DNA from: Terriglobus roseus | GTDB lineage: Bacteria > Acidobacteriota > Terriglobia > Terriglobales > Acidobacteriaceae | Assembly: GCF_900102185.1 (NCBI RefSeq) | Contig: NZ_LT629690.1 | Location: 1,240,001 to 1,304,000 of the forward strand | DNA: 64,000 bases | Direction: 5' to 3' | Shown: positions 1 through 64,000 of the stretch, in pieces | Layout: each line of letters starts with the position of its first letter | How positions within the stretch are numbered: position 1 is the first letter of the stretch | Position numbers and translations under genes: made by a program | Notes under the pieces: generated by a model | Database searches by the model: none | Told to the model about the DNA's origin: nothing | The model's input: only the letters and a program-made list of their open reading frames with translations

Positions 1-518
1 GCAGCAATATTGCAGCCGAAGCGAGGGCAAAAATCGTGTACGAACGGCTTATCAACTACACCGACGATCCCGGCTCAATCGACACCCTCCAGTTCCTGAT
101 GACGCGCGAGATCACGCACATGAAAGCCTTCTCCGCAGCGCTGGAGTCTCTTGAGAAATCTCCTTTCTCGATTGGACGGCTCGCGGTTACTCCAGGCATC
201 GTCGACCAATACTTCAATGCTTCGACGGGAGAAGGGAATGAAGGTGAGATCGATATACGCGGCCCTTGGCAGACTTCCTTTGGTTTAAAACCAGTCGAGT
301 CAGAGATGGTTGGCGGCGCTGGATTATCGGTCAAAGATATCAACGGTGTCGCGGGTGCAGAAGGCAGGGGAAAGCAGGACAGCGGGATCAAGGCTTCTAC
401 GGCTACCGCTGTTGTCAGCGTAGATCCTAAGCCGATTCCAGGTAAACACGCGGCTCAGAGTGGCAAACAGGCAACTCTCAAAGGCGAGAATGGCAAGCGG
501 AAAAAAACGTCAAAGTAA
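1..518 (+). CDS. Manganese catalase, C-terminal part (5' end outside window)
   Basis: The reading frame is open from the first bases of the window, so this is the 3' part of a longer gene; a GTG at 36 is internal. Mn catalases are non-haem enzymes that disproportionate hydrogen peroxide at a di-manganese centre held in a four-helix bundle. The segment TREITHMKAF carries the Glu and His expected of the last metal-binding helix, and DIRGPW further on is typical of the family C-terminal region. The last 60 residues are a Lys/Ala/Gly-rich tail ending in RKKTSK. The family is clear; length and upstream context cannot be judged. Confidence 0.9.
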   Translation, partial: SNIAAEARAKIVYERLINYTDDPGSIDTLQFLMTREITHMKAFSAALESLEKSPFSIGRLAVTPGIVDQYFNASTGEGNEGEIDIRGPWQTSFGLKPVESEMVGGAGLSVKDINGVAGAEGRGKQDSGIKASTATAVVSVDPKPIPGKHAAQSGKQATLKGENGKRKKTSK

Positions 519-876
519 TACTCGTTGATCGATCAGTCCGAAAGTATCGATGAATCAATGATTTCGAAAGGATCAAGTCATGGTCATCGTAGTTTCCGCA
601 CTCGGCACTTTGTCATTTTGCCCATGAAAGAAGGATATCGACGCAGGCCTTATCAAATCGATGGAGTGCACAAAACCGTGCCGATTCCGCCCGCACTGAG
701 CACACTGAGTTGATCGATGGAATCGGCTTATTTGTCGCCGCGGTTCGTCGTAAACCGGCTTAGATCTACTCGCCATGTAAAGATGTCCACCACGTGAATG
801 CTATCTCTTACTCGGAGCTGGGGCGTACGGTCGCCGAGTGCGTTATGGCATCGAAGACGTAAGAGGTACCAACTGA
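519..876. other. Intergenic, no gene recognised
   Basis: Between the catalase end and the next exported protein I see only short overlapping frames without family resemblance or convincing ribosome binding sites. Confidence 0.5.
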
Positions 877-1266
877 ATGCGAATCACACGTAATGCAACA
901 ATCTTCGCAATGAGCATAATCGCTGCTGCGGGATTTGCCCAAACATCGGGCACCATCAAAGGCACTGCGCAGGGCGCGGGTTCCAACACCTCGCAAACCG
1001 ACCAGTCGAAGGTTGGCGGCTCCCAGCATCGCAAACAGTCGAAGTCCAAGATACCTGATCAATCGGGTACGAACGGATCGATGTCAGGCAGTAGTGCCAC
1101 ACCGAAAGACGATATGGTTCCCCAGCGCAGCAACGGCGACTCTACGAATGGGAGCACCTCGCCAACCACATTGCCTAGCGGCAGTACTAGTCCTGAGGGA
1201 AGCGCGGCGCCCAACACAAGCGCACCGAACGGCAGCACACCGAACGGATCGACGACACCTCGGTAG
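877..1266 (+). CDS. Small exported low-complexity protein
   Basis: This 129-residue protein starts with a signal-peptide-like segment (MRITRN followed by a hydrophobic stretch to about residue 21, AxA-type end near GFAQ). The mature part is almost entirely Ser, Thr, Gly, Asn and Pro, with repeats such as NGST and PNGS near the C-terminus. An AGAGGT ribosome binding site lies about 11 bases before the ATG. A strong hairpin terminator follows 20 bases after the stop, which supports a real monocistronic gene. No enzymatic domain is visible. It may be an envelope-associated or surface spacer protein; no function can be assigned. Confidence 0.6.
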   Translation: MRITRNATIFAMSIIAAAGFAQTSGTIKGTAQGAGSNTSQTDQSKVGGSQHRKQSKSKIPDQSGTNGSMSGSSATPKDDMVPQRSNGDSTNGSTSPTTLPSGSTSPEGSAAPNTSAPNGSTPNGSTTPR

Positions 1267-1286
1267 GCCACCAGCTTGCACGGATC

Positions 1287-1322
1287 GGGGGCCGGGCGAA
1301 TAGCCCGGCCCCCCGTCTTTTC
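1287..1322 (+). terminator. Rho-independent terminator
   Basis: A GC stem (GGGGCCGGGC with GCCCGGCCCC, 5-base loop GAATA) is followed by GTCTTTT, just after the exported protein gene ending at 1266. Confidence 0.8.
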
Positions 1323-1323
1323 A

Positions 1324-1796
1324 TGTTATGTGCGCTCTGCCTGAATCACGATCCAGGACGTTCCTATGAACGCAGTTCAAACGCAGGTTCTCGGAAACAA
1401 GATTGTGAGAAAAGAAAGTACTGAGAGATGACTCAAGCGGAAGCAGCAACTCGATCACTTGCCAGACGCATCAAGAGGGGATGAGCTGAGTTCTCGTGCT
1501 AGGCAGATGCGTGGTGTCGATGCTGGGCAGTGTAAGGCCGTAGGGATCGAAGCGCACGACCAATGCCTTGTCTTGACGTAGGCGAAGGTTGCGCCACCGG
1601 GCTCCAATGTCACTGATTGCTGAGTTCCCGTACCCGATCACTCACGAATAGCAGTGAGCGATTGATCGTTCTCTCAAGGAGCGCGATCGTTTTCGAGGGA
1701 AACCTTGATCGTTCAACAGTGCATCAAACTTCTGCCGCGGGCGCCGATGAAACCTCTTGCGAGTCGATAGAGATCGCCCTTCCCCAGGAAATTGAT
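1324..1796. other. Intergenic, no gene recognised
   Basis: A frame open from 1617 runs into the following gene, but its first 60 residues resemble nothing and the family homology begins at the ATG at 1797. I see no other gene here. Confidence 0.45.
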
Positions 1797-2706
1797 ATGA
1801 AGATCAAGTCCGAATTTGAGATCCGGTTTCACATCCAAAAACAAACCCCAATCGTTGCTGTATTACACGTCCACCCTTGCGTCGAGAGCAAGCTTCTCTC
1901 CGCTGACACTCTCAAGGTCGAGCAGATTGTTGCAGCGAATGAACCGCTAGAGCCAACTCTCTTGCATGTGTCGCAGTACATCGACAGCTTCGGAAATCGC
2001 TGTTCACGTTTCGTGGCTCCAGCGGAAGTGATTTGTCTTTATGGATCCAATGTAGTGGAAGTCTCCGATACATCTGATCGGCAGGAGGAGGGACTCCTAC
2101 AGACACCCATAGAAGACCTTCCAGACGAAGCGCTGCAGTTTTTGCTGGCAAGCCGCTATTGCCAGGTCGACGAATTCGGCGCCATTGCTACGGAGCTTTT
2201 TGGTAGCACTAAGACCCGTTTGGGAACGCGCCGCCACAATTCGCGACTGGGTACATGACAAAGTCACCTTCAACTACCAAGCCGCGCGATCGACCAAGAC
2301 AGCGATGGACGTGTTCACGGAGCGCGTTGGAGTGTGTCGCGATTTCCAACATCTAGCGATCACACTGACTCGCGCGCTAAACATTCCGGCTCGCTATGTT
2401 ACTGGTTATCTGGGTGACATTCGCGTGCCCTATGGGGGAGCCGGGGATTTTGCCGCTTGGTATCAGATCTGGATCGATGGTCGTTGGTGGGACATGGACG
2501 CTCGACACAACACACCTCGGCTGGGACGCATCCCGATGGCTTTCGGCAGAGACGCTGTGGACGTGGCTATCACCACGAGCTTTGGAGCGGCTGAATTGAC
2601 GCACTTCTATGTTGAATCGAACGAGGTCGATTGTGACGGACGTCGTGTGCCACTCACAACGAGCGCCGATCCCAGTGCTGACTCTCCAATTACCCCTGCG
2701 ATCTAG
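1797..2706 (+). pseudogene. Transglutaminase-like protein, split by one frameshift
   Basis: Two overlapping frames encode one protein. The first (ATG 1797, starting MKIKSEFEIRF) gives the N-terminal beta domain up to ASRYCQVDEF. The second, from about 2214, gives the transglutaminase core: GVCRDFQHLAITLTRALNIP with the Cys nucleophile, RYVTGYLGDI, then AAWYQIWIDGRWWDMDARHN. The shift lies at the CCC run 2215-2217; removing one base joins the halves in register. The residue usually His in the FHAW-type motif is Ala, as in some bacterial relatives that carry Ser there, so activity is uncertain. It is either a young pseudogene or a sequence error in an intact gene. Confidence 0.8.
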
Positions 2707-2718
2707 TTGAAACGTTCT

Positions 2719-2790
2719 TCATCCCCACCTCCGTGGGAAATTCCTTCCCACAACGCCTTTTCCATGCGTTGTTGTGTGCAGATGCGCGTC
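2719..2790 (+). repeat. Dispersed repeat, copy 1 of 3
   Basis: The segment around CCCACCTCCGTGGGA and CACAACGCCTTTTCC followed by GTTGTTGTGTG resembles segments at 42098-42191 and 43409-43511. It lies between the transglutaminase gene and the DUF417 gene. Confidence 0.45.
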
Positions 2791-2812
2791 CTTTATCCCG
2801 AAGTGTTCTTAG

Positions 2813-3352
2813 CTATGAATCCGTTCTGGCCTCGTCAAGCATCACCCTACGGCCGTAATAGCTGATGAAGTACAACGAAACACCGAGAGAGATCACATCT
2901 TTGAAGAGGAATAGTCCCAAGTTATTCATGTAGCGGAACCCTTTCCACGCAATGGTCGCGTCCGGAGTCGAGACGAGCATCGTGCTGGTGATGAAGAACA
3001 TGATCGTGGTTATCAGAGCTCCGATGAGGCCAGCTTTCGGACGGGCATAGCCGACGATGAACAGCAGAGCCGCAGTCCACTCAGTGGCTCCGATCATGTT
3101 CGATCCCATGTAGGGCCCGAGCAACTTAAATTGCCACGAGATCAATGGGCTGTTTGAAACCAACGGAATGATCCCCTCGGCCCCGGGCTTGGTCATCTTG
3201 AAAGCTCCGGCCCAAAGAAGCATGACGATCATGCCAATGCTCAACACCCAAAAGGGCAGGTTACGGTCCCCGACCCACAGCGATAAGCGAATGAGTGGGC
3301 CGCTGGGCACGATTTCATCGCGAGATTCCTGTATGGATGAGGCACTGTTCAT
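2813..3352 (-). CDS. DUF417 family inner-membrane protein
   Basis: About 179 residues with four hydrophobic segments and motifs of the DUF417 family (YkgB/RclC-like): MLLWAGAFKMTKPGAEGI, a PLVSNSPLISW segment, TEWTAALLFIVGYARPKAG and a C-terminal FKDVISLGVSLYF helix. The start at 3352 (MNSASS) is preferred over an in-frame start at 3385 because AGGAAGG lies just upstream. E. coli RclC responds to reactive chlorine stress; the exact role here is unknown. It is downstream of the metallo-beta-lactamase and AraC genes on the same strand, about 95 bases from the former, suggesting co-transcription. Confidence 0.85.
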   Translation of the reverse strand: MNSASSIQESRDEIVPSGPLIRLSLWVGDRNLPFWVLSIGMIVMLLWAGAFKMTKPGAEGIIPLVSNSPLISWQFKLLGPYMGSNMIGATEWTAALLFIVGYARPKAGLIGALITTIMFFITSTMLVSTPDATIAWKGFRYMNNLGLFLFKDVISLGVSLYFISYYGRRVMLDEARTDS

Positions 3353-3446
3353 GTTCACCTTCCTTTGTTTGAGGGTTCTTGGCACAGACGACGTGTCTTA
3401 GCGGACCGCTAAGACAATAACTCTTGCTTCTTGAGAATCAATAAGA

Positions 3447-4364
3447 CTACGTAATCGTGCTTTGCAGATGACTCCATGCAGCGGGGATGTTGACCGTCTT
3501 ATGGGCCCAGTCAAAGAGGCTGTAGTCCCCGTAGTGAGCCATGGCGACTGCATCCTGGATCTCCTCTGCGGAGCGGCCCTCATCGATGGCCTCACGTACC
3601 GCTTGGTCGAGTTCCTGAAGATACTTGATGGGGAAATCGATGTCCGATGCACGCATGGGCTTGCCATGCCCAGGAATGATCGTTGCGTCCTCTGGAAGAA
3701 ATGTCTTCACGCGATTAAGAGTCTCGATCGTGTCATGATGCCGGCCTTCTAAAAGCCAGGGAAGAGCGGGCGATGGCGCTTGGATCATGTTGCCTACCCA
3801 TAGCACCTTTGCATCGGGCACCCAGATGACAAGATCTCCCGGTGTTTGCGCGAACCCGAGGTGGCGTATTTCCACCATTCGGCCACCCAGGTCAACAGTG
3901 ATCATTTCCGATACAACAACGTCAGCACTGCGTGATTGAACCCGTTCAATGCCTTTGCCCCGGCCCATGAGCCCCAGCATGAAGTTGCGATCGTCTTCGA
4001 AGTGCTCATCCATATAGCGCTTGGTGGCGGGATGCTGAACGATGACCGTACTTATCGGGAAAACATAATTCCCGTAAGCATGATCTCCGTGATAACTCGT
4101 ATTCACGAGAAACCGAATCGGTTTGTTCGTCTCCTTCCTCACCAGGCCAATGAGTTGCGATGCGAGATCGCCATTGAGCATAGATTCTATGACCAAGACG
4201 GATCGTTCGCCGATCACGAATCCGGCTGTCGTGGCCACATGATCTTTATCAAACACGTCGTCTGGCAATACGGCGAACACACCGGGTGACAGTTCTTTGG
4301 AGGTGAGATTGACAAGGGAAGCATCCCACGGTGGTGTGGCTGCCCGGTCAGTTTCGTTGCTCAT
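3447..4364 (-). CDS. Metallo-beta-lactamase fold hydrolase with degenerate metal site
   Basis: 305 residues with the MBL layout: an opening beta sandwich (SPGVFAVLPD), a helix, then NTSYHGDHAYGN at about residues 88-99, where HxHxDH is expected, then AQTPGDLVIWVPDAKVLWVG and IPGHG near residue 235. The first His is Ser (S90), the His normally before TxGD is Gln, and the usual GD of the second metal loop is GN. The core His, Asp and His remain. Such changes suggest altered metal content or a non-hydrolytic role. GGAGGA precedes the ATG. It lies between an AraC regulator and a DUF417 gene on the same strand. Confidence 0.85.
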   Translation of the reverse strand: MSNETDRAATPPWDASLVNLTSKELSPGVFAVLPDDVFDKDHVATTAGFVIGERSVLVIESMLNGDLASQLIGLVRKETNKPIRFLVNTSYHGDHAYGNYVFPISTVIVQHPATKRYMDEHFEDDRNFMLGLMGRGKGIERVQSRSADVVVSEMITVDLGGRMVEIRHLGFAQTPGDLVIWVPDAKVLWVGNMIQAPSPALPWLLEGRHHDTIETLNRVKTFLPEDATIIPGHGKPMRASDIDFPIKYLQELDQAVREAIDEGRSAEEIQDAVAMAHYGDYSLFDWAHKTVNIPAAWSHLQSTIT

Positions 4365-4618
4365 GATTGTTCCTCCTATCGCGCATCGTTTATTAGCAGG
4401 TCCTTTTTAGGCACCGCGACCATCTGCCTCATCGCCCACCCTCATTTATGCGAGACGTCAAACTCTTTAACGTGGACAACACTATGGTCGCGCTCGCTCT
4501 GCATAAGGCGTCCCAGCAATTTGAGCGGCGCGATGGGTCAAGTTGATCAAGTCTGAAGTCGGATGTATGTCACAAAGAGGCTAAAAATGTTCCGAAATAA
4601 CTTTGGCTTCGGCGACTC

Positions 4619-5521
4619 TCATTGAACCTGGTCAATCCAACGACGCGGAGTTATGCCCGTGATTGTTCGAAAGATTTTGGTGAAGTGACTCTGGTTTGCG
4701 AAGCCAGCCATCTGAGCGGCTACCGCAATGCTTTCTTTCTGAAGAAGTAGCTCTTGAGCAAGAGCGATCCTCCGTTGCATGAGCCACTGGTGCGGCGAGA
4801 TTCCTAAAGAAGTTTTGAAGCTGCGACCGAAGTGAGAACACGATAAACCGACCACGGCCGCCAGTTCGTCAAGGTGCAACTCCCGGACAAAATTAGCCTC
4901 CATATAATCCAAACTTCTTTTCAACATCGGACGCGAAAGTCCTCGCTGTTCTGACGGTTGCACAGTGCGGCTCACCGTGAAGAAGCTCGCCATAAGGGCT
5001 GTAGTCAGGCTCTCGCCACAAAGCGAAGACCCACCCGCCGGTGCGTGGCACTCGTCCCATAGGAGAGCGGCGATCTTACGAACCCGTTCGTCGTAGATCA
5101 GGAGGACGGGTTCACTCCATTTGTGCCGGTCAAACTTATCCCCCAGCATGGCTTCAACGGCAGGCAACTGAAAGCGAGCGCGCAAATCGCAGACAAGATT
5201 TGTGGAATCGCCGAACCCCCAAATCTCGGCATGGGATGGGATGTACATCGAAAAGCCCGCATCATAGCGTGTGCGGGCGAGAGGAGCATTGATTCGCTTC
5301 CTTGGCTCGCAGAATCCTCCACCACCTTGCCGGAGGATGACTGAAACTGTCGCCTGATCCGAAGCAAAACTTTGCCACGACTTCTTAGCGGAGATGTTCT
5401 GCGTGATGCAGTGGAGATCGATCCCCAGCCATTGCTGTTGCTGGACCGCGAATTGAGCTAAACCATGCGGCGATTTGAGCTCGAAAGACACCGCCCATTT
5501 TAGTGCATATGTCATTCTCAA
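4619..5521 (-). CDS. AraC family transcriptional regulator
   Basis: 300 residues. The C-terminal third holds two helix-turn-helix units: LHLDELAAVVGLSCSHFGRS and VAAQMAGFANQSHFTKIFR, ending in GITPRRW, the AraC/XylS signature. The N-terminal 190 residues form the variable effector-binding part. It is transcribed toward the MBL and DUF417 genes with 254 bases between, so it is a plausible local regulator. No operator stands out by eye. The ligand cannot be inferred. Confidence 0.92.
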   Translation of the reverse strand: MRMTYALKWAVSFELKSPHGLAQFAVQQQQWLGIDLHCITQNISAKKSWQSFASDQATVSVILRQGGGGFCEPRKRINAPLARTRYDAGFSMYIPSHAEIWGFGDSTNLVCDLRARFQLPAVEAMLGDKFDRHKWSEPVLLIYDERVRKIAALLWDECHAPAGGSSLCGESLTTALMASFFTVSRTVQPSEQRGLSRPMLKRSLDYMEANFVRELHLDELAAVVGLSCSHFGRSFKTSLGISPHQWLMQRRIALAQELLLQKESIAVAAQMAGFANQSHFTKIFRTITGITPRRWIDQVQ

Positions 5522-5530
5522 TCGCAGGCG

Positions 5531-5704
5531 TCAAGTGATGCTCAAGCACTGCACCCCGCACTCGGCGGTGAGCGTCAAGCACCTCCCCTTGATGGTCTCC
5601 AGGTTCGTCAGCACACCTCGCAGACCGAAAGCCCCCACCTCTATCCGTCCCTGAATGAGTACGTCGGCGGTTTTGAGTCCATCCAGGATGGATTCGACAG
5701 CCAT
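5531..5704 (-). CDS. Possible small ORF, unknown
   Basis: An ATG-initiated frame of 57 residues begins MAVESILDGLKTADVL and reads through VGAFGLRGVLTNLETIKG with protein-like composition. No clear ribosome binding site is seen and the family is not recognised. It sits between AraC and the small membrane protein gene and may be a fragment. Confidence 0.22.
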   Translation of the reverse strand: MAVESILDGLKTADVLIQGRIEVGAFGLRGVLTNLETIKGRCLTLTAECGVQCLSIT

Positions 5705-5781
5705 GTACGGTTATCTGCTGTGCATGGGATGAGTTCATCGGTTAACCGCAAAGCGTAGAATCGAAGCTGCAGGGCGAAACG

Positions 5782-6180
5782 ATGAAAACGGCCACCATTC
5801 CGGCGCTGCACCGAATCGATGGCATGTCCAATCTATGGACTGCCGGAAGTCGAGGCGCTCTCCTGTTCATTGGTCTCGTCTTGTTGGTCATGCCCTGGAC
5901 CGAGCATTTCTGGAACTTTGACGGCTTCCTGAACGGTGGTCAGGATTTCGAGTTTGGTCTGCTTGCTATCGCCACGATGTTCTGTTTTGTGATGGTCATG
6001 ATGCAGCACGCCAAGTGTTCCTTCAGAGCGACGTTGTGTTTAAGGAGATGGCTGTCGATTGTGCTACAGCACAACGATCCTGTTGTCACGGGATCGTTCA
6101 TGGGCCTCAACTCAATTCTCCATACCGTCCCATTTCCGAGTCCATCCCTTCGCCAATGCACGCTCCCCCTACAGATCTGA
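5782..6180 (+). CDS. Small membrane protein, unknown
   Basis: 132 residues with two hydrophobic helices (GALLFIGLVLLVMPWTEHFW, then LLAIATMFCFVMVMM) separated by FDGFLNGGQDFE, followed by a basic region. The last 45 residues look unlike a folded domain and may reflect a shifted or extended frame. The following radical SAM gene is about 100 bases downstream on the same strand. No function can be given. Confidence 0.5.
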   Translation: MKTATIPALHRIDGMSNLWTAGSRGALLFIGLVLLVMPWTEHFWNFDGFLNGGQDFEFGLLAIATMFCFVMVMMQHAKCSFRATLCLRRWLSIVLQHNDPVVTGSFMGLNSILHTVPFPSPSLRQCTLPLQI

Positions 6181-6277
6181 TTCCTTCCCAAGCGCCCACC
6201 TTCGAACGGCTCATTTGAGTCATGGTGAATTCCTGCAACAGGACTAATCACACTTGTGGATCGTCTTGGGGGATGTA

Positions 6278-7309
6278 ATGAAAAAGTCTGAAGTGCTCAA
6301 AGCTTGGGCCAGTATCCTGTCTGGCCGTGCTCCGTCTCTCTCGATCGAAATTACCAAAGAGTGCCCCCTACGTTGCCCCGGGTGCTATGCCTTCGACGCT
6401 GCCCATCTTGGTAGTTTCACTCAGCTAAGTCAGCTCTCGGACTTTAAGGGAGACGAACTCGTTACTCGCGTTCTCGCTCTTCTTGATGAATTGAAACCGC
6501 TCCACGTCTCTCTGGTCGGCGGTGATCCATTGGTTCGCTATCGGGAATTGGAGCAACTGCTTCCACAAATCGAGGCTCGTGGTATCCACACTCAGGTTGT
6601 TACAAGTGCCTTCCGAGTGATTCCATCGCACTGGAAGGACTATACGAAGTTGAATGTCGTCGTTTCGATTGATGGCCTCCAACCCGAGCACGATGAGCGC
6701 AGAAAACCAGCTACCTATGAGCGGATTCTGAAGAACATCGTCGACGCACAAGTCACAATACACTCCACGATCACGTCTCAGATCGCTTCGCGTCCAGGTT
6801 ATCTGGAAGAGTTTTTGGCGTTCTGGAGCGCCAATCCTTCTATCCGGAAAATCTGGTTCAGTCTGTTTACGCCGCAGCGCGGCGCAACGGATCCTGAGAT
6901 CCTGTCGCCAGTTCAGCGAACGGTTGTTATGAACGAGTTGAGACGGTTACGCCCTCTCTATCCCAAGCTTGACATGCACGATATCGTCATCGATGAGATT
7001 GCAACGCCACCCTCCAGTCCAGAAGAGTGCATCTTCGCTCGAACAACAGAAACAATCTCTGCGGATCTCAAGACGCAGATCACGCCTTGTCAGTTCGGAG
7101 GAGACCCCGATTGCTCGCAATGCGGCTGTATCGCTTCGATGGGACTAGCCGCAGTCGGCCACTACAGAGTTCTTGGCGGACTCACTGCTGGTCATCTCTT
7201 CATGGCGTCAGACAGAATCGGAAAGGGATGGCGTAAGGCGCGAGGGACTTTCTCGTCCAAACGTGCCACGCAGACGAAATCAGTGCCATTCAAAATTCTG
7301 TCCAATTAA
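6278..7309 (+). CDS. Radical SAM protein with C-terminal cysteine cluster
   Basis: A 343-residue protein with the radical SAM motif ECPLRCPGC (C29, C33, C36 from this start), the GGDPL motif near residue 86, and a C-terminal Cys cluster (TPCQFGGDPDCSQCGC) that could hold a second iron-sulfur cluster, as in SPASM-type enzymes. The ATG at 6278 is preceded by GGGGGA; an upstream in-frame start at 6254 is less likely. The layout broadly recalls HpnH-like enzymes, but the substrate is not evident. It is followed after 29 bases by a class II aldolase gene. Confidence 0.88.
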   Translation: MKKSEVLKAWASILSGRAPSLSIEITKECPLRCPGCYAFDAAHLGSFTQLSQLSDFKGDELVTRVLALLDELKPLHVSLVGGDPLVRYRELEQLLPQIEARGIHTQVVTSAFRVIPSHWKDYTKLNVVVSIDGLQPEHDERRKPATYERILKNIVDAQVTIHSTITSQIASRPGYLEEFLAFWSANPSIRKIWFSLFTPQRGATDPEILSPVQRTVVMNELRRLRPLYPKLDMHDIVIDEIATPPSSPEECIFARTTETISADLKTQITPCQFGGDPDCSQCGCIASMGLAAVGHYRVLGGLTAGHLFMASDRIGKGWRKARGTFSSKRATQTKSVPFKILSN

Positions 7310-7338
7310 TCGCAAAACGAAACGAACAGGAGGGAGTT

Positions 7339-8121
7339 TTGAACGAACGCGAATGCACTGTAGAACAGGGATTGAGGCGCGATCTGAAAAAGTTCAGCAG
7401 GTGGCTCTCTCGCCTGGGATTTACTCCCGGAACTTCGGGCAATCTTTCGGTACGTCTCGACTCTGAACGACTTCTCGTGACTCCGACCGGCGTCAGCAAA
7501 GGTCTGATCAAAGCTTCTGACATGGTGATTGTCGATCTCGATGGACGTCTGATCGCAGGCACACGAAAGGTCACAAGTGAGATCGCCATGCATCTCGCGG
7601 TATATCGGCAACGAGCGGACATCCATGCCGTCGTCCATTCTCATCCTCCGATTGCGACGGCTTTCGCCTGCTCTGGACGAGCGCTCAATGAACCTCTCTG
7701 CCAAGAAGCGGTCATGACCGTGGGACGCGTGCCTCTGGCACCCTATGCAACTACCGGCACCGATGAAGTGGCGGCGAGTATGCGGCCTTTCCTCACGGAT
7801 CATGAGACAATCCTGCTCGCAAACCATGGCGTGGTCAGCTACGGGACGACCCTTCTCGATGCATTCATGAAGATGGAGACGGTTGAGCATCTTGCACAGG
7901 TAGGTCTCATTGCCCATCAACTAGGCACTGCTCAGCCTCTTGGGGCAGACCAGATCGACCGGCTCCAAAGTGCCCGATCGAAATATGTTCACAACGCCCA
8001 AGAGATGTATTTGTCACCGCAACAGGAGGGCCGTAACGTTGTGTTATCCGAAAAGGTAGCGAATCACACTCTGATCGGTGCCCAAGTTGGTGGCCTGAAA
8101 ACGAACGAATTGTCTTCCTGA
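7339..8121 (+). CDS. Class II aldolase/adducin family protein
   Basis: 260 residues with zinc-aldolase features: the phosphate/SGN loop TSGNLSVRL, TPTGVSKG, a catalytic Glu in VTSEIAMH, the zinc motif HSHPP near residues 94-98, and the third His in LLANHGVVSYG. The start is TTG with AGGAGGG directly upstream. Enzymes of this fold cleave or isomerise small sugar phosphates such as fuculose-1-phosphate, ribulose-5-phosphate or methylthioribulose-1-phosphate. The close spacing to the radical SAM gene suggests one transcript and perhaps salvage of a 5'-deoxyadenosine-derived sugar; that is inference. Confidence 0.88.
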   Translation: MNERECTVEQGLRRDLKKFSRWLSRLGFTPGTSGNLSVRLDSERLLVTPTGVSKGLIKASDMVIVDLDGRLIAGTRKVTSEIAMHLAVYRQRADIHAVVHSHPPIATAFACSGRALNEPLCQEAVMTVGRVPLAPYATTGTDEVAASMRPFLTDHETILLANHGVVSYGTTLLDAFMKMETVEHLAQVGLIAHQLGTAQPLGADQIDRLQSARSKYVHNAQEMYLSPQQEGRNVVLSEKVANHTLIGAQVGGLKTNELSS

Positions 8122-8188
8122 CAGCAGTGGCTGGAAACCCCCGAATCTACCGTCTCAATCTCGCCACTTTCAAGAAACCGTTAAGCGA

Positions 8189-8719
8189 CTAAACGCTGAG
8201 AGGCGGCCCAACTCGTTCCAGGCCATAAGCTTTCACAACATCGGGGTCAGTGGGTAGCTTGCCTGTCTTGCCAAAATCACGGAAGAACTCCTCCATTCGC
8301 CCTGCCGGTGTAAATGCGATCAAAAGCTTTCCCGGCGTCTCGCCGACCTGTGCCCAAACATGCGGAACCTTTCTCGGCATAAGTACGGAGTCACCCGGTC
8401 TCAACGTCAACTTTTGGTCGCCGATCTCGACGCGGAATTCTCCCTCCATCGCGTATAGCCATTCATCCTGAGCCGGATGCACATGGCGGTAGGGGCCACC
8501 TTTCGTCAGATTGGAATGTTCCATGATGAATAGACCACCTTCGGTGTCGGCGGGAGAAGCCTTGAAGGCTATTTTGCTGAACCCTAATGTGTGTGTCTCG
8601 CCCAAGCGATCCGCACCGGCAGCAACCGTCCTGGCTTTCGATTGCTGCGGGAGCGACTGCGCCAACGCGAAAGAAGGTACAGAGAGAGCGCCCATCTTAA
8701 CGAAATCACGTCGTTTCAA
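8189..8719 (-). CDS. Tat-exported single-domain cupin
   Basis: 176 residues beginning MKRRDFVKMGALSVPSFALA, a twin-arginine-type signal. The body is one cupin barrel with motif 1 RHVHPAQDEWLYAMEGE and motif 2 PGDSVLMPRKVPHVWAQ, supplying His/Gln/Glu and His metal ligands. Exported cupins of this type are commonly of unknown substrate. It faces the aldolase gene convergently. A ribosome binding site (GGAGGT) precedes the ATG. Confidence 0.85.
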   Translation of the reverse strand: MKRRDFVKMGALSVPSFALAQSLPQQSKARTVAAGADRLGETHTLGFSKIAFKASPADTEGGLFIMEHSNLTKGGPYRHVHPAQDEWLYAMEGEFRVEIGDQKLTLRPGDSVLMPRKVPHVWAQVGETPGKLLIAFTPAGRMEEFFRDFGKTGKLPTDPDVVKAYGLERVGPPLSV

Positions 8720-8887
8720 GGTACCTCCTAAGAGTCTTTCCTTTTGATATGAAGCAGAGCCTGGTACCCAACGGGCGTCCCCAGCAAGAATACGCTTCCC
8801 GGCGCAATCCTTCCTGGTTGATGATGGAAAGCCGACGTATTGGGACTGATGACTCGCGATATCGGATCGTGAGCTAGTCGACGGCTG

Positions 8888-9694
8888 TTAGGTAGCTTTA
8901 TTGGGAAGTTCAAGAAGACGCCTCGCCAACGACGTGAGTCGTTCGAAGTCATTCTCTAATTTCAGGGCAAGGGTCTTCTCGTCACCAACGCCGTCACGTT
9001 GTTTCGCGATGTAGAGGACGTTCGTCAAAGACTGCAACGGATTATTGATTTGGTGGGCGAGGTCGTTCGCCATGGAAACAGCGGCCGCCGCGGCGGCTTG
9101 ATTTCGCAACTTTTCTTGTTGTCGCTGCTGGCGAATACCCATCGCTGCGAAGTTCGCAAGAACCTGCATGAGGTGCAGGTCTTCAATATCGAATGCCTCG
9201 TTTCGTGCGTGCGAGAGGATGAAGATCGTTCCACGCGTCTCCTCGACGTCCCACGGAAGAAGTATCCCATCTTTGACAGGCGCAGCCTCTACGCCAAGAA
9301 TGTCAAAAAATCGTTGATCGACGCGGAACAGCTGCGGCGTTCCTCTTTCAAGTGAGACTGAACATGCGCTTGGCGTGCGCGGCAGGACCGCATTTAGAAA
9401 AGGAGAGTATTCACCTGCGATCGCCACCCAATGGTAGAAGGCTTCGTCGGTCTTGTTTTCGCGTTCAATGCTTATCCCCGCGCTGTCCGCACCACAAAGG
9501 CGAACAGCCGCATCGACAAGCTCTTGAAGGATCGTTTCGGGCCTCTGGACGAAGGCCATAGCAATTCTGTGCAGGCCTTCCATCTGCATCGAGCTGTCGC
9601 GTCGGTGGACGCGTCGCTTCGCATAATACGACTCGTCAGAAAGGTCCACGACCTCAAGGCCAGCTGCTTCGAGTTGAGCGGGGGTCTGCAGCAT
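8888..9694 (-). CDS. GAF sensor with HisKA-like H-box but no ATPase domain
   Basis: About 268 residues. The first 50 are a linker, then a GAF domain (from MEGLHRIAMAFVQRPETI to the helix MQVLANFAAMGI), then a coiled segment rich in Gln/Ala and an H-box-like NDLAHQINNPLQSLTNVLYI. The protein ends about 50 residues later, so the HATPase domain of a histidine kinase is absent. The start at 9694 (MLQTPAQ) has GGAAGG upstream; the frame is open to 9805. It may be a phosphoacceptor or dimerising sensor that uses another kinase, or a truncated kinase. Confidence 0.8.
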   Translation of the reverse strand: MLQTPAQLEAAGLEVVDLSDESYYAKRRVHRRDSSMQMEGLHRIAMAFVQRPETILQELVDAAVRLCGADSAGISIERENKTDEAFYHWVAIAGEYSPFLNAVLPRTPSACSVSLERGTPQLFRVDQRFFDILGVEAAPVKDGILLPWDVEETRGTIFILSHARNEAFDIEDLHLMQVLANFAAMGIRQQRQQEKLRNQAAAAAAVSMANDLAHQINNPLQSLTNVLYIAKQRDGVGDEKTLALKLENDFERLTSLARRLLELPNKAT

Positions 9695-9897
9695 GGACTT
9701 CCTTCCAATTGTATCTGCAGAGCAGATTGTACCGAGTTGAAGCTCCCACTCTGGGTGCTTTGAGCCGCCTCGCTTCACTTTGCGCTCGCTGTCAGGTAAC
9801 GACAAACGAGCCTCCCGTCATCTGTCGATTGCTGACGAGCGCCCGATTTTCGGAAGTCACGCTCTAGGTTCTCTCCCCCGGACACGTATCAGTTCGA

Positions 9898-10556
9898 CTA
9901 GTCAGCTGGCCCAGCAAAGAGGATCGGGTTTTCGTCCGGATCCGAAACGATGAAGGTTCGTGCACCCCAGGGCTCCTTCTTCCACCCCAGGGCTCCTTCT
10001 TCAATGTCTGTTGGAATAGAACACCCGCAGCCTTGAAAGCTAAAAATAAGTTCTTGATTTCGCTCGCAGTGGCAACACTGATCGAAGCAGAGAGAAGACC
10101 TTCTCGCTTGCGAACGTCGCCAACAAAGACGGGTTCGGAAAACAGCCGCAAGTTCAAGCGGGCGTTGTCTCGTCTGACCTGCGCATAAAACGATGGACTG
10201 CCGTAGACGAACTCCACGTTAAAGCCGAGTTTTTCTGCGTAGAATTCGCATGATCGTTGAACATTCGCAACGAAAAGCTGCGCTTCAATGAAGGCGAGAA
10301 TAGGAACGAGCGGTGTTTGTTTCGGTGCATCGCTCATGGCATGTGCTCCTGACAGAAGCGCCCGCCAACTGTCTTGTCGCGCAACAAGCTCCTGGGCATC
10401 CGCGAATTTGAAAGCCGATTCCAGGATGTCCACGTCTCCCATAGAACGGAATCGAGGCAGCGTAGACCTGATCTGAGCCGCGACGGGGTAGTACCAGTCG
10501 TGGTGCCGGGGCAGATACTGTTTGGATTGCTTCTTGAGGTTATCGATGTTCGGCAT
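9898..10556 (-). pseudogene. VOC (glyoxalase/bleomycin-resistance fold) protein broken by a 20-bp duplication
   Basis: The N-terminus (MPNIDNLKKQSKQYL to about residue 70) is the small helical domain often found before VOC domains in soil bacteria, followed by FIEAQLFVANVQRSCEFYAE and the VOC fold. A perfect 20-bp tandem duplication (9963-9982, 9983-10002) shifts the frame after KKEPWG. Without one copy the frame continues as ARTFIVSDPDENPILFAGP and stops at 9898, exactly the expected family end. As present, the reading frame runs out of register to 9864, losing the last strand and its metal-ligand Glu/Asp. Probably non-functional. Confidence 0.88.
9963..10002. repeat. Perfect 20-bp tandem duplication
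   Basis: Two adjacent identical copies begin CACCCCAGGGCTCC. They lie inside the VOC gene and cause its frameshift, consistent with replication slippage. Confidence 0.97.
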
Positions 10557-10746
10557 AGGCGCAACTCTGCTCGAATATCGTAGGCAGGCGTTGCCCTTTC
10601 GATCTACCGTCGCGCCCTACGCAGCAAGACAAGATTCGCTGCGGCATGGTTCCTTGTCAACTCCTAATTGTAGTGTGTCTCCGTAAGAGCGAAACTCCCC
10701 ATAAACGAGTTTCTCGGACGCAAGGATTATGGCGATGCCTGTTGGT

Positions 10747-11025
10747 CTACCTCTTATCCGGGTCGGTATCGCTACGGTTCATACCCACGGCGTCGATAAA
10801 CCGGTCAACGTCGGTCAAGGAGCAGACCAGGGTCCCGTCTGGTTTCTCGTAAGCAGAAAGCAGTTCGCTCCAACCGGAATACAGCGCCCGTTCTCTGATG
10901 AGGAGAACCCCCTCCCGATGAATGAAAGGGTGCGCCACCTGTTGGCCGTCCGAGAACGCATTTAGTTCGTAAGTGCCGTCTGGCAATCTCTTGCCGTGTA
11001 CTTCGCCATTTCGCCCTTCGCTCAC
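10747..11025 (-). CDS. Small protein family 1 (SRAP-associated), copy 1
   Basis: 92 residues, GTG start (MSEGRNGEVHG). It is clearly related to the 99-residue protein at 41236-41535: both share the pattern RNG.(V/I)H, DG, AF.DG.Q, P(F/Y)IH..GV.L, RA(L/V)YS.W.ELL, DGT and D(V/I)D.FI. No known domain is recognised; it is compact and has no signal peptide. Directly upstream on the same strand is a decayed SRAP C-terminus (11066-11147), the same arrangement as at the 41-kb copy. This conserved pairing argues for a real protein. Confidence 0.65.
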   Translation of the reverse strand: MSEGRNGEVHGKRLPDGTYELNAFSDGQQVAHPFIHREGVLLIRERALYSGWSELLSAYEKPDGTLVCSLTDVDRFIDAVGMNRSDTDPDKR

Positions 11026-11065
11026 CTGCCACCGTCACAACCTGGGATATGTTGCAGAGAATCAT

Positions 11066-11147
11066 TGCAATGCCGTTCGACGAATATCTTTTGTCGGTGG
11101 AGTACCGCCGTCATCATCGCTGCTTCAAAGGGACGCAGCAGATATTC
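11066..11147 (-). pseudogene. Relic of SRAP (YedK/HMCES-like) C-terminus
   Basis: The minus strand encodes EYLLRPFEAAMMTA, then RQKIFVE, matching the end of the SRAP copy at 32 kb (LLRLFAAEKMTA ... EMFVEP). Only about 27 codons remain recognisable. It lies immediately upstream of small-protein copy 1. Confidence 0.6.
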
Positions 11148-11414
11148 CTAACGTTCCTCGTGGAGGCCCCTCACCGGTCCGCTACCCCTAAGCTCGTGCC
11201 GGTCAGCGTAGTAACAAGATCCTTCATAGCCACCAGCACGAAAGGTAAGTGTTCGCCGAATGAGTTCTGGTGGTAACTCCTGGCCAGTCCGAATAACCCA
11301 TTCGGTCAATCCATTCCTTCCGTACTCGACAAGAACCGCGTCTCGCACCGGAATAGGGCGTTCCAGTCCCAGGAGCGTCAGGGTCGGTAAGGGAATCATG
11401 CGACGCGTACTCAT
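11148..11414 (-). CDS. Hypothetical protein, about 88 residues
   Basis: The ATG at 11414 (MSTRRMIPLPTLTLLGLERP) is preceded by AAGGACGAG; the frame is open to 11510. The sequence contains VRDAVLVEYGRNGLTEWVIR and RRTLTFRAGGYEGSCYYADR. I do not recognise the family. The stop codon falls directly before the SRAP relic in the same frame, so the last residues could derive from the relic. It sits between the two small-protein families of this locus. Confidence 0.4.
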   Translation of the reverse strand: MSTRRMIPLPTLTLLGLERPIPVRDAVLVEYGRNGLTEWVIRTGQELPPELIRRTLTFRAGGYEGSCYYADRHELRGSGPVRGLHEER

Positions 11415-11564
11415 CGCCAACTCGTCCTTTCGCAGAATTAAATCAAAGCGTGCCAGATGGCAAGCCGACCGGCAGGCCTTCTGGAGTTTTGACGCTTTTT
11501 TTCGTAGCAAAGGAAAGCTGCTACGGCAGACGTTCGACAGAAAGAAGTCTGGTCTGTCGAAGCC

Positions 11565-11843
11565 TCAGCAGTTCCAATCCGTTCGTTCTAGCCTGAGTTC
11601 CAGGATGATTCCTTCGACGTCCTCTACAGGGTGGATCATGAGGTTTCTATCGCTGGCCAATTCAACGGGGATCGAGCGGCCTTGGCTCGAGAATTTGGCG
11701 ATGCACGGGTTCAGAACTTCGGCTGGGATCGGAGGGGATGGTTTGGTAAGCTGGCATTCCTCAATAAACACAATCACCGCGAAATGATTGTCTGTAACCC
11801 TGCTGCTTTCTATTGTTCCTCGTTTCTTTTCCGGCATGATCAT
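11565..11843 (-). CDS. Small protein family 2 (SRAP-associated), copy 1
   Basis: 92 residues. It shares with the protein at 31829-32089 the pattern I.S.RV, H(F/Y).V.VFI....(L/I)T, (A/E)..C..KFS and (I/Y)PV(E/D)D(V/I)(E/D)G.I.EL(R/K)L.R..W. The family is not recognised. It starts 15 bases after the end of a decayed SRAP gene (11859-12084), again matching the arrangement of the 32-kb copy. The conserved C-terminal block suggests a small alpha/beta domain. No signal peptide. Confidence 0.6.
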   Translation of the reverse strand: MIMPEKKRGTIESSRVTDNHFAVIVFIEECQLTKPSPPIPAEVLNPCIAKFSSQGRSIPVELASDRNLMIHPVEDVEGIILELRLERTDWNC

Positions 11844-11858
11844 GAGATGCGGGACGCA

Positions 11859-12084
11859 TTATTCTTCGTTGGATTCGGTAAGCATCTCGTCCCGTTTGTT
11901 GCCGGTTAGATCCGCTGTCATCTCATCGGCTTCCAAAGGACTCAATAAGTCGGTCAGCGACAGGGTGGTCTCCTCGCGGCTCACCCAACGCGTGTCGCTC
12001 TTCAAATGCACGATGACGGGGATTCTAGTGTGGTTGCTCTCGATCAGGTCGTTGAGGGTCTTTGGTGATGATTGTTTCCGTTAA
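11859..12084 (-). pseudogene. Truncated SRAP (YedK/HMCES-like) gene, C-terminal third
   Basis: The minus strand encodes TIITKDP, a one-base shift, then LNDLIESNHTRIPVIVHL, TRWVSREET, LLSPLEADEMTADLTGNK and a stop at 11859-11861. These match the SRAP domain end (NDLMEPIHNRMPVIL, TRWLSCEET and LLRLFAAEKMTAHLTGNR in the 32-kb copy). The catalytic N-terminal Cys half is absent. The DUF1345 gene begins just beyond the broken edge. Confidence 0.8.
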
Positions 12085-12117
12085 CGAGTCATTAGTGGGA
12101 GTTCGGTTGAAGGTGGC

Positions 12118-12765
12118 TCAGCTTCCGCCAAGAATGTTGATACTGAACGCAATCACTCCTAGATTGAAGACGAAGGCACCGAAGGAGTGAAACATCACGA
12201 TCCGGCGGAGCTTGCGTGATGTGATGTCCACGTCGGAAGTTTGGAATGTCATTGCGAGACAGGAAGAAAAGTAGAGAAAATCCCAGTAATTGGGTTCCTC
12301 CGTTGCGGGAAACGACGCGCCCCCGACATCGACACCATCTTTGTTCTGCCTGTAGAAGAGATGCGCGTAGTGAAGGCAATAGACAAGCGTGCTAAACAGC
12401 CAACACAGAGTGAGCGTCGTTACGATAAGGATCACGTCCGCAGTTTTTGGTCTGCCTTGTTGCGAAAGCTCCCTGCCGACAGCAACGAGGACCACGCAGG
12501 TAACCACGAAGGCGATCAGGAGCAGGACGCCCCGGTTCGCGTCGTTCTTCTTGGCCGATTCGCGCATCTGTCGCGCCTCATGACGAAACAGGGCGACACA
12601 GAGCAGAGCAAAGCAGAGAGACGCGATATCGAAGGCAATCATGACCCCGTCTACGCCGCCGAGCGTCGGACATGCAATCGCGCAACCTCCAATGGCGATG
12701 ATCCCGAACCAGATGAACGGCCAGGGCGCGAATATCTCGCCGACGCCGGATTTCCTAATCCTCAT
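12118..12765 (-). CDS. DUF1345 family membrane protein
   Basis: 215 residues with five or six hydrophobic helices and the DUF1345 hallmarks: CWLFSTLVYCLHYAHLFYR and the block EEPNYWDFLYFSSCLAMTFQ followed by TSDVDITSRKLRRI. The start at 12765 (MRIRKSG) is preceded by GGAG; an upstream ATG at 12789 is possible. The function of the family is unknown. It may be co-transcribed with the outer-membrane-type protein that lies 41 bases upstream on the same strand. Confidence 0.9.
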   Translation of the reverse strand: MRIRKSGVGEIFAPWPFIWFGIIAIGGCAIACPTLGGVDGVMIAFDIASLCFALLCVALFRHEARQMRESAKKNDANRGVLLLIAFVVTCVVLVAVGRELSQQGRPKTADVILIVTTLTLCWLFSTLVYCLHYAHLFYRQNKDGVDVGGASFPATEEPNYWDFLYFSSCLAMTFQTSDVDITSRKLRRIVMFHSFGAFVFNLGVIAFSINILGGS

Positions 12766-12806
12766 TTGATCAACTCCAGAGTGCCACACCGCTGCAAACG
12801 TTTCAC

Positions 12807-13619
12807 TTACTTAGATGCCGAATCGCCTTGCAGCCTGCGCCCGAAAACCATGGCTAACGTAACGCCCACCCTGGCGGAATGGTTGGTGACGCCGAAACGC
12901 ATGCCTCCATCGATACCGACTGAATCTCGGAGCTTTCGGTAGAAGCCGGTGAAAACGTATGTTCCGGGAGGAGTGTTGGATTGACCTTTGTTCTGTCCGA
13001 AGACTTCAGAATAAAGTCGCGTGTTTTCGTTGAGGTGATAGCTGACCGCCGCAGACTGCTGACCACCATAGGCGCATCCCGTCGCGTCCTGGCAATCGGA
13101 TTGAACTAGCGAGCCGTTGAGCATCACATCGACGATGCCGCCCTTGCCGTAATGATGGTTCAAGAGCATCGTGACCTGCTGGCCATATCCCTGCAAAGCC
13201 TGGTCCGATGCGGTCGGCAACTCGGCTTCGTATTGCAGAGCCAAGCCTGGCGCCGCATGTCCATTGCGTTCCTTTTCGAGTACGACCTTGGCGCCGATCT
13301 GAATCGTGCCGACGCCTCTTCCTTTTTCGTCTTCGTCCTTACGATATGCGTAAGGCGACCACCCAAAGTCAACGCGCAGACGCTCTAAAGGCACATACGT
13401 CGTCAGCAGACCTAAAGTGTCTTGTCGACCAGGAACGGCGTGCGGGTAGGTATCAAAACCAACTTCCACTTGCAAAACACCCTTGCCCTGAATCGCCGCG
13501 CTGTTCGCCACCGTCGGGCGCGTCGGGTTTAAGTCCAATGCTTGAGCTTGCGATCGGATCGAGAGGAGCGCCACGGTGAAGGTGGCTGCAATAGCGCAAG
13601 GATTGAGCGAAGACCACAT
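12807..13619 (-). CDS. Exported outer-membrane beta-barrel-like protein
   Basis: 270 residues from an ATG at 13619 with GGAG upstream (frame open to 13676). It has a signal peptide (ATFTVALLSIRSQAQA) followed by alternating beta-strand sequence, for example VLQVEVGFDTYPHAV, LERLRVDFGWSPYAYR and a last strand ending VTLAMVFGRR. This resembles the transporter/meta-pathway-type outer-membrane proteins of soil bacteria. The substrate is unknown. It is likely in one transcript with the DUF1345 gene. Confidence 0.75.
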   Translation of the reverse strand: MWSSLNPCAIAATFTVALLSIRSQAQALDLNPTRPTVANSAAIQGKGVLQVEVGFDTYPHAVPGRQDTLGLLTTYVPLERLRVDFGWSPYAYRKDEDEKGRGVGTIQIGAKVVLEKERNGHAAPGLALQYEAELPTASDQALQGYGQQVTMLLNHHYGKGGIVDVMLNGSLVQSDCQDATGCAYGGQQSAAVSYHLNENTRLYSEVFGQNKGQSNTPPGTYVFTGFYRKLRDSVGIDGGMRFGVTNHSARVGVTLAMVFGRRLQGDSASK

Positions 13620-14581
13620 ACAAACTCCGACTACGGATAGACGTAAAGGGTGGGTGCCGGATCTGGCGGAGAACATCGTTGGGCAGTGTCCCGCGAGTTT
13701 CGCGGAGAATGAGATCGGATCATCCGTAGATGATGGCGCACCGCTCGTGCCGCGACATGTCGACAGAATCGTTGTGGACGATGATTGTTTCTCGGCGCAT
13801 TAAGGACTCGCATGCGAATCGGTCATCGCCATTCTCCCCAAAGCGCGCACCTTCTATTCTTTTAGGGCATTCAGGTATCGGCACATTTCCCGGCGCTCGG
13901 ACAAGCGTTGTGCCTCCCTTCGGAGAGCCCTGGTTCGCAGTTGCAAGCATGTGGCAGCTCCAACCAGGACCAACGTAAGAGCAGCGATCCAAGGCGATAG
14001 GATGGGCACACTTCCTCCCCAGCGCGTGATGATGTGAACGCGCCACTGGTTGGATGCACGTGACCCGTCTGCGAGTCACTAAGCATTGACGGAATTTGCA
14101 AATCGGGAAGTCCCTCTCTATTGAGCGATAGAAGTTCCGTAGAAGCTTGGGACGACGAATTCGTCTCGTGTTTCCGCGACGGACGGAAATAGTCCGCACC
14201 AAAGCTCTTCTGGTGACGAGAACCGACAACGCGGCGCCGGACAGGTCGGGGCCACACAGAAAGACAGTTGCGTCAGGCCGCTCTCTTCGCGGTCTTTTTT
14301 GCGGCGGTCTCTTTCGGTTTCATCGCCCTAGGCTCCTTGGGAGCGACGACGGCTTCGCCAGACACATCGACCGGTGTAGCCGTGCACGGGAACGATGGAG
14401 GGCGTGATGCTAAGGAACGGGAGACGACACGTCTATCCATCTGAGTTCGTGCGGGAGGGGGTGCAGTGCAGGCCATTACGGCTGACACATGAGCCAGTGC
14501 TTGACACAGACGAATAGCATCTGCAACCTGCTTGTTCTGGGTTGAACAATGGTGTTACTAACTAAGGGGCGGAGAAGTGTG
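13620..14581. other. Long stretch without a recognised gene
   Basis: Several frames of 60-170 codons overlap on both strands, but none shows a family, signal peptide or ribosome binding site I trust. The only candidate noted separately is the Lys/Ala-rich frame at 14273-14488. Confidence 0.4.
14273..14488 (-). CDS. Possible small basic protein
   Basis: A 71-codon frame ends in VAPKEPRAMKPKETAAKKTA and RAA, a Lys/Ala/Pro tail like histone-H1-type bacterial proteins. The N-terminal half is unremarkable, and a later start at the MDRRVV codon is possible. Weak support. Confidence 0.25.
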   Translation of the reverse strand: MSAVMACTAPPPARTQMDRRVVSRSLASRPPSFPCTATPVDVSGEAVVAPKEPRAMKPKETAAKKTAKRAA

Positions 14582-14767
14582 ATGTCTGAAGTTCATGTCA
14601 AAATGGCCGGATACGATGCAGTATTCGAACAGGCGGTTGATGGAAGTTGGAGAGGAACGGTACCAGACCTCCCGGCGATCCTGACAAGCGGTCCCACTCT
14701 CGGCGAGGTCAAGGCCAACATGCAGGAAACAATCGGACTTTGGCTGGAGAATGCGAAGCGATCCTAA
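14582..14767 (+). CDS. HicB-like antitoxin domain protein, orphan
   Basis: 61 residues from an ATG at 14582 with GGCGGAG upstream (frame open to 14549). The sequence YDAVFEQAVDGSWRGTVPDL, then TLGEVKANMQETIGLWLE is the HicB-type partial RNase H fold. HicB proteins usually carry a C-terminal DNA-binding segment and neutralise the mRNA interferase HicA. Here the C-terminal segment is missing and no HicA-like gene (about 60-80 residues with a G.SH motif) is visible on either side, so it is an orphan. Confidence 0.75.
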   Translation: MSEVHVKMAGYDAVFEQAVDGSWRGTVPDLPAILTSGPTLGEVKANMQETIGLWLENAKRS

Positions 14768-14843
14768 TGCGTACGCTTCAAGTACCTCTAGGAAATGAAT
14801 CGTCAATCGGATGTCGACAAAGAGCAGGGCTCTAAGAGAATCG

Positions 14844-15098
14844 CTACGGCATTCTGTACTGGAGTGCGCCGCTTGTAACGGGGTGATTTGGGATCGCGAT
14901 CCCCGCAATGCGTAACTGATCCACATGTTCCTTACTCAAGGAAGGAGGCAGGTAAACTCCGGAGAATGTGTATAGGCCAGTGGTGTTCGCGTCGTAATGA
15001 AGCGCTGCATGAGGCGCTTGGATATAGAGGAAGTCACGTCGTTTCAAAACATGCCATTTCTGGGCAGGCTGATTAAGAAGTAAGCTCCTGCAAATCAC
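14844..15098 (-). CDS. Small hypothetical protein
   Basis: 84 codons. The sequence includes LKRRDFLYIQAPHAALHYDA, TGLYTFSGVYLPPSLSKEHV and DQLRIAGIAIPNHP, which looks protein-like but is not recognised. No strong ribosome binding site is seen at the first ATG. A later internal start is possible. Confidence 0.4.
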   Translation of the reverse strand: MICRSLLLNQPAQKWHVLKRRDFLYIQAPHAALHYDANTTGLYTFSGVYLPPSLSKEHVDQLRIAGIAIPNHPVTSGALQYRMP

Positions 15099-15320
15099 CA
15101 GTCCTGAATGGAAGGTGCGGCAGGGCGAGACCTATAGGCACTCACAAACGCCAATTTCTCGCTTCAAGTGCCGGCAGAGAGTGGATTTTATTGATTCCCT
15201 AACGAATGCCTAAGGTTGACCGTTTATCGGAAGTCGCCACGAGTTGGCCACCGCATCTGAGGATAGGTTTCGAGACGCCTCAACATTCAGGAGTCATAGG
15301 ATTCTGAAATGAATCGAGCT

Positions 15321-16181
15321 TTAATTGGGTGAAGGCTTCTCTACAGAATCGACAACAATAGTCTGCACGGGCGCCTTACCGCGCAACAACTTCAATCCCA
15401 TCTGCTCGGCTAAAGCCTGGTCCGGCGGTAGACCAAAATCGATATCTGCAGTTGGTAATTCTGAACTGGCGTTGAAATGCACCGTAAAGTTGTACGTCCC
15501 GTTGAGATTCGTCTGATCCGCGACCGGAGCCTTTAGGTAGTAGCTCATGAGACCCGCGAACTGGCTCATCTTTGCACCGTGCCCGGTGACTACGAGGTCC
15601 GTGATGGGCCCACCCGAAGAGATCCCAGAATTGTCGGATTCCTCTGCCGCCGAGATTAAATTGGCTGCACTTTTCACACTCGTAAGAAAGTAGGTCAGCC
15701 CCGGCCGTTCTTCTATGTGATATTGCAGGCGAAATCTGTTCTGCAGCAACTGCAGAAGCATACGCCGTTTGTCTGCTGTTGCTTCTTCATCGGGCAAGCT
15801 AGCAAGCCGGCGGCTGACCTCTTCATCCGAACTTGCATGTACGCCGAAGTTCTCTCGGTCCAGCCAGTCTGGAACTCCCGCAAGCTGGTATCTGAAGTTG
15901 ACGCCAAATGCCTCGGCAATCAGCTGACTCAGCCGCATGACGGCATCAAGGCGACCCACATGACTAGGATTGTTCAGATGCTGCCTGGCCGGAGCACTGG
16001 GAGCCAACTCATGGATGCTGGCTACATCAAACTTGAGCGCGATATCTTCATGTCTTTCGTCTGGATACCCGGCGGCTTGCTCGCTTGTCGGTGGAGTATT
16101 CGGCTCGTATAGAGAGCAGCCGATATCATCGCAAAAATGATGAAAGTTCGGCACTTCGTTGGCATGAGGGACACTCCACAA
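15321..16181 (-). CDS. TIGR03435 family protein
   Basis: 286 residues with the order of motifs typical of this acidobacterial soil-associated family: FDVASIHELAP, LSQLIAEAFGVNFRYQLAG, PDWLDRENFGVHA, MLLQLLQNRFRLQYHIEERP, TYFLTSVKSAANL, FAGLMSYYLKAPVADQTNLN with GTYNFTV, and the ending KAPVQTIVVDSVEKPSPN. These proteins are common and highly expanded in Acidobacteria, usually exported; here no clear signal peptide is visible in the first 40 residues, so the true N-terminus may differ. Function unknown. Confidence 0.93.
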   Translation of the reverse strand: MWSVPHANEVPNFHHFCDDIGCSLYEPNTPPTSEQAAGYPDERHEDIALKFDVASIHELAPSAPARQHLNNPSHVGRLDAVMRLSQLIAEAFGVNFRYQLAGVPDWLDRENFGVHASSDEEVSRRLASLPDEEATADKRRMLLQLLQNRFRLQYHIEERPGLTYFLTSVKSAANLISAAEESDNSGISSGGPITDLVVTGHGAKMSQFAGLMSYYLKAPVADQTNLNGTYNFTVHFNASSELPTADIDFGLPPDQALAEQMGLKLLRGKAPVQTIVVDSVEKPSPN

Positions 16182-16582
16182 ATGACTTTCGCTTACAAGA
16201 AAAGACAGGTTTGAGTTCGGCTTCCGAATCTGAATCAGAGTTAAAGCGGACGCGCTCTAAGCGTGATTGAACAATACACAAGACCTTGAGTATTTGCTCT
16301 GTCTTGACGCGGACAGCCGCTACCGGCAATCACATCCGCTGGGGTAGCTGTCACTGCCGCCGTAATCTGCCCGGGCGTTCTCGATTGATGACAACAGGGC
16401 GAACCTCTACTTGGTCTCAGCGGATTGATGACGGATGCCGACTTATCGGTACCAATCGCAGATAAAAGGACGAAACAGGCACGTAGACAAGGAAATGGCT
16501 TTCGCTCAATTCGCATATTCTTCGCGCGAGCGAGGGGAAATGGCCTTCCTCAAATGTTTCAAAAATAGGCTACTGAACAGCG
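16182..16582. other. Intergenic, no gene recognised
   Basis: Only short frames without resemblance or start signals. Confidence 0.45.
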
Positions 16583-16876
16583 CTATTTCGTTGCGAGAAG
16601 GTCAGCCATACTTAACTGAGGTTTAGCTGCGAAGAGTTCTTCTGCTTTGTCGAAGAGTGCTTTGGCCACCTCGCCCGTCAGGTGGGCGTTGCGTCCATCC
16701 TCATCAGCGAAGGTATCGAAGATCCCGAAGCTTGTTGGTCCCGTCTGGAACGCGAACCAGGCTGACGTGCCAACTTCCTGCAGAACAAGCGGCTGAGCAG
16801 ATTTCAAAAACTCTGCGACTTCCTGTTCCTTGCCTGGCTTTGCTTCTAGTATTGCCAAAATTCCAAAGCGATCCAT
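16583..16876 (-). CDS. Antibiotic biosynthesis monooxygenase (ABM) domain protein
   Basis: 97 residues from the ATG at 16876 (MDRFGILAILEAKPGKEQEV); the frame is open to 16936. It is a single ferredoxin-like ABM domain: AILEAKPGKEQEVAEFLK, TSAWFAFQTGPTSFGIFDTF and the C-terminal helix AHLTGEVAKALFDKAEELF. Such small dimeric proteins act as monooxygenases, haem-degrading enzymes or quinol oxidases in quinone-detoxification clusters. No partner gene is adjacent. Confidence 0.88.
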   Translation of the reverse strand: MDRFGILAILEAKPGKEQEVAEFLKSAQPLVLQEVGTSAWFAFQTGPTSFGIFDTFADEDGRNAHLTGEVAKALFDKAEELFAAKPQLSMADLLATK

Positions 16877-17443
16877 ATACCGGCTCTCTTTCTGTTTGCT
16901 CGTGAAATACCGAGGGACACTTTGTTGCGACAGCAAGTGTCCCTAACGAAAGGCGTGAAAGAGACTTGCATGCTTGCCATGCCGCCGTCCACGAACGACT
17001 CTACTCCTATTACGTAGGAGGAGTCGCTCAAAAGCAGGAACAGGGCATTCCCTGCGGTCATTGAGAGCTGCTGGTGGAGAAAACGAACGAATTTCTAAAT
17101 GGGTGTTCAGTCAGACTGCGGGTTGCGGATAAGCGCTCGGCGGAAGCACAGAGAACGGACGACATTTGGCCTGACACACATTATTCGGTGGAATGTTAAC
17201 AACCCCGTCGGAGCAGAAGCCATCTAGCTAACTGTCGCGAGCAGATGTTCCAGCGACTAGACCCGAGCCCGATACGAGTTCGGTACCCAGCGGGTACGCA
17301 ACCGCGTCGGGATGGCTTCCTGCCGTCAGCACGATCGCGAATATCAGGTCACCACCTCCATCGCAAAGCGCTCCTAATCCTCTCGCGAGCTTCGGCTCGC
17401 CACCGATGCGATATCTTCGCCTCGAGCACGGAAGGAGTCTTGC
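16877..17443. other. Intergenic, no gene recognised
   Basis: No coding frame with a plausible start or family is visible. It holds the upstream region of the SRPBCC gene. Confidence 0.45.
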
Positions 17444-18190
17444 ATGCAGCAGTCTTCTACCTCCTCTAACAACCTCTCCAGTCAGTTGCCGTTCGGTCCT
17501 AAAACCCTTGTGCTTGGCGCGGTAGCGCTTATCGCCTATGGCCTGACGCGGCGTTCCAAGGCCGGCACCGCCATTGCAGCCGCCGGCGGCCTGCTCGCTT
17601 ACAAGGCAGCGCAGTCTCCACCACCTCAATTCAAGACACACGCAATCTTCCTGGTAATCTCCTCGCCCAATCAGGCATATGCATTGTGGCGGAACTTCGC
17701 AGGCCTACCACGCTTCATGGTCCACCTCAAATCGGTTCGCGAGGTCGGCGGAGATCGTTCGGAGTGGATTGCTCTTGGGCCCGGCGAACGCGAGATCCGT
17801 TGGAATGCAGAGATCACGGAAGACACAGTAGACAAGCGGATTGCTTGGCGGTCCCTTCCCAACTCCGACATTGCGACAAGTGGCTCGGTGGAGTTTCGTC
17901 CCGATCCGCAGAGCCGCGGCACCTTTGTCACCGTAAATGTGGGATACACACTTCCCGGTGGTTCGCTCGCGACTGGACTCGCTGCCATCTTCGGCAAGAG
18001 TCCAGACTTCGTTGTGCGCGAGGACGTTCGACGTTTCAAGCAGTTGCTCGAGACCGGCGAAGTGCCGACAACGCGTGGCCAATCGCATGGTCCACGCGGT
18101 ATTCACGGTCACACCGAACAACTTCTCTTCCGTGAGAAGAGCAACCTCCCGGACCCACAAGCCGCGTCTGCGTACAGCCAATCGGCTTAG
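17444..18190 (+). CDS. Membrane-anchored SRPBCC family protein
   Basis: 248 residues. The N-terminal 60 include hydrophobic segments ([15 protein letters not shown] and [17 protein letters not shown]), followed by an SRPBCC/cyclase-dehydrase-type domain: [54 protein letters not shown] and a [15 protein letters not shown] strand with a C-terminal helix. The ATG at 17444 follows GGAAGGAG. Proteins of this layout occur next to zinc alcohol dehydrogenases in soil bacteria, as here (85 bases to the next gene). Ligand unknown. Confidence 0.85.
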
Positions 18191-18275
18191 GGCTCGAACA
18201 TCCCCATTACGACGTGCCTACTCCACCTGCGGCGCGTGTGTCTTCCTGTTCTCTCGATCCGTAAAGGAGCTTCCA

Positions 18276-19469
18276 ATGAAAGCTGTCTGCTGGATGGGCA
18301 AAGAAAAAATGCAGGTGCATGATGTACCTGATCCCAAGATCCTCAACCCTCGCGATGCAATCGTTCGCATCACCAGCACCTGTATCTGTGGTTCTGACCT
18401 TCACCTCTACGACGGCTTCATCCCCACAATGGAACAGGGCGACATCATGGGCCACGAGTTCATGGGTGAGATCGTCGAGGTCGGCTCTGGAATCAGCAAA
18501 GAAAAACTGAAGGTCGGAGACCGCGTCGTGGTTCCATTCACCATTGCGTGCGGGAGCTGCCAGCCATGTAACGATCAACTGTGGTCCTGCTGCGACAACT
18601 CCAATCCCAATGCCTGGATTGCGGAAAAGATGATGGGCTACAGCCCGTCCGGACTATTCGGTTACACGCACATGCTGGGTGGCTATAGCGGCGGACAGGC
18701 GCAGTATGCTCGCGTGCCCTATGCCGATGTTGGTCCCCTCAAAATACCGGAAGGCATCCCAGACGAGAAGGTGGTCTTCCTATCAGACATCTTCCCAACT
18801 GGTTATATGGGTGCAGAAAACTGCAATATCCGCCCGGGAGACACCGTCGCCGTATGGGGTTGCGGCCCCGTCGCGCAGTTTGCGATTCGCAGTTGCTTCC
18901 TGCTCGGCGCTGGACGGGTGATCGCCATCGACCGCGTACCAGAACGGCTGGAGATGGCGCGCGCAGCCGGTGCAGAGACATTGAACTTCGATCAGGACGA
19001 CGTGCTAGACGCCTTGCACGACATGACCGGCAATCGCGGTCCTGACGCCTGCATGGATGTGGTGGGCCTGGAAGCGTCAGGTCATGGCGCAATGTATGCC
19101 CTCGATCGGGCGAAGCAGATGGCACGCATTGAGACGGATCGTCCCACGGTGCTTCGTCAGGTCATCATGGCGTGCAAGAAAGGTGGAACGATCTCGATTC
19201 CCGGCGTCTACGGGGGCTTCGTCGACAAAATCCCGATGGGTGCTTATATGAACAAGGCCATCACCATGAAGACAGGCCAGACGCACATGATGCGTTACAT
19301 GGGACCACTGCTTGAACGTATTCAACGGGGTGAGATTGACCCGTCGTTCGTCATCAGCCACACATTGCCGTTGGATCGCGCGCCAGAAGCCTACCGCATG
19401 TTCCGCGACAAGCTGGATCGTTGCACGAAGATCGTCTTGAAACCGTGGGAACAGACAACAGCCGCCTAG
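18276..19469 (+). CDS. Zinc-dependent alcohol dehydrogenase (MDR family)
   Basis: 397 residues from an ATG at 18276 preceded by AAAGGAG. Catalytic zinc ligands are in CICGSDLH and the GHEFMGEI motif; the structural-zinc loop is [15 protein letters not shown]; the NAD-binding Rossmann motif is [12 protein letters not shown]. The length and the central insertion are typical of the glutathione-independent formaldehyde-dehydrogenase-like branch. It probably oxidises short alcohols or aldehydes with NAD. It belongs to a plus-strand run: SRPBCC, ADH, small membrane protein, PfpI, AKR. Confidence 0.93.
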
Positions 19470-19492
19470 CGCGGCCAGGTGAGAGGAAACGT

Positions 19493-20010
19493 ATGAACAC
19501 GACACAATCAGGAAATAGTCTCGCCGTTGTTCCGAAGGTGATCAGTCCTACGGTGCACGGGGTCATTGACTACTGTCATGCTGCTTTCTTCTTCACGGTA
19601 GGCGGGCTCTCGGCTCGGGCTCGAAACAAGGGCGCCGCTCGAGCCGCGTTCGCCACGGGTGGCTTCATCCTTGTGCAGTCCTGTTGACCGACTATCGCTT
19701 TGGCGCCAAACCAGTCTTCTCGTTTGAGACCCACGGCAAAATGGACACCGTCTTTGCCGCAAGCTCCTGGATGCTGCCGCTGCTCTTCGGCTTTAAAGAC
19801 ACAGCCGCGGCGAAAATTTTCGAGGGCAATTCACTTGTAGAAGCTTGCGTGGTGGCCGCTACAGACTGGAGCAGCGAACGGGCCCACAGGGGAGCGAGTG
19901 GTCGCCTAGATCGCGCCGAACGCGAGGCTTCAACAGCTTACAAAGGGAATAAGAAGAGGAGTACGTATGGGAATTTTCGGGTTTGGTACAAAGCATCGGC
20001 TCAGCGGTAA
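19493..20010 (+). pseudogene. Small membrane protein, frameshifted
   Basis: The ATG at 19493 (GAGAGG upstream) begins MNTTQSGNSLAVVPKVISPT and continues to GGFILVQS, where the frame hits a stop at 19685. One added base at the CC of 19680-19681 restores LLTDYRFGAKPVFSFETHGK and MDTVFAASSWMLPLLFGF, giving a two-helix membrane protein of about 125 residues. The last 40 codons overlap the next gene and look out of register, suggesting a second lesion. A single-base error in the sequence is an alternative to true decay. Confidence 0.7.
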
Positions 20011-20574
20011 ACGCATCGCCATTCTTGCCACGCAAGGGGTCGAACAAGTCGAACTTACCAGCCCCGAAAGGCCTTGGAGAAGGCCGGCGCTATTGTGGAA
20101 TTGGTGTCGCCGCAGAAGCTCGTAAAGGGCGGAAAGATCAAGGCGTGGAACCTCGTCAAATGGGGCGACTCATTCAAGATCGACGTGGACCTATCGGGTG
20201 CCAAGGTCTGTTCCTATGATGGGCTGCACCTGCCGGGTGGCGTGATCAATCCAGACATTCTGAGGACGGACACGGATTCGGTCGATTTCGTTCGCAGCTT
20301 CTTCGAAGCAGGCAAGCCTATCTCCTCGATCTGTCATGGCCCCTGGATGTTGATTGAAGCTGACGTAGTTCGGGGAAGAACCTTAACGTCTTGGCCATCA
20401 TTGAAAACGGATATTCGAAACGCCGGTGCAAATTGGGTGAACGAGGAAGTTGTAGAAGACCGGAAGCTGGTCACAAGCCGAAGTCCGAAGGATCTTCGTG
20501 CATTCGACAAGAAGATCGTAGACCTCTTCGCGAGTGTCGCTGGTCCAGCAGAAGGTCAGCAGGCCGACGGCTAA
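19967..20574 (+). pseudogene. PfpI/DJ-1 family protease-like protein, frameshifted
   Basis: The ATG at 19967 (AAGAGGAG upstream) gives GKRIAILATQGVEQVELTSP, then the frame shifts at the CCCC run 20062-20065; one added C restores KALEKAGAIVELVSPQKLVK through to the stop at 20574. The nucleophile elbow SICHGPWMLIEA carries the catalytic Cys of the DJ-1/PfpI family, and the DGLHLPGG loop is present. Intact relatives act as chaperones, glyoxalases or deglycases in carbonyl stress. Neighbouring alcohol dehydrogenase and aldo/keto reductase genes fit that theme. Confidence 0.85.
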
Positions 20575-20716
20575 CTTCATCGCGAACCGGCGACTACGTT
20601 GCGGGATGGAACTCGCCGCACGAGACACAGAGGCTCGCCTTTCGGCATTCACGCCTGTGCACCGAGCTGCGCTGAGTCACGGTCATCTGCCCTGGCTAGA
20701 AAGCGGGAGAGTCATC

Positions 20717-21574
20717 ATGAGAGCAACAGGACAAGCAATCGCTCGCACCACCAAACTTCCATCAGGGGATGTTCTGCCCATACTTGGGCAAGGCACGTGG
20801 CATTTCGGAGCAATTCCAGGGCGGCGCAAGGATGAGATCGCGGCATTGCGCACCGGGCTCGATCTCGGCATGAGCCTCGTCGACACGGCCGAAATGTACG
20901 GCGATGGAGCAGCCGAGGAACTAGTTGGTGAGGCAATCGCCGGACGCCGTGGTGAGGTTTTCCTCGTCAGCAAGGTACTACCGCAGAATGCTTCGCGGAA
21001 CGGCACCGTCGCCGCTTGCGAGCGCAGCCTGAGCCGCCTCCACACAGATAGGCTGGACCTATACCTTCTCCACTGGAGAAGCAGCTACTCGCTTAAGGAA
21101 ACGATTGAGGCCTTCCAGGCTCTCTTGCAGGCGGGCAAGATTCGATGCTGGGGTGTCAGCAACTTCGATGTTTCCGACATGGAGGAGTTGGCCGGTCTTT
21201 CTGGCGGGTCCGATGTTTCAACGAACCAGGTGCTTTACAACCTCACCCGTCGCGGCATCGAGTTTGATTTGCTGCCTTGGTGTCACCAGCGCACTATGCC
21301 GGTCATGGCCTATTCACCAATCGAGCAAGGACGGATGCTGGGTCATCCCGAACTGCAAAAGGTGGCTGAGCGACACAGCGCCACCCCGGCCCAGGTAGCT
21401 CTCGCCTGGATACTCCGTGACAAAGAGGTCATCGCGATCCCACGTGCTGGCGAGCCAAGTCACGTCCGCGAAAACCGCGGGGCAGTTGACTTGCGCCTGT
21501 CAGAGAAAGATCTAGAAGAACTTGACCGAGCGTTCCCGCCGCCCCGGCGAAAGGTTCAGCTCGAGATGTTGTGA
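20717..21574 (+). CDS. Aldo/keto reductase
   Basis: 285 residues from the ATG at 20717 with GGGAGAG upstream; the frame is open further 5' to 20534. AKR motifs: [21 protein letters not shown] (catalytic Asp and Tyr), LVSKVLP (Lys), DLYLLHWRS (His), [14 protein letters not shown] and, near the end, the NADPH-binding [16 protein letters not shown]. It reduces aldehydes or ketones with NADPH; the YajO/Tas-like subgroup fits the sequence. It is the last gene of the carbonyl-stress-like run. Confidence 0.92.
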
Positions 21575-21635
21575 AGCGATGCCCGTATGATGCAAACACG
21601 AGACCGAAGCATCCAACCTAGCATTGGAGGGGCGA

Positions 21636-24152
21636 TTGATCAGCGGCGATCCCAGTAAAGGTCTCGTGCAGGTGCGCGGAGCTCGAGAACACAATCTGCG
21701 CAACGTGGACCTGGACATTCCGCGTGATGCACTGGTCGTGTTCACCGGCGTTTCAGGCTCGGGCAAGTCCTCTCTCGCGTTTGGAACACTGTACGCCGAA
21801 GCGCAACGACGGTACCTCGAGTCGGTGTCGCCCTATGCCCGCCGACTGTTTCATCAGTTGACTGTTCCGGCGGTTGACTCGATCAATGGGCTGCCGCCTG
21901 CTGTGGCTTTACAACAACAACGGGGCGCACCAACGACGCGATCGTCCGTCGGTTCGGTCACAACCCTCTCGAATCTCTTGCGCATGCTCTATTCAAGGGC
22001 GGGCGATTATCCAAGCAATCAACCTCTCCTGTACGCAGAGTCCTTTTCTCCGAACACGCCTGAGGGTGCCTGCCCGAAGTGCCACGGGCTTGGGCGGATC
22101 TATGAAGTCACCGAACAGTCGATGGTGCCAGACCCATCGCTCACGATTCGAGAGCGCGCTATTGCGGCTTGGCCAACCGCTTGGGGTGGCCAGAATCAGC
22201 GCGACATACTCGTCTCGCTTGGATACGACGTGGACAAGCCGTGGCGAGAGCTATCCGGAAAGGACCGAGACTGGATCCTGTTCACGGAAGACCAGCCGCA
22301 GGTGCCTGTATATCCGGGCTTCACTCCTGAGGAAACAGCTAAGGCCGTCCGCCGCAAACTGGAACCCGGATACATGGGCACGTTCACCAGTGCCAAGCGC
22401 CACGTCTTCAGCACGTTCTCACAGACCCACAGCGCGATGATGAAGAAGCGGGTCAGCCAGTTCATGGTCGCCACGGACTGCCCGGTGTGCCACGGCAAGC
22501 GCCTTCGCGGTGAATCGTTATCTGTAAAGTTCGCTGGGCACGACATCGCGGAGATCGCCTCACTCCCACTCAAGCGTCTTCATTCCGTTCTCCAGCCATT
22601 TGCAAAGTCTGGGGGGAACGCGCACCAGTCCAACCCTGAAAAGACAGAAGTCACAAAGCGCATTACGGGCGAACTCACCGAGCGGCTCTTGGTTCTGCTC
22701 GACCTGGGTCTCGGCTATCTTTCCCTCGAACGCAGCACACCGACCCTGAGTCCGGGAGAACTGCAGCGTCTCCGACTTGCGACACAGTTGCATTCCAACC
22801 TGTTTGGTGTGGTCTACGTGCTCGACGAACCGTCGGCAGGTTTGCACCCGGCCGATACGAGGGCCTTGCTTGATGCACTCGACGTACTCAAGAAAAGCGG
22901 AAACTCACTCTTCGTAGTGGAACACGAGTTGGAGGTCATTCGCCGCGCCGATTGGATCGTGGACGTTGGCCCGGGTGCTGGAGAGAAAGGCGGTCAGGTT
23001 CTCTACTCCGGTCCTTTGCCAGGACTCCGTCACATCGGTGCTTCGGAGACAGCCCGGCACGTCTTCTCCGCCGCCACGACGATTCCGAGGATGCGACAAG
23101 AGCCGAAAGGCTGGCTAGAGTTGAAGGGCATCACCCGTAACAACCTCCAGAATCTGGAGGCGCGGTTTCCTATCGGCGTCTTCACTTCCGTCACAGGCGT
23201 CTCGGGATCTGGAAAGTCCACGCTGGTCTCACAGGCATTGGTCGAACTCGTTGCGCGAGATCTCGGGCAAAACGTGCCTACCGAAGACGAAGAAGCGGAT
23301 GCGCTCGAAGACCGTCCCGCTAAGGCAACGGAAGGCAAGATCGCCGGAGGTCTGGAGCACATCCGCCGTCTCGTTGTGGTGGACCAAAAGCCGATAGGCC
23401 GGACGCCGCGCTCCAACATGGCGACGTACACCGGCCTCTTCGACCACGTGCGGAAGCTCTTCGCTTCCACAAAGCTTGCGCGGTCTCGCAAGTATGACGC
23501 GGGGCGCTTCTCGTTCAACGTTGCCAAGGGACGTTGCGAGACATGCTCGGGGGAGGGATTCGTTTGCGTGGAGCTTCTCTTTCTCCCTAGCGTGTACAGC
23601 CCTTGTCCTGTCTGCCATGGCGCACGCTTCAATCAGAAGACTCTCGAAGTGCGGTACCGGGAGAAAAACATCGCGGACATACTTGGGATGACCGTAGAAA
23701 CGGCAGCGGAATTCTTTGCTGATGAGCCTGCGATTTCGCGATCACTTCAGGTTCTGTTGGATGTCGGACTCGGCTATTTACGCCTTGGACAAGCGGCCAC
23801 GGAGCTTTCCGGCGGCGAGGCGCAACGAGTCAAGCTCGCCACGGAACTGCAGCGCATTCAGCGTGGTCAGACGCTCTACATATTGGATGAACCCACGACC
23901 GGACTGCACCCTTCCGACGTAGAGCGTCTACAGCGTCAACTGAACCAACTCGTGGAGGCTGGCAACACGGTGATCGTGGTCGAACACGACATGCAGATCG
24001 TCGCGAGCAGTGACTGGGTAATCGACGTGGGGCCGGGCGCAGGCGATGAGGGTGGAAGGATCGTCGCGGAGGGGCCACCTGAGGTGGTTGCCAACGCCAA
24101 AGGAAGCAAGACCGCTCATTATTTGCACGACCATATGAAACCAAACACTTGA
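21636..24152 (+). CDS. UvrA-like ABC ATPase (UvrA2 class)
   Basis: About 838 residues. Two ABC modules each carry Walker A ([18 protein letters not shown]), signature ([16 protein letters not shown]) and Walker B with DEP. Zinc-finger Cys pairs are at [17 protein letters not shown] and [16 protein letters not shown]. It is about 100 residues shorter than canonical UvrA, lacking the UvrB-binding region, which places it with the UvrA2/DrrC-like drug-resistance branch. The start is TTG; 21636 has GGAGG five bases upstream, and 21624 is an in-frame alternative. No uvrB or uvrC is adjacent. Probable DNA-damage or intercalating-drug tolerance. Confidence 0.9.
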
Positions 24153-24344
24153 AATTACCTAGACTCCTGTCTTACAGCCATTCTCAATGGGACCGCTTCA
24201 AAACATCTACCTGATTCGTTATGCAGGCAGAGACCGACGTTCAGAGGCTGAATCGCAACGACGGTGCGGAACGATCTTTAGGGATCCTTCTCCTCGCTTC
24301 AGCCAACTAAGCGCATGGTACAGGTAGAAACTTTGGGCGTAACG

Positions 24345-24941
24345 CTAGGAAATACGGCTTGTGTCCAGTGGCGACAGCAAAGCACCGACAATCTCAAATC
24401 GGATGGTGCAAGAGCAGAAGTCGCATTCAACCTCGTTGACACCCTTGGGTGGGCTTGTGACAGGGAAGGTCCGAAGACAATCCGTGCATGTGACCACAAC
24501 GGCTTCGTTGCTGTTCTTGACCCAAACGGCCGCCTTCTGGGGCTTGCCCACCTTGGGTCGCGTTGGCAACTCGCACAAGAAATCTTCGATCTTGGCGAAT
24601 AGATCTTGCGGCTTGTACTGACCCTTTGGAAAGAATGCATCGGCGAGCACGCTTTCCGGGACTGTTAGCCCAGTGAACTCCCCCGAAATCACGATGACTG
24701 GTATGGACGGAAATCTGCGGCGAACCACCGATAGGAACTCAAATCCGTTCATATTCGGCATGCGCAGGTCCGAGATGATGACGTCGGGCAACGATCTCTT
24801 CAGTGCAGCGAGGCCTTGGAAGCCATCTTCCGCGCCCAGGACCTCGTATCCCTTCGATTCGAGCATGTGACGCGCTACTTCACGTAGCGCGGGATCGTCT
24901 TCCACGACCAGAATCCTGTATGGGAATGAAGCTGAAGACAT
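24345..24941 (-). CDS. Response-regulator receiver domain with C-terminal zinc ribbon
   Basis: About 198 residues from the ATG at 24941 (MSSASFPYRILVVEDDP); the frame is open to 25034. A CheY-like REC domain has the acidic pair ED, the phospho-acceptor Asp in DVIISDLRMPNMNGFEF, and Lys in FPKGQYKPQDL. After a linker there is CTDCLRTFPVT and CDFCSC, a four-Cys zinc-ribbon-like module. There is no HTH or enzymatic output. It may act by protein contact or bind RNA/DNA through the ribbon. No histidine kinase is adjacent. Confidence 0.85.
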   Translation of the reverse strand: MSSASFPYRILVVEDDPALREVARHMLESKGYEVLGAEDGFQGLAALKRSLPDVIISDLRMPNMNGFEFLSVVRRRFPSIPVIVISGEFTGLTVPESVLADAFFPKGQYKPQDLFAKIEDFLCELPTRPKVGKPQKAAVWVKNSNEAVVVTCTDCLRTFPVTSPPKGVNEVECDFCSCTIRFEIVGALLSPLDTSRIS

Positions 24942-25119
24942 GTGTGCTCTTTCGTGGAAGGAGGGGGACCCTACAGCATGATGATAGTCCGTCGTCCTTG
25001 AGAGGCTTCCTCTGTGTCGCTTGGGATCTTCCATACTGGTTCTGCGGGGTTAGATGGCTCGAGCCAAGCCTACTTACCATTTCAATCGTTCACCGCGGGA
25101 CATTCAGACGGTCGTTATT

Positions 25120-25133
25120 GACTGTCTAGACGC
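25120..25133. promoter_or_regulatory. Probable TetR operator O1
   Basis: CTGTC-TA-GACGC (core GTCTAGAC palindromic) lies about 20 bases before the TetR start and matches the inverted repeat at 25740-25751. Confidence 0.6.
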
Positions 25134-25153
25134 TTACATAGTACATTCCATCT

Positions 25154-25720
25154 ATGCCGAGGCCTCGCAGCGATGACAAGCGGAAGCGAATTCTCAATGC
25201 GGCAACGCGCGTCATTGTCACACAGGGACTCAGCGCACCCACGATGGGCATCGCTAAAGAAGCTGGCATCGCGAACGGCTCCCTTTTTACCTATTTCGAG
25301 ACAAAGTCGGAACTTTTCAATCAGCTGTACCTGGAGTTGAAGCAGGAAATGGCATCAGTCGCCATGAAGGACTTCCCGACAGAGGCTGATCTTCAAGAGC
25401 AGTTCTTCCACATCTGGCGAAATTGGGGTAACTGGGCGGTTCGCTCTCCCGAGAAAAGGAAAGCACTCGCCCAACTCACTGTGTCGGAGGAGATTACGTC
25501 AGAGACCCGGATCGCTGGGCACAGGCTGATGTCTTCCATTGGTGAGCTGCTGGAACGCATCCGCAGCGCCGGCCCCATGCGCAAGGTTCCCATGAGCTTT
25601 GTTATCGCACTCATGAACTCGGTTGCGGACGCAACGATGGACCAGATGATTCAAGATCCGAAGCATGCAAAGACGCACTGCAAGAATGGGGTGGAAGCTT
25701 TGTGGAGAATGCTCGCTTAG
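25154..25720 (+). CDS. TetR family repressor
   Basis: 188 residues. The N-terminal HTH reads KRKRILNAATRVIVTQGL, PTMGIAKEAGIANGSLFTYF, ETKSELFNQLYLE, the standard TetR pattern. The C-terminal ligand-binding part is helical. Near-identical palindromes precede this gene and the next one (SDR, 93 bases downstream), so it likely represses itself and the SDR. The inducer is unknown. Confidence 0.93.
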   Translation: MPRPRSDDKRKRILNAATRVIVTQGLSAPTMGIAKEAGIANGSLFTYFETKSELFNQLYLELKQEMASVAMKDFPTEADLQEQFFHIWRNWGNWAVRSPEKRKALAQLTVSEEITSETRIAGHRLMSSIGELLERIRSAGPMRKVPMSFVIALMNSVADATMDQMIQDPKHAKTHCKNGVEALWRMLA

Positions 25721-25737
25721 TTGCTGTGTACGTAGAT

Positions 25738-25751
25738 GACTGTCCAGACAG
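25738..25751. promoter_or_regulatory. Probable TetR operator O2
   Basis: CTGTC-CA-GACAG is a perfect inverted repeat between the TetR stop and the SDR start, sharing GACTGTC.AGAC with O1. Confidence 0.65.
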
Positions 25752-25813
25752 AGTTCTAACAGGTCAAGCAACTTCATGAACGATAAACACCATGTAACGA
25801 CAGGAGTGATTCC

Positions 25814-26602
25814 ATGAAAATGTCCAACAATACGGTACTGATCACCGGTGGCACCAGCGGCATCGGCTACGCACTCGCTGAACTGTTCCTCAAGCGTGGG
25901 AATACAGTTCTCATCACTGGAAGGACAGAAGAGAATTTGGCTATAGCTCGCCAGTCACTGCCTGGCGTTCTCACTTATCGCAGCGATGTGGGTGATCCCG
26001 CAGCAATCAGGCAGCTCTATGCGGACGTGGCCGCCGCGTTTCCGAACATCAATGTCCTCATCAATAACGCAGGGATTGGTTTGAAGCGTAACTTGAACGA
26101 CACGACGGTCCCACTCGAGGATTTGAACAGAGAAATCGCAACGAACCTGACAGGTCCCATTCAGATGATTCAGCAGTTCCTGCCCCTGCTCAAACGCCAG
26201 CAAACCGCTGCGATCGTAAACGTCAGTTCGGGTCTCGCGTTTGTTCCCTTGGCGGTGAAGCCGATCTACTGCGCGACCAAGTCGGCCATGCACTCGTACA
26301 CGCAGACTCTTCGTGTGCAGTTGAAAAATTCATCGGTCAAGGTCATTGAGCTTGCGCCACCCGCGGTGAAGACCAACTTCAACAAGGGGCAGGAGGAATT
26401 GAATTCATCCTCAGCCATGGACGTTAACAAATTCGCCCATGAGTCGATGCGCGGCTTGGAGAAAGGGCGACAAGAAATACTCCCGGGGCTAAGCCGTATG
26501 GCACGCCTGCTAGGGCGCTTGGCCCCTCAGGCAGTCTTTATGAAGGCCGAGGCCGAGCAAATGGTCGCGGAAGGAGAAAGGCTCTCATGGAGCACGCGCT
26601 AG
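25814..26602 (+). CDS. Short-chain dehydrogenase/reductase (DltE-like)
   Basis: 262 residues, ATG with CAGGAG upstream. SDR features: VLITGGTSGIGYALA (cofactor loop), NNAGIG, the catalytic Ser in NVSSGLAF and YCATK. The C-terminal extension after the SDR core (MARLLGRLAPQAVFMKAEAE) is typical of DltE-type oxidoreductases. The substrate is unknown. An upstream operator links it to the TetR gene. Confidence 0.92.
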   Translation: MKMSNNTVLITGGTSGIGYALAELFLKRGNTVLITGRTEENLAIARQSLPGVLTYRSDVGDPAAIRQLYADVAAAFPNINVLINNAGIGLKRNLNDTTVPLEDLNREIATNLTGPIQMIQQFLPLLKRQQTAAIVNVSSGLAFVPLAVKPIYCATKSAMHSYTQTLRVQLKNSSVKVIELAPPAVKTNFNKGQEELNSSSAMDVNKFAHESMRGLEKGRQEILPGLSRMARLLGRLAPQAVFMKAEAEQMVAEGERLSWSTR

Positions 26603-26970
26603 TACGTCACAGATATCCGTATCGACAAACGCCGTTAGCGTCAGTTGGAGATCGCTCCCCCCAAACCGACATATCGGTAGTGCGCGTCACCTGATCTCGT
26701 GCGCCCTGAAATCTTCCCTCTGAACTTAGAGGATCGGAGGAGCTCGGACTTGGAGATGAACGTTTGACTCGTTAAAGATTCGCTTGAAGACCACATGCTT
26801 CAGGCGAGAGTTCTTCTGAACCAGATCACGCACGACAATTTATCGTCCCTCTGAAGCCCAGTCGAGCACTTTCGTTATGGATGATCTTGGCCATAATTCG
26901 GTATTACCGGGAGAACCTATTCCTACTCTGAGTAATGAAACGCAGTTGTCGTCGTGAGTAGGGCAAGCCG
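26603..26970. other. Intergenic between convergent genes, nothing recognised
   Basis: No frame with a start signal or family. It lies between the SDR (plus) and YoaK-like (minus) genes. Confidence 0.5.
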
Positions 26971-27708
26971 TTAGCTTGCCCCTGCGTTCTGACCTCTGAA
27001 ATCGTCGATGACGGGCATCAGCGCTAGCGCGAGGAGCAGGATCGCGAGAGGAAGCGTGAAGAGGAACCCGGCGTGCTTGAACCCCACCGCTCCGATGACG
27101 CCGCCTGCAAAAAATAGGGCGATCAATGAAGTCAGCAGATTCAAGGTTGCGAGTTCCTCTGTGACATTCACATCAGGATGCGAAGAGGCTGACGAGATTC
27201 GGCCGATGGCGATACCGATGTCAGTGACCATTCCCGTCAGGTGCGTGGTGCGGATAACCGAACCAGAGATCTTCGTGATCATGGCGTTCTGAAGTCCCAT
27301 CGTAAAGCAAAGCAGGATAACGGTTCCGAGGCTGCGAGAACCGGTAAACTGTTTCCCTGTAAAGCCGAAGACCGTCATAAGGACGGCTTCGGAGAGCAAT
27401 GGCAGGGCGTATTGGCTGTAAAGAGCGCGGCTTTTTCCCCAGCGAATCAGTACGGTACTGCCATAGGCTCCGCAGAAGAACGCGAGTACGGCAGCGAAGC
27501 TATCCCACACCAACGAGAGGTTTCCGCTAGCCAGATTGTCAGCAGCAGCCGACACGATGCCGGACATATGCGAGGTGTATTGGTGCACGGCTAAAAAGCC
27601 TCCGGCGTTGGTAGCGCCCGCGATCAAGGCGAGATAGCGCGCAAGGTGGCGATTCGCTGCGTCGGAACGCGTCGTACTTGTTAACCGGCGAAGGTAATGA
27701 AGAGGCAT
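26971..27708 (-). CDS. YoaK/DUF1275 family membrane protein
   Basis: 245 residues with about six hydrophobic helices. Family hallmarks are LIAGATNAGGFLAVHQYTSH with MSG, FFCGAYGST, GLQNAMITKISGSVIRTTHL with TG, and the repeated LLTSLIALFFAGGVIGAVGF. Function is unknown; some homologues are annotated as transporter-like. It lies downstream of the TetR gene at 27841 on the same strand. Confidence 0.92.
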   Translation of the reverse strand: MPLHYLRRLTSTTRSDAANRHLARYLALIAGATNAGGFLAVHQYTSHMSGIVSAAADNLASGNLSLVWDSFAAVLAFFCGAYGSTVLIRWGKSRALYSQYALPLLSEAVLMTVFGFTGKQFTGSRSLGTVILLCFTMGLQNAMITKISGSVIRTTHLTGMVTDIGIAIGRISSASSHPDVNVTEELATLNLLTSLIALFFAGGVIGAVGFKHAGFLFTLPLAILLLALALMPVIDDFRGQNAGAS

Positions 27709-27840
27709 ATACCATCTTCGCAGTTTCGCTCACTCCGCCCTTCTACATGACGTGTGGAACGCCGTTCTCGGAAGCAGCGCCACAGATACCAAAGAGAGAA
27801 GGCGCACTGAAGGGGACCTAGCCTGTTACAGACCTCAATC

Positions 27841-28410
27841 TCACTTCGAAGGCTTCGTGAGGTCGGTCAGAACATTCATCGCTCGCTCGAACGGTTTGCA
27901 GTCGCCTGTGGCCGCATGAAGGATCAACGATCCCTGCACCCTCGAAATCCAATCCTCAGCGAATTGACGTGCCTTCAACTCAGTCATGCCGCCCTCACGG
28001 GCAAGATGGGCCACGGCGTCCGTCCAATTGGCGAAAATCTCTCTCGCGAGTTTCTTACCAGCGGGGCCGATCTCTGAAACGGCAAGCCTTCCCAGGACAC
28101 ATGGGTTCTTACCACTGGCATAAAGCTGGTCAAGTGCGGCGACTATCTTTCTTACTCGCGTTTTCAGTGGTTCGCTGGACTTCGCCACGTCAGCGACCGC
28201 CGTCTGAATGAATGTCCTGCCCTGTTCGAGAACGGCTTCTGCCATCTGCTCCTTCCCTCGCGGGAAGTGATGGTAAAGGCTTGATTTTCCAAGACCCGTC
28301 GCCTGCGACAGGTCTGCCAGAGATGCGCCTTCATACCCTCGGTCTTGAAAGACTACGAAGAGACGTCCAACGATTTCGGCCTTCTCTTTCGCGTCTAGGG
28401 CTGCAGGCAT
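27841..28410 (-). CDS. TetR family regulator
   Basis: 189 residues from an ATG at 28410 with GGAGG upstream; the frame is open to 28482. The HTH is seen in AEIVGRLFVVFQDRGYEGA, LADLSQATGLGKSSLYHHFP and GKEQMAEAVLEQG. The C-terminal layout (LKTRVRKIVAALDQLYASGK, NPCVLGRLAVSEIG) is that of the YxaF/LmrA-like subgroup. A 20-bp palindrome at 30848-30867 heads the neighbouring minus-strand genes, and a degenerate version lies just upstream of this gene, suggesting it controls both. Confidence 0.92.
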   Translation of the reverse strand: MPAALDAKEKAEIVGRLFVVFQDRGYEGASLADLSQATGLGKSSLYHHFPRGKEQMAEAVLEQGRTFIQTAVADVAKSSEPLKTRVRKIVAALDQLYASGKNPCVLGRLAVSEIGPAGKKLAREIFANWTDAVAHLAREGGMTELKARQFAEDWISRVQGSLILHAATGDCKPFERAMNVLTDLTKPSK

Positions 28411-28500
28411 GCGTACATCCTCCGTACAGATCGTTCGTTCTTTACATATCGTAAGCGATGGAAAGGAGACATGCCCTCTCAATCGCTGGAGGGCGAGTTC

Positions 28501-28887
28501 CTAGGTGGTTGATTCTTCGGCAATGAATTGCTCGTACTCGGCCGCAGACAGCGTTTCACCTGCCGTAGCGTCTTTCACGGCAACTTTGATGATCCAGGTG
28601 TCATTGGCATCCTGGTTGAGTAGCTCTGGCTTCGTCTTCAGCGCTTCGTTGATCGCGGCGACCTCGCCTGAGACAGGCGAGAAGACATCGGTCACTGATT
28701 TCACGCTCTCGATGGAGCCAAATGCGGTGTCGGGTTGAACGGTCTGTCCCACATTCGGCAGCTCGACAAACTTGATGTCACCAAGGGTGTCTTGTGCGTA
28801 CTCCGTGGTGCCAACGGACGCGGTTTGTCCTTCGAGGAGTACCCATTGGTGAGACTTGGTATACCGGTAGTTCGCGGGATAGCTCAT
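28501..28887 (-). CDS. gcvH: Glycine cleavage H-protein-like lipoyl protein
   Basis: 128 residues from the ATG at 28887. The lipoyl domain shows YTKSHQWVLLEGQTASVGTT, YAQDTLGDIKFVELP, the lipoylation site ESVKS (Lys 63) and FSPVSGEVAAINEAL. Length and motifs fit GcvH. No gcvT or gcvP is nearby; the neighbours are DJ-1, cupin and AhpD-like stress genes under an apparent TetR. It may therefore be a specialised lipoyl carrier rather than the housekeeping H protein. Confidence 0.9.
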   Translation of the reverse strand: MSYPANYRYTKSHQWVLLEGQTASVGTTEYAQDTLGDIKFVELPNVGQTVQPDTAFGSIESVKSVTDVFSPVSGEVAAINEALKTKPELLNQDANDTWIIKVAVKDATAGETLSAAEYEQFIAEESTT

Positions 28888-28970
28888 GATGCGTCTTCCT
28901 TTCCGTGATGGTAGTTGCGCCAAAGGCGCGATTAGAGTCAGCTGTGCTTCAGCTTCCGCCTGTGACAGCG

Positions 28971-29647
28971 TTACGCGATGCGGCTTGCGAGGACCTTCAC
29001 ACGTTCACGGCCGTCGCCGAGAAGCCCATCCATCTGTGCGGTCACCGCAGCGCGGACATGCTCGGGAGCTGTCTCCAGACGACCAGCGTTGAACGGCGGC
29101 GCGGGAGCATATTCAAGCCCTAACTGGACACACTGAGCGACATCCGGTCCACGAAGCTCAGCGATGAGCCTCAGCGCAAAATCCGCGCCAGCCGTCACTC
29201 CTCCTCCTCCGGTCAGCACATTACCGTCGTGCACGACGCGTGCCGAATCAGGTACAGCCCCGAACTCTGAAAGCATGTCTCGCCATGCCCAGTGACAGGC
29301 CGCGTGTCGACCTTTCAGCAGACCCGCCGCCCCAGAATGAGCGACCCTGAGCAAACGGAAGTCACGTACTCAGCAGTTTGAGCCAGGCGGCGGATGCTGG
29401 AGAGGTATCGAGGGTCTTCCATCGCCTGAATACAGCCCAGGCCTCCCGGAACACAGAGCACGTCGCAGCGTTCCACAGATTCCAGATCAGCGAGCTTCGC
29501 GAAGGAAAGCCCTTGTGATGCCACGGGCACGCCGCCTACAGACGCGACAATCACGGTGATGTCGGGCACGATCGACAGGAACTGATGCGGTGCGGTGAAA
29601 TCAAGCTGTGTGACCTCGTCATAGACGGGAATGACAACGGTGGTCAT
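28971..29647 (-). pseudogene. DJ-1/PfpI family protein (isonitrile hydratase-like), frameshifted
   Basis: The ATG at 29647 starts MTTVVIPVYDEVTQLDFTAP; the first frame runs through the nucleophile elbow SVCSGSLILG, then stops. Adding one G at the run 29330-29333 (CCCC on the plus strand) restores AAGLLKGRHAACHWAWRDML to the end at 28971. The complete protein would be about 226 residues, as for isonitrile hydratase-like members (GGGGVTAGADFALRL also fits). Lesion or sequencing error at a homopolymer. It sits between the cupin and GcvH-like genes on the same strand. Confidence 0.87.
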
Positions 29648-29739
29648 ATGAGTTCTCCCTTGCGAATGGACCGGATTGAGGCCGATGGAGCGAATCATCG
29701 CTCCATCGGTTCTACGTGCTTGCTTGCTGGCGGCGGTGG

Positions 29740-30165
29740 CTACTTCTTATTGGCCGTCTCATCGATGACGTAGTCGAACTTGCCCGGCTGCACGATAAAG
29801 AAGAGGCAATCCGTCTCAGACAGGCACTCCGTTACGTGTGCCTCTTCGCCACGCTGGAACCAGTAGGAGCCCTTCGGCAACGGCTCGGCTTCGGCACCGA
29901 CCGGATGATTGGAACCAACGCCCTCGACCACTACCGCGAAATAGTCTTCGGTGTGCGTATGGACCGGGCTCTTGAATCCGGCAGGCATGCGAACGAACGT
30001 GCCGTGACGACCGTTCTGCAAATCGCCGTACGCCGGGCCTGCACGCAATTCACCCTTCTCTGTCTTCACGCCTGTGTTGATGAAGGAGATCTCACTGGCT
30101 GGCACACTGACGGACGGACCTTCGTGGATAACGGGCTTGGATGTCGAATTCTCTGAGTTGCTCAT
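29740..30165 (-). CDS. Cupin domain protein (DUF4437-like)
   Basis: 141 residues with one cupin barrel: the metal motif SPVHTHTEDYFAVVVEGVGS and the second motif PKGSYWFQRGEEAHVTEC. No signal peptide. AGGAGAAGG precedes the ATG. It is in a minus-strand run with the AhpD-like gene upstream (61 bases) and the DJ-1 gene downstream (92 bases). Substrate unknown. Confidence 0.85.
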   Translation of the reverse strand: MSNSENSTSKPVIHEGPSVSVPASEISFINTGVKTEKGELRAGPAYGDLQNGRHGTFVRMPAGFKSPVHTHTEDYFAVVVEGVGSNHPVGAEAEPLPKGSYWFQRGEEAHVTECLSETDCLFFIVQPGKFDYVIDETANKK

Positions 30166-30226
30166 GGACCTTCTCCTCTTTCAGAGTGATTGCTGGTTTG
30201 GGTGGACGGGATGTTGTTGCGCGGCT

Positions 30227-30790
30227 TTACTTGGCGCTCTGCTCGTCGTAGTTCGTCTTCAGCGGTGTCACGATCGAGTCGATGTCGGTCTGGAAGGTGT
30301 TGTTGAAGAGGTTCGTAGTGAAGCTGAACGCAGTTTCCGCAACGATGTCGATGATTTCTTCGTCCGTGAATCCCGCGGCACGAACGGCCGCGAAGTCGGC
30401 ATCGGTGACGTGGCCACGGTTTTTCGCAACCCGGTAGGCGAACTGCACAGCCGCATCGGCTTTCGGATCGGTCGAGTGACCCGTACGGTTCAGTTCCATG
30501 TCCTCTGGCGACATCTTGTTGAACTTGCCGCCGACGTAGGTGTGCACCGAGAGGCAGTAATTGCAGCCGTTCACCTCGGCAGTCATGATGTGAATCCGCT
30601 CGCGGGTGTTATGGCCGAGGCTTTTGCCCAGGGTCGCGTGCATGTTGGCTTCGGCGCTCAGCACGTCCGGGGAACGGGCGATCAGGCTAAAAAAGTTGGG
30701 GGTGACTCCGAGGTTGCGCTCATAGCGTTCGAGGATCGGCTTGGTTGCTGCGGGGGCGGTTTCTTTGGTGGGAATTTCAATGCGGGCCAT
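30227..30790 (-). CDS. AhpD-like carboxymuconolactone decarboxylase family protein
   Basis: 187 residues from MARIEIPTKE (ATG 30790, AAGGAGAAA upstream); the frame is open to 30982. The AhpD active site is GCNYCLSVHTYVG with the CxxC pair and His. Such proteins reduce peroxides or alkylhydroperoxidase partners with thiols. It is the first gene of the minus-strand operon and is preceded by a perfect palindrome at 30848-30867. Confidence 0.92.
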   Translation of the reverse strand: MARIEIPTKETAPAATKPILERYERNLGVTPNFFSLIARSPDVLSAEANMHATLGKSLGHNTRERIHIMTAEVNGCNYCLSVHTYVGGKFNKMSPEDMELNRTGHSTDPKADAAVQFAYRVAKNRGHVTDADFAAVRAAGFTDEEIIDIVAETAFSFTTNLFNNTFQTDIDSIVTPLKTNYDEQSAK

Positions 30791-30847
30791 GTTGGTTTCT
30801 CCTTGGTATGGCGTCCTCACTGCGGCGCCGTGCTGATCTAGAAAGAC

Positions 30848-30867
30848 TGTACCGAACAATCGGTACA
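30848..30867. promoter_or_regulatory. Perfect 20-bp palindromic operator, probably TetR
   Basis: TGTACCGA-ACAA-TCGGTACA has 8-bp arms, lies 58 bases upstream of the AhpD-like start, and is of the type bound by AcrR/TetR proteins. A partly matching sequence (GTACAGATCGTTCGTT) lies just upstream of the TetR gene at 28410. Confidence 0.6.
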
Positions 30868-30904
30868 ACTGCAAGGCGAGGATATAGAAAAGAGACAATT
30901 CTGA

Positions 30905-31371
30905 CATAGGCGTCCTGCGGTCGTGGAAGTCGTCGCATGGGCCGCGGGTAACGGGGATCGCAGTGAAAACGCCGACTATCAATATGGGAAACGACGACTG
31001 CGGCAGATTGACGGACGGATTCGCTTCTTGACGAAACGAATCGAAGCCGCGGAAGTCGTCGATCCAGAAAGCCCGAGAGCGGATCAGCAGGCAAAGCGGG
31101 CCTTCTTCGGATCCGCGGTGCGCTATGCAAATGCTGCGGGGCTCGAACGGGCGGTGAGCTCGTCGGTACGGATGAAGTCGATCTTGACCGCAACCACATC
31201 AGTTGGGCGTCTCCGCTCGGGCGGGCACTAACGGGAGCGGCACCAGACGACGAGATTATTCTTCGCGCGCCTGGTGGAACCGAAACTCTAGCTGTGTTAG
31301 AGGTGCGGTACGAACCCATTTCAGTGGAACCGTTCCGAGAGCCCTCGAATCCGATAGATCGACTACGCTAG
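30905..31371 (+). pseudogene. greB: Truncated and frameshifted greB remnant
   Basis: The plus strand encodes RPAVVEVVAWAAGNGDRSEN, ADYQYGKRRLRQIDGRIRFL, TKRIEAAEVVDPES and FFGSAVRYANAAGLER, all GreB. The frame shifts near 31160-31170 and continues as VGTDEVDLDRNHISWASPLG to VLEVRYEPI and a stop at 31369-31371. The N-terminal coiled-coil start is missing: the homology begins right after a stop codon near 30903. GreB rescues backtracked RNA polymerase; this copy cannot make the protein. Confidence 0.88.
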
Positions 31372-31828
31372 CTTGAGCTGCGTTCGGTTTATCGCGTTCT
31401 CAAATGCCTCAATTCTTAGTCCACTCAGCAACACCCAAAACCGCCGCGGCCAGTGCACTTGGCTTCGTTCAGTACTTCTCATCAGCGAACACCCGCGACT
31501 CACTGCGGCGGTCGAACATGCCTCGGATGACAGACAAGTCTTCATAGGTGCGAATGGGCCAGCGGACTTGTGGAGCTGCTCTCCAATGAGATTTACAACC
31601 CAACCATTACGCGATAAGACTCCACAAAGACGAGGTAGTTCTTAAAATACGAGCGTCACGAGCGGGCTCGTGGCCGGGGTAGGGCTCCAGGATGCGCCCA
31701 CAACTTCAACAAGACTTTTCCGCTGTCGCGTCTTCGAATGCTTGATCCACTTGGGCCACCCATGCCTAAAGAATAAGCGAATGAAATGGCGAATATTGAA
31801 CCGCAAGATATTAGGGCTGGTGGATGGA
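31372..31828. other. No recognised gene
   Basis: Overlapping frames of 60-90 codons on both strands without clear resemblance. It separates the greB remnant from the SRAP-associated small gene. Confidence 0.4.
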
Positions 31829-32089
31829 TCAGGAAGGCCACTCAATGCGCTTAAGCTTAAGTTCCTCGATGTAGCCGTCAATGTCATCCACTGGGTAGAT
31901 CAGAATGTAGCCCCCCGCAGGACAGACCGAATGCGGCGCACGTCGTTGAGAAAATTTGTCCCTACAAGCCTGCAAAACAGCTCCCTGGATGGGGGCAGAT
32001 GTTTCTGTGATCTGAGCATCATCGATGAAGACGACGACCTGGTAATGACCACGGGATACCCTCGTGCTCTGAATAAGCCCGGCTCTCAT
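31829..32089 (-). CDS. Small protein family 2 (SRAP-associated), copy 2
   Basis: 86 residues from the ATG at 32089 (MRAGLIQSTRVSRGHYQVVV) with GGTGGGG upstream; open to 32155. It shares its core with the 11565-11843 protein: H(Y/F).V.VFI, (A/P)..C..KFS and YPVDDIDGYIEELKLKRIEW. It lies 137 bases downstream of a broken SRAP gene on the same strand. Family unknown; no signal peptide or membrane segment. Confidence 0.6.
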   Translation of the reverse strand: MRAGLIQSTRVSRGHYQVVVFIDDAQITETSAPIQGAVLQACRDKFSQRRAPHSVCPAGGYILIYPVDDIDGYIEELKLKRIEWPS

Positions 32090-32225
32090 TGCCCCACCGA
32101 GACGAAAATTGCCATGGCTGCATTGTTGCCTCCTTCGGACGCAGGCTTCTGTCACCTAGATCACATAGCTTTGGAAATCTGCGAATCACCAATTGGAGTG
32201 CCTTGCTCAGAGCACTGTGCAGGCC

Positions 32226-32883
32226 TCACTTACTGTTCGGCTCTACGAACATCTCGTCCTGCCTGTTGCCGGTAAGGTGCGCCGTCATTTTCTCGGCCGC
32301 GAAGAGGCGCAGTAGATCAACCCGCGGCTGCTCTGTCTCTTCGCAACTTAGCCAACGTGTGTAGTCCTTAGGCTGGAGAATGACGGGCATCCGGTTGTGT
32401 ATCGGTTCCATCAAGTCATTGGGGTCTGTGGTGATGATGGTGTAGCTCTGTAACCAGTTGTCTGTATCCGGGTTCTTCCAGACACCCCACAACCCGGCGA
32501 AGGCAAAGGGCTTCATCGCGATTTCAAACTTGGGATTGTCCTTCTTTCGAATCTTCTGCCACTCTTAAAAGCTATCCGCGGGAACAAGGCAGCGGTGAGC
32601 AGCAAAGGCACGTTTCCACATCCCTGCTTTCTCTATCCCTTCAGCGCGAGCGTTAAACGTTGTGGGCGGGAACTTCTCGTCGGACTTGTGCCAGGATGGC
32701 ACGAAACCCCAACGCGCCATTACGAGGTCACGCTCTCCAGGTCCTTATTGACTCGGATGATTGGCCGCATCGTAGTGGGCCGAATGTCGTCATCGGACGG
32801 GAGTATGACGTCGGCGAGTGTGCCGTTCACCTTGAAGGCGGTGGCAATGGCCTATCCGATCTCCGTTTGTAGCGACCGCACAT
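32226..32883 (-). pseudogene. SRAP domain (YedK/HMCES-like) gene with several lesions
   Basis: The minus strand starts ATG TGC (MCGRYKRRSD, catalytic Cys 2 of the SRAP family), shifts frame, continues AIATAFKVNGTLADVILPSD, shifts again near 32740, reads LVMARWGFVPSWHKSDEKFP, TTFNARAEGIEKAGMWKRAF, HRCLVPADSF, then a TAA where Tyr is expected in the FYEW motif, then EWQKI and PFAFAGLWGVWKNPDTDNWL to TGNRQDEMFVEPNSK. Functional relatives crosslink to abasic sites in single-stranded DNA. At least two frameshifts and a nonsense codon make this a clear pseudogene. Confidence 0.93.
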
Positions 32884-32933
32884 ACTACGTCAGATGCATG
32901 CCCGAGCGGACTGTGCTGGATAACTTCCGACAA

Positions 32934-32954
32934 GCCGACTTTACAGGACTAATC
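32934..32954 (+). repeat. 21-bp element shared (20/21, inverted) with 51681-51701
   Basis: GCCGACTTTACAGGACTAAT plus one further base is found, with one change and in opposite orientation, about 80 bases beyond the IS481-type transposase fragment. It may be a piece of a mobile-element end. Confidence 0.5.
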
Positions 32955-33001
32955 TGGGCTGGATGAGTGCATTGGCGATTTTGCACGATTCCAAAATGAG
33001 A

Positions 33002-34042
33002 CTAGGCAGCCAACGAGCGTTTCCAGAGCACTTCGCCCCCGAATATGGAGACTAGATAAACAGCGAAGGCTACGCCAACGCCCCAGAGTCCCGCTCTTGC
33101 TGCTCCGACACCAGCGGAGCCACTCAGGAACAACTGGGCGAGTCCGAAACGGAGGTCCCCTCCAACGAAACGCCATCTACGCTGGTTCGCCTGCTGTGTC
33201 AGCGACGGGTATCGTCCGACTGCGATAGCAACCAGGCCAACTGCAACACCTGTTCGTAGACTTAAGAGTGAAACCATCACTGCGAGCGAGAACAAAAACG
33301 TCATGTCCTGTATGACCAGTAACTTCCAACCTGCCAATGGTAGAAGGCGATAGCGCAGCAAAGCTCGCCCTCCATCCAGACGGAGCATGCGTTGCGCTAC
33401 CGTGCTCACTGCAATACCCACAAATAACGACAGCATAGGAAATGCTTCGGGTTCTGGTGCCCGCGCAAACAGCCGATACAAGGTCCCGATAACAGCAATG
33501 AGCAGCGCGACCCAAAAATCGAGAGTTCCTCGCAGTCCTCGCCACGTTTCTTGCGCTATTCCGCCGAGTCTGAAAGATTTCCTCGAGGTGCTGAGGCTTG
33601 CATGTGTTCGTGATTTGATTGGGAGACGACTGACCGCGTAAACCGCTATATGGACGATGAGCGCCAGCAGAACAAAAAGTGAAGCGATCGCTAAGCCCAT
33701 CCAGAACAGGTAGCCGAAGAACAACACGATGAATGCTGGATTGAACGCAAAACTTACTGAGCTGAGCAACAGTTTTTGTCTACTTGTCAGTGGCCACATA
33801 GCGACCCGCTCCGCAGGCAATCGATGCTGGGTATCCACCGAAAAGGTAACCAGCAGAGGCGCAAGGAGAACAATCTGAAAAAACAACGTGCTCCAGAAGC
33901 TCATCTTCCTTGTCCCCCCGCTTGCAGAGACAATGAGGAGGATGCAGAAGAGGAAATTATTGAAGCGCACGGAGGAGATGCTGCCTAGTTCCTTCAAGCT
34001 CAGTTTTCGCAATAAAGACAGATGAGCTAGGATCTGAGCCAA
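33002..34042 (-). CDS. ABC transporter permease-like membrane protein
   Basis: 346 residues with about eight hydrophobic helices (for example FLFCILLIVSASGGT, FFQIVLLAPLLVTFSV, FIVLFFGYLFWMGLAIAS). The start is TTG at 34042 and overlaps the end of the ATPase gene by 16 bases, indicating translational coupling. It resembles ABC-2-type/exporter permeases by layout rather than by a specific motif. The substrate is unknown; a bacteriocin- or lipid-export role is possible but not shown. Confidence 0.75.
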   Translation of the reverse strand: MAQILAHLSLLRKLSLKELGSISSVRFNNFLFCILLIVSASGGTRKMSFWSTLFFQIVLLAPLLVTFSVDTQHRLPAERVAMWPLTSRQKLLLSSVSFAFNPAFIVLFFGYLFWMGLAIASLFVLLALIVHIAVYAVSRLPIKSRTHASLSTSRKSFRLGGIAQETWRGLRGTLDFWVALLIAVIGTLYRLFARAPEPEAFPMLSLFVGIAVSTVAQRMLRLDGGRALLRYRLLPLAGWKLLVIQDMTFLFSLAVMVSLLSLRTGVAVGLVAIAVGRYPSLTQQANQRRWRFVGGDLRFGLAQLFLSGSAGVGAARAGLWGVGVAFAVYLVSIFGGEVLWKRSLAA

Positions 34043-34758
34043 TCCGGCACCTCCGGCTGTGGCCTGCCAGCGATGCTGAAGTACACCTCCTCGACTCCTG
34101 CTTCTGTTGTCGACGGGTCGAAATCCGCTTCAACTCGACCTTCGTAAAGGATGACTACGCGGTTAGCTATCTTCTGCACGGTAGACAGTATGTGAGAGGT
34201 GAGCAAGATCGTGGTGCCGCTGCGGGAGAGTTGGCTGAGCAGCATCTGGATGACTGTTGACGATGCGGGATCGATACCTTCAAAAGGCTCATCCAGCAGC
34301 AGGACGTTAGGCTTGTGCAGAAGGGCCATGGCTAAGGCGGTCTTCTTCCGCATTCCAAACGAACAATTACGTGCAGCCGTGTTGCGGCCTTGTGTGAGGT
34401 CGAGGAACCCTATCAGATCAGCGGCTCGAGTTGCCGTTTCGCTCTTCGTGAGTCCATAAATGGGGCCAACTGCCATCAGGTTCTCGATGACCGTTAAGGA
34501 CTCGAACAGCCCGAGCCCCTCGGGCAGTACACCCAAATTCCGCCGAATGCTAACTCCATGATCCCGGAAACCCAATCCGCCGATGAACACGGAACCACTG
34601 TCTGGCTCTTCTAATCCTGAGAGCAGGCGTAGCAGCGTGGACTTGCCGGCACCGTTGGCCCCTAATAGGGCACAAATGCCTGGTTCTACAACGAGGTGTA
34701 TACCTCGGAGAACGGTTTTAGAGGCATAGTTCTTCGTAGCAGCTCTGCAGTCGATCAC
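34027..34758 (-). CDS. ABC transporter ATP-binding protein
   Basis: About 244 residues from a GTG at 34758 with AGGGA upstream; the frame is open to a TTG at 34851. Walker A is LLGANGAGKSTLLRLLSG, Q-loop region RRNLGVLPEG, Walker B VLLLDEPFEGID and H-loop LLTSHIL. The signature LSGGQ is replaced by CSFGMRKK, as in some ABC-2-type exporters (SxGM variants). It is the partner of the overlapping permease gene. Confidence 0.92.
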   Translation of the reverse strand: MIDCRAATKNYASKTVLRGIHLVVEPGICALLGANGAGKSTLLRLLSGLEEPDSGSVFIGGLGFRDHGVSIRRNLGVLPEGLGLFESLTVIENLMAVGPIYGLTKSETATRAADLIGFLDLTQGRNTAARNCSFGMRKKTALAMALLHKPNVLLLDEPFEGIDPASSTVIQMLLSQLSRSGTTILLTSHILSTVQKIANRVVILYEGRVEADFDPSTTEAGVEEVYFSIAGRPQPEVPDWLRS

Positions 34759-34851
34759 TCTGTTTTCCCTACTCACCGGTAAACATACCCGGGCGAACAG
34801 CTTTTCTGAGTATTCCGCAACCGAATCAACATCCGGGAGGATAGCCTGCAA

Positions 34852-35157
34852 TCCGGAAGCAACCCTCGATTGAGGCTAACAGGCCATGCACTCACTCACC
34901 TCAGGCTCGAACTGTAACCTGACCAGTAACGAGAAACGCCCTTCTCGTCACCACAACAAATACGTGAGGAGTTCCGTTAACCTTGTTCCGTGTGATTTAA
35001 ACAGTTAGTGATCAGGCGATGTCCTCGAAGTGCGAGGACATCGCCTTTGTATGGCCTATATAGAAGGTGAAGGATACACGCCTGCTTCTGAAGCAGCTCG
35101 AGTCTAAACTGACAGGCACGAACTCAAGCGCGTACTCATCCGTTCAGCAGAGGCTCT
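34852..35157. other. Intergenic with hairpins
   Basis: No coding frame is evident. Two hairpins are present on the plus strand: ACGAGAA-ACGCCC-TTCTCGT near 34930-34950 and the strong terminator at 35014-35050. Confidence 0.5.
35014..35050 (+). terminator. Strong hairpin terminator with no upstream plus-strand gene
   Basis: AGGCGATGTCCTCG pairs perfectly over 14 bp with 35033-35046 (loop AAGTG), followed by TTTGT. Genes on both sides are on the minus strand, so it would end an untranslated plus-strand RNA, or serve both directions. Confidence 0.65.
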
Positions 35158-35730
35158 TCAAATTGCAATTCGAGTCGCGGTGATAGTGCCTTGTATCTCG
35201 ACGGGGGTCGCGCTTCCGTCCAGATTCCAGACCTTGAAGGTGAAGGTGCCACTGTACGTCTTTCCATTGGGAGCAACCGTGACGCTCTCGTCCACGGTGA
35301 AGTAGTTGGTCGCTGTCGCAGTGGGCGTCGCCGCGTTGAAGAGCCAGCCCGTGTGATGTAGTTCCACCGTCCGAAAGCTCGTTGATTTCCAAACTCCCAT
35401 GCAGACGTTGCCGCCGGCTGGGCTCAGAAAGGCGCTCTCGACTTCCGTTCCATCGATGTGCCAGCTCTTAAAGCTGTCATTGAATACCTCGTTGTTGGCA
35501 GAGTTCGTGTAGATCGCGTGCCACAAGCCGATGACCGAGGGCGGATAGGCAAGTGGTTCCTCTCTCCCGAACGAAAGCATCGGCATTTTCGCACTTTGAC
35601 CTTTGAACCCGTCCATTGCGCCGCATGCGGCGTGTGCCTGCGTGACGGAAACCAAGAGACAGAGAAGGGCAAGGACGGGGGGAAGCGTGAGGCACCGCTG
35701 TAGTCGGCGCATGGAGGATAGACGATTCAT
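35158..35730 (-). CDS. Exported protein, unknown (acidobacterial type)
   Basis: 190 residues with a signal peptide (CLTLPPVLALLCLLVSVTQA, cleavage near AHA-AC). The mature protein has SVIGLWHAIYT, FKSWHIDGTEVES, GGNVCMGVWKSTSFRTVELH and YSGTFTFKVWNLDGS, a lipocalin-like beta pattern common in exported acidobacterial proteins. It is divergent from the winged-helix/TPR regulator at 35953 with about 220 bases between, so the regulator may control it. Function unknown. Confidence 0.75.
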   Translation of the reverse strand: MNRLSSMRRLQRCLTLPPVLALLCLLVSVTQAHAACGAMDGFKGQSAKMPMLSFGREEPLAYPPSVIGLWHAIYTNSANNEVFNDSFKSWHIDGTEVESAFLSPAGGNVCMGVWKSTSFRTVELHHTGWLFNAATPTATATNYFTVDESVTVAPNGKTYSGTFTFKVWNLDGSATPVEIQGTITATRIAI

Positions 35731-35952
35731 GAAGGCTCTCCTGGGTTTTGACGGGGTTTGGGTATTCCGTCTGAAGTGATGAGGAGAGCCTGCAGCATGG
35801 GGGATTTCCAGGCAATGGCGGAGAGGAAACTTCTACCTCACCGCGTAACTTCTTGTCAGGCGTCACCTTGCAAGAAGTTATGCCCAAGGATCACGTCTTG
35901 CGTTTTCTTTTCACGGTGATACTCTAGGCCCGAGCGCCACCCCCTTAATGTC

Positions 35953-37449
35953 ATGCCCACCTCACAATCGCAGAGGGCACTTCGTTTTGGTCTCTTCGAG
36001 CTTGATCTTCAGGCTCGCGAGTTGTATCGCAGTGGCATACGCATCCATCTTGCGCCGCAGCCGTTCGATCTCCTCCAAGCACTCACAGAAGTTCCAGGCA
36101 CTGTGGTCTCACGCGAAGATTTACAACATCGCCTCTGGCCTCCGAATATCCACGTCGACTACGACCATGGGCTGAATAAAGCAGTGCGCAAGTTGCGAGA
36201 GGCGCTCGGGGACTCTGCCGAGTTGCCCCGTTACATTGAGACGGTCCAAGGTGTTGGCTACCGCTTCATCGCTCCCGTCACCTCGCCGACGTCATCTTTG
36301 CGTGAAACAGAGCATCTCTCGGAAACCGTTCTCACTGTTCGGGAGCCAGTTCCGATACAGTCTGTTTCCGAGCGTCGATTGGGGTGGACAGTATTCGCCA
36401 CTCTTGGTACGGGTCTGGTGCTTGCAGTGATCGCCATCGGAGCCGTTTCCTTACGGCTCCACGCGCTTCGACGGGCGCAGGGAACATTGGCGCCGGGAGT
36501 GCATTCGCAAGCGGAAGCAGCCTATCTACATGGCCGGTACCTCTGGTTTGGAGAGAAACCGCTGGCATCTTCTGACTACTTCAAACGGGCGATCACTCTG
36601 CAGCCAGACTATGCGCCGGCCTGGGCTGGAATGTCTCTGTTCTATGGCGCGGCATTGGTTCGCGGCCGCCTGGATCCGGCGGAAGGGCTCGGATTACAGG
36701 AAGAAGCAGCCTCGCGATCTCTCACACTTGCGCCTTCGCTGCCCGAAGCTCATCTGGCGTCGTGTGGCTCAATCTTTCTCAAGACCTGGCAGTTCGAAGA
36801 AGCGAATATCGAATGCAAGCGCGCGCTGCAACTCGATCCCAATAACGCTGAGGTCTACCATTTCCAATCCAAGATGTTGGCCGCTGTCAATCGCCCACAG
36901 GACGCGCTCAGCCTTCAGAAGGTAAGTACCCGTCTCGATCCATTATCCCGCCCCTGGGCCCTCGGCCAGGCACTTCTTCAAGCGCGTCGTTATAACGAAG
37001 CGCTTTCCGAAACCCGCGCTCGTCTCGAATCTTTTCCGCATGACTCCGCGTTGCTTTATCTGATTGCGGACATTTACCGCGAACGCGGAAACGCAGCTGA
37101 ATCCGAGGAATTCCTGGAACAGTCCTATCGGGAAAGTGGCGATGAAGTTTCAGCTACGCAGATTCATCGAGCATTTCGTGCAGGGGGCAATAAGGCCGTC
37201 TTGCAGTGGGATCTCGATCGCATGTTGAATCACAACGTAGACGCGTACGTTTCCCCGGCGCAATTGGGACTCGCATATGCCCGGCTGGGTGACCAGGAAC
37301 GTGCTCTGAGCATGCTTCAGCGAGCCCTTGAACAACACGCACCCGACTTGCTGTGGATCCGTTGGCGCCCGGTCTTCGATACCTTCGCCTCAGATGCGAG
37401 ATTCCAGCGGATATTGCAGCAGCTACCAGCAACGGAGCGTTTTCCGTGA
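35953..37449 (+). CDS. CadC-like winged-helix membrane regulator with TPR domain
   Basis: 498 residues. Residues 10-110 form an OmpR-type winged helix (RFGLFELDLQARELYRSG, LAPQPFDLLQALTEVPG, VSREDLQHRLWP, LNKAVRKLREALGD, RYIETVQGVGYRFIAPV). A transmembrane helix follows (VFATLGTGLVLAVIAIGAVS, about 155-175), then TPR-like helical repeats to the end (SDYFKRAITLQPDYAPAWAG, AYARLGDQERALSMLQRALE). This one-component architecture is common in Acidobacteria. It may sense envelope signals and regulate the adjacent divergent exported protein. Confidence 0.92.
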   Translation: MPTSQSQRALRFGLFELDLQARELYRSGIRIHLAPQPFDLLQALTEVPGTVVSREDLQHRLWPPNIHVDYDHGLNKAVRKLREALGDSAELPRYIETVQGVGYRFIAPVTSPTSSLRETEHLSETVLTVREPVPIQSVSERRLGWTVFATLGTGLVLAVIAIGAVSLRLHALRRAQGTLAPGVHSQAEAAYLHGRYLWFGEKPLASSDYFKRAITLQPDYAPAWAGMSLFYGAALVRGRLDPAEGLGLQEEAASRSLTLAPSLPEAHLASCGSIFLKTWQFEEANIECKRALQLDPNNAEVYHFQSKMLAAVNRPQDALSLQKVSTRLDPLSRPWALGQALLQARRYNEALSETRARLESFPHDSALLYLIADIYRERGNAAESEEFLEQSYRESGDEVSATQIHRAFRAGGNKAVLQWDLDRMLNHNVDAYVSPAQLGLAYARLGDQERALSMLQRALEQHAPDLLWIRWRPVFDTFASDARFQRILQQLPATERFP

Positions 37450-37654
37450 CCGAAGCCAAGCGGAGTGACTAGGGCTCTGCGGTTCAGCTTGCTTGCGGTC
37501 GCCTTGCGTCATCGATCAATCCCCACGAGCCGACATCTCTTCAGCAACACCCAACTGAAGAAATCCGGTATTGACCTAAGGTTTGAGATCTCGGGCTACC
37601 GATGACACGAGTCCGCCGCCAGTTTAGACTTTCCTCGCTGTGGGGAGGTGTCCA

Positions 37655-38203
37655 TTGAGGAGCGAAGACGGTACGGTAGAGGCAGAGTTGAGGCACCAAG
37701 TCGAACAATTGGAACTCTGGAAGCAATTGGCCTGGTGCAACATAATCTTCACGCTATTGCTCGCCTCTTGGATGATCTGGGGAAGTTTCAAGTCAGAGAA
37801 CGCGGTTCATGGGGAGATGCGCGTACATCGAGTCGTTGTCATCGACGACGCAAATAAGGAGAGGATCGTTATCGCTGCCCCTCTCAAGGAACTTCCCGTC
37901 GTAAATGGAAAAACAAGCAAGCGCAGAGTTGGTGTCTCAGCGGCAATCCAATTCAAGGAGGCCGACGGTACCGAGCGAGGGGGCATCGCTCTTGAAGATG
38001 ATGGATCATTCATGTTTGGCATAGACGATGAGCGCGGACGAGAAAGAGCCCATCTCTTCTACATTCCAAACCGTGGGTCAGCAGTGTATCTCCAAGCACC
38101 TGGGGCAAAAACAGTCTCCTTGGCTGACCCGCCAGCCAACGCTGGTCAGCCGGGTTTGCAGATTGTTTCAAGTGACAGGGCAATCACCAAACAGTGGCCG
38201 TAG
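37655..38203 (+). CDS. Membrane-anchored protein, unknown
   Basis: 182 residues from a TTG at 37655 with GGGGAGG upstream; the frame is open to 37640. A coiled N-terminus (VEAELRHQVEQLELWKQLAW) precedes one transmembrane helix (NIIFTLLLASWMIWG), then a globular extracytoplasmic part with VHRVVVIDDANKERIVIAAP, GVSAAIQFKEADGTERGGIA, LEDDGSFMFGIDDERGRERA. The pattern resembles small proteins with DDxGxxR-type beta repeats. Function unknown. Confidence 0.65.
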   Translation: MRSEDGTVEAELRHQVEQLELWKQLAWCNIIFTLLLASWMIWGSFKSENAVHGEMRVHRVVVIDDANKERIVIAAPLKELPVVNGKTSKRRVGVSAAIQFKEADGTERGGIALEDDGSFMFGIDDERGRERAHLFYIPNRGSAVYLQAPGAKTVSLADPPANAGQPGLQIVSSDRAITKQWP

Positions 38204-38520
38204 AAAATCGCCTGGCGCTCGCCCAATAAGTCGGCATCTCGGCTCCATCTTGTTGACGGTCCAGATTGTGTATCGATGGCGCAGCAAAGGGGGAAAGCCA
38301 CGCCAGAAGGAGGCAAAACAGGAAGCTTGTCTCCTACCCTGATTCCATCACTGTTCTAATCGTAGGCATGTGGCAACCGACAGGCTTCGAATTCCCATCG
38401 GCCGGCCCGAGGTTTCGTCACCCCGGCATTCAGAGGCCGCTCTGGCTGCCTAACCGGGATAAGCAATTCGGAAGTCCACATCTCTTCTGCGTGTCGATCC
38501 CTCGGTGATCACCGAATCAG
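38204..38520. other. Intergenic, nothing recognised
   Basis: Short frames only, without family or start signals. Confidence 0.45.
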
Positions 38521-41187
38521 ATGTATGTCTTCCTCACGCAATCCATGAATCTCCCCGAAGCATCGGGAAACACTTCAAAGGTCAGCGAGCACTCTATGTC
38601 CACAAGTCTCGGTACGATCCCGCGCAACATGTTGAGCTCCGAAATCCGCATCGGCCCCTGCTTCCCGCTGAGCGTCTTCTTCCTTCTGATTCTCGCTTTC
38701 TCAGCGTCTGCCCCGTCGCAGGATCGCCCTAGTGATCCGGGAAATCCAAGGCGCAGTGAAACCTATATCAATGGCGTCCTTGGGTTCAATGGCGATCCTC
38801 AGTTGGCGAGCCATTCTCTCTATTACTTCGACAACAAGACGCCTGATCCCGCGCACCCGCCGCACACCTATGTGACTCGCCCACTCGGTACCTTGGAAGA
38901 CTGCAATTTTTTGAATAAAGGCAGAAACGATGCTATCGGTACCGATGTTTCGCAGTGGACTGTCGGTGCCTGTCATCTCCGAAGCATTCGTTCCTGGGGG
39001 GCGGGTATCCGCCAGGGCGAAACGTTGAAGATGTATTGCTTCGGTGTTGGCGACTGCATGGCACGCTATTGGTATTTGAACTTTTATGGAGGCATCCAGG
39101 ATGCTAGCGGTGAAGGAGTCCGTGGCGATGCGATTCATGTCGTCGAGGGGCTGGACGATGCCAGCGGAACGGTCGACCGTACCTACACGGGATTCGGAAT
39201 CACCAAAGTCAAGTTAAGCGGCAACTACGCCTCGGCGGGTGTAGGACACTACTTTGTCGATAAAGTGTCCGCGAAGTCGTCCGGAGCGATTCTTTCTGGA
39301 TCGAGCTCCCACGGCATCGCGATCGTAACCACCACCGCGAAATTCGCGGTTTCCAAGTGGATGGGAGACGCAGATCTCCCGACGACCTTCTCCGCGATCA
39401 ACCTCGATGCTCCAAAAACAAATCTGTTCACCTTCACAACATCCATGGGAGAGTCTGGTCTTGTAACGGTAGGGAGTCATGTCTGCCTGGCCTCCTCTGT
39501 CTCGAGCAGTGGGGAAGAACTGCTCGTGCAATCTGCCTCTGTCCGCGGAAGACGTGTGACGCTGGGGCTCGCGAACAAACGAGTCGTGGGTGGATATACA
39601 AATGTTGCTCTTGGATCGTGTGATGCGGTCGATCTCGTTTCCACGCGACTTCAGACCGCGACTGGTTTGATGAATCCCCTGATGGTAGTTGGCTATCCGT
39701 CTGCACACCAAATGATGGTGGCATGGTGGGGCAAAGGTGGATTCCAGAATAATTTTGGAAACTATCTTCTTCCGGGAACCTCATGCGAGGTCACTGTGTC
39801 TCAGAGTGGTCACAAAGTCAGTGCAATGCTTGGAAACATCGGAAGGCCGAACGCGAACTACTGTAACGGCGGATTCTATGCACAAAACACAACGGCTACC
39901 ATCTCCGGGACCGACGACTTTGATGGACCGGTCACGCCGAGCTATGCCGACAGTACAAATGTTAGAGCGCTGACTTGGACGTCGGAATCGACCAAGACAA
40001 CTCGGGCGGAGAAGGGCACGATCTCACTGGGCAATGTTCCTGGAACCTTCACCATCTATCCGATGGCAATTGTTGGGAACGTCTGCGACGACAACACGAC
40101 GAACCCAGTCAGTGCGAACAACGAGACGTATAAGCAGGCGTGTCTTGACGGAACGATTGATCTCGAAGACAACAGCATCAACATCGCGGCGGGTGATCCT
40201 TGGGAGATTCCCCACTACAACGCCATCCGCAGCAATGGCTACTTCCTGAATTTCCGACAAGACACGATGCCTTTTCAAACTGTGCCATTCGCCATCGTCG
40301 CAGGAGGCGCGGGCATCGAGAGCACGATTATGGATATTGTGAACCCAACACCGGACGCCTATGTCGGTAGCGGTGGGCGTCAACAGGCCCCGCCTTCGGT
40401 CATCACCTTCCGCGGGCCCAATGGTGGTTTCGTCAATACGTATGCTCCCTCCTTCCCCGACCATGCGGTGATTGATATCAACTGTGCTACTTCAAGGATT
40501 TCCTTCACGGGGCAGGATTGTGCGAACACACCGAGCTTCGAGGTCTTTAGAGTAAGAAACCGATCAAAACAAATGCAGATTCACTATTACCCATCCTCGG
40601 GTGACGCGATGTTTGAAATCTTTGGCGGAACACTTGGATTTAATACTCCGATCCAAGTTGCCAATCTCGATCCAGCGACCAGGACAACGAAGGCTGGCGC
40701 GCTGTACTACAACAGCGCCTCACAGCGATTGCGTGTCTCCGATAGCAGCTTCACCTTCCACGACATCGCCTTGCGCGATGACGCAGTCTTGAAGACTGGC
40801 GACACCATGAAGGGGCCGCTCCTATTAGCTGGGAATCCGACCTCACCTCGAGAAGCCGCCACGAAAAGCTATGTAGACAGCCGTCTGGAAGGCAAGGCGA
40901 CCGACTACTGGTGGTCGCAAGACGTATCCGGATGTTCAGCGATGAGGGATTCCGTAGGAGCCACCTGTAAGGGAAACATTGCAACACAAGGAACAATGTC
41001 CGATTCGAACTGGTTCCTACAATGCACCGCCAGCAGTCCGAATCTTCCCGCTCTCGTCGTGACGGATGACGGATCGAGACCGACCGCACCGGGCGCATCC
41101 ATCCATCTATTTGTTCTTGTCTCCGCGGTGAGCGATGGGAGCGGTACCTTTACGCCGCGGGTCGATTGCCATGCCCACCATAACTAA
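38521..41187 (+). CDS. Very large exported protein with phage tail-fibre-like C-terminal motif
   Basis: 888 codons from the first ATG; later starts at 38596 or 38629 would put the hydrophobic stretch (CFPLSVFFLLILAFSASAPS) nearer the N-terminus as a normal signal peptide. The body is Gly/Ser/Thr/Asn-rich, beta-helix-like sequence. Near residues 745-780 is VLKTGDTMKGPLLLAGNPTS followed by PREAATKSYVDS, a motif typical of phage tail fibres and bacterial adhesins. The last 100 residues contain three spaced Cys. Probably a secreted or surface fibre; partner unknown. Confidence 0.75.
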   Translation: MYVFLTQSMNLPEASGNTSKVSEHSMSTSLGTIPRNMLSSEIRIGPCFPLSVFFLLILAFSASAPSQDRPSDPGNPRRSETYINGVLGFNGDPQLASHSLYYFDNKTPDPAHPPHTYVTRPLGTLEDCNFLNKGRNDAIGTDVSQWTVGACHLRSIRSWGAGIRQGETLKMYCFGVGDCMARYWYLNFYGGIQDASGEGVRGDAIHVVEGLDDASGTVDRTYTGFGITKVKLSGNYASAGVGHYFVDKVSAKSSGAILSGSSSHGIAIVTTTAKFAVSKWMGDADLPTTFSAINLDAPKTNLFTFTTSMGESGLVTVGSHVCLASSVSSSGEELLVQSASVRGRRVTLGLANKRVVGGYTNVALGSCDAVDLVSTRLQTATGLMNPLMVVGYPSAHQMMVAWWGKGGFQNNFGNYLLPGTSCEVTVSQSGHKVSAMLGNIGRPNANYCNGGFYAQNTTATISGTDDFDGPVTPSYADSTNVRALTWTSESTKTTRAEKGTISLGNVPGTFTIYPMAIVGNVCDDNTTNPVSANNETYKQACLDGTIDLEDNSINIAAGDPWEIPHYNAIRSNGYFLNFRQDTMPFQTVPFAIVAGGAGIESTIMDIVNPTPDAYVGSGGRQQAPPSVITFRGPNGGFVNTYAPSFPDHAVIDINCATSRISFTGQDCANTPSFEVFRVRNRSKQMQIHYYPSSGDAMFEIFGGTLGFNTPIQVANLDPATRTTKAGALYYNSASQRLRVSDSSFTFHDIALRDDAVLKTGDTMKGPLLLAGNPTSPREAATKSYVDSRLEGKATDYWWSQDVSGCSAMRDSVGATCKGNIATQGTMSDSNWFLQCTASSPNLPALVVTDDGSRPTAPGASIHLFVLVSAVSDGSGTFTPRVDCHAHHN

Positions 41188-41235
41188 AGAAGTGAAAGTC
41201 CTTTCCGTTCCGGTTTGTTTAGTACGAGGCAGACC

Positions 41236-41535
41236 TCATAGGCTCGCTGCATCGATGGCGCCCAAAATTATTTCTGGTCCAGAAGCGTCATACCGACGAG
41301 TTGAAATGAACCCGTCGATGTCGCTCACTGAATGAATCACGGTTCCGTCGGAGTTCTCCTCGACGTGTAAGAGCTCGCGCCAATCGGAATACACAGCACG
41401 GCCTTTAAACAGAGCCACTCCGGGATGGTGGATGTAGGGGGCGGTCATCTGCACGCCATCGAGAAAGGCGATCCATTCGTGGCTACCATCGGCACGTTGT
41501 TTGCTGTGAATCGTTCCGTTCCGTTTCCCGATCAT
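41236..41535 (-). CDS. Small protein family 1 (SRAP-associated), copy 2
   Basis: 99 residues, ATG start (MIGKRNGTIHSKQRADG), clearly homologous to the 10747-11025 protein over its first 80 residues (AFLDGVQM, PYIHHPGVALFKGRAVYSDW, RELL, DGTV, SDIDGFI). It lies nine bases downstream of a decayed SRAP C-terminus on the same strand, exactly as at the first locus. No known domain. It is convergent with the large exported protein gene. Confidence 0.65.
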   Translation of the reverse strand: MIGKRNGTIHSKQRADGSHEWIAFLDGVQMTAPYIHHPGVALFKGRAVYSDWRELLHVEENSDGTVIHSVSDIDGFISTRRYDASGPEIILGAIDAASL

Positions 41536-41544
41536 AACGCCAGC

Positions 41545-41790
41545 CTATTTGCTGTTCGGCTTCGCGAATATCTTAACCCGCCGCTAGCTTGCGAGCTCAG
41601 CTGTCATCTTCTCCACTTCGAAGGAACGCAGGAGAGCAATGGGTGGCAAGTTCCGTCTCTTCGTGATCGAGCCAGAACACATGTGGACACAGAACGACGA
41701 ACACGCAGGTGGAAATGGACTCCGATAGATCGTTGATAGCCAATAGGATCGCGGCGTAGCTCTGCAGAGCCGAATAGGGCAACCGAAATC
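41545..41790 (-). pseudogene. SRAP (YedK/HMCES-like) C-terminal relic
   Basis: The minus strand reads LQSYAAILLAINDLSESIST, WLDHEET, a frame change, LLRSFEVEKMTAELAS, a stop, then KIFAKPNSK and a stop at 41545-41547. This aligns with LQSYTIITTDPNDLMEPI, WLSCEET, LLRLFAAEKMTAHL and EMFVEPNSK of the 32-kb copy. Only the C-terminal third remains. Confidence 0.82.
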
Positions 41791-42097
41791 GAACGTGCGA
41801 ATTACGGCTCGAGAGAACTCAGATACCGGAACATTGCCCACCGTTCCATTAAACTTTGTGCCCTACGCCGAATGGAACGCTCTCGAAGATAGAGCGCCAA
41901 TCCAACCCCAAAGAACGCTGTGAGTTCAAAGGGAAGATACGATAGGTGCGATAGCATGGGGTCCCTTTCGTAAGCTCGGAAATGGCGCTTAGAGATGTCT
42001 GCTTATCGGATGCTGGACGCGGCCCAATCGATTTTGCGTTGAGCAGTTTCTTTGGACGAAATTTTGAATCTTTTGCAAAACCAGAAATACTTGGGAA

Positions 42098-42191
42098 AGG
42101 AAGTCTCCTCCCGCGCTGCGACCGCTTCGCGGTTTTCGCCTCTGACCTCTGGGGGATGTCCCTTCCCGCAACGCCCTCAGTTGTTATGCGC
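42098..42191 (+). repeat. Dispersed repeat, copy 2 of 3
   Basis: Shares with 43409-43511 the order TCCTCCC..CG, CGACC.CTTCGCG, (A/C)CTTCTG-like GGG block, CGCAACGCCCTC and GTTGTT.TGCG; the 2719-2790 copy matches the second half. Confidence 0.55.
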
Positions 42192-42352
42192 AACCCGCAC
42201 GATTTTCGAAACTCAACCTTGCCGAGGACTCCTCCCTAGCGCAAGAGGTGATCCTCAGTCTTCCGTGCCATCGACTTGTGCAGACCTCCGCAGCGCTTCG
42301 TCTTTTCCGCTTCAAGCCGAATCGCTCTTTCTGGGGGGAGAGCGTAACACCA

Positions 42353-42567
42353 CTAAAGGTCCAGAGAGGTCACCGTCTCCGCATTGGCTTCGATCGAAGC
42401 CACGTTTCCCAGGCTTTCATGCGAGGTCGCGTAGAAAACCTCAAACTGATCTGCCGCGTACTTCTTAATCGAATAGTCAACGTTGTTGGTCGCGGTGTTG
42501 CGGTGCGGACCATCGTCGATCCAGATTTCGGAACGGCCGTGATCAAGGCGTTTGGCGTATAGGATCG
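42353..42567 (-). pseudogene. Coding relic of unknown protein
   Basis: A frame with no start codon, bounded by stops, encodes TILYAKRLDHGRSEIWIDDG, then ATNNVDYSIKKYAADQFEVF and YATSHESLGNVASIEANAET before the stop. The composition is that of a real protein, but I do not recognise it; the 5' part is absent. Confidence 0.35.
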
Positions 42568-42720
42568 TGGTTTCAGTCTATTGTTTCCGCTGGGTCCTCT
42601 CCTCGACCCACTCCTCGGTGTGGCACTCCGCATCTGTAACGCCACTAGGCTTATTGCAATTGTGCCCAATTCGCACTCATAATTGCGACACCCCAGAATC
42701 GCTTGCCGCGAGGTCAGGTT

Positions 42721-43320
42721 ATGCATCCGCTCCTATCAATCGCTGAACGGTTGAAGAACTGGGCACAGCCGGTGAGTTCTCTTGTTTCAGCCTGTGCGGT
42801 GTTTGCCGCTGGACTCTGGTTCATCTCATCAAACAAATTTCGTGGGCGCATCGAACTCGAGGTCGACGCCAGGATCTTTCCGCTCCCTCAAAATCAAGAC
42901 GCGAAAGTCTTGGAGATCCTGATTCGGCTCGACAACAAGGGATTCGTCGATCACAAGATAAGAAAGCTGAATGTATCCGTGCATGCGCTTAGCTCAGAAA
43001 CTGCCCTGAACACAAACCAAGACACGGGAGCGCTGCAATTTGACAAGATTCTCCTCAAAGACACGGATATCGTTCCTGAAAAGCTCGCGTTCTTCTTCGT
43101 GCGTCCGGGAGTACACCAGATTGTCTCTCACGTGGTCCCGATCGAAGGGAATGTTTCTCTCATCAGCATCCGGGCGAGATTTGACTACGATCGTAAAGGC
43201 TACTATCCCCACACATCGCGCCACATCTTTGCGACTGTAAGTGATAACGGGCCATGCGCCGTCCCTCGCGTGTTGAAGACCTTCCCATTCAGCGGGATGG
43301 TTGAAACTCCAGATTCGTAG
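42721..43320 (+). CDS. Membrane-anchored hypothetical protein
   Basis: 199 residues from the ATG at 42721 with GAGGT upstream; the frame is open to 42703. One N-terminal transmembrane helix (LVSACAVFAAGLWFISS), then a beta-rich part (RGRIELEVDARIFPLPQ, VLEILIRLDNKGFVDHKIRK, LNVSVHAL) and a C-terminal IRARFDYDRKGYYPHTSRHI. It could be a surface-exposed small domain. Function unknown and no operon partner. Confidence 0.6.
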   Translation: MHPLLSIAERLKNWAQPVSSLVSACAVFAAGLWFISSNKFRGRIELEVDARIFPLPQNQDAKVLEILIRLDNKGFVDHKIRKLNVSVHALSSETALNTNQDTGALQFDKILLKDTDIVPEKLAFFFVRPGVHQIVSHVVPIEGNVSLISIRARFDYDRKGYYPHTSRHIFATVSDNGPCAVPRVLKTFPFSGMVETPDS

Positions 43321-43408
43321 CAGCTAATCCGTTCGACGAGATCAAACCCAGGTACCCAGCCTGCCCCTCAAGAGATCGGATCTTCCAATCGCAGGATGAC
43401 GTTATAGG

Positions 43409-43511
43409 CGGGAGGAGTATCCTCCCACGTTCCGACCTCTTCGCGTTCTTCACCCCCCACTTCTGCGGGACGTTCCCTCGCGCAACGCCCTCCCTAAAAG
43501 TTGTTGTGCGT
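43409..43511 (+). repeat. Dispersed repeat, copy 3 of 3
   Basis: Contains ATCCTCCCACG, CGACCTCTTCGCG, CACTTCTGCGGGACG, GCGCAACGCCCTC and GTTGTTGTGCG, matching 42098-42191 and, in its second half, 2719-2790. Confidence 0.55.
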
Positions 43512-43683
43512 TGGCACGCACTCAATAAGGAAACCAAACCCTGCTGAGGTGAGAGCACCGGGAGATGATTTACGTCTTGTACCGGGGAGAGAGTTTACAA
43601 GCCCCTTGCGGTGGAAGTGGCTCTGTTCTTGGCTAAGGGCTAGGCGAGCCCGGTCTCGAATAAGAATATCCCCCGCCGCCGAA

Positions 43684-43789
43684 GCGTTGGGAATGTGGGA
43701 ATCGCGCAGGGATTTCCAAGAGGAGTGGGAAGGGTGGAAAACCGGCTCTATCGTTTTCCATGCTTTCCACTCCTCGTCATTTCCAACGC
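43684..43789. repeat. Long imperfect inverted repeat (about 106 bp)
   Basis: Inner arms 43720-43742 and 43753-43775 match over 23 positions with three mismatches around a 10-base loop; outer arms GCGTTGGGAATG (43684) and CATTTCCAACGC (43778) match 11 of 12. It could form a large cruciform or RNA stem. Confidence 0.7.
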
Positions 43790-44019
43790 TTGCCGTCCCT
43801 CCTTCGAGTAGAGACGGAGGGTGACCAACTGACGACAACGGCGTTTCCCGTTACTAATCCGCGCAAATCGTTTGAGCGAGGGCTCAGCCAGTGCATCAGC
43901 CTCTATTCAAGAAACTGGCATCTTGAATGATGTATGAACGTAAAGGGTAACGTTGGGCACCATGGTCGATGGACACTTCTCTCCGCTACGCTCTATAGGT
44001 GGGATCGATCTCGCAAGAC

Positions 44020-44970
44020 CTAGCAGGCCCTGTGTAGCGGTGGGTCTCCACGCCTCAGGCGCTGAATGTTCTCTGCTACCGCTGCGGCGATCATGCCGAA
44101 CGAAGACTCCGTCACTCCGCCTATATGTGGGGTCGCGATTACATTCGGAAGCGTGAGGATGGGATCGTGCGCTGGCAGAGGTTCCTCCCAGAACACATCA
44201 AGCCCAGCCCCAGCAAGATATCCCGCGCTAAGTCGCGCGTAAAGCGCCTCGCCGTCGATCACGCCGCCGCGGGCCACATTCACCACATAGGCGCCTGGCC
44301 GCAGTGCTGCCAACTCCCTCACGCTCAACATCCCCCGCATCTCTTCGGTGTAGCGCATGCACAGGACAAGGACGTCCGTCTCAGCGAACGCCTTCTCACG
44401 ATCCTCCACGTAGAAGTGTCTTGAAAGATGGAATCGCCTGGATTTCTCTTCAGACACTTGTCTGCTGATGCCGATCAGGTTCACGTCAAAGGCTTGCAGC
44501 ATCTTTGCGAGCGGCAGAGCAATGGCTCCCAGACCATAAAGACAGACGGTACGTCCGGCCAACATCCTGCCCGTCGGAGAACCAAGCACACCAGCACGAA
44601 CGTTAGCCTGCGCCCTGGGGAGATCGCGCAATAGCGCAAGTATGAGAAGCATCGCGTGTTCCGCAACGGACTCGGCATTGCCTCCTGTTGCAGGAACATT
44701 CGATACAAAGATGCCTTTGCGTCTCGCAGCTTCGATGTCCACGCCTTCCAGGCCCGCACCCCATTGCTGTATCAAGCGGAAAGAGCCCTTCGCTATGATG
44801 TCTTCTCCAATACGCTGCATTTTGGGGATTACAACATCGACTCCCTTCAGATGCTGTGCAACCATGCTTCCGGGACAGACGATGATCTCATCCTTCGCTG
44901 CCGGGTCCAGATGCTCACGCAGATACTCAGGCGCGTCCGGAAATGTATCGCCACAAAAGAGAATGCGCAC
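44020..44970 (-). CDS. D-isomer 2-hydroxyacid dehydrogenase
   Basis: 316 residues, GTG start overlapping the thioesterase stop by one base (TAGTG). The family features are QQWGAGLEGVDIEAARRKGI, NAESVAEHAMLLILALLRDL, Rossmann CLYGLGAIALPLAKML, catalytic Arg in VVNVARGGVIDG, Glu in FWEEPLPAHDPIL and His in ATPHIGGVTES. It probably reduces or oxidises a 2-hydroxy acid with NAD(P). The last Gly of the dinucleotide motif is Ala. Translational coupling with the thioesterase suggests one pathway, and the divergent LysR gene probably regulates both. Confidence 0.93.
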   Translation of the reverse strand: MRILFCGDTFPDAPEYLREHLDPAAKDEIIVCPGSMVAQHLKGVDVVIPKMQRIGEDIIAKGSFRLIQQWGAGLEGVDIEAARRKGIFVSNVPATGGNAESVAEHAMLLILALLRDLPRAQANVRAGVLGSPTGRMLAGRTVCLYGLGAIALPLAKMLQAFDVNLIGISRQVSEEKSRRFHLSRHFYVEDREKAFAETDVLVLCMRYTEEMRGMLSVRELAALRPGAYVVNVARGGVIDGEALYARLSAGYLAGAGLDVFWEEPLPAHDPILTLPNVIATPHIGGVTESSFGMIAAAVAENIQRLRRGDPPLHRAC

Positions 44971-45434
44971 TAAGCGACCACCAATTCTTCGGCCTTGTAG
45001 ATCTCACTGCGCCCACGACTACGATCAGCTTCCAGTGTCATCATGGTTGCGGATACTCGCGCAATGATCCGTCCATCCTCATCGGTGATGTCGCACTCAT
45101 AGAAGCTCAGCGTGCGTCCCTGCTTCACGACATGTGCCGAGGCTCGCAAACCACCAGCTAGCGCTGGACGCAGATAGTGGATGTTGCTCTCCACCGTTGT
45201 TGCCGTGTGATTCTCTTCGATAGAGGACAGATGGGCGAGGCCGATGGCTGTGTCGGCAATGGAAAAGATCGCGCCGCCGTGTGTGTAGCCGAAGACATTG
45301 TGCAGAGAAGTGGAGCAGGACAAAGTGACCACGGCTTCGCCTTTGCCAATCGATTCAACGCGAAAGCCCAAAGTTTTCCCATAGGGCATCATAGCGTCGT
45401 CCTGCTGCAGCAATCGGTTTAGTATTTCCTGCAT
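44970..45434 (-). CDS. PaaI-type hotdog thioesterase
   Basis: 154 residues from the ATG at 45434 with GGAGG upstream; open to 45449. The hotdog fold and active-site segment are HNVFGYTHGGAIFSIADTAI, followed by TTVESNIHYLRPALAGGLRA and RIIARVSATMMTLE. It hydrolyses acyl- or aryl-CoA thioesters. It is the first gene of a two-gene unit with the dehydrogenase and is divergent from LysR, whose probable operator lies between. Confidence 0.92.
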   Translation of the reverse strand: MQEILNRLLQQDDAMMPYGKTLGFRVESIGKGEAVVTLSCSTSLHNVFGYTHGGAIFSIADTAIGLAHLSSIEENHTATTVESNIHYLRPALAGGLRASAHVVKQGRTLSFYECDITDEDGRIIARVSATMMTLEADRSRGRSEIYKAEELVVA

Positions 45435-45484
45435 TTTTCCTCCAGTCACTCATTCAGAGTAGGAACAACACAGCCATAACGTCC

Positions 45485-45512
45485 AATATCTAAACGGGCT
45501 ATAGTTGATATT
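45485..45512. promoter_or_regulatory. Possible LysR binding site
   Basis: AATATC and GATATT form an inverted repeat separated by 16 bases in the 87-base region between the divergent LysR and thioesterase genes, the usual position of a LysR site. Confidence 0.4.
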
Positions 45513-45521
45513 CTTCGGTAT

Positions 45522-46424
45522 ATGAGTGAAGATCTCGATTTCAGGCAGATGCGATACTTCCTCGCGGTTGCAGAGACACTGCATTTTGGGCGTGCCGCAA
45601 GCACCCTTCGCATCGCGCAGCCGAACCTGAGCCTTCAGATCAAGAAGATCGAACGCGCTCTTGGACACGCACTCTTCAGTCGCACCACGCGCGGCGTCGC
45701 ACTCACGCCTGCTGGTGAGTTTCTGGCTGCGAGGATAACCAGTCTACGCGGCAACTTCGACGATGCCATACGCACCGCCAGACGTATCGGAGAAGGCGCG
45801 GAAGGAACACTTTCGATTGCGTTCAGTGGTTCCGCAATGTACGGTCGGCTGCCGTTCGTCCTTGATCACTTCCGCAGGACATATCCCAATGTCGAAGTTC
45901 AACTGCGGGAAATGTATGCGCATGAACAGCAGCCGCTCTTGCTGGATGGCGCCCTCGACGTGGGATTCATTCGAGATGGTGCGCGTATTCCCGGTCTGAG
46001 GATGACGGCACTCTCGAAAGAACCGTTTGTGGCTGTGCTTCCGCAGTCTCACAATCTGGCAGTGGAGCGCACTCGGATTTCTCCGAGCGCTCTGCGCAAC
46101 GAAGCCTTCGTGCTGTTCACTCCGCGCATAGCTCGGCTGGCATTTGAGCGTACCTTGGCGGTCTGTACCATGGATGGATTTACGCCGAACATCGTGTTGG
46201 AAGCTCCCCAGTGGGTCACAATTGTCAGTCTGGTCGCCGCCGGTATGGGAGTATCGATCGCTCCCGCAAACGTGGCTCGTCTCAATATTCCTGGCGCGGT
46301 GTTCCGTCCCCTTCGCTCAAGAGAAACATCTTCGATCGATCTCTGGACGGAATCGGCTGTGCGTAATCCTTCAGCGTTGCATCTCCAAAAAATAGCGAAG
46401 GAAGAATTCCGTAAGGCGGTTTGA
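45522..46424 (+). CDS. LysR family transcriptional regulator
   Basis: 300 residues. The N-terminal winged HTH is FRQMRYFLAVAETLHFGRAA, STLRIAQPNLSLQIKKIERA, LGHALFSRTTRGVALTPAG. The C-terminal periplasmic-binding-like effector domain follows (GTLSIAFSGSAMYGRLPFVL). This is the BenM/CatM-like size class. It is divergent from the thioesterase-dehydrogenase pair and probably activates it in response to an aromatic or acyl compound; the effector is not known. Confidence 0.94.
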   Translation: MSEDLDFRQMRYFLAVAETLHFGRAASTLRIAQPNLSLQIKKIERALGHALFSRTTRGVALTPAGEFLAARITSLRGNFDDAIRTARRIGEGAEGTLSIAFSGSAMYGRLPFVLDHFRRTYPNVEVQLREMYAHEQQPLLLDGALDVGFIRDGARIPGLRMTALSKEPFVAVLPQSHNLAVERTRISPSALRNEAFVLFTPRIARLAFERTLAVCTMDGFTPNIVLEAPQWVTIVSLVAAGMGVSIAPANVARLNIPGAVFRPLRSRETSSIDLWTESAVRNPSALHLQKIAKEEFRKAV

Positions 46425-46476
46425 TAGCGTATCGCCCTTTTTCCTAATTTCGGGCTCGTCTGAACTCGGCGACGAT

Positions 46477-47040
46477 TTACGCTGGCAGTAGTCCGGTGGA
46501 ACGATACGATTCGATGAGACCGTCATATAAGGCGATGTCATTTCTACTTCTCGCGACGAGTTGAGCTCCCACGATTCCTGAGTAGATCGCACGGGCCCTC
46601 TTATCAGCTTGTCGCGGCGTAGCTACCTTGGCGGCAATGATCGTCTTCTTCAGCCATTCGATGTTCACGTCGGCGAAGGTTTGAACTTCCACTCGCACCG
46701 CTTCCGGGACGTCATCGAATTGAGCAGACATGAAGCTGCAGAGGCAAATACGGTTATCGTTTTCCAGTGCCCAACGAAACGTCTTCGGGTATTGACGCAA
46801 CGCGTCCAGCGGGCTGGCGGAGTCCCGCAGTAATCCGTCGAGATAAGCCGCTGAATCCTCCCAGTACCGCTTCGCCACCGCTGCAGCCAGGTCCGCCTTA
46901 CTGGGAAAGTAGTAGTAGATGCTTGCGGCCTTTATGCCCACCTGTTCGGCCAAATCACGGAAGTTCAACCCCGCGTATCCGTGAGCTTGAGCGACAAGCT
47001 TAGCGGTGGCCAGGATCTCTTCTCGCGCGTTCAGACTCAT
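46477..47040 (-). CDS. TetR family repressor
   Basis: 187 residues from the ATG at 47040 with GGAGGT upstream; open to 47109. HTH: EEILATAKLVAQAHGYAGLN, FRDLAEQVGIKAASIYYYFP, SKADLAAAVAKRYW. The C-terminal part begins LDGLLRDSASPLDALRQYPK. It is divergent from an amidase gene, with two CATGTGGCAGGT repeats in between, so it likely controls the amidase and itself. Confidence 0.93.
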   Translation of the reverse strand: MSLNAREEILATAKLVAQAHGYAGLNFRDLAEQVGIKAASIYYYFPSKADLAAAVAKRYWEDSAAYLDGLLRDSASPLDALRQYPKTFRWALENDNRICLCSFMSAQFDDVPEAVRVEVQTFADVNIEWLKKTIIAAKVATPRQADKRARAIYSGIVGAQLVARSRNDIALYDGLIESYRSTGLLPA

Positions 47041-47083
47041 ATGACCTCCACAGCTGCCAAAGAAATTCTCATCGATTTTGAAT

Positions 47084-47135
47084 CTACCATGTGGCAGGTT
47101 GAATCTCAATGCTAGTCACCTGTCATGTGGCAGGT
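47084..47135. promoter_or_regulatory. Paired operator of the TetR/amidase promoter
   Basis: CATGTGGCAGGT occurs at 47088-47099 and again at 47124-47135, 36 bases apart; the second copy is part of ACCTG-N8-CAGGT. It lies between the divergent genes and overlaps the amidase ribosome-binding region. Confidence 0.6.
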
Positions 47136-47148
47136 AGGAGGGAAGAGA

Positions 47149-48558
47149 ATGAGCACAGAACTGATTTATGCCGACGCGACGAAGTTGGCCGAACTAATCC
47201 GCACCCGCGAGCTATCCCCGGTAGAGGTAGTCCAGGCTCACCTTGACCGTATCGCAGCCGTCGACCCCAAGGTGAACGCCATCGTCACCCTTGCGGACGA
47301 CGCACTCAGGAACGCGAAAGAAGCGGAAGCAGCCGTCCAGCGCGGAGAGACACTCGGACCTCTGCATGGTGTGCCTTTTACGGCCAAGGACTCGATCGAT
47401 ACGGCACAGGTGCTCACACAACGCGGTTCGCCGATCTTCAAGGGAAGAACGCCGGATACGGATGCTACGGCGGTAAAGAGACTCAAAGCTGCAGGTGCGA
47501 TTCTTCTGGCGAAGACGAATCTCCCTGAGTTCTCATACGGCATCGAGAGCGACAATCTTCTTAGCGGCCGAACGAACAACCCATGGAATCTGGAGATGAC
47601 TCCTGGCGGCTCAAGCGGCGGTGAATCGGCTGCGATCGCTGCGGGGATGTCTCCTCTTGGCTTGGGCACGGACCTTGCGATTTCCGTGCGTGGGCCCGCA
47701 GCTCATACGGGTATCGTTTCTCTCAAGGCGACGCATGGCCGCGTGCCGATGACCGGGATCTGGCCGCGAGAGCCGCGGCGATTCTGGCATGTCGGGCCTA
47801 TGGCGAGGAGCGTTCGCGATCTTCAACTCGCCTTTTCGCAGCTGTCCGGTCCTGATGGGCTTGACGGATTCTCAAGTAGCGCAGTTCCCTTTGATGCCGG
47901 CATCGGGGGCGACAGGAAGCGTGCCCTTCGAGTGGGCTGGCTCGTGGAGCCAGGCTATGGCCCTATCGACCGTGAGACGGCATCGACCGTGGAAGCTGCT
48001 GCGGAAGCGCTCAAGGCCTTCGGACATAGCGTCGAGTCGGTCCGCATCCCGGCTTTGGAACGGGATTTTGGATTCGACGTGTTCAGCCGCCTGCACGTGC
48101 TAGAGATGAAGCCAGGAGTGCAGCAGATCACTGCGGGCCACGATGAAAGTGAGATCGGGACTATGGCCCGGTTCATGCTCTCCCTGCCAGACACCCCCGC
48201 CGCCGATTACATCGATGCGGTGCAGGGTGCCGAACGTCTGAAGGACGGTTACGCAGACTACTTCTCGAAGTACGATGTCTTGCTCACTCCCGTCCTGCCC
48301 ACACCGTCGTTCAAGCACGGTCAAAGCGAGCTTTCGATCAACGGCACAGCTACGAGCGTCATGGGCATCATGAACGTGACCTCACATCTCAACGTCACCG
48401 GTCTGCCGGGCGTAGCCCTGCGCTTTGGGACGAGCAGTCAGGGAATGCCGATCGGTGTGCAGATCGTCGGCGGATGGCAAGCCGAGTCGACCATCCTTCA
48501 TGTCGCCTCTCAGCTAGAAAAGATAAGCCCTGTCCGCGAACTGCGTCCGGTGCTGTAA
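47149..48558 (+). CDS. Amidase signature family enzyme
   Basis: 469 residues from an ATG at 47149 with AGGAGG upstream; open to 47125. Amidase signature: GVPFTAKDSIDT (catalytic Lys), MTPGGSSGGESAAIAAGMSP (cis-Ser), GTDLAISVRGPAAHTG (Ser nucleophile; the usual GGS is AIS but Ser is kept). It hydrolyses amides to acids. Aryl- or alkyl-amide substrates are plausible; the specific one is not visible. It is controlled by the divergent TetR through the operator pair upstream. Confidence 0.93.
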   Translation: MSTELIYADATKLAELIRTRELSPVEVVQAHLDRIAAVDPKVNAIVTLADDALRNAKEAEAAVQRGETLGPLHGVPFTAKDSIDTAQVLTQRGSPIFKGRTPDTDATAVKRLKAAGAILLAKTNLPEFSYGIESDNLLSGRTNNPWNLEMTPGGSSGGESAAIAAGMSPLGLGTDLAISVRGPAAHTGIVSLKATHGRVPMTGIWPREPRRFWHVGPMARSVRDLQLAFSQLSGPDGLDGFSSSAVPFDAGIGGDRKRALRVGWLVEPGYGPIDRETASTVEAAAEALKAFGHSVESVRIPALERDFGFDVFSRLHVLEMKPGVQQITAGHDESEIGTMARFMLSLPDTPAADYIDAVQGAERLKDGYADYFSKYDVLLTPVLPTPSFKHGQSELSINGTATSVMGIMNVTSHLNVTGLPGVALRFGTSSQGMPIGVQIVGGWQAESTILHVASQLEKISPVRELRPVL

Positions 48559-48574
48559 GGACTCGGAACCTCGG

Positions 48575-48612
48575 GATGCACGCAGGAGCTTGCCTCCAGT
48601 CTTGCGTGCATC
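48575..48612. terminator. Hairpin between convergent genes
   Basis: GATGCACGCA pairs perfectly with TGCGTGCATC (10 bp), with an inner GGAG/CTCC stem. It separates the amidase gene from the convergent MarR gene; no T-run follows, so it is a possible bidirectional terminator. Confidence 0.45.
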
Positions 48613-48662
48613 TGGAACTTTGGTGAGAAGGCAGCGGCCATCAGAACAAGCCGCATGCGGTG

Positions 48663-49130
48663 TCAAGCGATCTGTGTTTCCGCCTCGGCGCACTCTGCCA
48701 ACCGGTGAAGCTCTCCAAGGAGCCTTTCATAGGAGTCCTTTCCAAACCGTGAGATGACGTCGCCCTGCAACTCAGTCCACCTTGCATTCGCATCGTCAAG
48801 CACTCGGCGGCCCGCCCGAGTAAGTTTCGCTGTGCGGAAGCGGCTTCCTTTGCCGTCTACCGACGTAATCCAACCGTCGCGAATCATCGGATTCAACGCC
48901 CTGTAAAGAGACGTGCGATCCATCTCTAGTTCCTCAGCGACGCGAACCAGCGGCTCACCGGTGCGACGGGCAATACAGCGCAGGACAGCCTGCTGCGTGA
49001 TATTCAGGCCAGCCGGAGCGACGCCCCTGTCGTAGACACGACCAAGAACGCGAGACAGTTTCTTAACAGTTGTGCAGGCGCACTGCGTTTCGCCCCGCGG
49101 CAATGATGTATACACATCCCAATTGTACAT
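48663..49130 (-). CDS. MarR family regulator
   Basis: 155 residues, ATG 49130. The conserved segment CACTTVKKLSRVLGRVYDRG with APAGLNITQQAVLR opens the domain, followed by the winged helix EPLVRVAEELEMDRTSLYRA, LNPMIRDGWITSV and SRFRTAKLTRAGRRVLD. The clustered Cys near residues 17-19 are usual in redox-responsive members of this family. Two GATG-N6-CATC palindromes lie at 49105 and 49168; the first overlaps its own start region, which suggests autorepression and control of the divergent cupin/quinone reductase genes. Confidence 0.92.
   Translation of the reverse strand: MYNWDVYTSLPRGETQCACTTVKKLSRVLGRVYDRGVAPAGLNITQQAVLRCIARRTGEPLVRVAEELEMDRTSLYRALNPMIRDGWITSVDGKGSRFRTAKLTRAGRRVLDDANARWTELQGDVISRFGKDSYERLLGELHRLAECAEAETQIA
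49105..49118. promoter_or_regulatory. MarR operator, site 1
   Basis: GATGTATACACATC, arms GATG/CATC, lies over the first codons of the MarR gene. Confidence 0.7.
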
Positions 49131-49167
49131 TTCATCGTCGAATGCGCTAAAAAGAGAATCCCATCAT

Positions 49168-49181
49168 GATGCATATACATC
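49168..49181. promoter_or_regulatory. MarR operator, site 2
   Basis: GATGCATATACATC, extended to TGATG/CATCA arms, lies 24 bases before the cupin start and 63 bases from site 1 (about six helical turns). Confidence 0.75.
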
Positions 49182-49205
49182 ACAAGGTGAAAAGAGAGGA
49201 AATCC

Positions 49206-49619
49206 ATGTCAGCTATCCAGCCGCCGCAGCAGGACCATAATCCGGTCCAGACCTCCATCACGATGGTGTCCAAAGATGTAGCCACTGATGCCGGAGAGCC
49301 TGTTCGATATCTCTCAACCCCCAATCCAGAGGTCTCGTCCATGATCCTGACATTGCCTGCCGGCGGGAAGACCGACTGGATGACACATCCCGTGCCCGGC
49401 TATGTGTACATTCTCGAAGGCGAGCTCACGGTTGAGTTTGTGGATGGAACTCACGTCACCTTCAAGGCCGGCCAAGGGTTCTTGCAGGCACGCGCGAAGT
49501 GGCACCGTGGCGTGAACAGCGGTCAAGGCCAGATGCGATTTCTTGCAGTCTTCTTCGGAGAGAAAGACACCCCCGTGATTGTCAATCCGCCAAAGGGCGC
49601 GCTGGTAGACGCAAAGTAG
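49206..49619 (+). CDS. Cupin domain protein
   Basis: 137 residues. Cupin motif 1 is DWMTHPVPGYVYILEGELTV and motif 2 FKAGQGFLQARAKWHRGVNS. AGAGGAAA precedes the ATG. The metal site has His/Tyr/Glu and His rather than the full set. It is first in a plus-strand unit controlled by the divergent MarR, 69 bases before the quinone reductase-SDR ORF. Confidence 0.85.
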   Translation: MSAIQPPQQDHNPVQTSITMVSKDVATDAGEPVRYLSTPNPEVSSMILTLPAGGKTDWMTHPVPGYVYILEGELTVEFVDGTHVTFKAGQGFLQARAKWHRGVNSGQGQMRFLAVFFGEKDTPVIVNPPKGALVDAK

Positions 49620-49688
49620 AACGCACACTGACCGCTAATTGCTAGATCAAAGATTCGCCCTAAGTCGGAACCGGAGACATCGCAACAA

Positions 49689-51395
49689 ATGAAGGTATTC
49701 ATCGTATTCGCTCACCCGAGCGCCGCATCGCTCAATAGCACGCTCAAGAACGAGGCGGTACTCAAACTTCAGGAAGCGGGACACGAGGTCCAGGTCTCGG
49801 ACCTGTACGCCATGAAGTGGAAAGCCGTTGCAGACGAGGACGATTTCCCGCAAAGGGATAGAGACAAGCCCTTGAACTACGAGGCCGCATCGGGAGTGGC
49901 TTATAACGACGGGACTCAATCCGCCGATGTAGCTGCCGAGCAGGCGAAGCTCTTATGGGCAGAGGCGGTTGTCTTGCAGTTTCCCTTGTGGTGGTACGGC
50001 ATGCCCGCGATTTTGAAGGGCTGGGTAGAGCGCGTGTATGCCAAGGGGTTTGCGTATGGACGAGGAGTACATGGCAAAGCCAGCTATGGGGAGCGGTACG
50101 GCGAAGGCATCCTGCAAGGCAAGCGGGCGATGGTTTGCGTAACTGTTGGCGGACGTGTAGCCCACTATGGCCCGAGAGGGATTGGTGGCCAGATCGATGA
50201 TATCTTGTGGCCGATTCAACACGGTGTTCTGTTCTATCCCGGCATGACGGTCGTTCCGCCAACGACTTTCTATGAGGTACGCAAGGCGAACGAGGAAGCC
50301 GTTCGCTCCTTCTGCACCCATTACGTTTCCAGGCTGCTTTCGATCATGGAGACTGACCCCATCCCTTACCGCACGCAGAACGGCGGAGATTACGACGCGT
50401 ACCAGACCGTGCAGCCAAGATTGCCTGGTGAAGGCGCAGGTCAGTTCATCCATCAGAGCGGTACACCGTTCGTGGCAATCTTGAAACGTCTGGTCCCGAG
50501 GAGTTCACGCCGGTCCATTTTGCGCGAAACTCGCGGAGTTCTGAAACCAGCGGAAGATGAAGGAGAGCGCATGACAAACGAAGAGATCCTAAAAGGCACC
50601 GTCGTCAAGAATTGCCCATCATCATCATTGAAGGGAGAATCCATGGAGTCTACGTTGGCTGGGAAGGTCGCGGTCATCACCGGCGGTAGTGAAGGGATCG
50701 GTCTTGCTTCGGCACAGCATCTTGCCGCACGAGGTGCTGTGGTATTCATCACAGGTAGGCGCCAATCAGTGCTGGATGAAGCTGCGTCCAAGATTCCGGG
50801 CAGTGTCATCACTATTCAGGCTGACGCTTCCAAACCAGCGGAGTTGAAGCATGTATTTGAGGTGGTCCGGAACTCGCAACAAAAGCTCGACATTCTGGTG
50901 ATCAATGCGGGTGTGCAGACCAAAGAAATGCTGGGTTCGATCACCGAAGAAGCACTCGACTACCAGCTATCGATCAATTTCAAAGGTGTCATCTTCACGA
51001 TGCAGGAGGCTCTGCCCCTGCTGGTCGATGGCGCTTCTGTAGTTCTACTCTCGTCAAGTACGGCTATCAAAGGCTTGCCTGCGCGAACGGTCTACTCCGC
51101 AACGAAGGCGGCTATTCGCAGCTTTGCGCGGACATGGGCGAACGAATTGAAAGATCGTCGCATTCGTGTAAACGCTCTCAGTCCCGGCCCGATCATGACG
51201 CCCGCTATCCAAGCTAGCTTCCTCAATGAAGAGTCTAAGCAGGCCTACAGGACCCAGATTGCAGGTGCCGTGCCGCTCGGGCGTACCGGACAACCAGAAG
51301 AGATGGGAGAAGTGGTGGCCTTTCTGGCGTCCGCCGCCTCCAGCTTCATCAACGGTGCCGACATCCAGGCGGACGGTGGATTTGCCCAAGTCTGA
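49689..51395 (+). CDS. NAD(P)H quinone oxidoreductase fused in frame to an SDR
   Basis: One 568-codon frame. Residues 1-265 form a flavodoxin-like quinone oxidoreductase (KVFIVFAHPSAASLNSTL, VVLQFPLWWYGMPAILKGWV, VCVTVGGRVAHYGPRG). After a linker rich in Arg/Ser/Glu, an SDR begins at MESTLAGKVAVITGGSEGIG, with NAGVQ, LLSSSTAIKG, YSATK and the ending ADIQADGGFAQV. The SDR has its own ATG at 50643 preceded by AAGGGAGAA, so this may be two adjacent genes whose separating stop was lost, or a true bifunctional protein. Both domains look intact. Quinone detoxification under MarR control fits. Confidence 0.85.
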   Translation: MKVFIVFAHPSAASLNSTLKNEAVLKLQEAGHEVQVSDLYAMKWKAVADEDDFPQRDRDKPLNYEAASGVAYNDGTQSADVAAEQAKLLWAEAVVLQFPLWWYGMPAILKGWVERVYAKGFAYGRGVHGKASYGERYGEGILQGKRAMVCVTVGGRVAHYGPRGIGGQIDDILWPIQHGVLFYPGMTVVPPTTFYEVRKANEEAVRSFCTHYVSRLLSIMETDPIPYRTQNGGDYDAYQTVQPRLPGEGAGQFIHQSGTPFVAILKRLVPRSSRRSILRETRGVLKPAEDEGERMTNEEILKGTVVKNCPSSSLKGESMESTLAGKVAVITGGSEGIGLASAQHLAARGAVVFITGRRQSVLDEAASKIPGSVITIQADASKPAELKHVFEVVRNSQQKLDILVINAGVQTKEMLGSITEEALDYQLSINFKGVIFTMQEALPLLVDGASVVLLSSSTAIKGLPARTVYSATKAAIRSFARTWANELKDRRIRVNALSPGPIMTPAIQASFLNEESKQAYRTQIAGAVPLGRTGQPEEMGEVVAFLASAASSFINGADIQADGGFAQV

Positions 51396-51781
51396 TTTAT
51401 GAGCTGGATCGGGAGGGGTTCGAAGCCTTCATGCCATTAGTAGATATTTACGCGCGTCACCACCAAAGCAGTTACGGACCTTGGCTGGGAATGATACATC
51501 GGTTTCTCGCCACAAAAGCACTGGCAGCATCTTTCTCAACGCCCTTCTCCGGCGACTGCAACCGCGCCTTTGCGTTCCCGGACTGTCAGTCAGAACAAAG
51601 CCAAAGCCCCCACTGAAAAAATGGTTCGCCGGAAATGTATGGCGAGACCTTTGCCGAACTCCGGCAGAAGTTGCACGCCTGATTAGTCCTGTGAAGTCGG
51701 CATTTGGTAAGTAATCCAGCGCCATTGAAATCGGAGCGGGATTCAGAGCCAGATTCTGACCCTCCATCCCGCCCCCCGAGG
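51396..51781. other. Intergenic, IS-flanking DNA
   Basis: No gene seen. It includes the inverted 21-bp element at 51681-51701 that matches 32934-32954. Confidence 0.45.
51681..51701 (-). repeat. 21-bp element shared with 32934-32954 (inverted)
   Basis: The reverse complement reads GCCGACTTCACAGGACTAAT plus one base, one change from the other copy. It lies about 80 bases from the transposase stop. Confidence 0.5.
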
Positions 51782-52341
51782 TCACGGACGAAGCCCTGGT
51801 CGAAACCGCAGGTCGTTGACATCGAACTCGCCCACTTCCAGGTTGCAGAAGTAGATTTTGTAGAAGTGGTCTTCAACCTTTTCCAGTCCGATGTCTTCGC
51901 CCCGGAAGACCTCGCTGATGAAGACCCTGCTCTTATGCCAGCTGATATCGCCTGCATCGTTCACCCGTCGCGTCTGGAAATGAGCGGGATAGACATAGGC
52001 CTTTGTGTAGCGTGGTAAAAGCCGCGTGCTTGGAGCGTAGAGGCTTCCCGGCGTCTCGTGATTAAGCGCTTCATGAGGTCGCTCGTAGTTGTAGACGCGT
52101 CGAAATTCATCAAATCGCTTCTGTTGCGCACGGATTGTCTTGGCGGAAGGGCTTGTGGTGTCCTGCTTCAGCGTCCGGTGCATGCGTTCGTGTCGACCGT
52201 TTTGCTGCGGCTTACCCGGCTGAATACGTTCATGAACGATACCGAGTCGTTGCCACTCCAGTGAGAGCCGGGAGAGGCCAAGGATACCGGTGCCGGAGAA
52301 CGGCGCGCCGTTGTCGGTACGGATGCGCTCAGGAACGCATC
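51782..52341 (-). mobile_element. IS481-type transposase, C-terminal fragment
   Basis: The minus strand encodes an rve-core transposase from PERIRTDNGAPFSGTGILGL through WQRLGIVHERIQPGKPQQNG, RHERMHRTLKQDTTSPSA, FDEFRRVYNYERPHEALNHE to a stop at 51782. The second catalytic Asp (TDNG) and the Glu (NGRHERMH) are present. The N-terminal helix-turn-helix and first Asp are missing because the fragment ends abruptly at about 52340 against parB coding sequence. No terminal inverted repeats could be defined. Confidence 0.88.
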
Positions 52342-53553
52342 ACCGCCAGTCATGCCAACGCGATTGCTCGTCTACCCGAAGAACATCAGGCCGATGCCTT
52401 TCATAACTGCTGGCGTAAGGACTGGCAGGACAACGAAGCGCATCTCTTACCCGTGCGGCATCTCGACGCATGGATCGCCGACAATCTCTTTCTCGATCTT
52501 GCCGACGCCCCGTTTGATCGTGAAGACATAACCCTCAATGTGGAAGCGGGTGCCTGTCTCACTTGCCCGAAACGCAGCGGCTACAACACCAGTCTCTTCG
52601 CGGACGTATCCGGCGACCAATGCCTCGATAGCGCGTGCTATCAGTCGAAGGTCACGGCCCACATCGCGGTGGTGTTGGTGGATCGTCCCGGTCTCGTGCA
52701 GATCGAAACCTCGTGGCGTCCTCCACAGCAACAGGTGCCGGGTGCATTGAACAAGAACGCCTATCGCATGCTCGATCTTCCGGATAACCCGGATGCGGAT
52801 TTGCCCTGCAGCACGACGCGTACCGCGCTCATCGTCTACGGGCGTGGCATTGGGAACACGGTCATGGTCTGCACCGACAACGACTGTCCGGCGCATGATC
52901 CCGCAACCGCTGCCCGTATCGGGAAAGAACGGGCCGAACATCCTGCGCCGGTGGCCGCGCCTGCTGAGGACGATGAGACGGAAGAAGAACGGCAGGCAAG
53001 GGAAGAAGAGAACGAACGGCAAAAGCGGGAGTACGACGCAGAAGCGGAACGGCGGCGTGTGGAACGGGAAGAAGCCTTTGAACGAGAACAGAAAGAATAT
53101 GAGGCAGAAGCAAAACGTCGCGAGGAAGCCTATCAAGCGCGCCTTGTTACGTTGGAACGAATCATCGAACACGCGCCGCTGGTCTTCAATTCGGATCAGT
53201 TACGTCTCTTGATTAAAATTCTCCTTCACGATGCGCCGTATGGCTTGTTTGAGGAGGCTGCGGAATACTTTACGTCGGACGATGAAGATCACGGCAAGAC
53301 CGACGACGAACTTCTCACCGAAGCGCTGAGCGTGTGTGTCGATGAAAAGCTTCCCGCGTTCCTGTTGCGGCTGCTTCTCTCCGAACATCGTTCGTTTCCG
53401 TTAGGCGAACAGACAGATTGGTTGGAGAAAGCCGCTGCTCTCTTCGCCCCTGTGCCAGAGGAGCCCGCGCGTTCTTCGAAGAAGAAAGAGAAGGGAAGCA
53501 AGAAATTAACAGCATCCCGTCTCCGGAAGTCCGCATCCGATCAGGCAGCATAG
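52329..53553 (+). pseudogene. parB: Plasmid-type ParB partition protein, 5' truncated
   Basis: From the junction the plus strand encodes QERITASHANAIARLPEEHQ, WIADNLFLDLADAPFDRE, EAGACLTCPKRSGYNTSLFA and DQCLDSACYQSKV, typical of large ParB/RepB-like proteins of plasmids and integrative elements, with CxxC zinc-like pairs. A long Glu/Arg coiled segment (residues after EDDETEEERQ) and a Lys-rich end follow. The N-terminal ParB nuclease/CTPase and HTH start are missing, replaced by the transposase fragment. The reading frame continues into the IS by chance. Probably the residue of an integrated element. Confidence 0.88.
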
Positions 53554-53904
53554 AGTGTGACAGAATTTTTCCGTATTGGTCATCCCGGCAAATGTCCGGG
53601 ATGGCCTTTTCTTTGCCTGCGCGGGGCGCCGGGAGAACCCTCTTCGGTTTCTCCCGGACTCTCATCCCGCGAACCCCCGCCCTTCCAACGTCCTTTTGGT
53701 ACGAGAGCCTGAGGACGGAAAGATCAGGAAATTCACACATGAACTGGCAATGTGGCGGCTGGTAGGCCTGCGTCATCTTCATCGAGATGGGACACTAGAT
53801 CCGACCTAAAGATCATTTGGGTCTTCTGGGTGCCCTGTTGGTTGGCTACGCAGCAACGAAGGATCGAAGAAGTGTTCGCAGTTCGAATTGGGTGCAGACA
53901 GGGT
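53554..53904. other. Intergenic with terminator
   Basis: Apart from the terminator at 53578-53610 no gene or repeat is evident. Confidence 0.5.
53578..53610 (+). terminator. Rho-independent terminator after parB remnant
   Basis: GGTCATCCCGG pairs with CCGGGATGGCC (one G-U) over a 7-base loop and is followed by TTTTCTTT, 24 bases after the parB stop. Confidence 0.8.
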
Positions 53905-55074
53905 TTATAAAATGAAGCCCGTTGTCCGACCAACTGAGACAAAATGATGCCTCAGATCGACGTACTTACCCTTTGCAACATCCCATGCGGCCTCCGGGTA
54001 TCGTCGCGAATAGGAGGCGAGAGACATAGCGAAGCAACTCCGATTTTCTCTGAAACCGCGATCTATATAGTGGGCGCGTCCATCTCGCCAGCGGCCTTGT
54101 CTGACTGCGTCGGCCACGTCGCGATGTTGTTGGAGATAATAACATTCATCAAACTGCTCCAAATAACCTTGCAGATCTCTCTCCACCCGAACGGCCTCGT
54201 TCAACGAAGTGGATAGTTCATCTGACGGGACATGTTGCCACATCCCATTTATCGCTCCGTGAGCGATGTGAAGCTCTTCGGCAAATACAGAATAGTTCAG
54301 CGGAAACAAATAGAACCGATAGCGGGGATCTCGAAGAGGTAACAGATCAACCGGTGGGTATTGGCGCGGGTTTAGCAACCCGTTGACGGGGAAGTAGATA
54401 TTTGTCGCATAGGAAAGCCATGAGGAAAGCCACGAGAAGGTACTAACCGCAGGTACGATATTGATTGAGTTTCGAATGCTCTCGAAATCTTGCAATGCCC
54501 CTCCGCTGGGAACAAATTCTGCGCTTGGAAAACTCCGTCGCAGACTCATTGAATAATCATCGTCGCCCAACTGACCCAGAAATACAGGTTTCAATCCCGT
54601 ACTTGCTAACAACTCTTTATAAAAGGCGATGGGGTGGACAACGTAGTGAGGGTGAACTGCCCGTAGGACTTCAGCTCCGCGAATGTTGCAAACTAGGTAG
54701 TCATCCCCAAAGCAGGCCGAATTGACGGGCTGTCTCCTAAATAGGTTCCGACTGAACTCAAGGGAGGGAAGGTTTTCCATCCTTTGCCCGTATCCCTTGA
54801 AGAGCAACCGATCAGCTTCGCCCGACTCACATATGGCTTGCAGCCGCTTCCGATCAATGTGATGACGACCGTGGAAAGAAGAATCTTGTCGTCCATGCGA
54901 GGCGCGGTGATCCAGTGACGGTATACGAATATTCCATTCGTCAAGCACGATGTCGGACAACTCGAGACCATGGTCCTGGGAAATCTTGTTGGCGACTAAG
55001 ACTTGGATCATGCGATTACCCAGTCCACCGCGTGGAAGGACACTAACTACCGGTCGTCGATTGGACATGGGCAT
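53905..55074 (-). CDS. GT11-like (fucosyltransferase-type) glycosyltransferase with C-terminal repeats
   Basis: About 389 residues from an ATG at 55074 (a second at 55068; a TTG at 55101 is possible). The N-terminal motif VVSVLPRGGLGNRMIQVLVA is the GDP-sugar-binding opening of alpha-1,2-fucosyltransferase-like enzymes, and NSINIVPAVSTFSWLSSWLS fits the conserved acceptor region (usually SxSTFSWWAA). The last 80 residues hold two degenerate repeats of the type YL(x)QHRDVADAVRQG, (R)AHYIDRGFRENR, common in sugar-related proteins. It is divergent from another glycosyltransferase. Role unproven; surface glycan or peptide glycosylation are both possible. Confidence 0.75.
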   Translation of the reverse strand: MPMSNRRPVVSVLPRGGLGNRMIQVLVANKISQDHGLELSDIVLDEWNIRIPSLDHRASHGRQDSSFHGRHHIDRKRLQAICESGEADRLLFKGYGQRMENLPSLEFSRNLFRRQPVNSACFGDDYLVCNIRGAEVLRAVHPHYVVHPIAFYKELLASTGLKPVFLGQLGDDDYSMSLRRSFPSAEFVPSGGALQDFESIRNSINIVPAVSTFSWLSSWLSYATNIYFPVNGLLNPRQYPPVDLLPLRDPRYRFYLFPLNYSVFAEELHIAHGAINGMWQHVPSDELSTSLNEAVRVERDLQGYLEQFDECYYLQQHRDVADAVRQGRWRDGRAHYIDRGFRENRSCFAMSLASYSRRYPEAAWDVAKGKYVDLRHHFVSVGRTTGFIL

Positions 55075-55170
55075 GAGAAAACTCGGGCCTCGACGCTTCA
55101 AAGTATCACCAAATGGTGCGGTTCCGGACGTATACTCACGTTATTACAAAGTGCAATTAGTGAATAACCT

Positions 55171-56226
55171 TTGAATATCGTATTTTCTTCACGTGGACGA
55201 GGCAGGGGACACGCCACACGAGACCTCGCGATTCTAAGAGAGCTTCGGATGATTGATCCGAGCATCACGTCATGCTTTCTATCTTACGAAGCCGGTGCCA
55301 AGGAACTACGCGAAGCAGGCGAATCGACTTTTGATCTCGGTCTGCCAGAAAGAAATCCCTTCTCGGAGACCGTTGTCCGAACAGCGCAATTACTGGATAG
55401 ACTCCGTCCATCAATCGTGATTGCGCAAGAAGAACCCGCCGCCCTCATTGCTGCGCGAATCTTTCGTATTCCTGCGATTTTTTCGACGCATTGGTTTCCT
55501 CTCAAAGAGGATCCTTACAGTCATCATTTGTCCTATGCTGACAAGATCCTCTTTATGGAACGGGAGGGCTTGTTTATAGAGCCACAGGAAGTCGTTGGAC
55601 GAGTAACCTACACTGGACCTATCGTCCGTCAAGTCCGTCCGACAACTGGGGGTTCGAAAGCTGTTCGTCGTCACTTGGGACTAAAGGCTACCGACCCACT
55701 AATTCTTGTGCTCCCGGGAAGCCCCCCTGAGGATAGGGAGCCAATCGCTCAGCTCATCCTAGATGCCTTTGACTGTCTACCTGAACCCCAAAAGGCTCTG
55801 GTGTGGGTGTCGCCAAGAGATATTGAGAAAGTGACAGCGTCGGCCGGTCCACGAAGGAATGTTCACGTCATGAGCAAAGTCTCCAATCTCGATGACGTAA
55901 TCATTGCTAGCAATCTGGTGATCACCAAGGGAACATACAATCTGACAAACGAGATTCAGCTCCTGGGGCGCCCTTCGATTGCTTTGACACATAGATACAA
56001 CCCGATCGACGACTACTTTGTACGGCACAGTCCTCAAGGTCACCTGGTCGATGTCCGGGAATGCAATTTGCAGGAGTTCGTCCGTTTACTTTCGGCTTCT
56101 CTTCTCCAGAATCCAGTCTTTGAAGCCACGTCGATCCCTCGAAGTGCGTTTGGCGGTGTCTCCCGTGCTGCTGCCGAAATCTACAAGTTCTTACGTCAAA
56201 CGCCTCCCCAAACTACTCCGAAATGA
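55171..56226 (+). CDS. GT-B glycosyltransferase, MurG/GT28-like
   Basis: 351 residues from a TTG at 55171. It opens with NIVFSSRGRGRGHATRDLAI (cf. the G.GRG..GH loop of MurG/GT28 enzymes), an N-terminal half ending IPAIFSTHWFPLKEDPY, and a C-terminal half with LILVLPGSPPEDREPIAQLI, VSNLDDVIIASNLVITKGTY and NEIQLLGRPSIAL, the nucleotide-sugar site. It is divergent from the GT11-like gene with 96 bases between and could act on the same acceptor. Confidence 0.78.
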   Translation: MNIVFSSRGRGRGHATRDLAILRELRMIDPSITSCFLSYEAGAKELREAGESTFDLGLPERNPFSETVVRTAQLLDRLRPSIVIAQEEPAALIAARIFRIPAIFSTHWFPLKEDPYSHHLSYADKILFMEREGLFIEPQEVVGRVTYTGPIVRQVRPTTGGSKAVRRHLGLKATDPLILVLPGSPPEDREPIAQLILDAFDCLPEPQKALVWVSPRDIEKVTASAGPRRNVHVMSKVSNLDDVIIASNLVITKGTYNLTNEIQLLGRPSIALTHRYNPIDDYFVRHSPQGHLVDVRECNLQEFVRLLSASLLQNPVFEATSIPRSAFGGVSRAAAEIYKFLRQTPPQTTPK

Positions 56227-56306
56227 GGTCACAAGTTTTGAGGATGACCTAGATAATGATGCGGCTTTCAGCAGTAGGCTTGTAGATGTCTTAGCTCGAA
56301 TTGGCC

Positions 56307-57062
56307 CTATTGGGAAGGCTGCGCGCTTTCTGACAGGGCCGTGAGCCACTCCGCCAGTTTGCGCGAGATTACAACTGAATGAGCGCGTTTGGTTGTAACC
56401 TTCGCTTTGTCCGCGTACTCCTGGATAATCGGCTGGTGTTGCGGGGTACGATCCGACGGAACGCGAAGATCTACCTGTTCATTGAGCAACACGGCTACGA
56501 TGGTCAGGGCGTGCGCTTCCCCCATCCACTGCGGGACAGACAAAGAGCGATCAGATTGAATCTGGTCACGCTTCTCGTCAAGGAGTTTGGCCGCATCCTG
56601 GGGCTCAAGCTGTCCTGATGAAATGCGTCCGAGTAGCGGCTGCGCAAATAGGAGACCGTCGCGCAATCCCTGTCGCATCGCATAGAGATAGGCAATCCCG
56701 TCCGGGGTTCCAAAGGTGCTCCCGTCCGCGAAAATCGCACCGATGATGCCTCCCTCGCATTGCGATACAGCGTCGGGAATTTTGATCGATTGGGCTTTGC
56801 CTGGATCGACAACAACATCAGGATTGAAGTTCATAAGGGCATCTTGATTCTTTTCGAATACCTGCGGGTGTCCCGAAGCAACTGGTGGACATTCGATCCG
56901 AACTCGATAGGCTTCTAAGGGGATTGCCGTCGAATTGGTAACTTGAAGCTCCCAGCCGGAAGTCGTTTGAACCCTACTCTCTGTGGGCCGTTTCTCTTGC
57001 GCATTGGCAGTCAAGAGAATAGGCACCACTAGAGCAATACTGGACAGCAATCGACAAGTCAT
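56307..57062 (-). CDS. Exported protein, unknown
   Basis: 251 residues with a signal peptide (MTCRLLSSIALVVPILLTAN, cleavage near NAQ). The mature part begins with a beta domain (GWELQVTNSTAIPLEAYRVR, IECPPVASG; PDVVVDPGKAQSIKIPD) and continues helical (SGQLEPQDAAKLLDEKRDQI). No known family. It is 15 bases downstream of the Ig-like exported gene on the same strand, so the two are probably co-transcribed. Confidence 0.6.
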   Translation of the reverse strand: MTCRLLSSIALVVPILLTANAQEKRPTESRVQTTSGWELQVTNSTAIPLEAYRVRIECPPVASGHPQVFEKNQDALMNFNPDVVVDPGKAQSIKIPDAVSQCEGGIIGAIFADGSTFGTPDGIAYLYAMRQGLRDGLLFAQPLLGRISSGQLEPQDAAKLLDEKRDQIQSDRSLSVPQWMGEAHALTIVAVLLNEQVDLRVPSDRTPQHQPIIQEYADKAKVTTKRAHSVVISRKLAEWLTALSESAQPSQ

Positions 57063-57077
57063 ACTTAGATCCTTTCT

Positions 57078-57863
57078 TCAATCACAGAATGCCCTATATG
57101 GATATGGACCATCCGGAGACATGGAGTCTGATCCAGGGTTGGAATTCTGGCAATTGCCGGTGGTGCACCCAGTGCCCGAGTAATAGTAATGGCTAGTGAT
57201 TGTCCAAGTTCCGACGATAGTATTGTCGGCTTGGGGATGCCAGCCGTTGTAGTGCACAGTGGGTGGTGTGATCGGGGTGGTGATTGGGTTGTTGCTACAG
57301 TCATTTCCGTGCGCCGTGGAAAAGCCGTAGCCACTCTCTTTGGTAGGTCCATCTTGTCCAGGAACCGATGGAGTTGCGTCGATCATGAGATCCCAGTTGA
57401 TCCAGAAGGGAGTGTTATCGCTATCAATCCATGAGACGTCTGTCGCGCTCGTGCACGAATCGCCATTTGTGATCCTGAAGTACGCTGGATTATCGCTTAG
57501 CCCTCCCGAATACCGAGAAAAGGGATATGTGTCCGCATGGCACGTGATTGTGTATGAATCGGGAGACATCGAAGAGGAGATATACAAAGTCGCCAGCCCC
57601 GATCCATCCGTTATCACCGTCTGATAGCTCGTGCCGGTCGTGAGTCCAACTAAAGTGCACGTGATCGTCGCTCCGGAAACTGGTCCCGACCAAAGCGCAG
57701 GGTAAGTTATGATGTTCGCGGCTATCGAACCGGTGCCGTAAAGAATGGTCGGAGAAGACACGGTAACGGTTGTGATTACTGCATAAGTGCCCATCTGCGC
57801 TGATGTTGCCAGTGATATCAAAAACAAGACGACTAGCACACCGATTTGTCGTATCCGTGGCAT
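57078..57863 (-). CDS. Exported protein with Ig-like domain
   Basis: 261 residues from the ATG at 57863 with GGAGG upstream; open to 57914. Signal peptide IGVLVVLFLISLATSAQ. The mature part has VTTVTVSSPTILYGTGSIA-type strands, ATITCTLVGLTTGTSYQTVI and TDGSGLATLYISSSMSPDSY, resembling a bacterial Ig-like (Big) domain, then a Cys-containing C-terminal part (GTGCTTGNCQNSN). Probably extracellular. Role unknown. Confidence 0.65.
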   Translation of the reverse strand: MPRIRQIGVLVVLFLISLATSAQMGTYAVITTVTVSSPTILYGTGSIAANIITYPALWSGPVSGATITCTLVGLTTGTSYQTVITDGSGLATLYISSSMSPDSYTITCHADTYPFSRYSGGLSDNPAYFRITNGDSCTSATDVSWIDSDNTPFWINWDLMIDATPSVPGQDGPTKESGYGFSTAHGNDCSNNPITTPITPPTVHYNGWHPQADNTIVGTWTITSHYYYSGTGCTTGNCQNSNPGSDSMSPDGPYPYRAFCD

Positions 57864-58234
57864 GCGCTGCCTCCAATTTCTATGTGCATCACAGAACATC
57901 AGAGTTCTACACATACCCCTCTTCTATGTCCAGAAAATATTTGCGGACAAATGACGCCAGCGATGTCGCATTCCCAAAAGAGAACTGATTAATTCGCTTC
58001 CTCTTGATAGAAGAGATAAGAATAATCAGCGATTCCGGGCTTTTTGGGTTAATACCTCCAGAGCGAAATAAAGACAGGTGAGACCACGACGAAGGATTCC
58101 GAATCACTTTTTGCTTGTAAAAATTCTTTCTGTGCCCCTACTATGTTTCGCGAAAACAAATGTCAGATGGTTGGCCAATCGGAGCGTGTCGGTGCCAACC
58201 TACTCAAGAACCTTCGCCCGTATAGAGAGGCAGT
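57864..58234. other. Divergent promoter region of the peptide-cluster operon
   Basis: No gene. It appears AT-richer than the surroundings and contains a probable promoter (58116-58145) for the operon starting at 58235. Confidence 0.5.
58116..58145 (+). promoter_or_regulatory. Probable promoter
   Basis: TTGTAA and TACTAT separated by 18 bases resemble -35/-10 boxes about 90 bases before the DsbA-like gene. Confidence 0.35.
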
Positions 58235-59152
58235 ATGTCCTGGAAGATGGTGCAATTACTGCTGAGCGCGGTGATGATACTTTTGGGTGCCGCAATGCCG
58301 GTTTATGCCAGTGATTGCGTAGCGCCCACTAAGGCCGAGCTTGACGCTGCACAGGCCTACTTTATTAACAGGCAGATAGTTCCGGTGACTGTGACCATCG
58401 CAACTGAAGCGCTCGAGCCGAACGACGAGTGCTTCTGGAAGATACGATTCTATTCGCGCTCATCTTCTCAATCGGCGACGTGGTTTCTATCTCCAGATCA
58501 TCGATATCTGTTGCCCGCACTGTACGACTTGTCTTCAAAGCCCACGTTGCAAACGTGGAAAAAGAACGCCCGGCTGATGGATCTCCTTAGTTCAGGAAAT
58601 CCTCCGATGGTAGGATCTGCAACTGCGCCGGTAGAGATCGTCATGTTTTCAGACTTCGAGTGTCCATACTGTCGGCAGCTTGAGAAGACAATGAAGGAAG
58701 AGATATTACCGCGATACGGGAACAAAATCAGAATTGTGTTCCGGCAATTTCCCCTTCAAACCCATAGTTGGGCGCACGAGGCGGCCCTTGTGACGAGTTG
58801 CATTGCCCGTGATGACGTTCCGACGTTCTGGCAGGTTAAGGAATTCATTTTCTCGAATCAAGAATCCATTACCGAAAGCAATCTTGTGCCGCTGATTGCC
58901 CCTCTGCTCAAGCAACGGCCTAACCTAGAACCTGAGGCCCTTGTTAGGTGTTCCCGTAGCCAAGAGACGCAAAGGTTGGTGGATCGGGATATGGAACTCG
59001 GCACGCAAAACGGCGTATACAGTACGCCCACCCTATTCATTAATGGCGTGTTAATGCGGGGAACGGGCGAAATTCAGAGACTGAACCCTCTAATCGAGGC
59101 GATGATCGCTCAGACCTCTAATGCAGCTACACAGGGCAGTAATCCTCATTGA
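58235..59152 (+). CDS. Exported DsbA-like thiol oxidoreductase
   Basis: 305 residues, ATG with AGAGG upstream. Signal peptide (VQLLLSAVMILLGAAMPVYA), an extra N-terminal domain of about 100 residues with one Cys pair candidate, then a thioredoxin fold beginning GSATAPVEIVMFSDFECPYC with the CPYC active site (C143, C146), FRQFPLQTHSWAHEAALVTS and the cis-Pro loop STPTLFINGVLMRG. This is a periplasmic disulfide oxidase/isomerase-like protein. As first gene of an operon ending in a Cys-rich peptide, it may form the peptide's disulfides. Confidence 0.88.
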   Translation: MSWKMVQLLLSAVMILLGAAMPVYASDCVAPTKAELDAAQAYFINRQIVPVTVTIATEALEPNDECFWKIRFYSRSSSQSATWFLSPDHRYLLPALYDLSSKPTLQTWKKNARLMDLLSSGNPPMVGSATAPVEIVMFSDFECPYCRQLEKTMKEEILPRYGNKIRIVFRQFPLQTHSWAHEAALVTSCIARDDVPTFWQVKEFIFSNQESITESNLVPLIAPLLKQRPNLEPEALVRCSRSQETQRLVDRDMELGTQNGVYSTPTLFINGVLMRGTGEIQRLNPLIEAMIAQTSNAATQGSNPH

Positions 59153-59185
59153 GTCTAGAAGTGCCGATACAGGAGTATAGAAACC

Positions 59186-60346
59186 ATGCTATTCAACCGG
59201 ACATACGGAATAACGAACGGCGTTATTTGCGGTTTCGGGACGATCGCAATTCTCTGGTCGTCTTTGGCGAACTGTCAGACTCTTCATGCGGGCCCCCCCT
59301 CAAGTACGATGTCCTTGCCTATGTCGGGTCCAGAAAATGCTACACGGCCGACTTACGAGCATGGGAAGCTTATGAGATTTGTTCGTTCTTCCAGCAATGG
59401 ATGGGCAAATAACATTTCGATTACAGATGCAGTCACTCAAAAAACAACATCGCTTCGATTCTGGCCCGCCAAAGTCCAAAACATGACGATCGTTGCCGTT
59501 TCCTATGGAGAAGACCAAAAGTTGTCGGTATCTGCGCACACCATGACTCCAACAGGACCGCAGTCATATCTATACACCGTGGATCAGGATGGAACAGCAA
59601 TTCAGACGACGCCCACTGAAGATTACCTCGCTACGAGGATCGTGAGGATGGCCGATGGTTCGACATGGACACTGGGAATCGCCCATGCACTTCAAGAATC
59701 CACATCGAAACAATACAAAAACTACGATGCGTTCCGACACTATGCTGCTAATGGACAACTCCTGGAACACCTGTGGCCGCGGTGGGGAGACGACATTGAT
59801 ATTGTGACGAGCAGTACCCGCGAAGATGGTTCTAGGGTATTGATTGCGCACTCAAAGACTGGGATGCCGGACAAAACATTCGGGCCACCGTTCTTCGGTC
59901 CAACTTCTGGCTTTGCTCGACCAATGAGCTTGTTCATGGTGAACAACGGCGACAACGTCGTGATTTATGACGGCGTTAACTCGAAGATACATCTGTGGCA
60001 ATCGAAGTTAAAGAAACTCACAAGTTGGAAAATTAGCGAGAGACTTTCCGGGATGAGCGTGAACGGGTTGGCTCTGCTTTCAAATGGAACAATTCTTGCG
60101 AGTCGAACTGGAGTTAGTGCGAATTCCAATGCTAGCGCAGGGGATGCGCACGCGGGCTTGTTTTCGCTTAAAGTGCTGAGCAATAGCTTTGCCACTTGGA
60201 GTCCAGTAAAAGTCGAGGGACGCGGGATGGCTACAACGGGGGACTTTCGGGTTCTCGGAAGCGATAACGGAAAGTTCGTATATGTTGATGCGGCGTTGTT
60301 TCCTCATCAGGCCGCTTGGGGATCAATTGAATCGACCCAACCGTAG
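59186..60346 (+). CDS. Exported protein, unknown (possible beta-propeller)
   Basis: 386 residues with a signal peptide (GVICGFGTIAILWSSLANCQ). The mature part alternates short beta strands with Gly-containing turns, for example YLYTVDQDGTAIQTT, TREDGSRVLIAHSKTGM, MVNNGDNVVIYDGVNSKIHL and LALLSNGTILASRTG, suggesting a propeller-like or repeated-beta fold. AGGAGT precedes the ATG. It is 33 bases after the DsbA-like gene and 8 bases before the hydroxylase gene. Role in the cluster unknown. Confidence 0.6.
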   Translation: MLFNRTYGITNGVICGFGTIAILWSSLANCQTLHAGPPSSTMSLPMSGPENATRPTYEHGKLMRFVRSSSNGWANNISITDAVTQKTTSLRFWPAKVQNMTIVAVSYGEDQKLSVSAHTMTPTGPQSYLYTVDQDGTAIQTTPTEDYLATRIVRMADGSTWTLGIAHALQESTSKQYKNYDAFRHYAANGQLLEHLWPRWGDDIDIVTSSTREDGSRVLIAHSKTGMPDKTFGPPFFGPTSGFARPMSLFMVNNGDNVVIYDGVNSKIHLWQSKLKKLTSWKISERLSGMSVNGLALLSNGTILASRTGVSANSNASAGDAHAGLFSLKVLSNSFATWSPVKVEGRGMATTGDFRVLGSDNGKFVYVDAALFPHQAAWGSIESTQP

Positions 60347-60354
60347 GACATGAA

Positions 60355-62076
60355 GTGCCTAAGCGATTGATGTTTCAGTCGGAGCTTCAAAGGACAGATG
60401 TGATAGATCTACTCCCAGGTCGGTGTAATGAGGGGAAATTGCCCTTCGATTTCCTGATAGGTCGTGGCGCAACGCACTTGCGACACGCCGGTAGTCGTTC
60501 GCTGTTAGATCATCTCGATGGAACGCGCCGATTGCTAGAAGTTTGGAAGCAAGACTTGCATCTTCAGCATGCAGGTTTGTTTCACAGCGTCTATTCTACT
60601 GAAAGCTATCATCACAGCCTGATCCCGCTGAGCGAACGAGACACAATAAGAGAGTTGATCGGGGAGCAGGCCGAACGATTAGCTTATCTATTCTGCGTTG
60701 TTCCACGAAGCCAATATCTAAGCTTGGCGCGCTTTGGACCGCGAGAAGCCAAGCAGGTACGCCTTCATGATACAAATTTCGCCGGTGATGTAGTAGTTGG
60801 CGTGGACGACGTACGCGATCTAGTCACGCTATATCTAGCCAACATCGTTGAGCAACCGAATCCAGAGACTCCCCGGTTCGGAAATTGGTTACAAGATGTC
60901 AGTCAGGCGGCCGCCGCTCTCCGCTCGTTTGGAGCCGGTGATCGGCGAGACCCTCTCCCATTTGTTAGGGAACTGGATCGACCGGAATGTTGTGAGTTTC
61001 GGTACCAGTACCTTCGTGGTTGTGACGCACTCTCCGACGGGCTAATAGATGAAGCAATCGATCACATCGAGAAGGCTTTGGTCATCTGTGACTGGCTACC
61101 GGATCCCTGGCTGATTTTGGCCATAGCGCAAGCTGGCAGCAACGGAGAGGAGTGGCACGTGTCCAGCCGAAAAGGATTCGATCTACTGAATCGATGGGGC
61201 ACTGCATGGGACCGGAACATCTCCCATCGATTGTGGGATGAATTTGGCGCAACTCTTACATCTCGAGATGGTCTTGCTTCGATGAGACCGAAGCTGATCG
61301 ATCAACACATGGTGGGGCGTAAACGGTTGGTGCACAATTGCGGAGAAGGACCATGGCCAGGCAGGTTCATGGACTACCTGCAGAGTATGTCCTCCAATGG
61401 GGACCAACAAATGTCCGGTTGGTATCCATCGTTGCCGAGCAAACCGATTTACGAGTCACGAGCGTTATCGATTTCAAGGTTGCTTGAGGATAATTTCCCA
61501 AAAATCAAAAGCGAAGTAGAAGAACTATCGGGTCTAAGTTATCACCGAGAAGCAGAGCCGATTCCTCGAAAGGGAGATTGGGATGTATTTTTCCTGTACG
61601 AACAGGGACGCAGGAATGATCTGAATTGCTCTCAAGTTCCCACGATCGCGAAGATCATCGACAAACATCCCGCCGTACGGCGGGAATCGGGGCTGGTCTA
61701 TATCTCTCGACTAGGTGCAAATTCAAATGTAGCTCCACATAATGGTCCCTTAAATTCTCGTTTGCGGCTGCATCTGGCGTTGAGGGTGCCCGCAGGGGAT
61801 TGTGGTATGAGAGTTGGCAACGAAACACTCAGGTGGAGCGAAGGAGAATGCATCGTTTTCGATGACTTTGTGGAACACGAGGTATGGAATAGGACAGATC
61901 AAGAACGGCTCGTACTTTTAATGGATCTCTGGCATCCAGAGCTTACAGATACAGAGCGCGAGGCGATTGATATTCTCCAACGATTTGGAAATAAGCGCGG
62001 TTTCGCGATTGCAAAGTATTGGGAGAGAAACCGCGCCGCGTGCACTAATGGCAAAGCACCTCTAGAGGAAGACTAG
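60355..62076 (+). CDS. HD-like domain fused to aspartyl/asparaginyl beta-hydroxylase
   Basis: 573 residues, GTG start eight bases after the previous stop. The N-terminal part (about 30-115) reads GATHLRHAGSRSLLDHLDGT, RRLLEVWKQDLHLQHAGLFH and SVYSTESYHHSLI, an HD-like fold of the DUF6817 type. A middle region has no recognised domain. The C-terminal 160 residues are an AspH-type Fe(II)/2-oxoglutarate domain: iron ligands His 462 (VAPHNGPLNSRLRLHLALR) and His 508 (FDDFVEHEVWN), and Arg residues for 2-oxoglutarate. Such enzymes hydroxylate the beta-carbon of Asp/Asn in peptides. The Asp-rich peptide downstream is the obvious candidate substrate (inference). Confidence 0.85.
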   Translation: MPKRLMFQSELQRTDVIDLLPGRCNEGKLPFDFLIGRGATHLRHAGSRSLLDHLDGTRRLLEVWKQDLHLQHAGLFHSVYSTESYHHSLIPLSERDTIRELIGEQAERLAYLFCVVPRSQYLSLARFGPREAKQVRLHDTNFAGDVVVGVDDVRDLVTLYLANIVEQPNPETPRFGNWLQDVSQAAAALRSFGAGDRRDPLPFVRELDRPECCEFRYQYLRGCDALSDGLIDEAIDHIEKALVICDWLPDPWLILAIAQAGSNGEEWHVSSRKGFDLLNRWGTAWDRNISHRLWDEFGATLTSRDGLASMRPKLIDQHMVGRKRLVHNCGEGPWPGRFMDYLQSMSSNGDQQMSGWYPSLPSKPIYESRALSISRLLEDNFPKIKSEVEELSGLSYHREAEPIPRKGDWDVFFLYEQGRRNDLNCSQVPTIAKIIDKHPAVRRESGLVYISRLGANSNVAPHNGPLNSRLRLHLALRVPAGDCGMRVGNETLRWSEGECIVFDDFVEHEVWNRTDQERLVLLMDLWHPELTDTEREAIDILQRFGNKRGFAIAKYWERNRAACTNGKAPLEED

Positions 62077-62124
62077 AAGATAATCGTCCAGCTTCATGTG
62101 AAACTCGAGAATTTCGGAGAGGCA

Positions 62125-63048
62125 ATGAATATGAATCGTAGAAATTTCTTATGGAGTTCGTTGAGTACTGCGTTTCTTGCAGGGATGAACTCGCCGCAGG
62201 CCTCAAGAAGCCGCATGTCCCCAGTTAACGATTCGAGCCCGGAAGTTTACTCGTTCGTGAAACCATCGGATCCGGGCTTCGAGCGGCTAGTCAATGCGTC
62301 CTTTCCAGGCATACTAGAACTGCCTGAGTGGCAGACTCATCGACGCAAACTTGTTCTTGTCCGGAATGGAACGAGCTTCGATATTTATGCTCACTCAGTC
62401 ACCTGGTCAACAAACCACGATCTTGCACAGAAAAAAATCTACCGACGAACCTATATGTCACGCCCCGCACTGAATGACAAAGCCCTTGGCAGCGGCTGTA
62501 GACCGCTCTTGAAGCCTGGCGAAAGCGGAATCGTGACCCCCTTGGTTTTCTGTTCAAGTGGTCGATATATGGACAACGGCTTTAAGCTTGCTCTGGAGAA
62601 AATTGGAGATCGACACTCTGATGGTCAAGCGTTCTTGGCGGCAACTGCCGAGGACGAAGTGAATTGGAGCACAGACGGGGCAGTTTTCGATAACATCGCG
62701 ATTGCTCCTCCCAATTCAAGAGGCCTTCTACATCTACTCGCACGTTTTGATGGAGAAAGGGAGGCAGCACAAGAAGCTCTTCTCGCCATTCAGAATGAAA
62801 CTGACCCGTTTCATGCAATTACAGCATCACGGGGCTCCTCTAAGTCGTTCCAACATGCGTCAAGGTCAACATCGGCAACCTTCCAAAGAGCGAAGCGTGA
62901 GATGAGCGTAATGGTCAAAGTCGGCTTGGAGCAATTGGGAAGTGAAGCACTCCAACTGAAGCTCAGCAATCTACTCTCACGCCCCAAACTATACCCGCAA
63001 AGTTCTGCTGGGCTGTTTTCCGCTGATGGAATTTCCGTGGTTATCTAA
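62125..63048 (+). CDS. Tat-exported protein, unknown
   Basis: 307 residues from an ATG at 62125 with GGAGAGG upstream; the frame is open to 62098. Twin-arginine signal NRRNFLWSSLSTAFLAG. The mature part has HRRKLVLVRNGTSFDIYAHS, RPLLKPGESGIVTPLVF and helical C-terminal half, with several His and Cys. No family recognised. It lies between the hydroxylase (48 bases) and the peptide gene (15 bases). Being Tat-dependent it would fold or load a cofactor in the cytoplasm; it may process, carry or protect the peptide. Confidence 0.6.
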   Translation: MNMNRRNFLWSSLSTAFLAGMNSPQASRSRMSPVNDSSPEVYSFVKPSDPGFERLVNASFPGILELPEWQTHRRKLVLVRNGTSFDIYAHSVTWSTNHDLAQKKIYRRTYMSRPALNDKALGSGCRPLLKPGESGIVTPLVFCSSGRYMDNGFKLALEKIGDRHSDGQAFLAATAEDEVNWSTDGAVFDNIAIAPPNSRGLLHLLARFDGEREAAQEALLAIQNETDPFHAITASRGSSKSFQHASRSTSATFQRAKREMSVMVKVGLEQLGSEALQLKLSNLLSRPKLYPQSSAGLFSADGISVVI

Positions 63049-63063
63049 ACGAAAGGAAGAGAT

Positions 63064-63291
63064 ATGTCAGAGCCCCGCCTGAACAACGCCGTTACTACTA
63101 AGGATGCCGTAGCTATTCCAGAGACCACCCGCGAACCCATTAAGTTCGCCGAGAACTTAACAGAAGTGAACGATAATTTTTTCTTTGAATGCGGTGGCGA
63201 TGGGGGAGGGGACGGGGGCGACTACGGAGATGGAGATTGGGGAGATGGCTGTGTCCCCGGATGGGACCCGGGTTGTGGTACGTGGTGCTGA
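63064..63291 (+). CDS. RiPP-like precursor peptide, Asp/Gly/Cys-rich
   Basis: 75 residues, ATG with GGAAGAG upstream, 15 bases after the previous gene. Residues 1-42 look like a leader (MSEPRLNNAVTTKDAVAIPE, acidic, ending NDNFFFE). Residues 43-75 are a distinct core: four Cys, many Gly, seven Asp, three Trp, in patterns such as GGDGGGDGGDYGDGDWGDG followed by C, PGWDPGCGTWC. There is no signal peptide. Composition, size and position at the end of an operon with a beta-hydroxylase and a disulfide-forming protein fit a ribosomally made, post-translationally modified peptide. Gly-rich low complexity by chance is the alternative. Confidence 0.7.
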   Translation: MSEPRLNNAVTTKDAVAIPETTREPIKFAENLTEVNDNFFFECGGDGGGDGGDYGDGDWGDGCVPGWDPGCGTWC

Positions 63292-63568
63292 CGGTCCCAA
63301 CCAGACCTGCTACTTTAGGCTGGAAGCCTCTTAGAAAGGCAACTTACGCTCCGTTGTTCGGTTTGGACTGTTTGGCACGATCTAGAGTGTCATCCGCTGA
63401 CCTGCATGTTGCTGAAATTACGTCATCATGTTGATTTGATTCCTACAGGCCCGATCGGAGCGCGATTTCTCATGAGGCGACGTTGTCCTTTTGATCTCTT
63501 GATTCAAACCTCTTCGACAGTTTAGATATCTCGAACCATTTACGCTCGGGCAAAGTGGGAGAGTAAGA
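63292..63568. other. Intergenic, nothing recognised
   Basis: No coding frame or clear terminator was identified after the peptide gene. Confidence 0.45.
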
Positions 63569-63923
63569 GTTGCCATCGTAACTGGAGCGGCGCAGGATAT
63601 CGGACATCGCACTTCCGAAGTTTTTGGCTCAGGTTGGTTATGCCCTTTTACTGCTCGATCTGCAGCCCTGCGAACCGGTACTCGCGCTGCGTGCGGCGGG
63701 CTGTGACGTTGAAGGATTCACTGGCGACATCGCTGACGAAGCTTTCATTGCCTTGGCGGTCAAGGTCATCATGGAGCGTTGGGGCCGAGTCAACGTTCTT
63801 GTCAACGATGCGGGCATCGGTTTCATCGCTCCCGCTGAGACGATTGAAGCTCCTGCCTTTCGACGCGTGCTACCTCCAAGCCGTGAGTTGACTCCAAAAT
63901 CCCAGAACCATGGCGAGCGATGA
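63569..63923 (+). pseudogene. SDR gene fragment with frameshift
   Basis: The plus strand encodes VAIVTGAAQDIGHRTSEVF (cofactor loop), shifts near 63620, then gives AQVGYALLLLDLQPCEPVLA, VEGFTGDIADEAFIALAVK and VNVLVNDAGIGFIAP before losing similarity. The catalytic YxxxK half is absent. No proper start codon precedes VAIVTG, so it is a decayed 5' SDR fragment. Confidence 0.75.
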
Positions 63924-64000
63924 TGGAGTACTGGAGGAAGTAGGGAAAATTGGACGATTTCGGGATATCGAATCAAATGAGCATCCGGACGAGGGGGAGC

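Follow-up and report, generated by a model that had tools for sequence, protein, structure and literature searches.

Human AspH acts in the endoplasmic reticulum, and its substrates are EGF-like domains. Hydroxylation of Asp in RiPPs is attributed to MNIO and alphaKG-HExxH enzymes in the passages of two reports that treat them (PMC13060819, PMC12636437). A two-step conversion of Asp to hydroxyAsp and on to aminomalonate is reported for the enzymes SmaO and SmaX, which are encoded in a graspetide cluster (Kim et al. 2025, JACS 147:20909, as quoted in PMC13097080); this published enzyme pair qualifies the view of the initial annotation that the combination discussed below had not been described. 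In the account of PhnY/PhnZ and TmpA/TmpB in PMC8177086, a 2OG hydroxylase acts first, and an HD-domain oxygenase then cleaves the bond beside the new hydroxyl.

The operon described here lies in a 64-kb stretch of Terriglobus roseus DNA (the window, 64,000 nucleotides in all) and encodes a fusion enzyme whose AspH half aligns with human AspH in catalytic domain and key residues. Unlike the human enzyme, the fusion has no apparent signal sequence and carries an HD-like N-terminal half, DUF6817. It thereby resembles PhnY/PhnZ and TmpA/TmpB, where a 2OG hydroxylase is also paired with an HD-domain partner, although those are, as portrayed in the source, separate proteins with phosphonate substrates. 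The chemistry that we postulate, an Asp hydroxylase followed by a second oxygenase on ribosomal-peptide Asp, would be that of SmaO/SmaX as quoted, but two proteins are used there and one chain here. Pfam gave no match to an ATP-grasp protein, the criterion for a graspetide, in the five operon genes or the four genes upstream. Beta-hydroxy-Asp in a ribosomal peptide, as proposed here, is also what MNIO and alphaKG-HExxH enzymes make according to the cited passages; these belong to other families, and Pfam detected none of those families in the operon.

Operon layout and neighbouring genes

The ORF listing confirms the five plus-strand genes first annotated, with gaps of 33, 8, 48 and 15 bases. 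Gene 4 is listed at 62098-63048 from a GTG, and the ATG at 62125 yields the 48-base gap. Promoter and terminator scans gave signal no higher than the shuffled level. The features are:

58235-59152, plus strand: DsbA/thioredoxin-like protein with CPYC, probably exported (Thioredoxin_4, E 4.9e-25; BdbD 3eu3, E 1e-14; hydrophobic start by eye)
59186-60346, plus strand: 386-aa protein, probably exported (by eye), no family (PapG_C match only)
60355-62076, plus strand: fusion enzyme of 573 aa, DUF6817 (HD-like), middle region and AspH (Pfam, structures, model)
60454-60708, plus strand: DUF6817 domain, residues 34-118 (PF20680, E 1.9e-27)
61486-61938, plus strand: Asp_Arg_Hydrox (AspH) domain, residues 378-528 (PF05118, E 3.6e-44; human AspH 5apa, E 2.5e-35)
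62125-63048, plus strand: 307-aa protein with a twin-Arg start by eye, no family (no Pfam match at E <= 1)
63064-63291, plus strand: 75-aa peptide, candidate substrate (ORF, composition, codon usage)
63187-63288, plus strand: Gly-Asp-rich tail, peptide residues 42-75 (composition)

The CPYC protein is, as first described, a DSBA/thioredoxin protein (...FECPYCRQ...). Gene 2 matches a single Pfam family, PapG_C, with 22.5 bits (cut-off 20) and an E-value of 1.1e-4, and we regard this as chance; in 200 relatives the gene detected only its own locus and one further place (E 9.9e-4), nothing credible. The labelling of gene 4 as a Tat protein agrees with its start (MNMNRRNFLW), which looks twin-Arg by eye, and no Pfam family adds to this at E <= 1. 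Gene 4 matched only itself in 396 genomes of the phylum and nothing in plasmids at E <= 0.1, and it shows no similarity to the secreted protein at 56307-57062. A RiPP locus would comprise a leader-core precursor, a clustered enzyme that modifies it and a means of processing; here a putative modifying enzyme is clustered with the peptide, and Pfam recognised no exporter or peptidase in genes 1-5 (surroundings inspected by eye).

A fusion of DUF6817 and AspH domains

The initial annotation had identified an AspH-type enzyme with His462 and His508, and both residues do fall in an Asp_Arg_Hydrox domain; it had overlooked the fusion with an N-terminal DUF6817. The AspH match scores 150.8 bits against a curated cut-off of 22.6 and covers the whole profile (1-157 of 157). 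H462, H508, H473 and R518, the positions of the Fe-binding His pair and of the His and Arg that bind 2OG in AspH, line up with the human enzyme and are also kept in the homologue from genome G531 described below. Judged by domain and ligand residues, the AspH half is complete. The solved structures that match strongly, 11 in number, are without exception aspartyl/asparaginyl beta-hydroxylases. This speaks against action on a lipid, a small molecule or an amino acid tethered to a carrier as in NRPS clusters, in a gene neighbourhood that would be accidental. Such a target is quite improbable, even though the AspH half also scores, far under the cut-offs, against the models of the lipid hydroxylases OlsC and LpxO, and AspH proteins are found in NRPS clusters: among the ORFs listed at 24-76 kb none is of NRPS size (longest 1025 aa).

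The DUF6817 half was modelled as residues 1-224 of the fusion enzyme (model m746c46babfc8; pLDDT 81.6, pTM 0.80). Foldseek matches are led by RelH, SAH and MESH1 (probability 1.0, E-values of 0.015 and up, none <= 0.001), and ranks 1-32 among the best 50 listed are, judging by their titles, HD proteins. By VIA, the model aligns with 7qoe (Z 12.6, rmsd 4.3, 163 aligned) and with PhnZ 4n6w (Z 7.8, rmsd 4.2, 126 aligned). The half thus models as an HD-type fold, with modest E-values; HD sequence models match it below cut-off where shown. Ten residues are invariant across 39 DUF6817 members (H44, H53, H77, Y80, T82, R95, I102, G103, A106 and E107). The H...HD...D motif is broken: H53 and H77 are kept, and HD reads HS at 77-78 (S78). 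The longer pattern of MIOX, PhnZ and TmpB (H...HD...H...H...D, as given for PhnZ-type ligands in the source) is likewise absent, as the HD Asp is missing and no His follows H77 in the invariant or nearly invariant columns. With His-Ser in place of the HD motif, DUF6817 does not have the full set of diiron ligands seen in PhnZ.

The Ser in place of the HD Asp would fit an enzyme that only hydroxylates, with the HD-like half a non-catalytic domain binding substrate or metal (invariant H44, H53, H77 and E107 could still hold one metal) and beta-hydroxy-Asp in the tail as the product. We regard this as somewhat unlikely: the ten invariant residues resemble an active site more than a scaffold.

The 75-residue peptide and Gly-Asp tracts near AspH genes

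The last gene of the operon is, as annotated, a 75-residue peptide, and its last 34 residues hold 7 Asp (positions 46/50/53/56/58/61/68), 14 Gly, 4 Cys (43/63/71/75) and 3 Trp. Six Gly-Asp occur within 40 residues, a tract that is the only one of its kind across the window. No signal sequence was seen by eye. The ORF contains no tandem DNA array, so its tail is not a DNA repeat, and the Gly codons are mixed (GGA 5, GGT 3, GGC 3, GGG 3). AAAGGAAGAG, which resembles a ribosome-binding sequence, stands directly 5' of the ATG. The peptide frame is the sole stop-free one among the six and the best by operon codon usage (0.11 bits per codon against 0.034 for the next, a small margin over 75 codons). 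That the ORF is not a gene at all is very improbable: this small margin and the failure to find a credible homologue among 300 relatives would fit a spurious ORF, but the ribosome-binding-like sequence, the operon spacing, the varied Gly and Asp codons and the single open frame argue for a gene.

In the search of those 300 relatives, 105 genomes (the source genome counted) gave a match at E <= 1. The 29 loci other than its own that were inspected by eye (L023-L051) were judged chance matches, mostly in other frames or in long unrelated ORFs; the frame was not clear at one of them (L041), and another (L046) has the C-terminal end ...YFYYCGGDCGGGAVVPGLPGGG. The best match (E 3.7e-6) lies inside a 691-residue open frame and was also judged chance, and plasmids gave no credible match. 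Since no credible homologue of the peptide turned up, the relatives offer no instance of co-conservation in favour of its pairing with the fusion enzyme.

Other AspH genes offer a comparison. Among 200 relatives no full-length homologue of the fusion was found except itself (7 AspH-only, 8 DUF6817-only and 4 weak places), and single-sequence patterns for AspH gave no match in genome contigs. One other full fusion was found via PF20680, in genome G531 (L202:8236-10047). It heads a same-strand gene run that ends in a protein with 50 Gly-Asp, and its neighbours include two glycosyltransferases, an epimerase and a large protein of Gly-Asp repeats that carries a tyrosinase domain; in the 20 kb examined there is no relative of the DsbA-like protein, gene 2, the Tat protein or the peptide (blastp E <= 1). 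At the AspH locus of this genome (L207) the Gly-Asp tracts lie beyond 1.5 kb; of the 14 best-scoring AspH loci (L205-L218), the one in the window is alone in having a tract inside that distance.

With a threshold chosen after the peptide was seen, Gly-Asp tracts turn up at 5 of 30 AspH loci in the phylum, a count that includes the window's own and four of a single family; none of 180 control tiles has one. Seven tract-linked AspH loci (L017, L019, L020, L219 and L223-L225) belong to a single family (identity 74.6% or more) that is distant from the window's AspH (30-42% over 57-119 residues); in L223-L225 the AspH domain and the tract share a single ORF. In the ORFs listed for these seven, no DUF6817 was seen by eye, which favours hydroxylation alone. 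A Gly-Asp protein at L203 (13215-15584, peptidase-like by eye) is on the opposite strand, 3 kb from an oxygenase-DUF6817 fusion, and was given no weight. Such tracts, located next to or within certain AspH genes, hint at what AspH proteins of bacteria may act on, and the related genomes suggest that such two-part enzymes may exist to modify Asp in Gly/Asp-rich tails. The originally proposed hydroxylation of Asp in the peptide tail gains indirect support from these tracts.

The same comparison bears on another target, the Asp of secreted or surface proteins (genes 2, 4 or another), with the peptide an unrelated metal-binding protein that is not RiPP-like. The neighbours of the G531 fusion, the location of tracts in other genomes on long proteins, some of which look like lipoproteins by eye, and a gene of the window (55171-56226) that resembles glycosyltransferases at a score under the cut-off would agree with it. 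We consider it unlikely, as the sole Gly-Asp tract of the window is that of the peptide, 15 bases after gene 4.

DUF6817 partners and the proposed reaction

DUF6817 frequently occurs together with Fe/2-oxoglutarate oxygenases. In a viral set (35 clusters from 80 of 519 DUF6817 loci), it lies in a long ORF in 19 clusters, 17 of which also match 2OG-FeII_Oxy_3; in the other 16 it stands alone, and 10 of 15 sampled upstream genes match this oxygenase family. A 2OG oxygenase gene also overlaps DUF6817 in a cyclophane-type RiPP locus (L069). Of 11 plasmid regions, three have DUF6817 overlapped by an annotated 2OG oxygenase, two have it flanked by NRPS genes and accompanied by a TauD oxygenase, and six have neither kind of oxygenase annotated. 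Among 44 contig loci, an oxygenase was noticed by eye in at least 20, and the flanks searched contain no AspH relative (blastp E <= 1e-3). A 63-aa protein upstream of the Caballeronia oxygenase, considered as a RiPP peptide, is unlike one. DUF6817 was not found by name in the literature searched.

We infer that the peptide is the substrate of the fusion enzyme, which most likely hydroxylates Asp in its tail. The AspH half would beta-hydroxylate Asp in the Gly-Asp tail, and the HD-like DUF6817 half would then oxidise the hydroxylated residue. This second step, perhaps giving aminomalonate, we infer more weakly, by analogy; carbon-carbon cleavage to aminomalonate is the leading guess because PhnY/PhnZ, TmpA/TmpB and SmaO/SmaX are the nearest analogies. 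The product would be a polyanionic tail that binds metal, and outside the cytoplasm the four Cys would be closed into disulfides, the DsbA-like protein assisting. We put the chances of such a bifunctional peptide oxidase, with AspH hydroxylation followed by an HD-like oxidative step, at about even.

A wider proposal is doubtful: HD-AspH fusions may be an undescribed enzyme class that takes runs of Asp in Gly-Asp tracts through beta-hydroxy-Asp to malonate-type residues in mini-peptides and surface proteins, and DUF6817 may generally supply the second step to 2OG oxygenases, whether in phages or in RiPP and NRPS clusters. The pairing with oxygenases in viruses, the RiPP locus and NRPS loci, together with the HD-like model, gives DUF6817 a testable role. 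If the second step yields aminomalonate, one enzyme would install clustered strong metal-binding residues in a peptide, and if the class is real, bacteria would gain an Asp-based counterpart of gamma-carboxyglutamate.

The fusion enzyme and its setting

The five-gene layout, the strand and the gaps claimed for the operon in the initial annotation were confirmed from the ORF coordinates.

58235-63291, plus strand: operon (DsbA-like protein, gene 2, fusion enzyme, gene 4 with a twin-Arg start, peptide)
60355-62076, plus strand: fusion enzyme, 573 residues (DUF6817, PF20680; middle region; AspH, Asp_Arg_Hydrox, PF05118)
63064-63291, plus strand: 75-residue peptide, Gly-Asp tail at residues 42-75

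Residues 34-118 of the fusion enzyme match DUF6817 (Pfam, E 1.9e-27), residues 378-528 match Asp_Arg_Hydrox (Pfam, E 3.6e-44), and human AspH (5apa) aligns with the AspH half (E 2.5e-35). The AspH-type residues named initially, His 462 and His 508, do lie on conserved stretches of the human AspH alignment, as do H473 and R518. PF20680 is present in 5 of the 396 genomes of the phylum, counting the window's own. A 603-residue protein of G531, a genome of the same family and a different genus (L202:8236-10047, minus strand), matches every part of the fusion: AspH at 48% identity (3e-65), DUF6817 at 35% (4e-20) and the middle region at 30% (4e-4), or 36.0% overall across 559 aligned residues. Fourteen of 15 inspected positions are identical, the exception being D155. 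Among the 200 relatives searched, no full-length homologue besides the fusion enzyme itself was found. The enzyme fusion is real, it is not ordinary and, as far as the tools show, it is not an artefact.

G531 conserves the fusion enzyme but not the five-gene operon. On its minus strand, the genes after the fusion encode an epimerase, two glycosyltransferases and finally a protein of 966 residues that has a tyrosinase domain and 50 Gly-Asp pairs (45 being Ser-Gly-Asp); from order and spacing we read this run as an operon. A divergent gene encodes a second Gly-Asp protein, with 38 pairs.

The Terriglobus roseus genome is a single contig of 4,851,966 bases, of which the window is 1240001-1304000. 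The G+C content is 0.50-0.52 from about 54 kb onward vs 0.53-0.59 earlier in the window, and given this drop the operon-bearing block may have been acquired.

A PapG_C match in gene 2 exceeds that family's cut-off and is taken for chance. Transposase-like fragments (by eye) occupy 51429-53809, immediately upstream of the low-G+C block.

Gly-Asp tracts at AspH loci

A tract was defined as six Gly-Asp per 40 residues, a criterion chosen after seeing the peptide, which has six. The window holds one tract (the peptide), the G531 locus two, and L017, L019, L020 and L203 one each; none was detected in 44 DUF6817 contig loci (686 kb), 80 viral loci (415 kb), 29 chance loci (L023-L051, 90 kb), L009-L016 or L002-L008. 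A search for PF05118 hit 31 of the 396 genomes of the phylum and listed 30 loci. At 5 of these (L219, L223, L224, L225 and L212, the last being the window) a tract occurs no more than about 1.5 kb away. The 180 control tiles, which total 587,299 bp and come in part from the same genomes, have none (Fisher p 4.4e-5; with the window removed, 3.1e-4; the test ignores kinship). Of the 14 AspH loci with the highest scores (L205-L218), 13 lack a tract within 1.5 kb, the exception being the window's.

A single ORF holds both tract and AspH domain in L223-L225, and in L219 the end of the tract protein immediately precedes the AspH ORF. The AspH proteins of these four loci and of L017, L019 and L020 form one family (at least 74.6% identical). 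Independent tract-linked lineages are about three: this family, G531 and the window, the latter two sharing the fusion.

The AspH family of these seven loci spans several acidobacterial families, and the partners joined to or beside it carry (Gly-Asp)n and poly-Asp stretches, some being lipoprotein-like by eye. An ORF end in the chance locus L046 (...YFYYCGGDCGGGAVVPGLPGGG) resembles by eye the junction of leader and tail in the window's peptide (E 0.063), probably by chance.

DUF6817: fold and oxygenase partners

Across 39 members, H44, H53, H77, Y80, T82, R95, I102, G103, A106 and E107 are invariant and S78 almost so. The AlphaFold model of the DUF6817 half (36 sequences) has a pLDDT of 81.6 and a pTM of 0.80. 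Foldseek ranks 1-32 of the best 50 are what we take, by title, to be HD proteins; small alarmone hydrolases and Rel/SpoT lead (best E 0.015, none at or below 0.001), and the HD-domain oxygenases PhnZ (4mln) and TmpB have E 0.37 and 0.39. VIA-align gave Z 12.6 with 7qoe (rmsd 4.3, 163 aligned) and Z 7.8 with PhnZ 4n6w (rmsd 4.2, 126 aligned), and the tool warns that for mostly helical models Z below about 13 possibly reflects only a shared arrangement. The profile's top PDB sequence is 4yf1 (Lmo0812, E 0.0079), where AGLLHD aligns with AGlfHS, followed by Rel proteins (0.15-0.24). Single members match Pfam HD models below the cut-off (HD_4 0.0012 and 1.7e-5, HD 0.018), and among 19 viral members, 5 reach E <= 0.01 with HD_4. 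These fold, profile and sub-cut-off matches indicate that DUF6817 most likely has an HD-like fold, with the HD Asp usually replaced by Ser.

An oxygenase was noticed, mostly by eye, in at least 20 of the 44 DUF6817 contig loci. By eye, these include PhyH-like genes (L071, L072, L077, L082, L084, L087, L089, L093; also L068, L088, L092, L096) and TauD-like genes with NRPS genes (L066, L070, L075, L076, L083, L085); a 2OG oxygenase gene overlaps DUF6817 in L069 and L080 (the L080 match being below cut-off). None was noticed among the matches listed for the other 24, many from planctomycetes.

Eleven annotated plasmid regions were examined out of 19 records. An annotated 2OG oxygenase overlaps DUF6817 in L186, L188 and L196, and NRPS and TauD genes accompany it in L187 and L193. 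Six of the 11 have no annotated oxygenase: L192, with a cyclic-peptide exporter, and L189, L190, L191, L194 and L195. None was seen by eye in a twelfth, unannotated region (L054).

Among the best 80 of 519 viral relatives (35 clusters at 80%), DUF6817 is part of a long ORF in 19 clusters, preceded or followed there by an oxygenase-like half; 17 of the 19 representatives match 2OG-FeII_Oxy_3 and 11 match Oxy_4. One upstream gene was taken for 15 of the remaining 16 clusters; 10 match 2OG-FeII_Oxy_3 and one encodes a clamp loader. Among the cyanophage loci, a 2OG-oxygenase-like gene lies upstream of DUF6817 in L102 (Pfam, narrowly below cut-off) and, by eye only, in L105; the gene in that position is cupin-like in L104 and no oxygenase in L103.

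Several of these loci deserve mention in their own right. L069:3186-10489, on a Stenotrophomonas MAG contig, combines a precursor-like small ORF (end GGDGGWVKVGPVEPALQA), a radical SAM enzyme closest, below cut-off, to the cyclophane-forming types YhhB and XyeB, two 2OG oxygenases, a C39 exporter and DUF6817, an apparent cyclophane-type RiPP locus. L080, on a contig labelled Thaumarchaeota, has genes that by eye resemble those for a clamp, a clamp loader and a polymerase, as in a T4-type phage, beside its overlapping pair. The NRPS clusters on the Klebsiella (L187) and Vibrio coralliilyticus (L193) plasmids are similar: two NRPS genes flank DUF6817, and a TauD oxygenase comes next. In the Klebsiella copy an IS5-type transposase lies directly upstream. 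DUF6817 occurs on more than 500 viral contigs (L106-L185 examined, and cyanophages L102, L104 and L105), often as a fusion with a 2OG oxygenase in which either domain may come first. The PHROGs label on the family matching viral DUF6817, DNA endonuclease V, looks like a propagated misannotation.

Proposed reaction sequence

The AspH domain, the gene order and the linkage to Gly-Asp tracts suggest that the AspH half would first hydroxylate Asp within the peptide's Gly-Asp tail. The HD-like DUF6817 half may then act on the hydroxylated residue, by analogy with known tandem pairs and given the partnership of DUF6817 with oxygenases. In excerpts of PMC8177086, such pairs comprise a 2OG hydroxylase and then an HD oxygenase; an excerpt of PMC13097080 describes an enzyme pair, SmaO/SmaX, converting Asp to aminomalonate. 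The diiron ligand set of DUF6817 is incomplete, and it is therefore not classed with the HD oxygenases of these pairs. Putative export and then putative disulfide formation would follow, a plausible step given the DsbA-like protein and four Cys. The 75-residue peptide is a plausible candidate substrate of the fusion enzyme.
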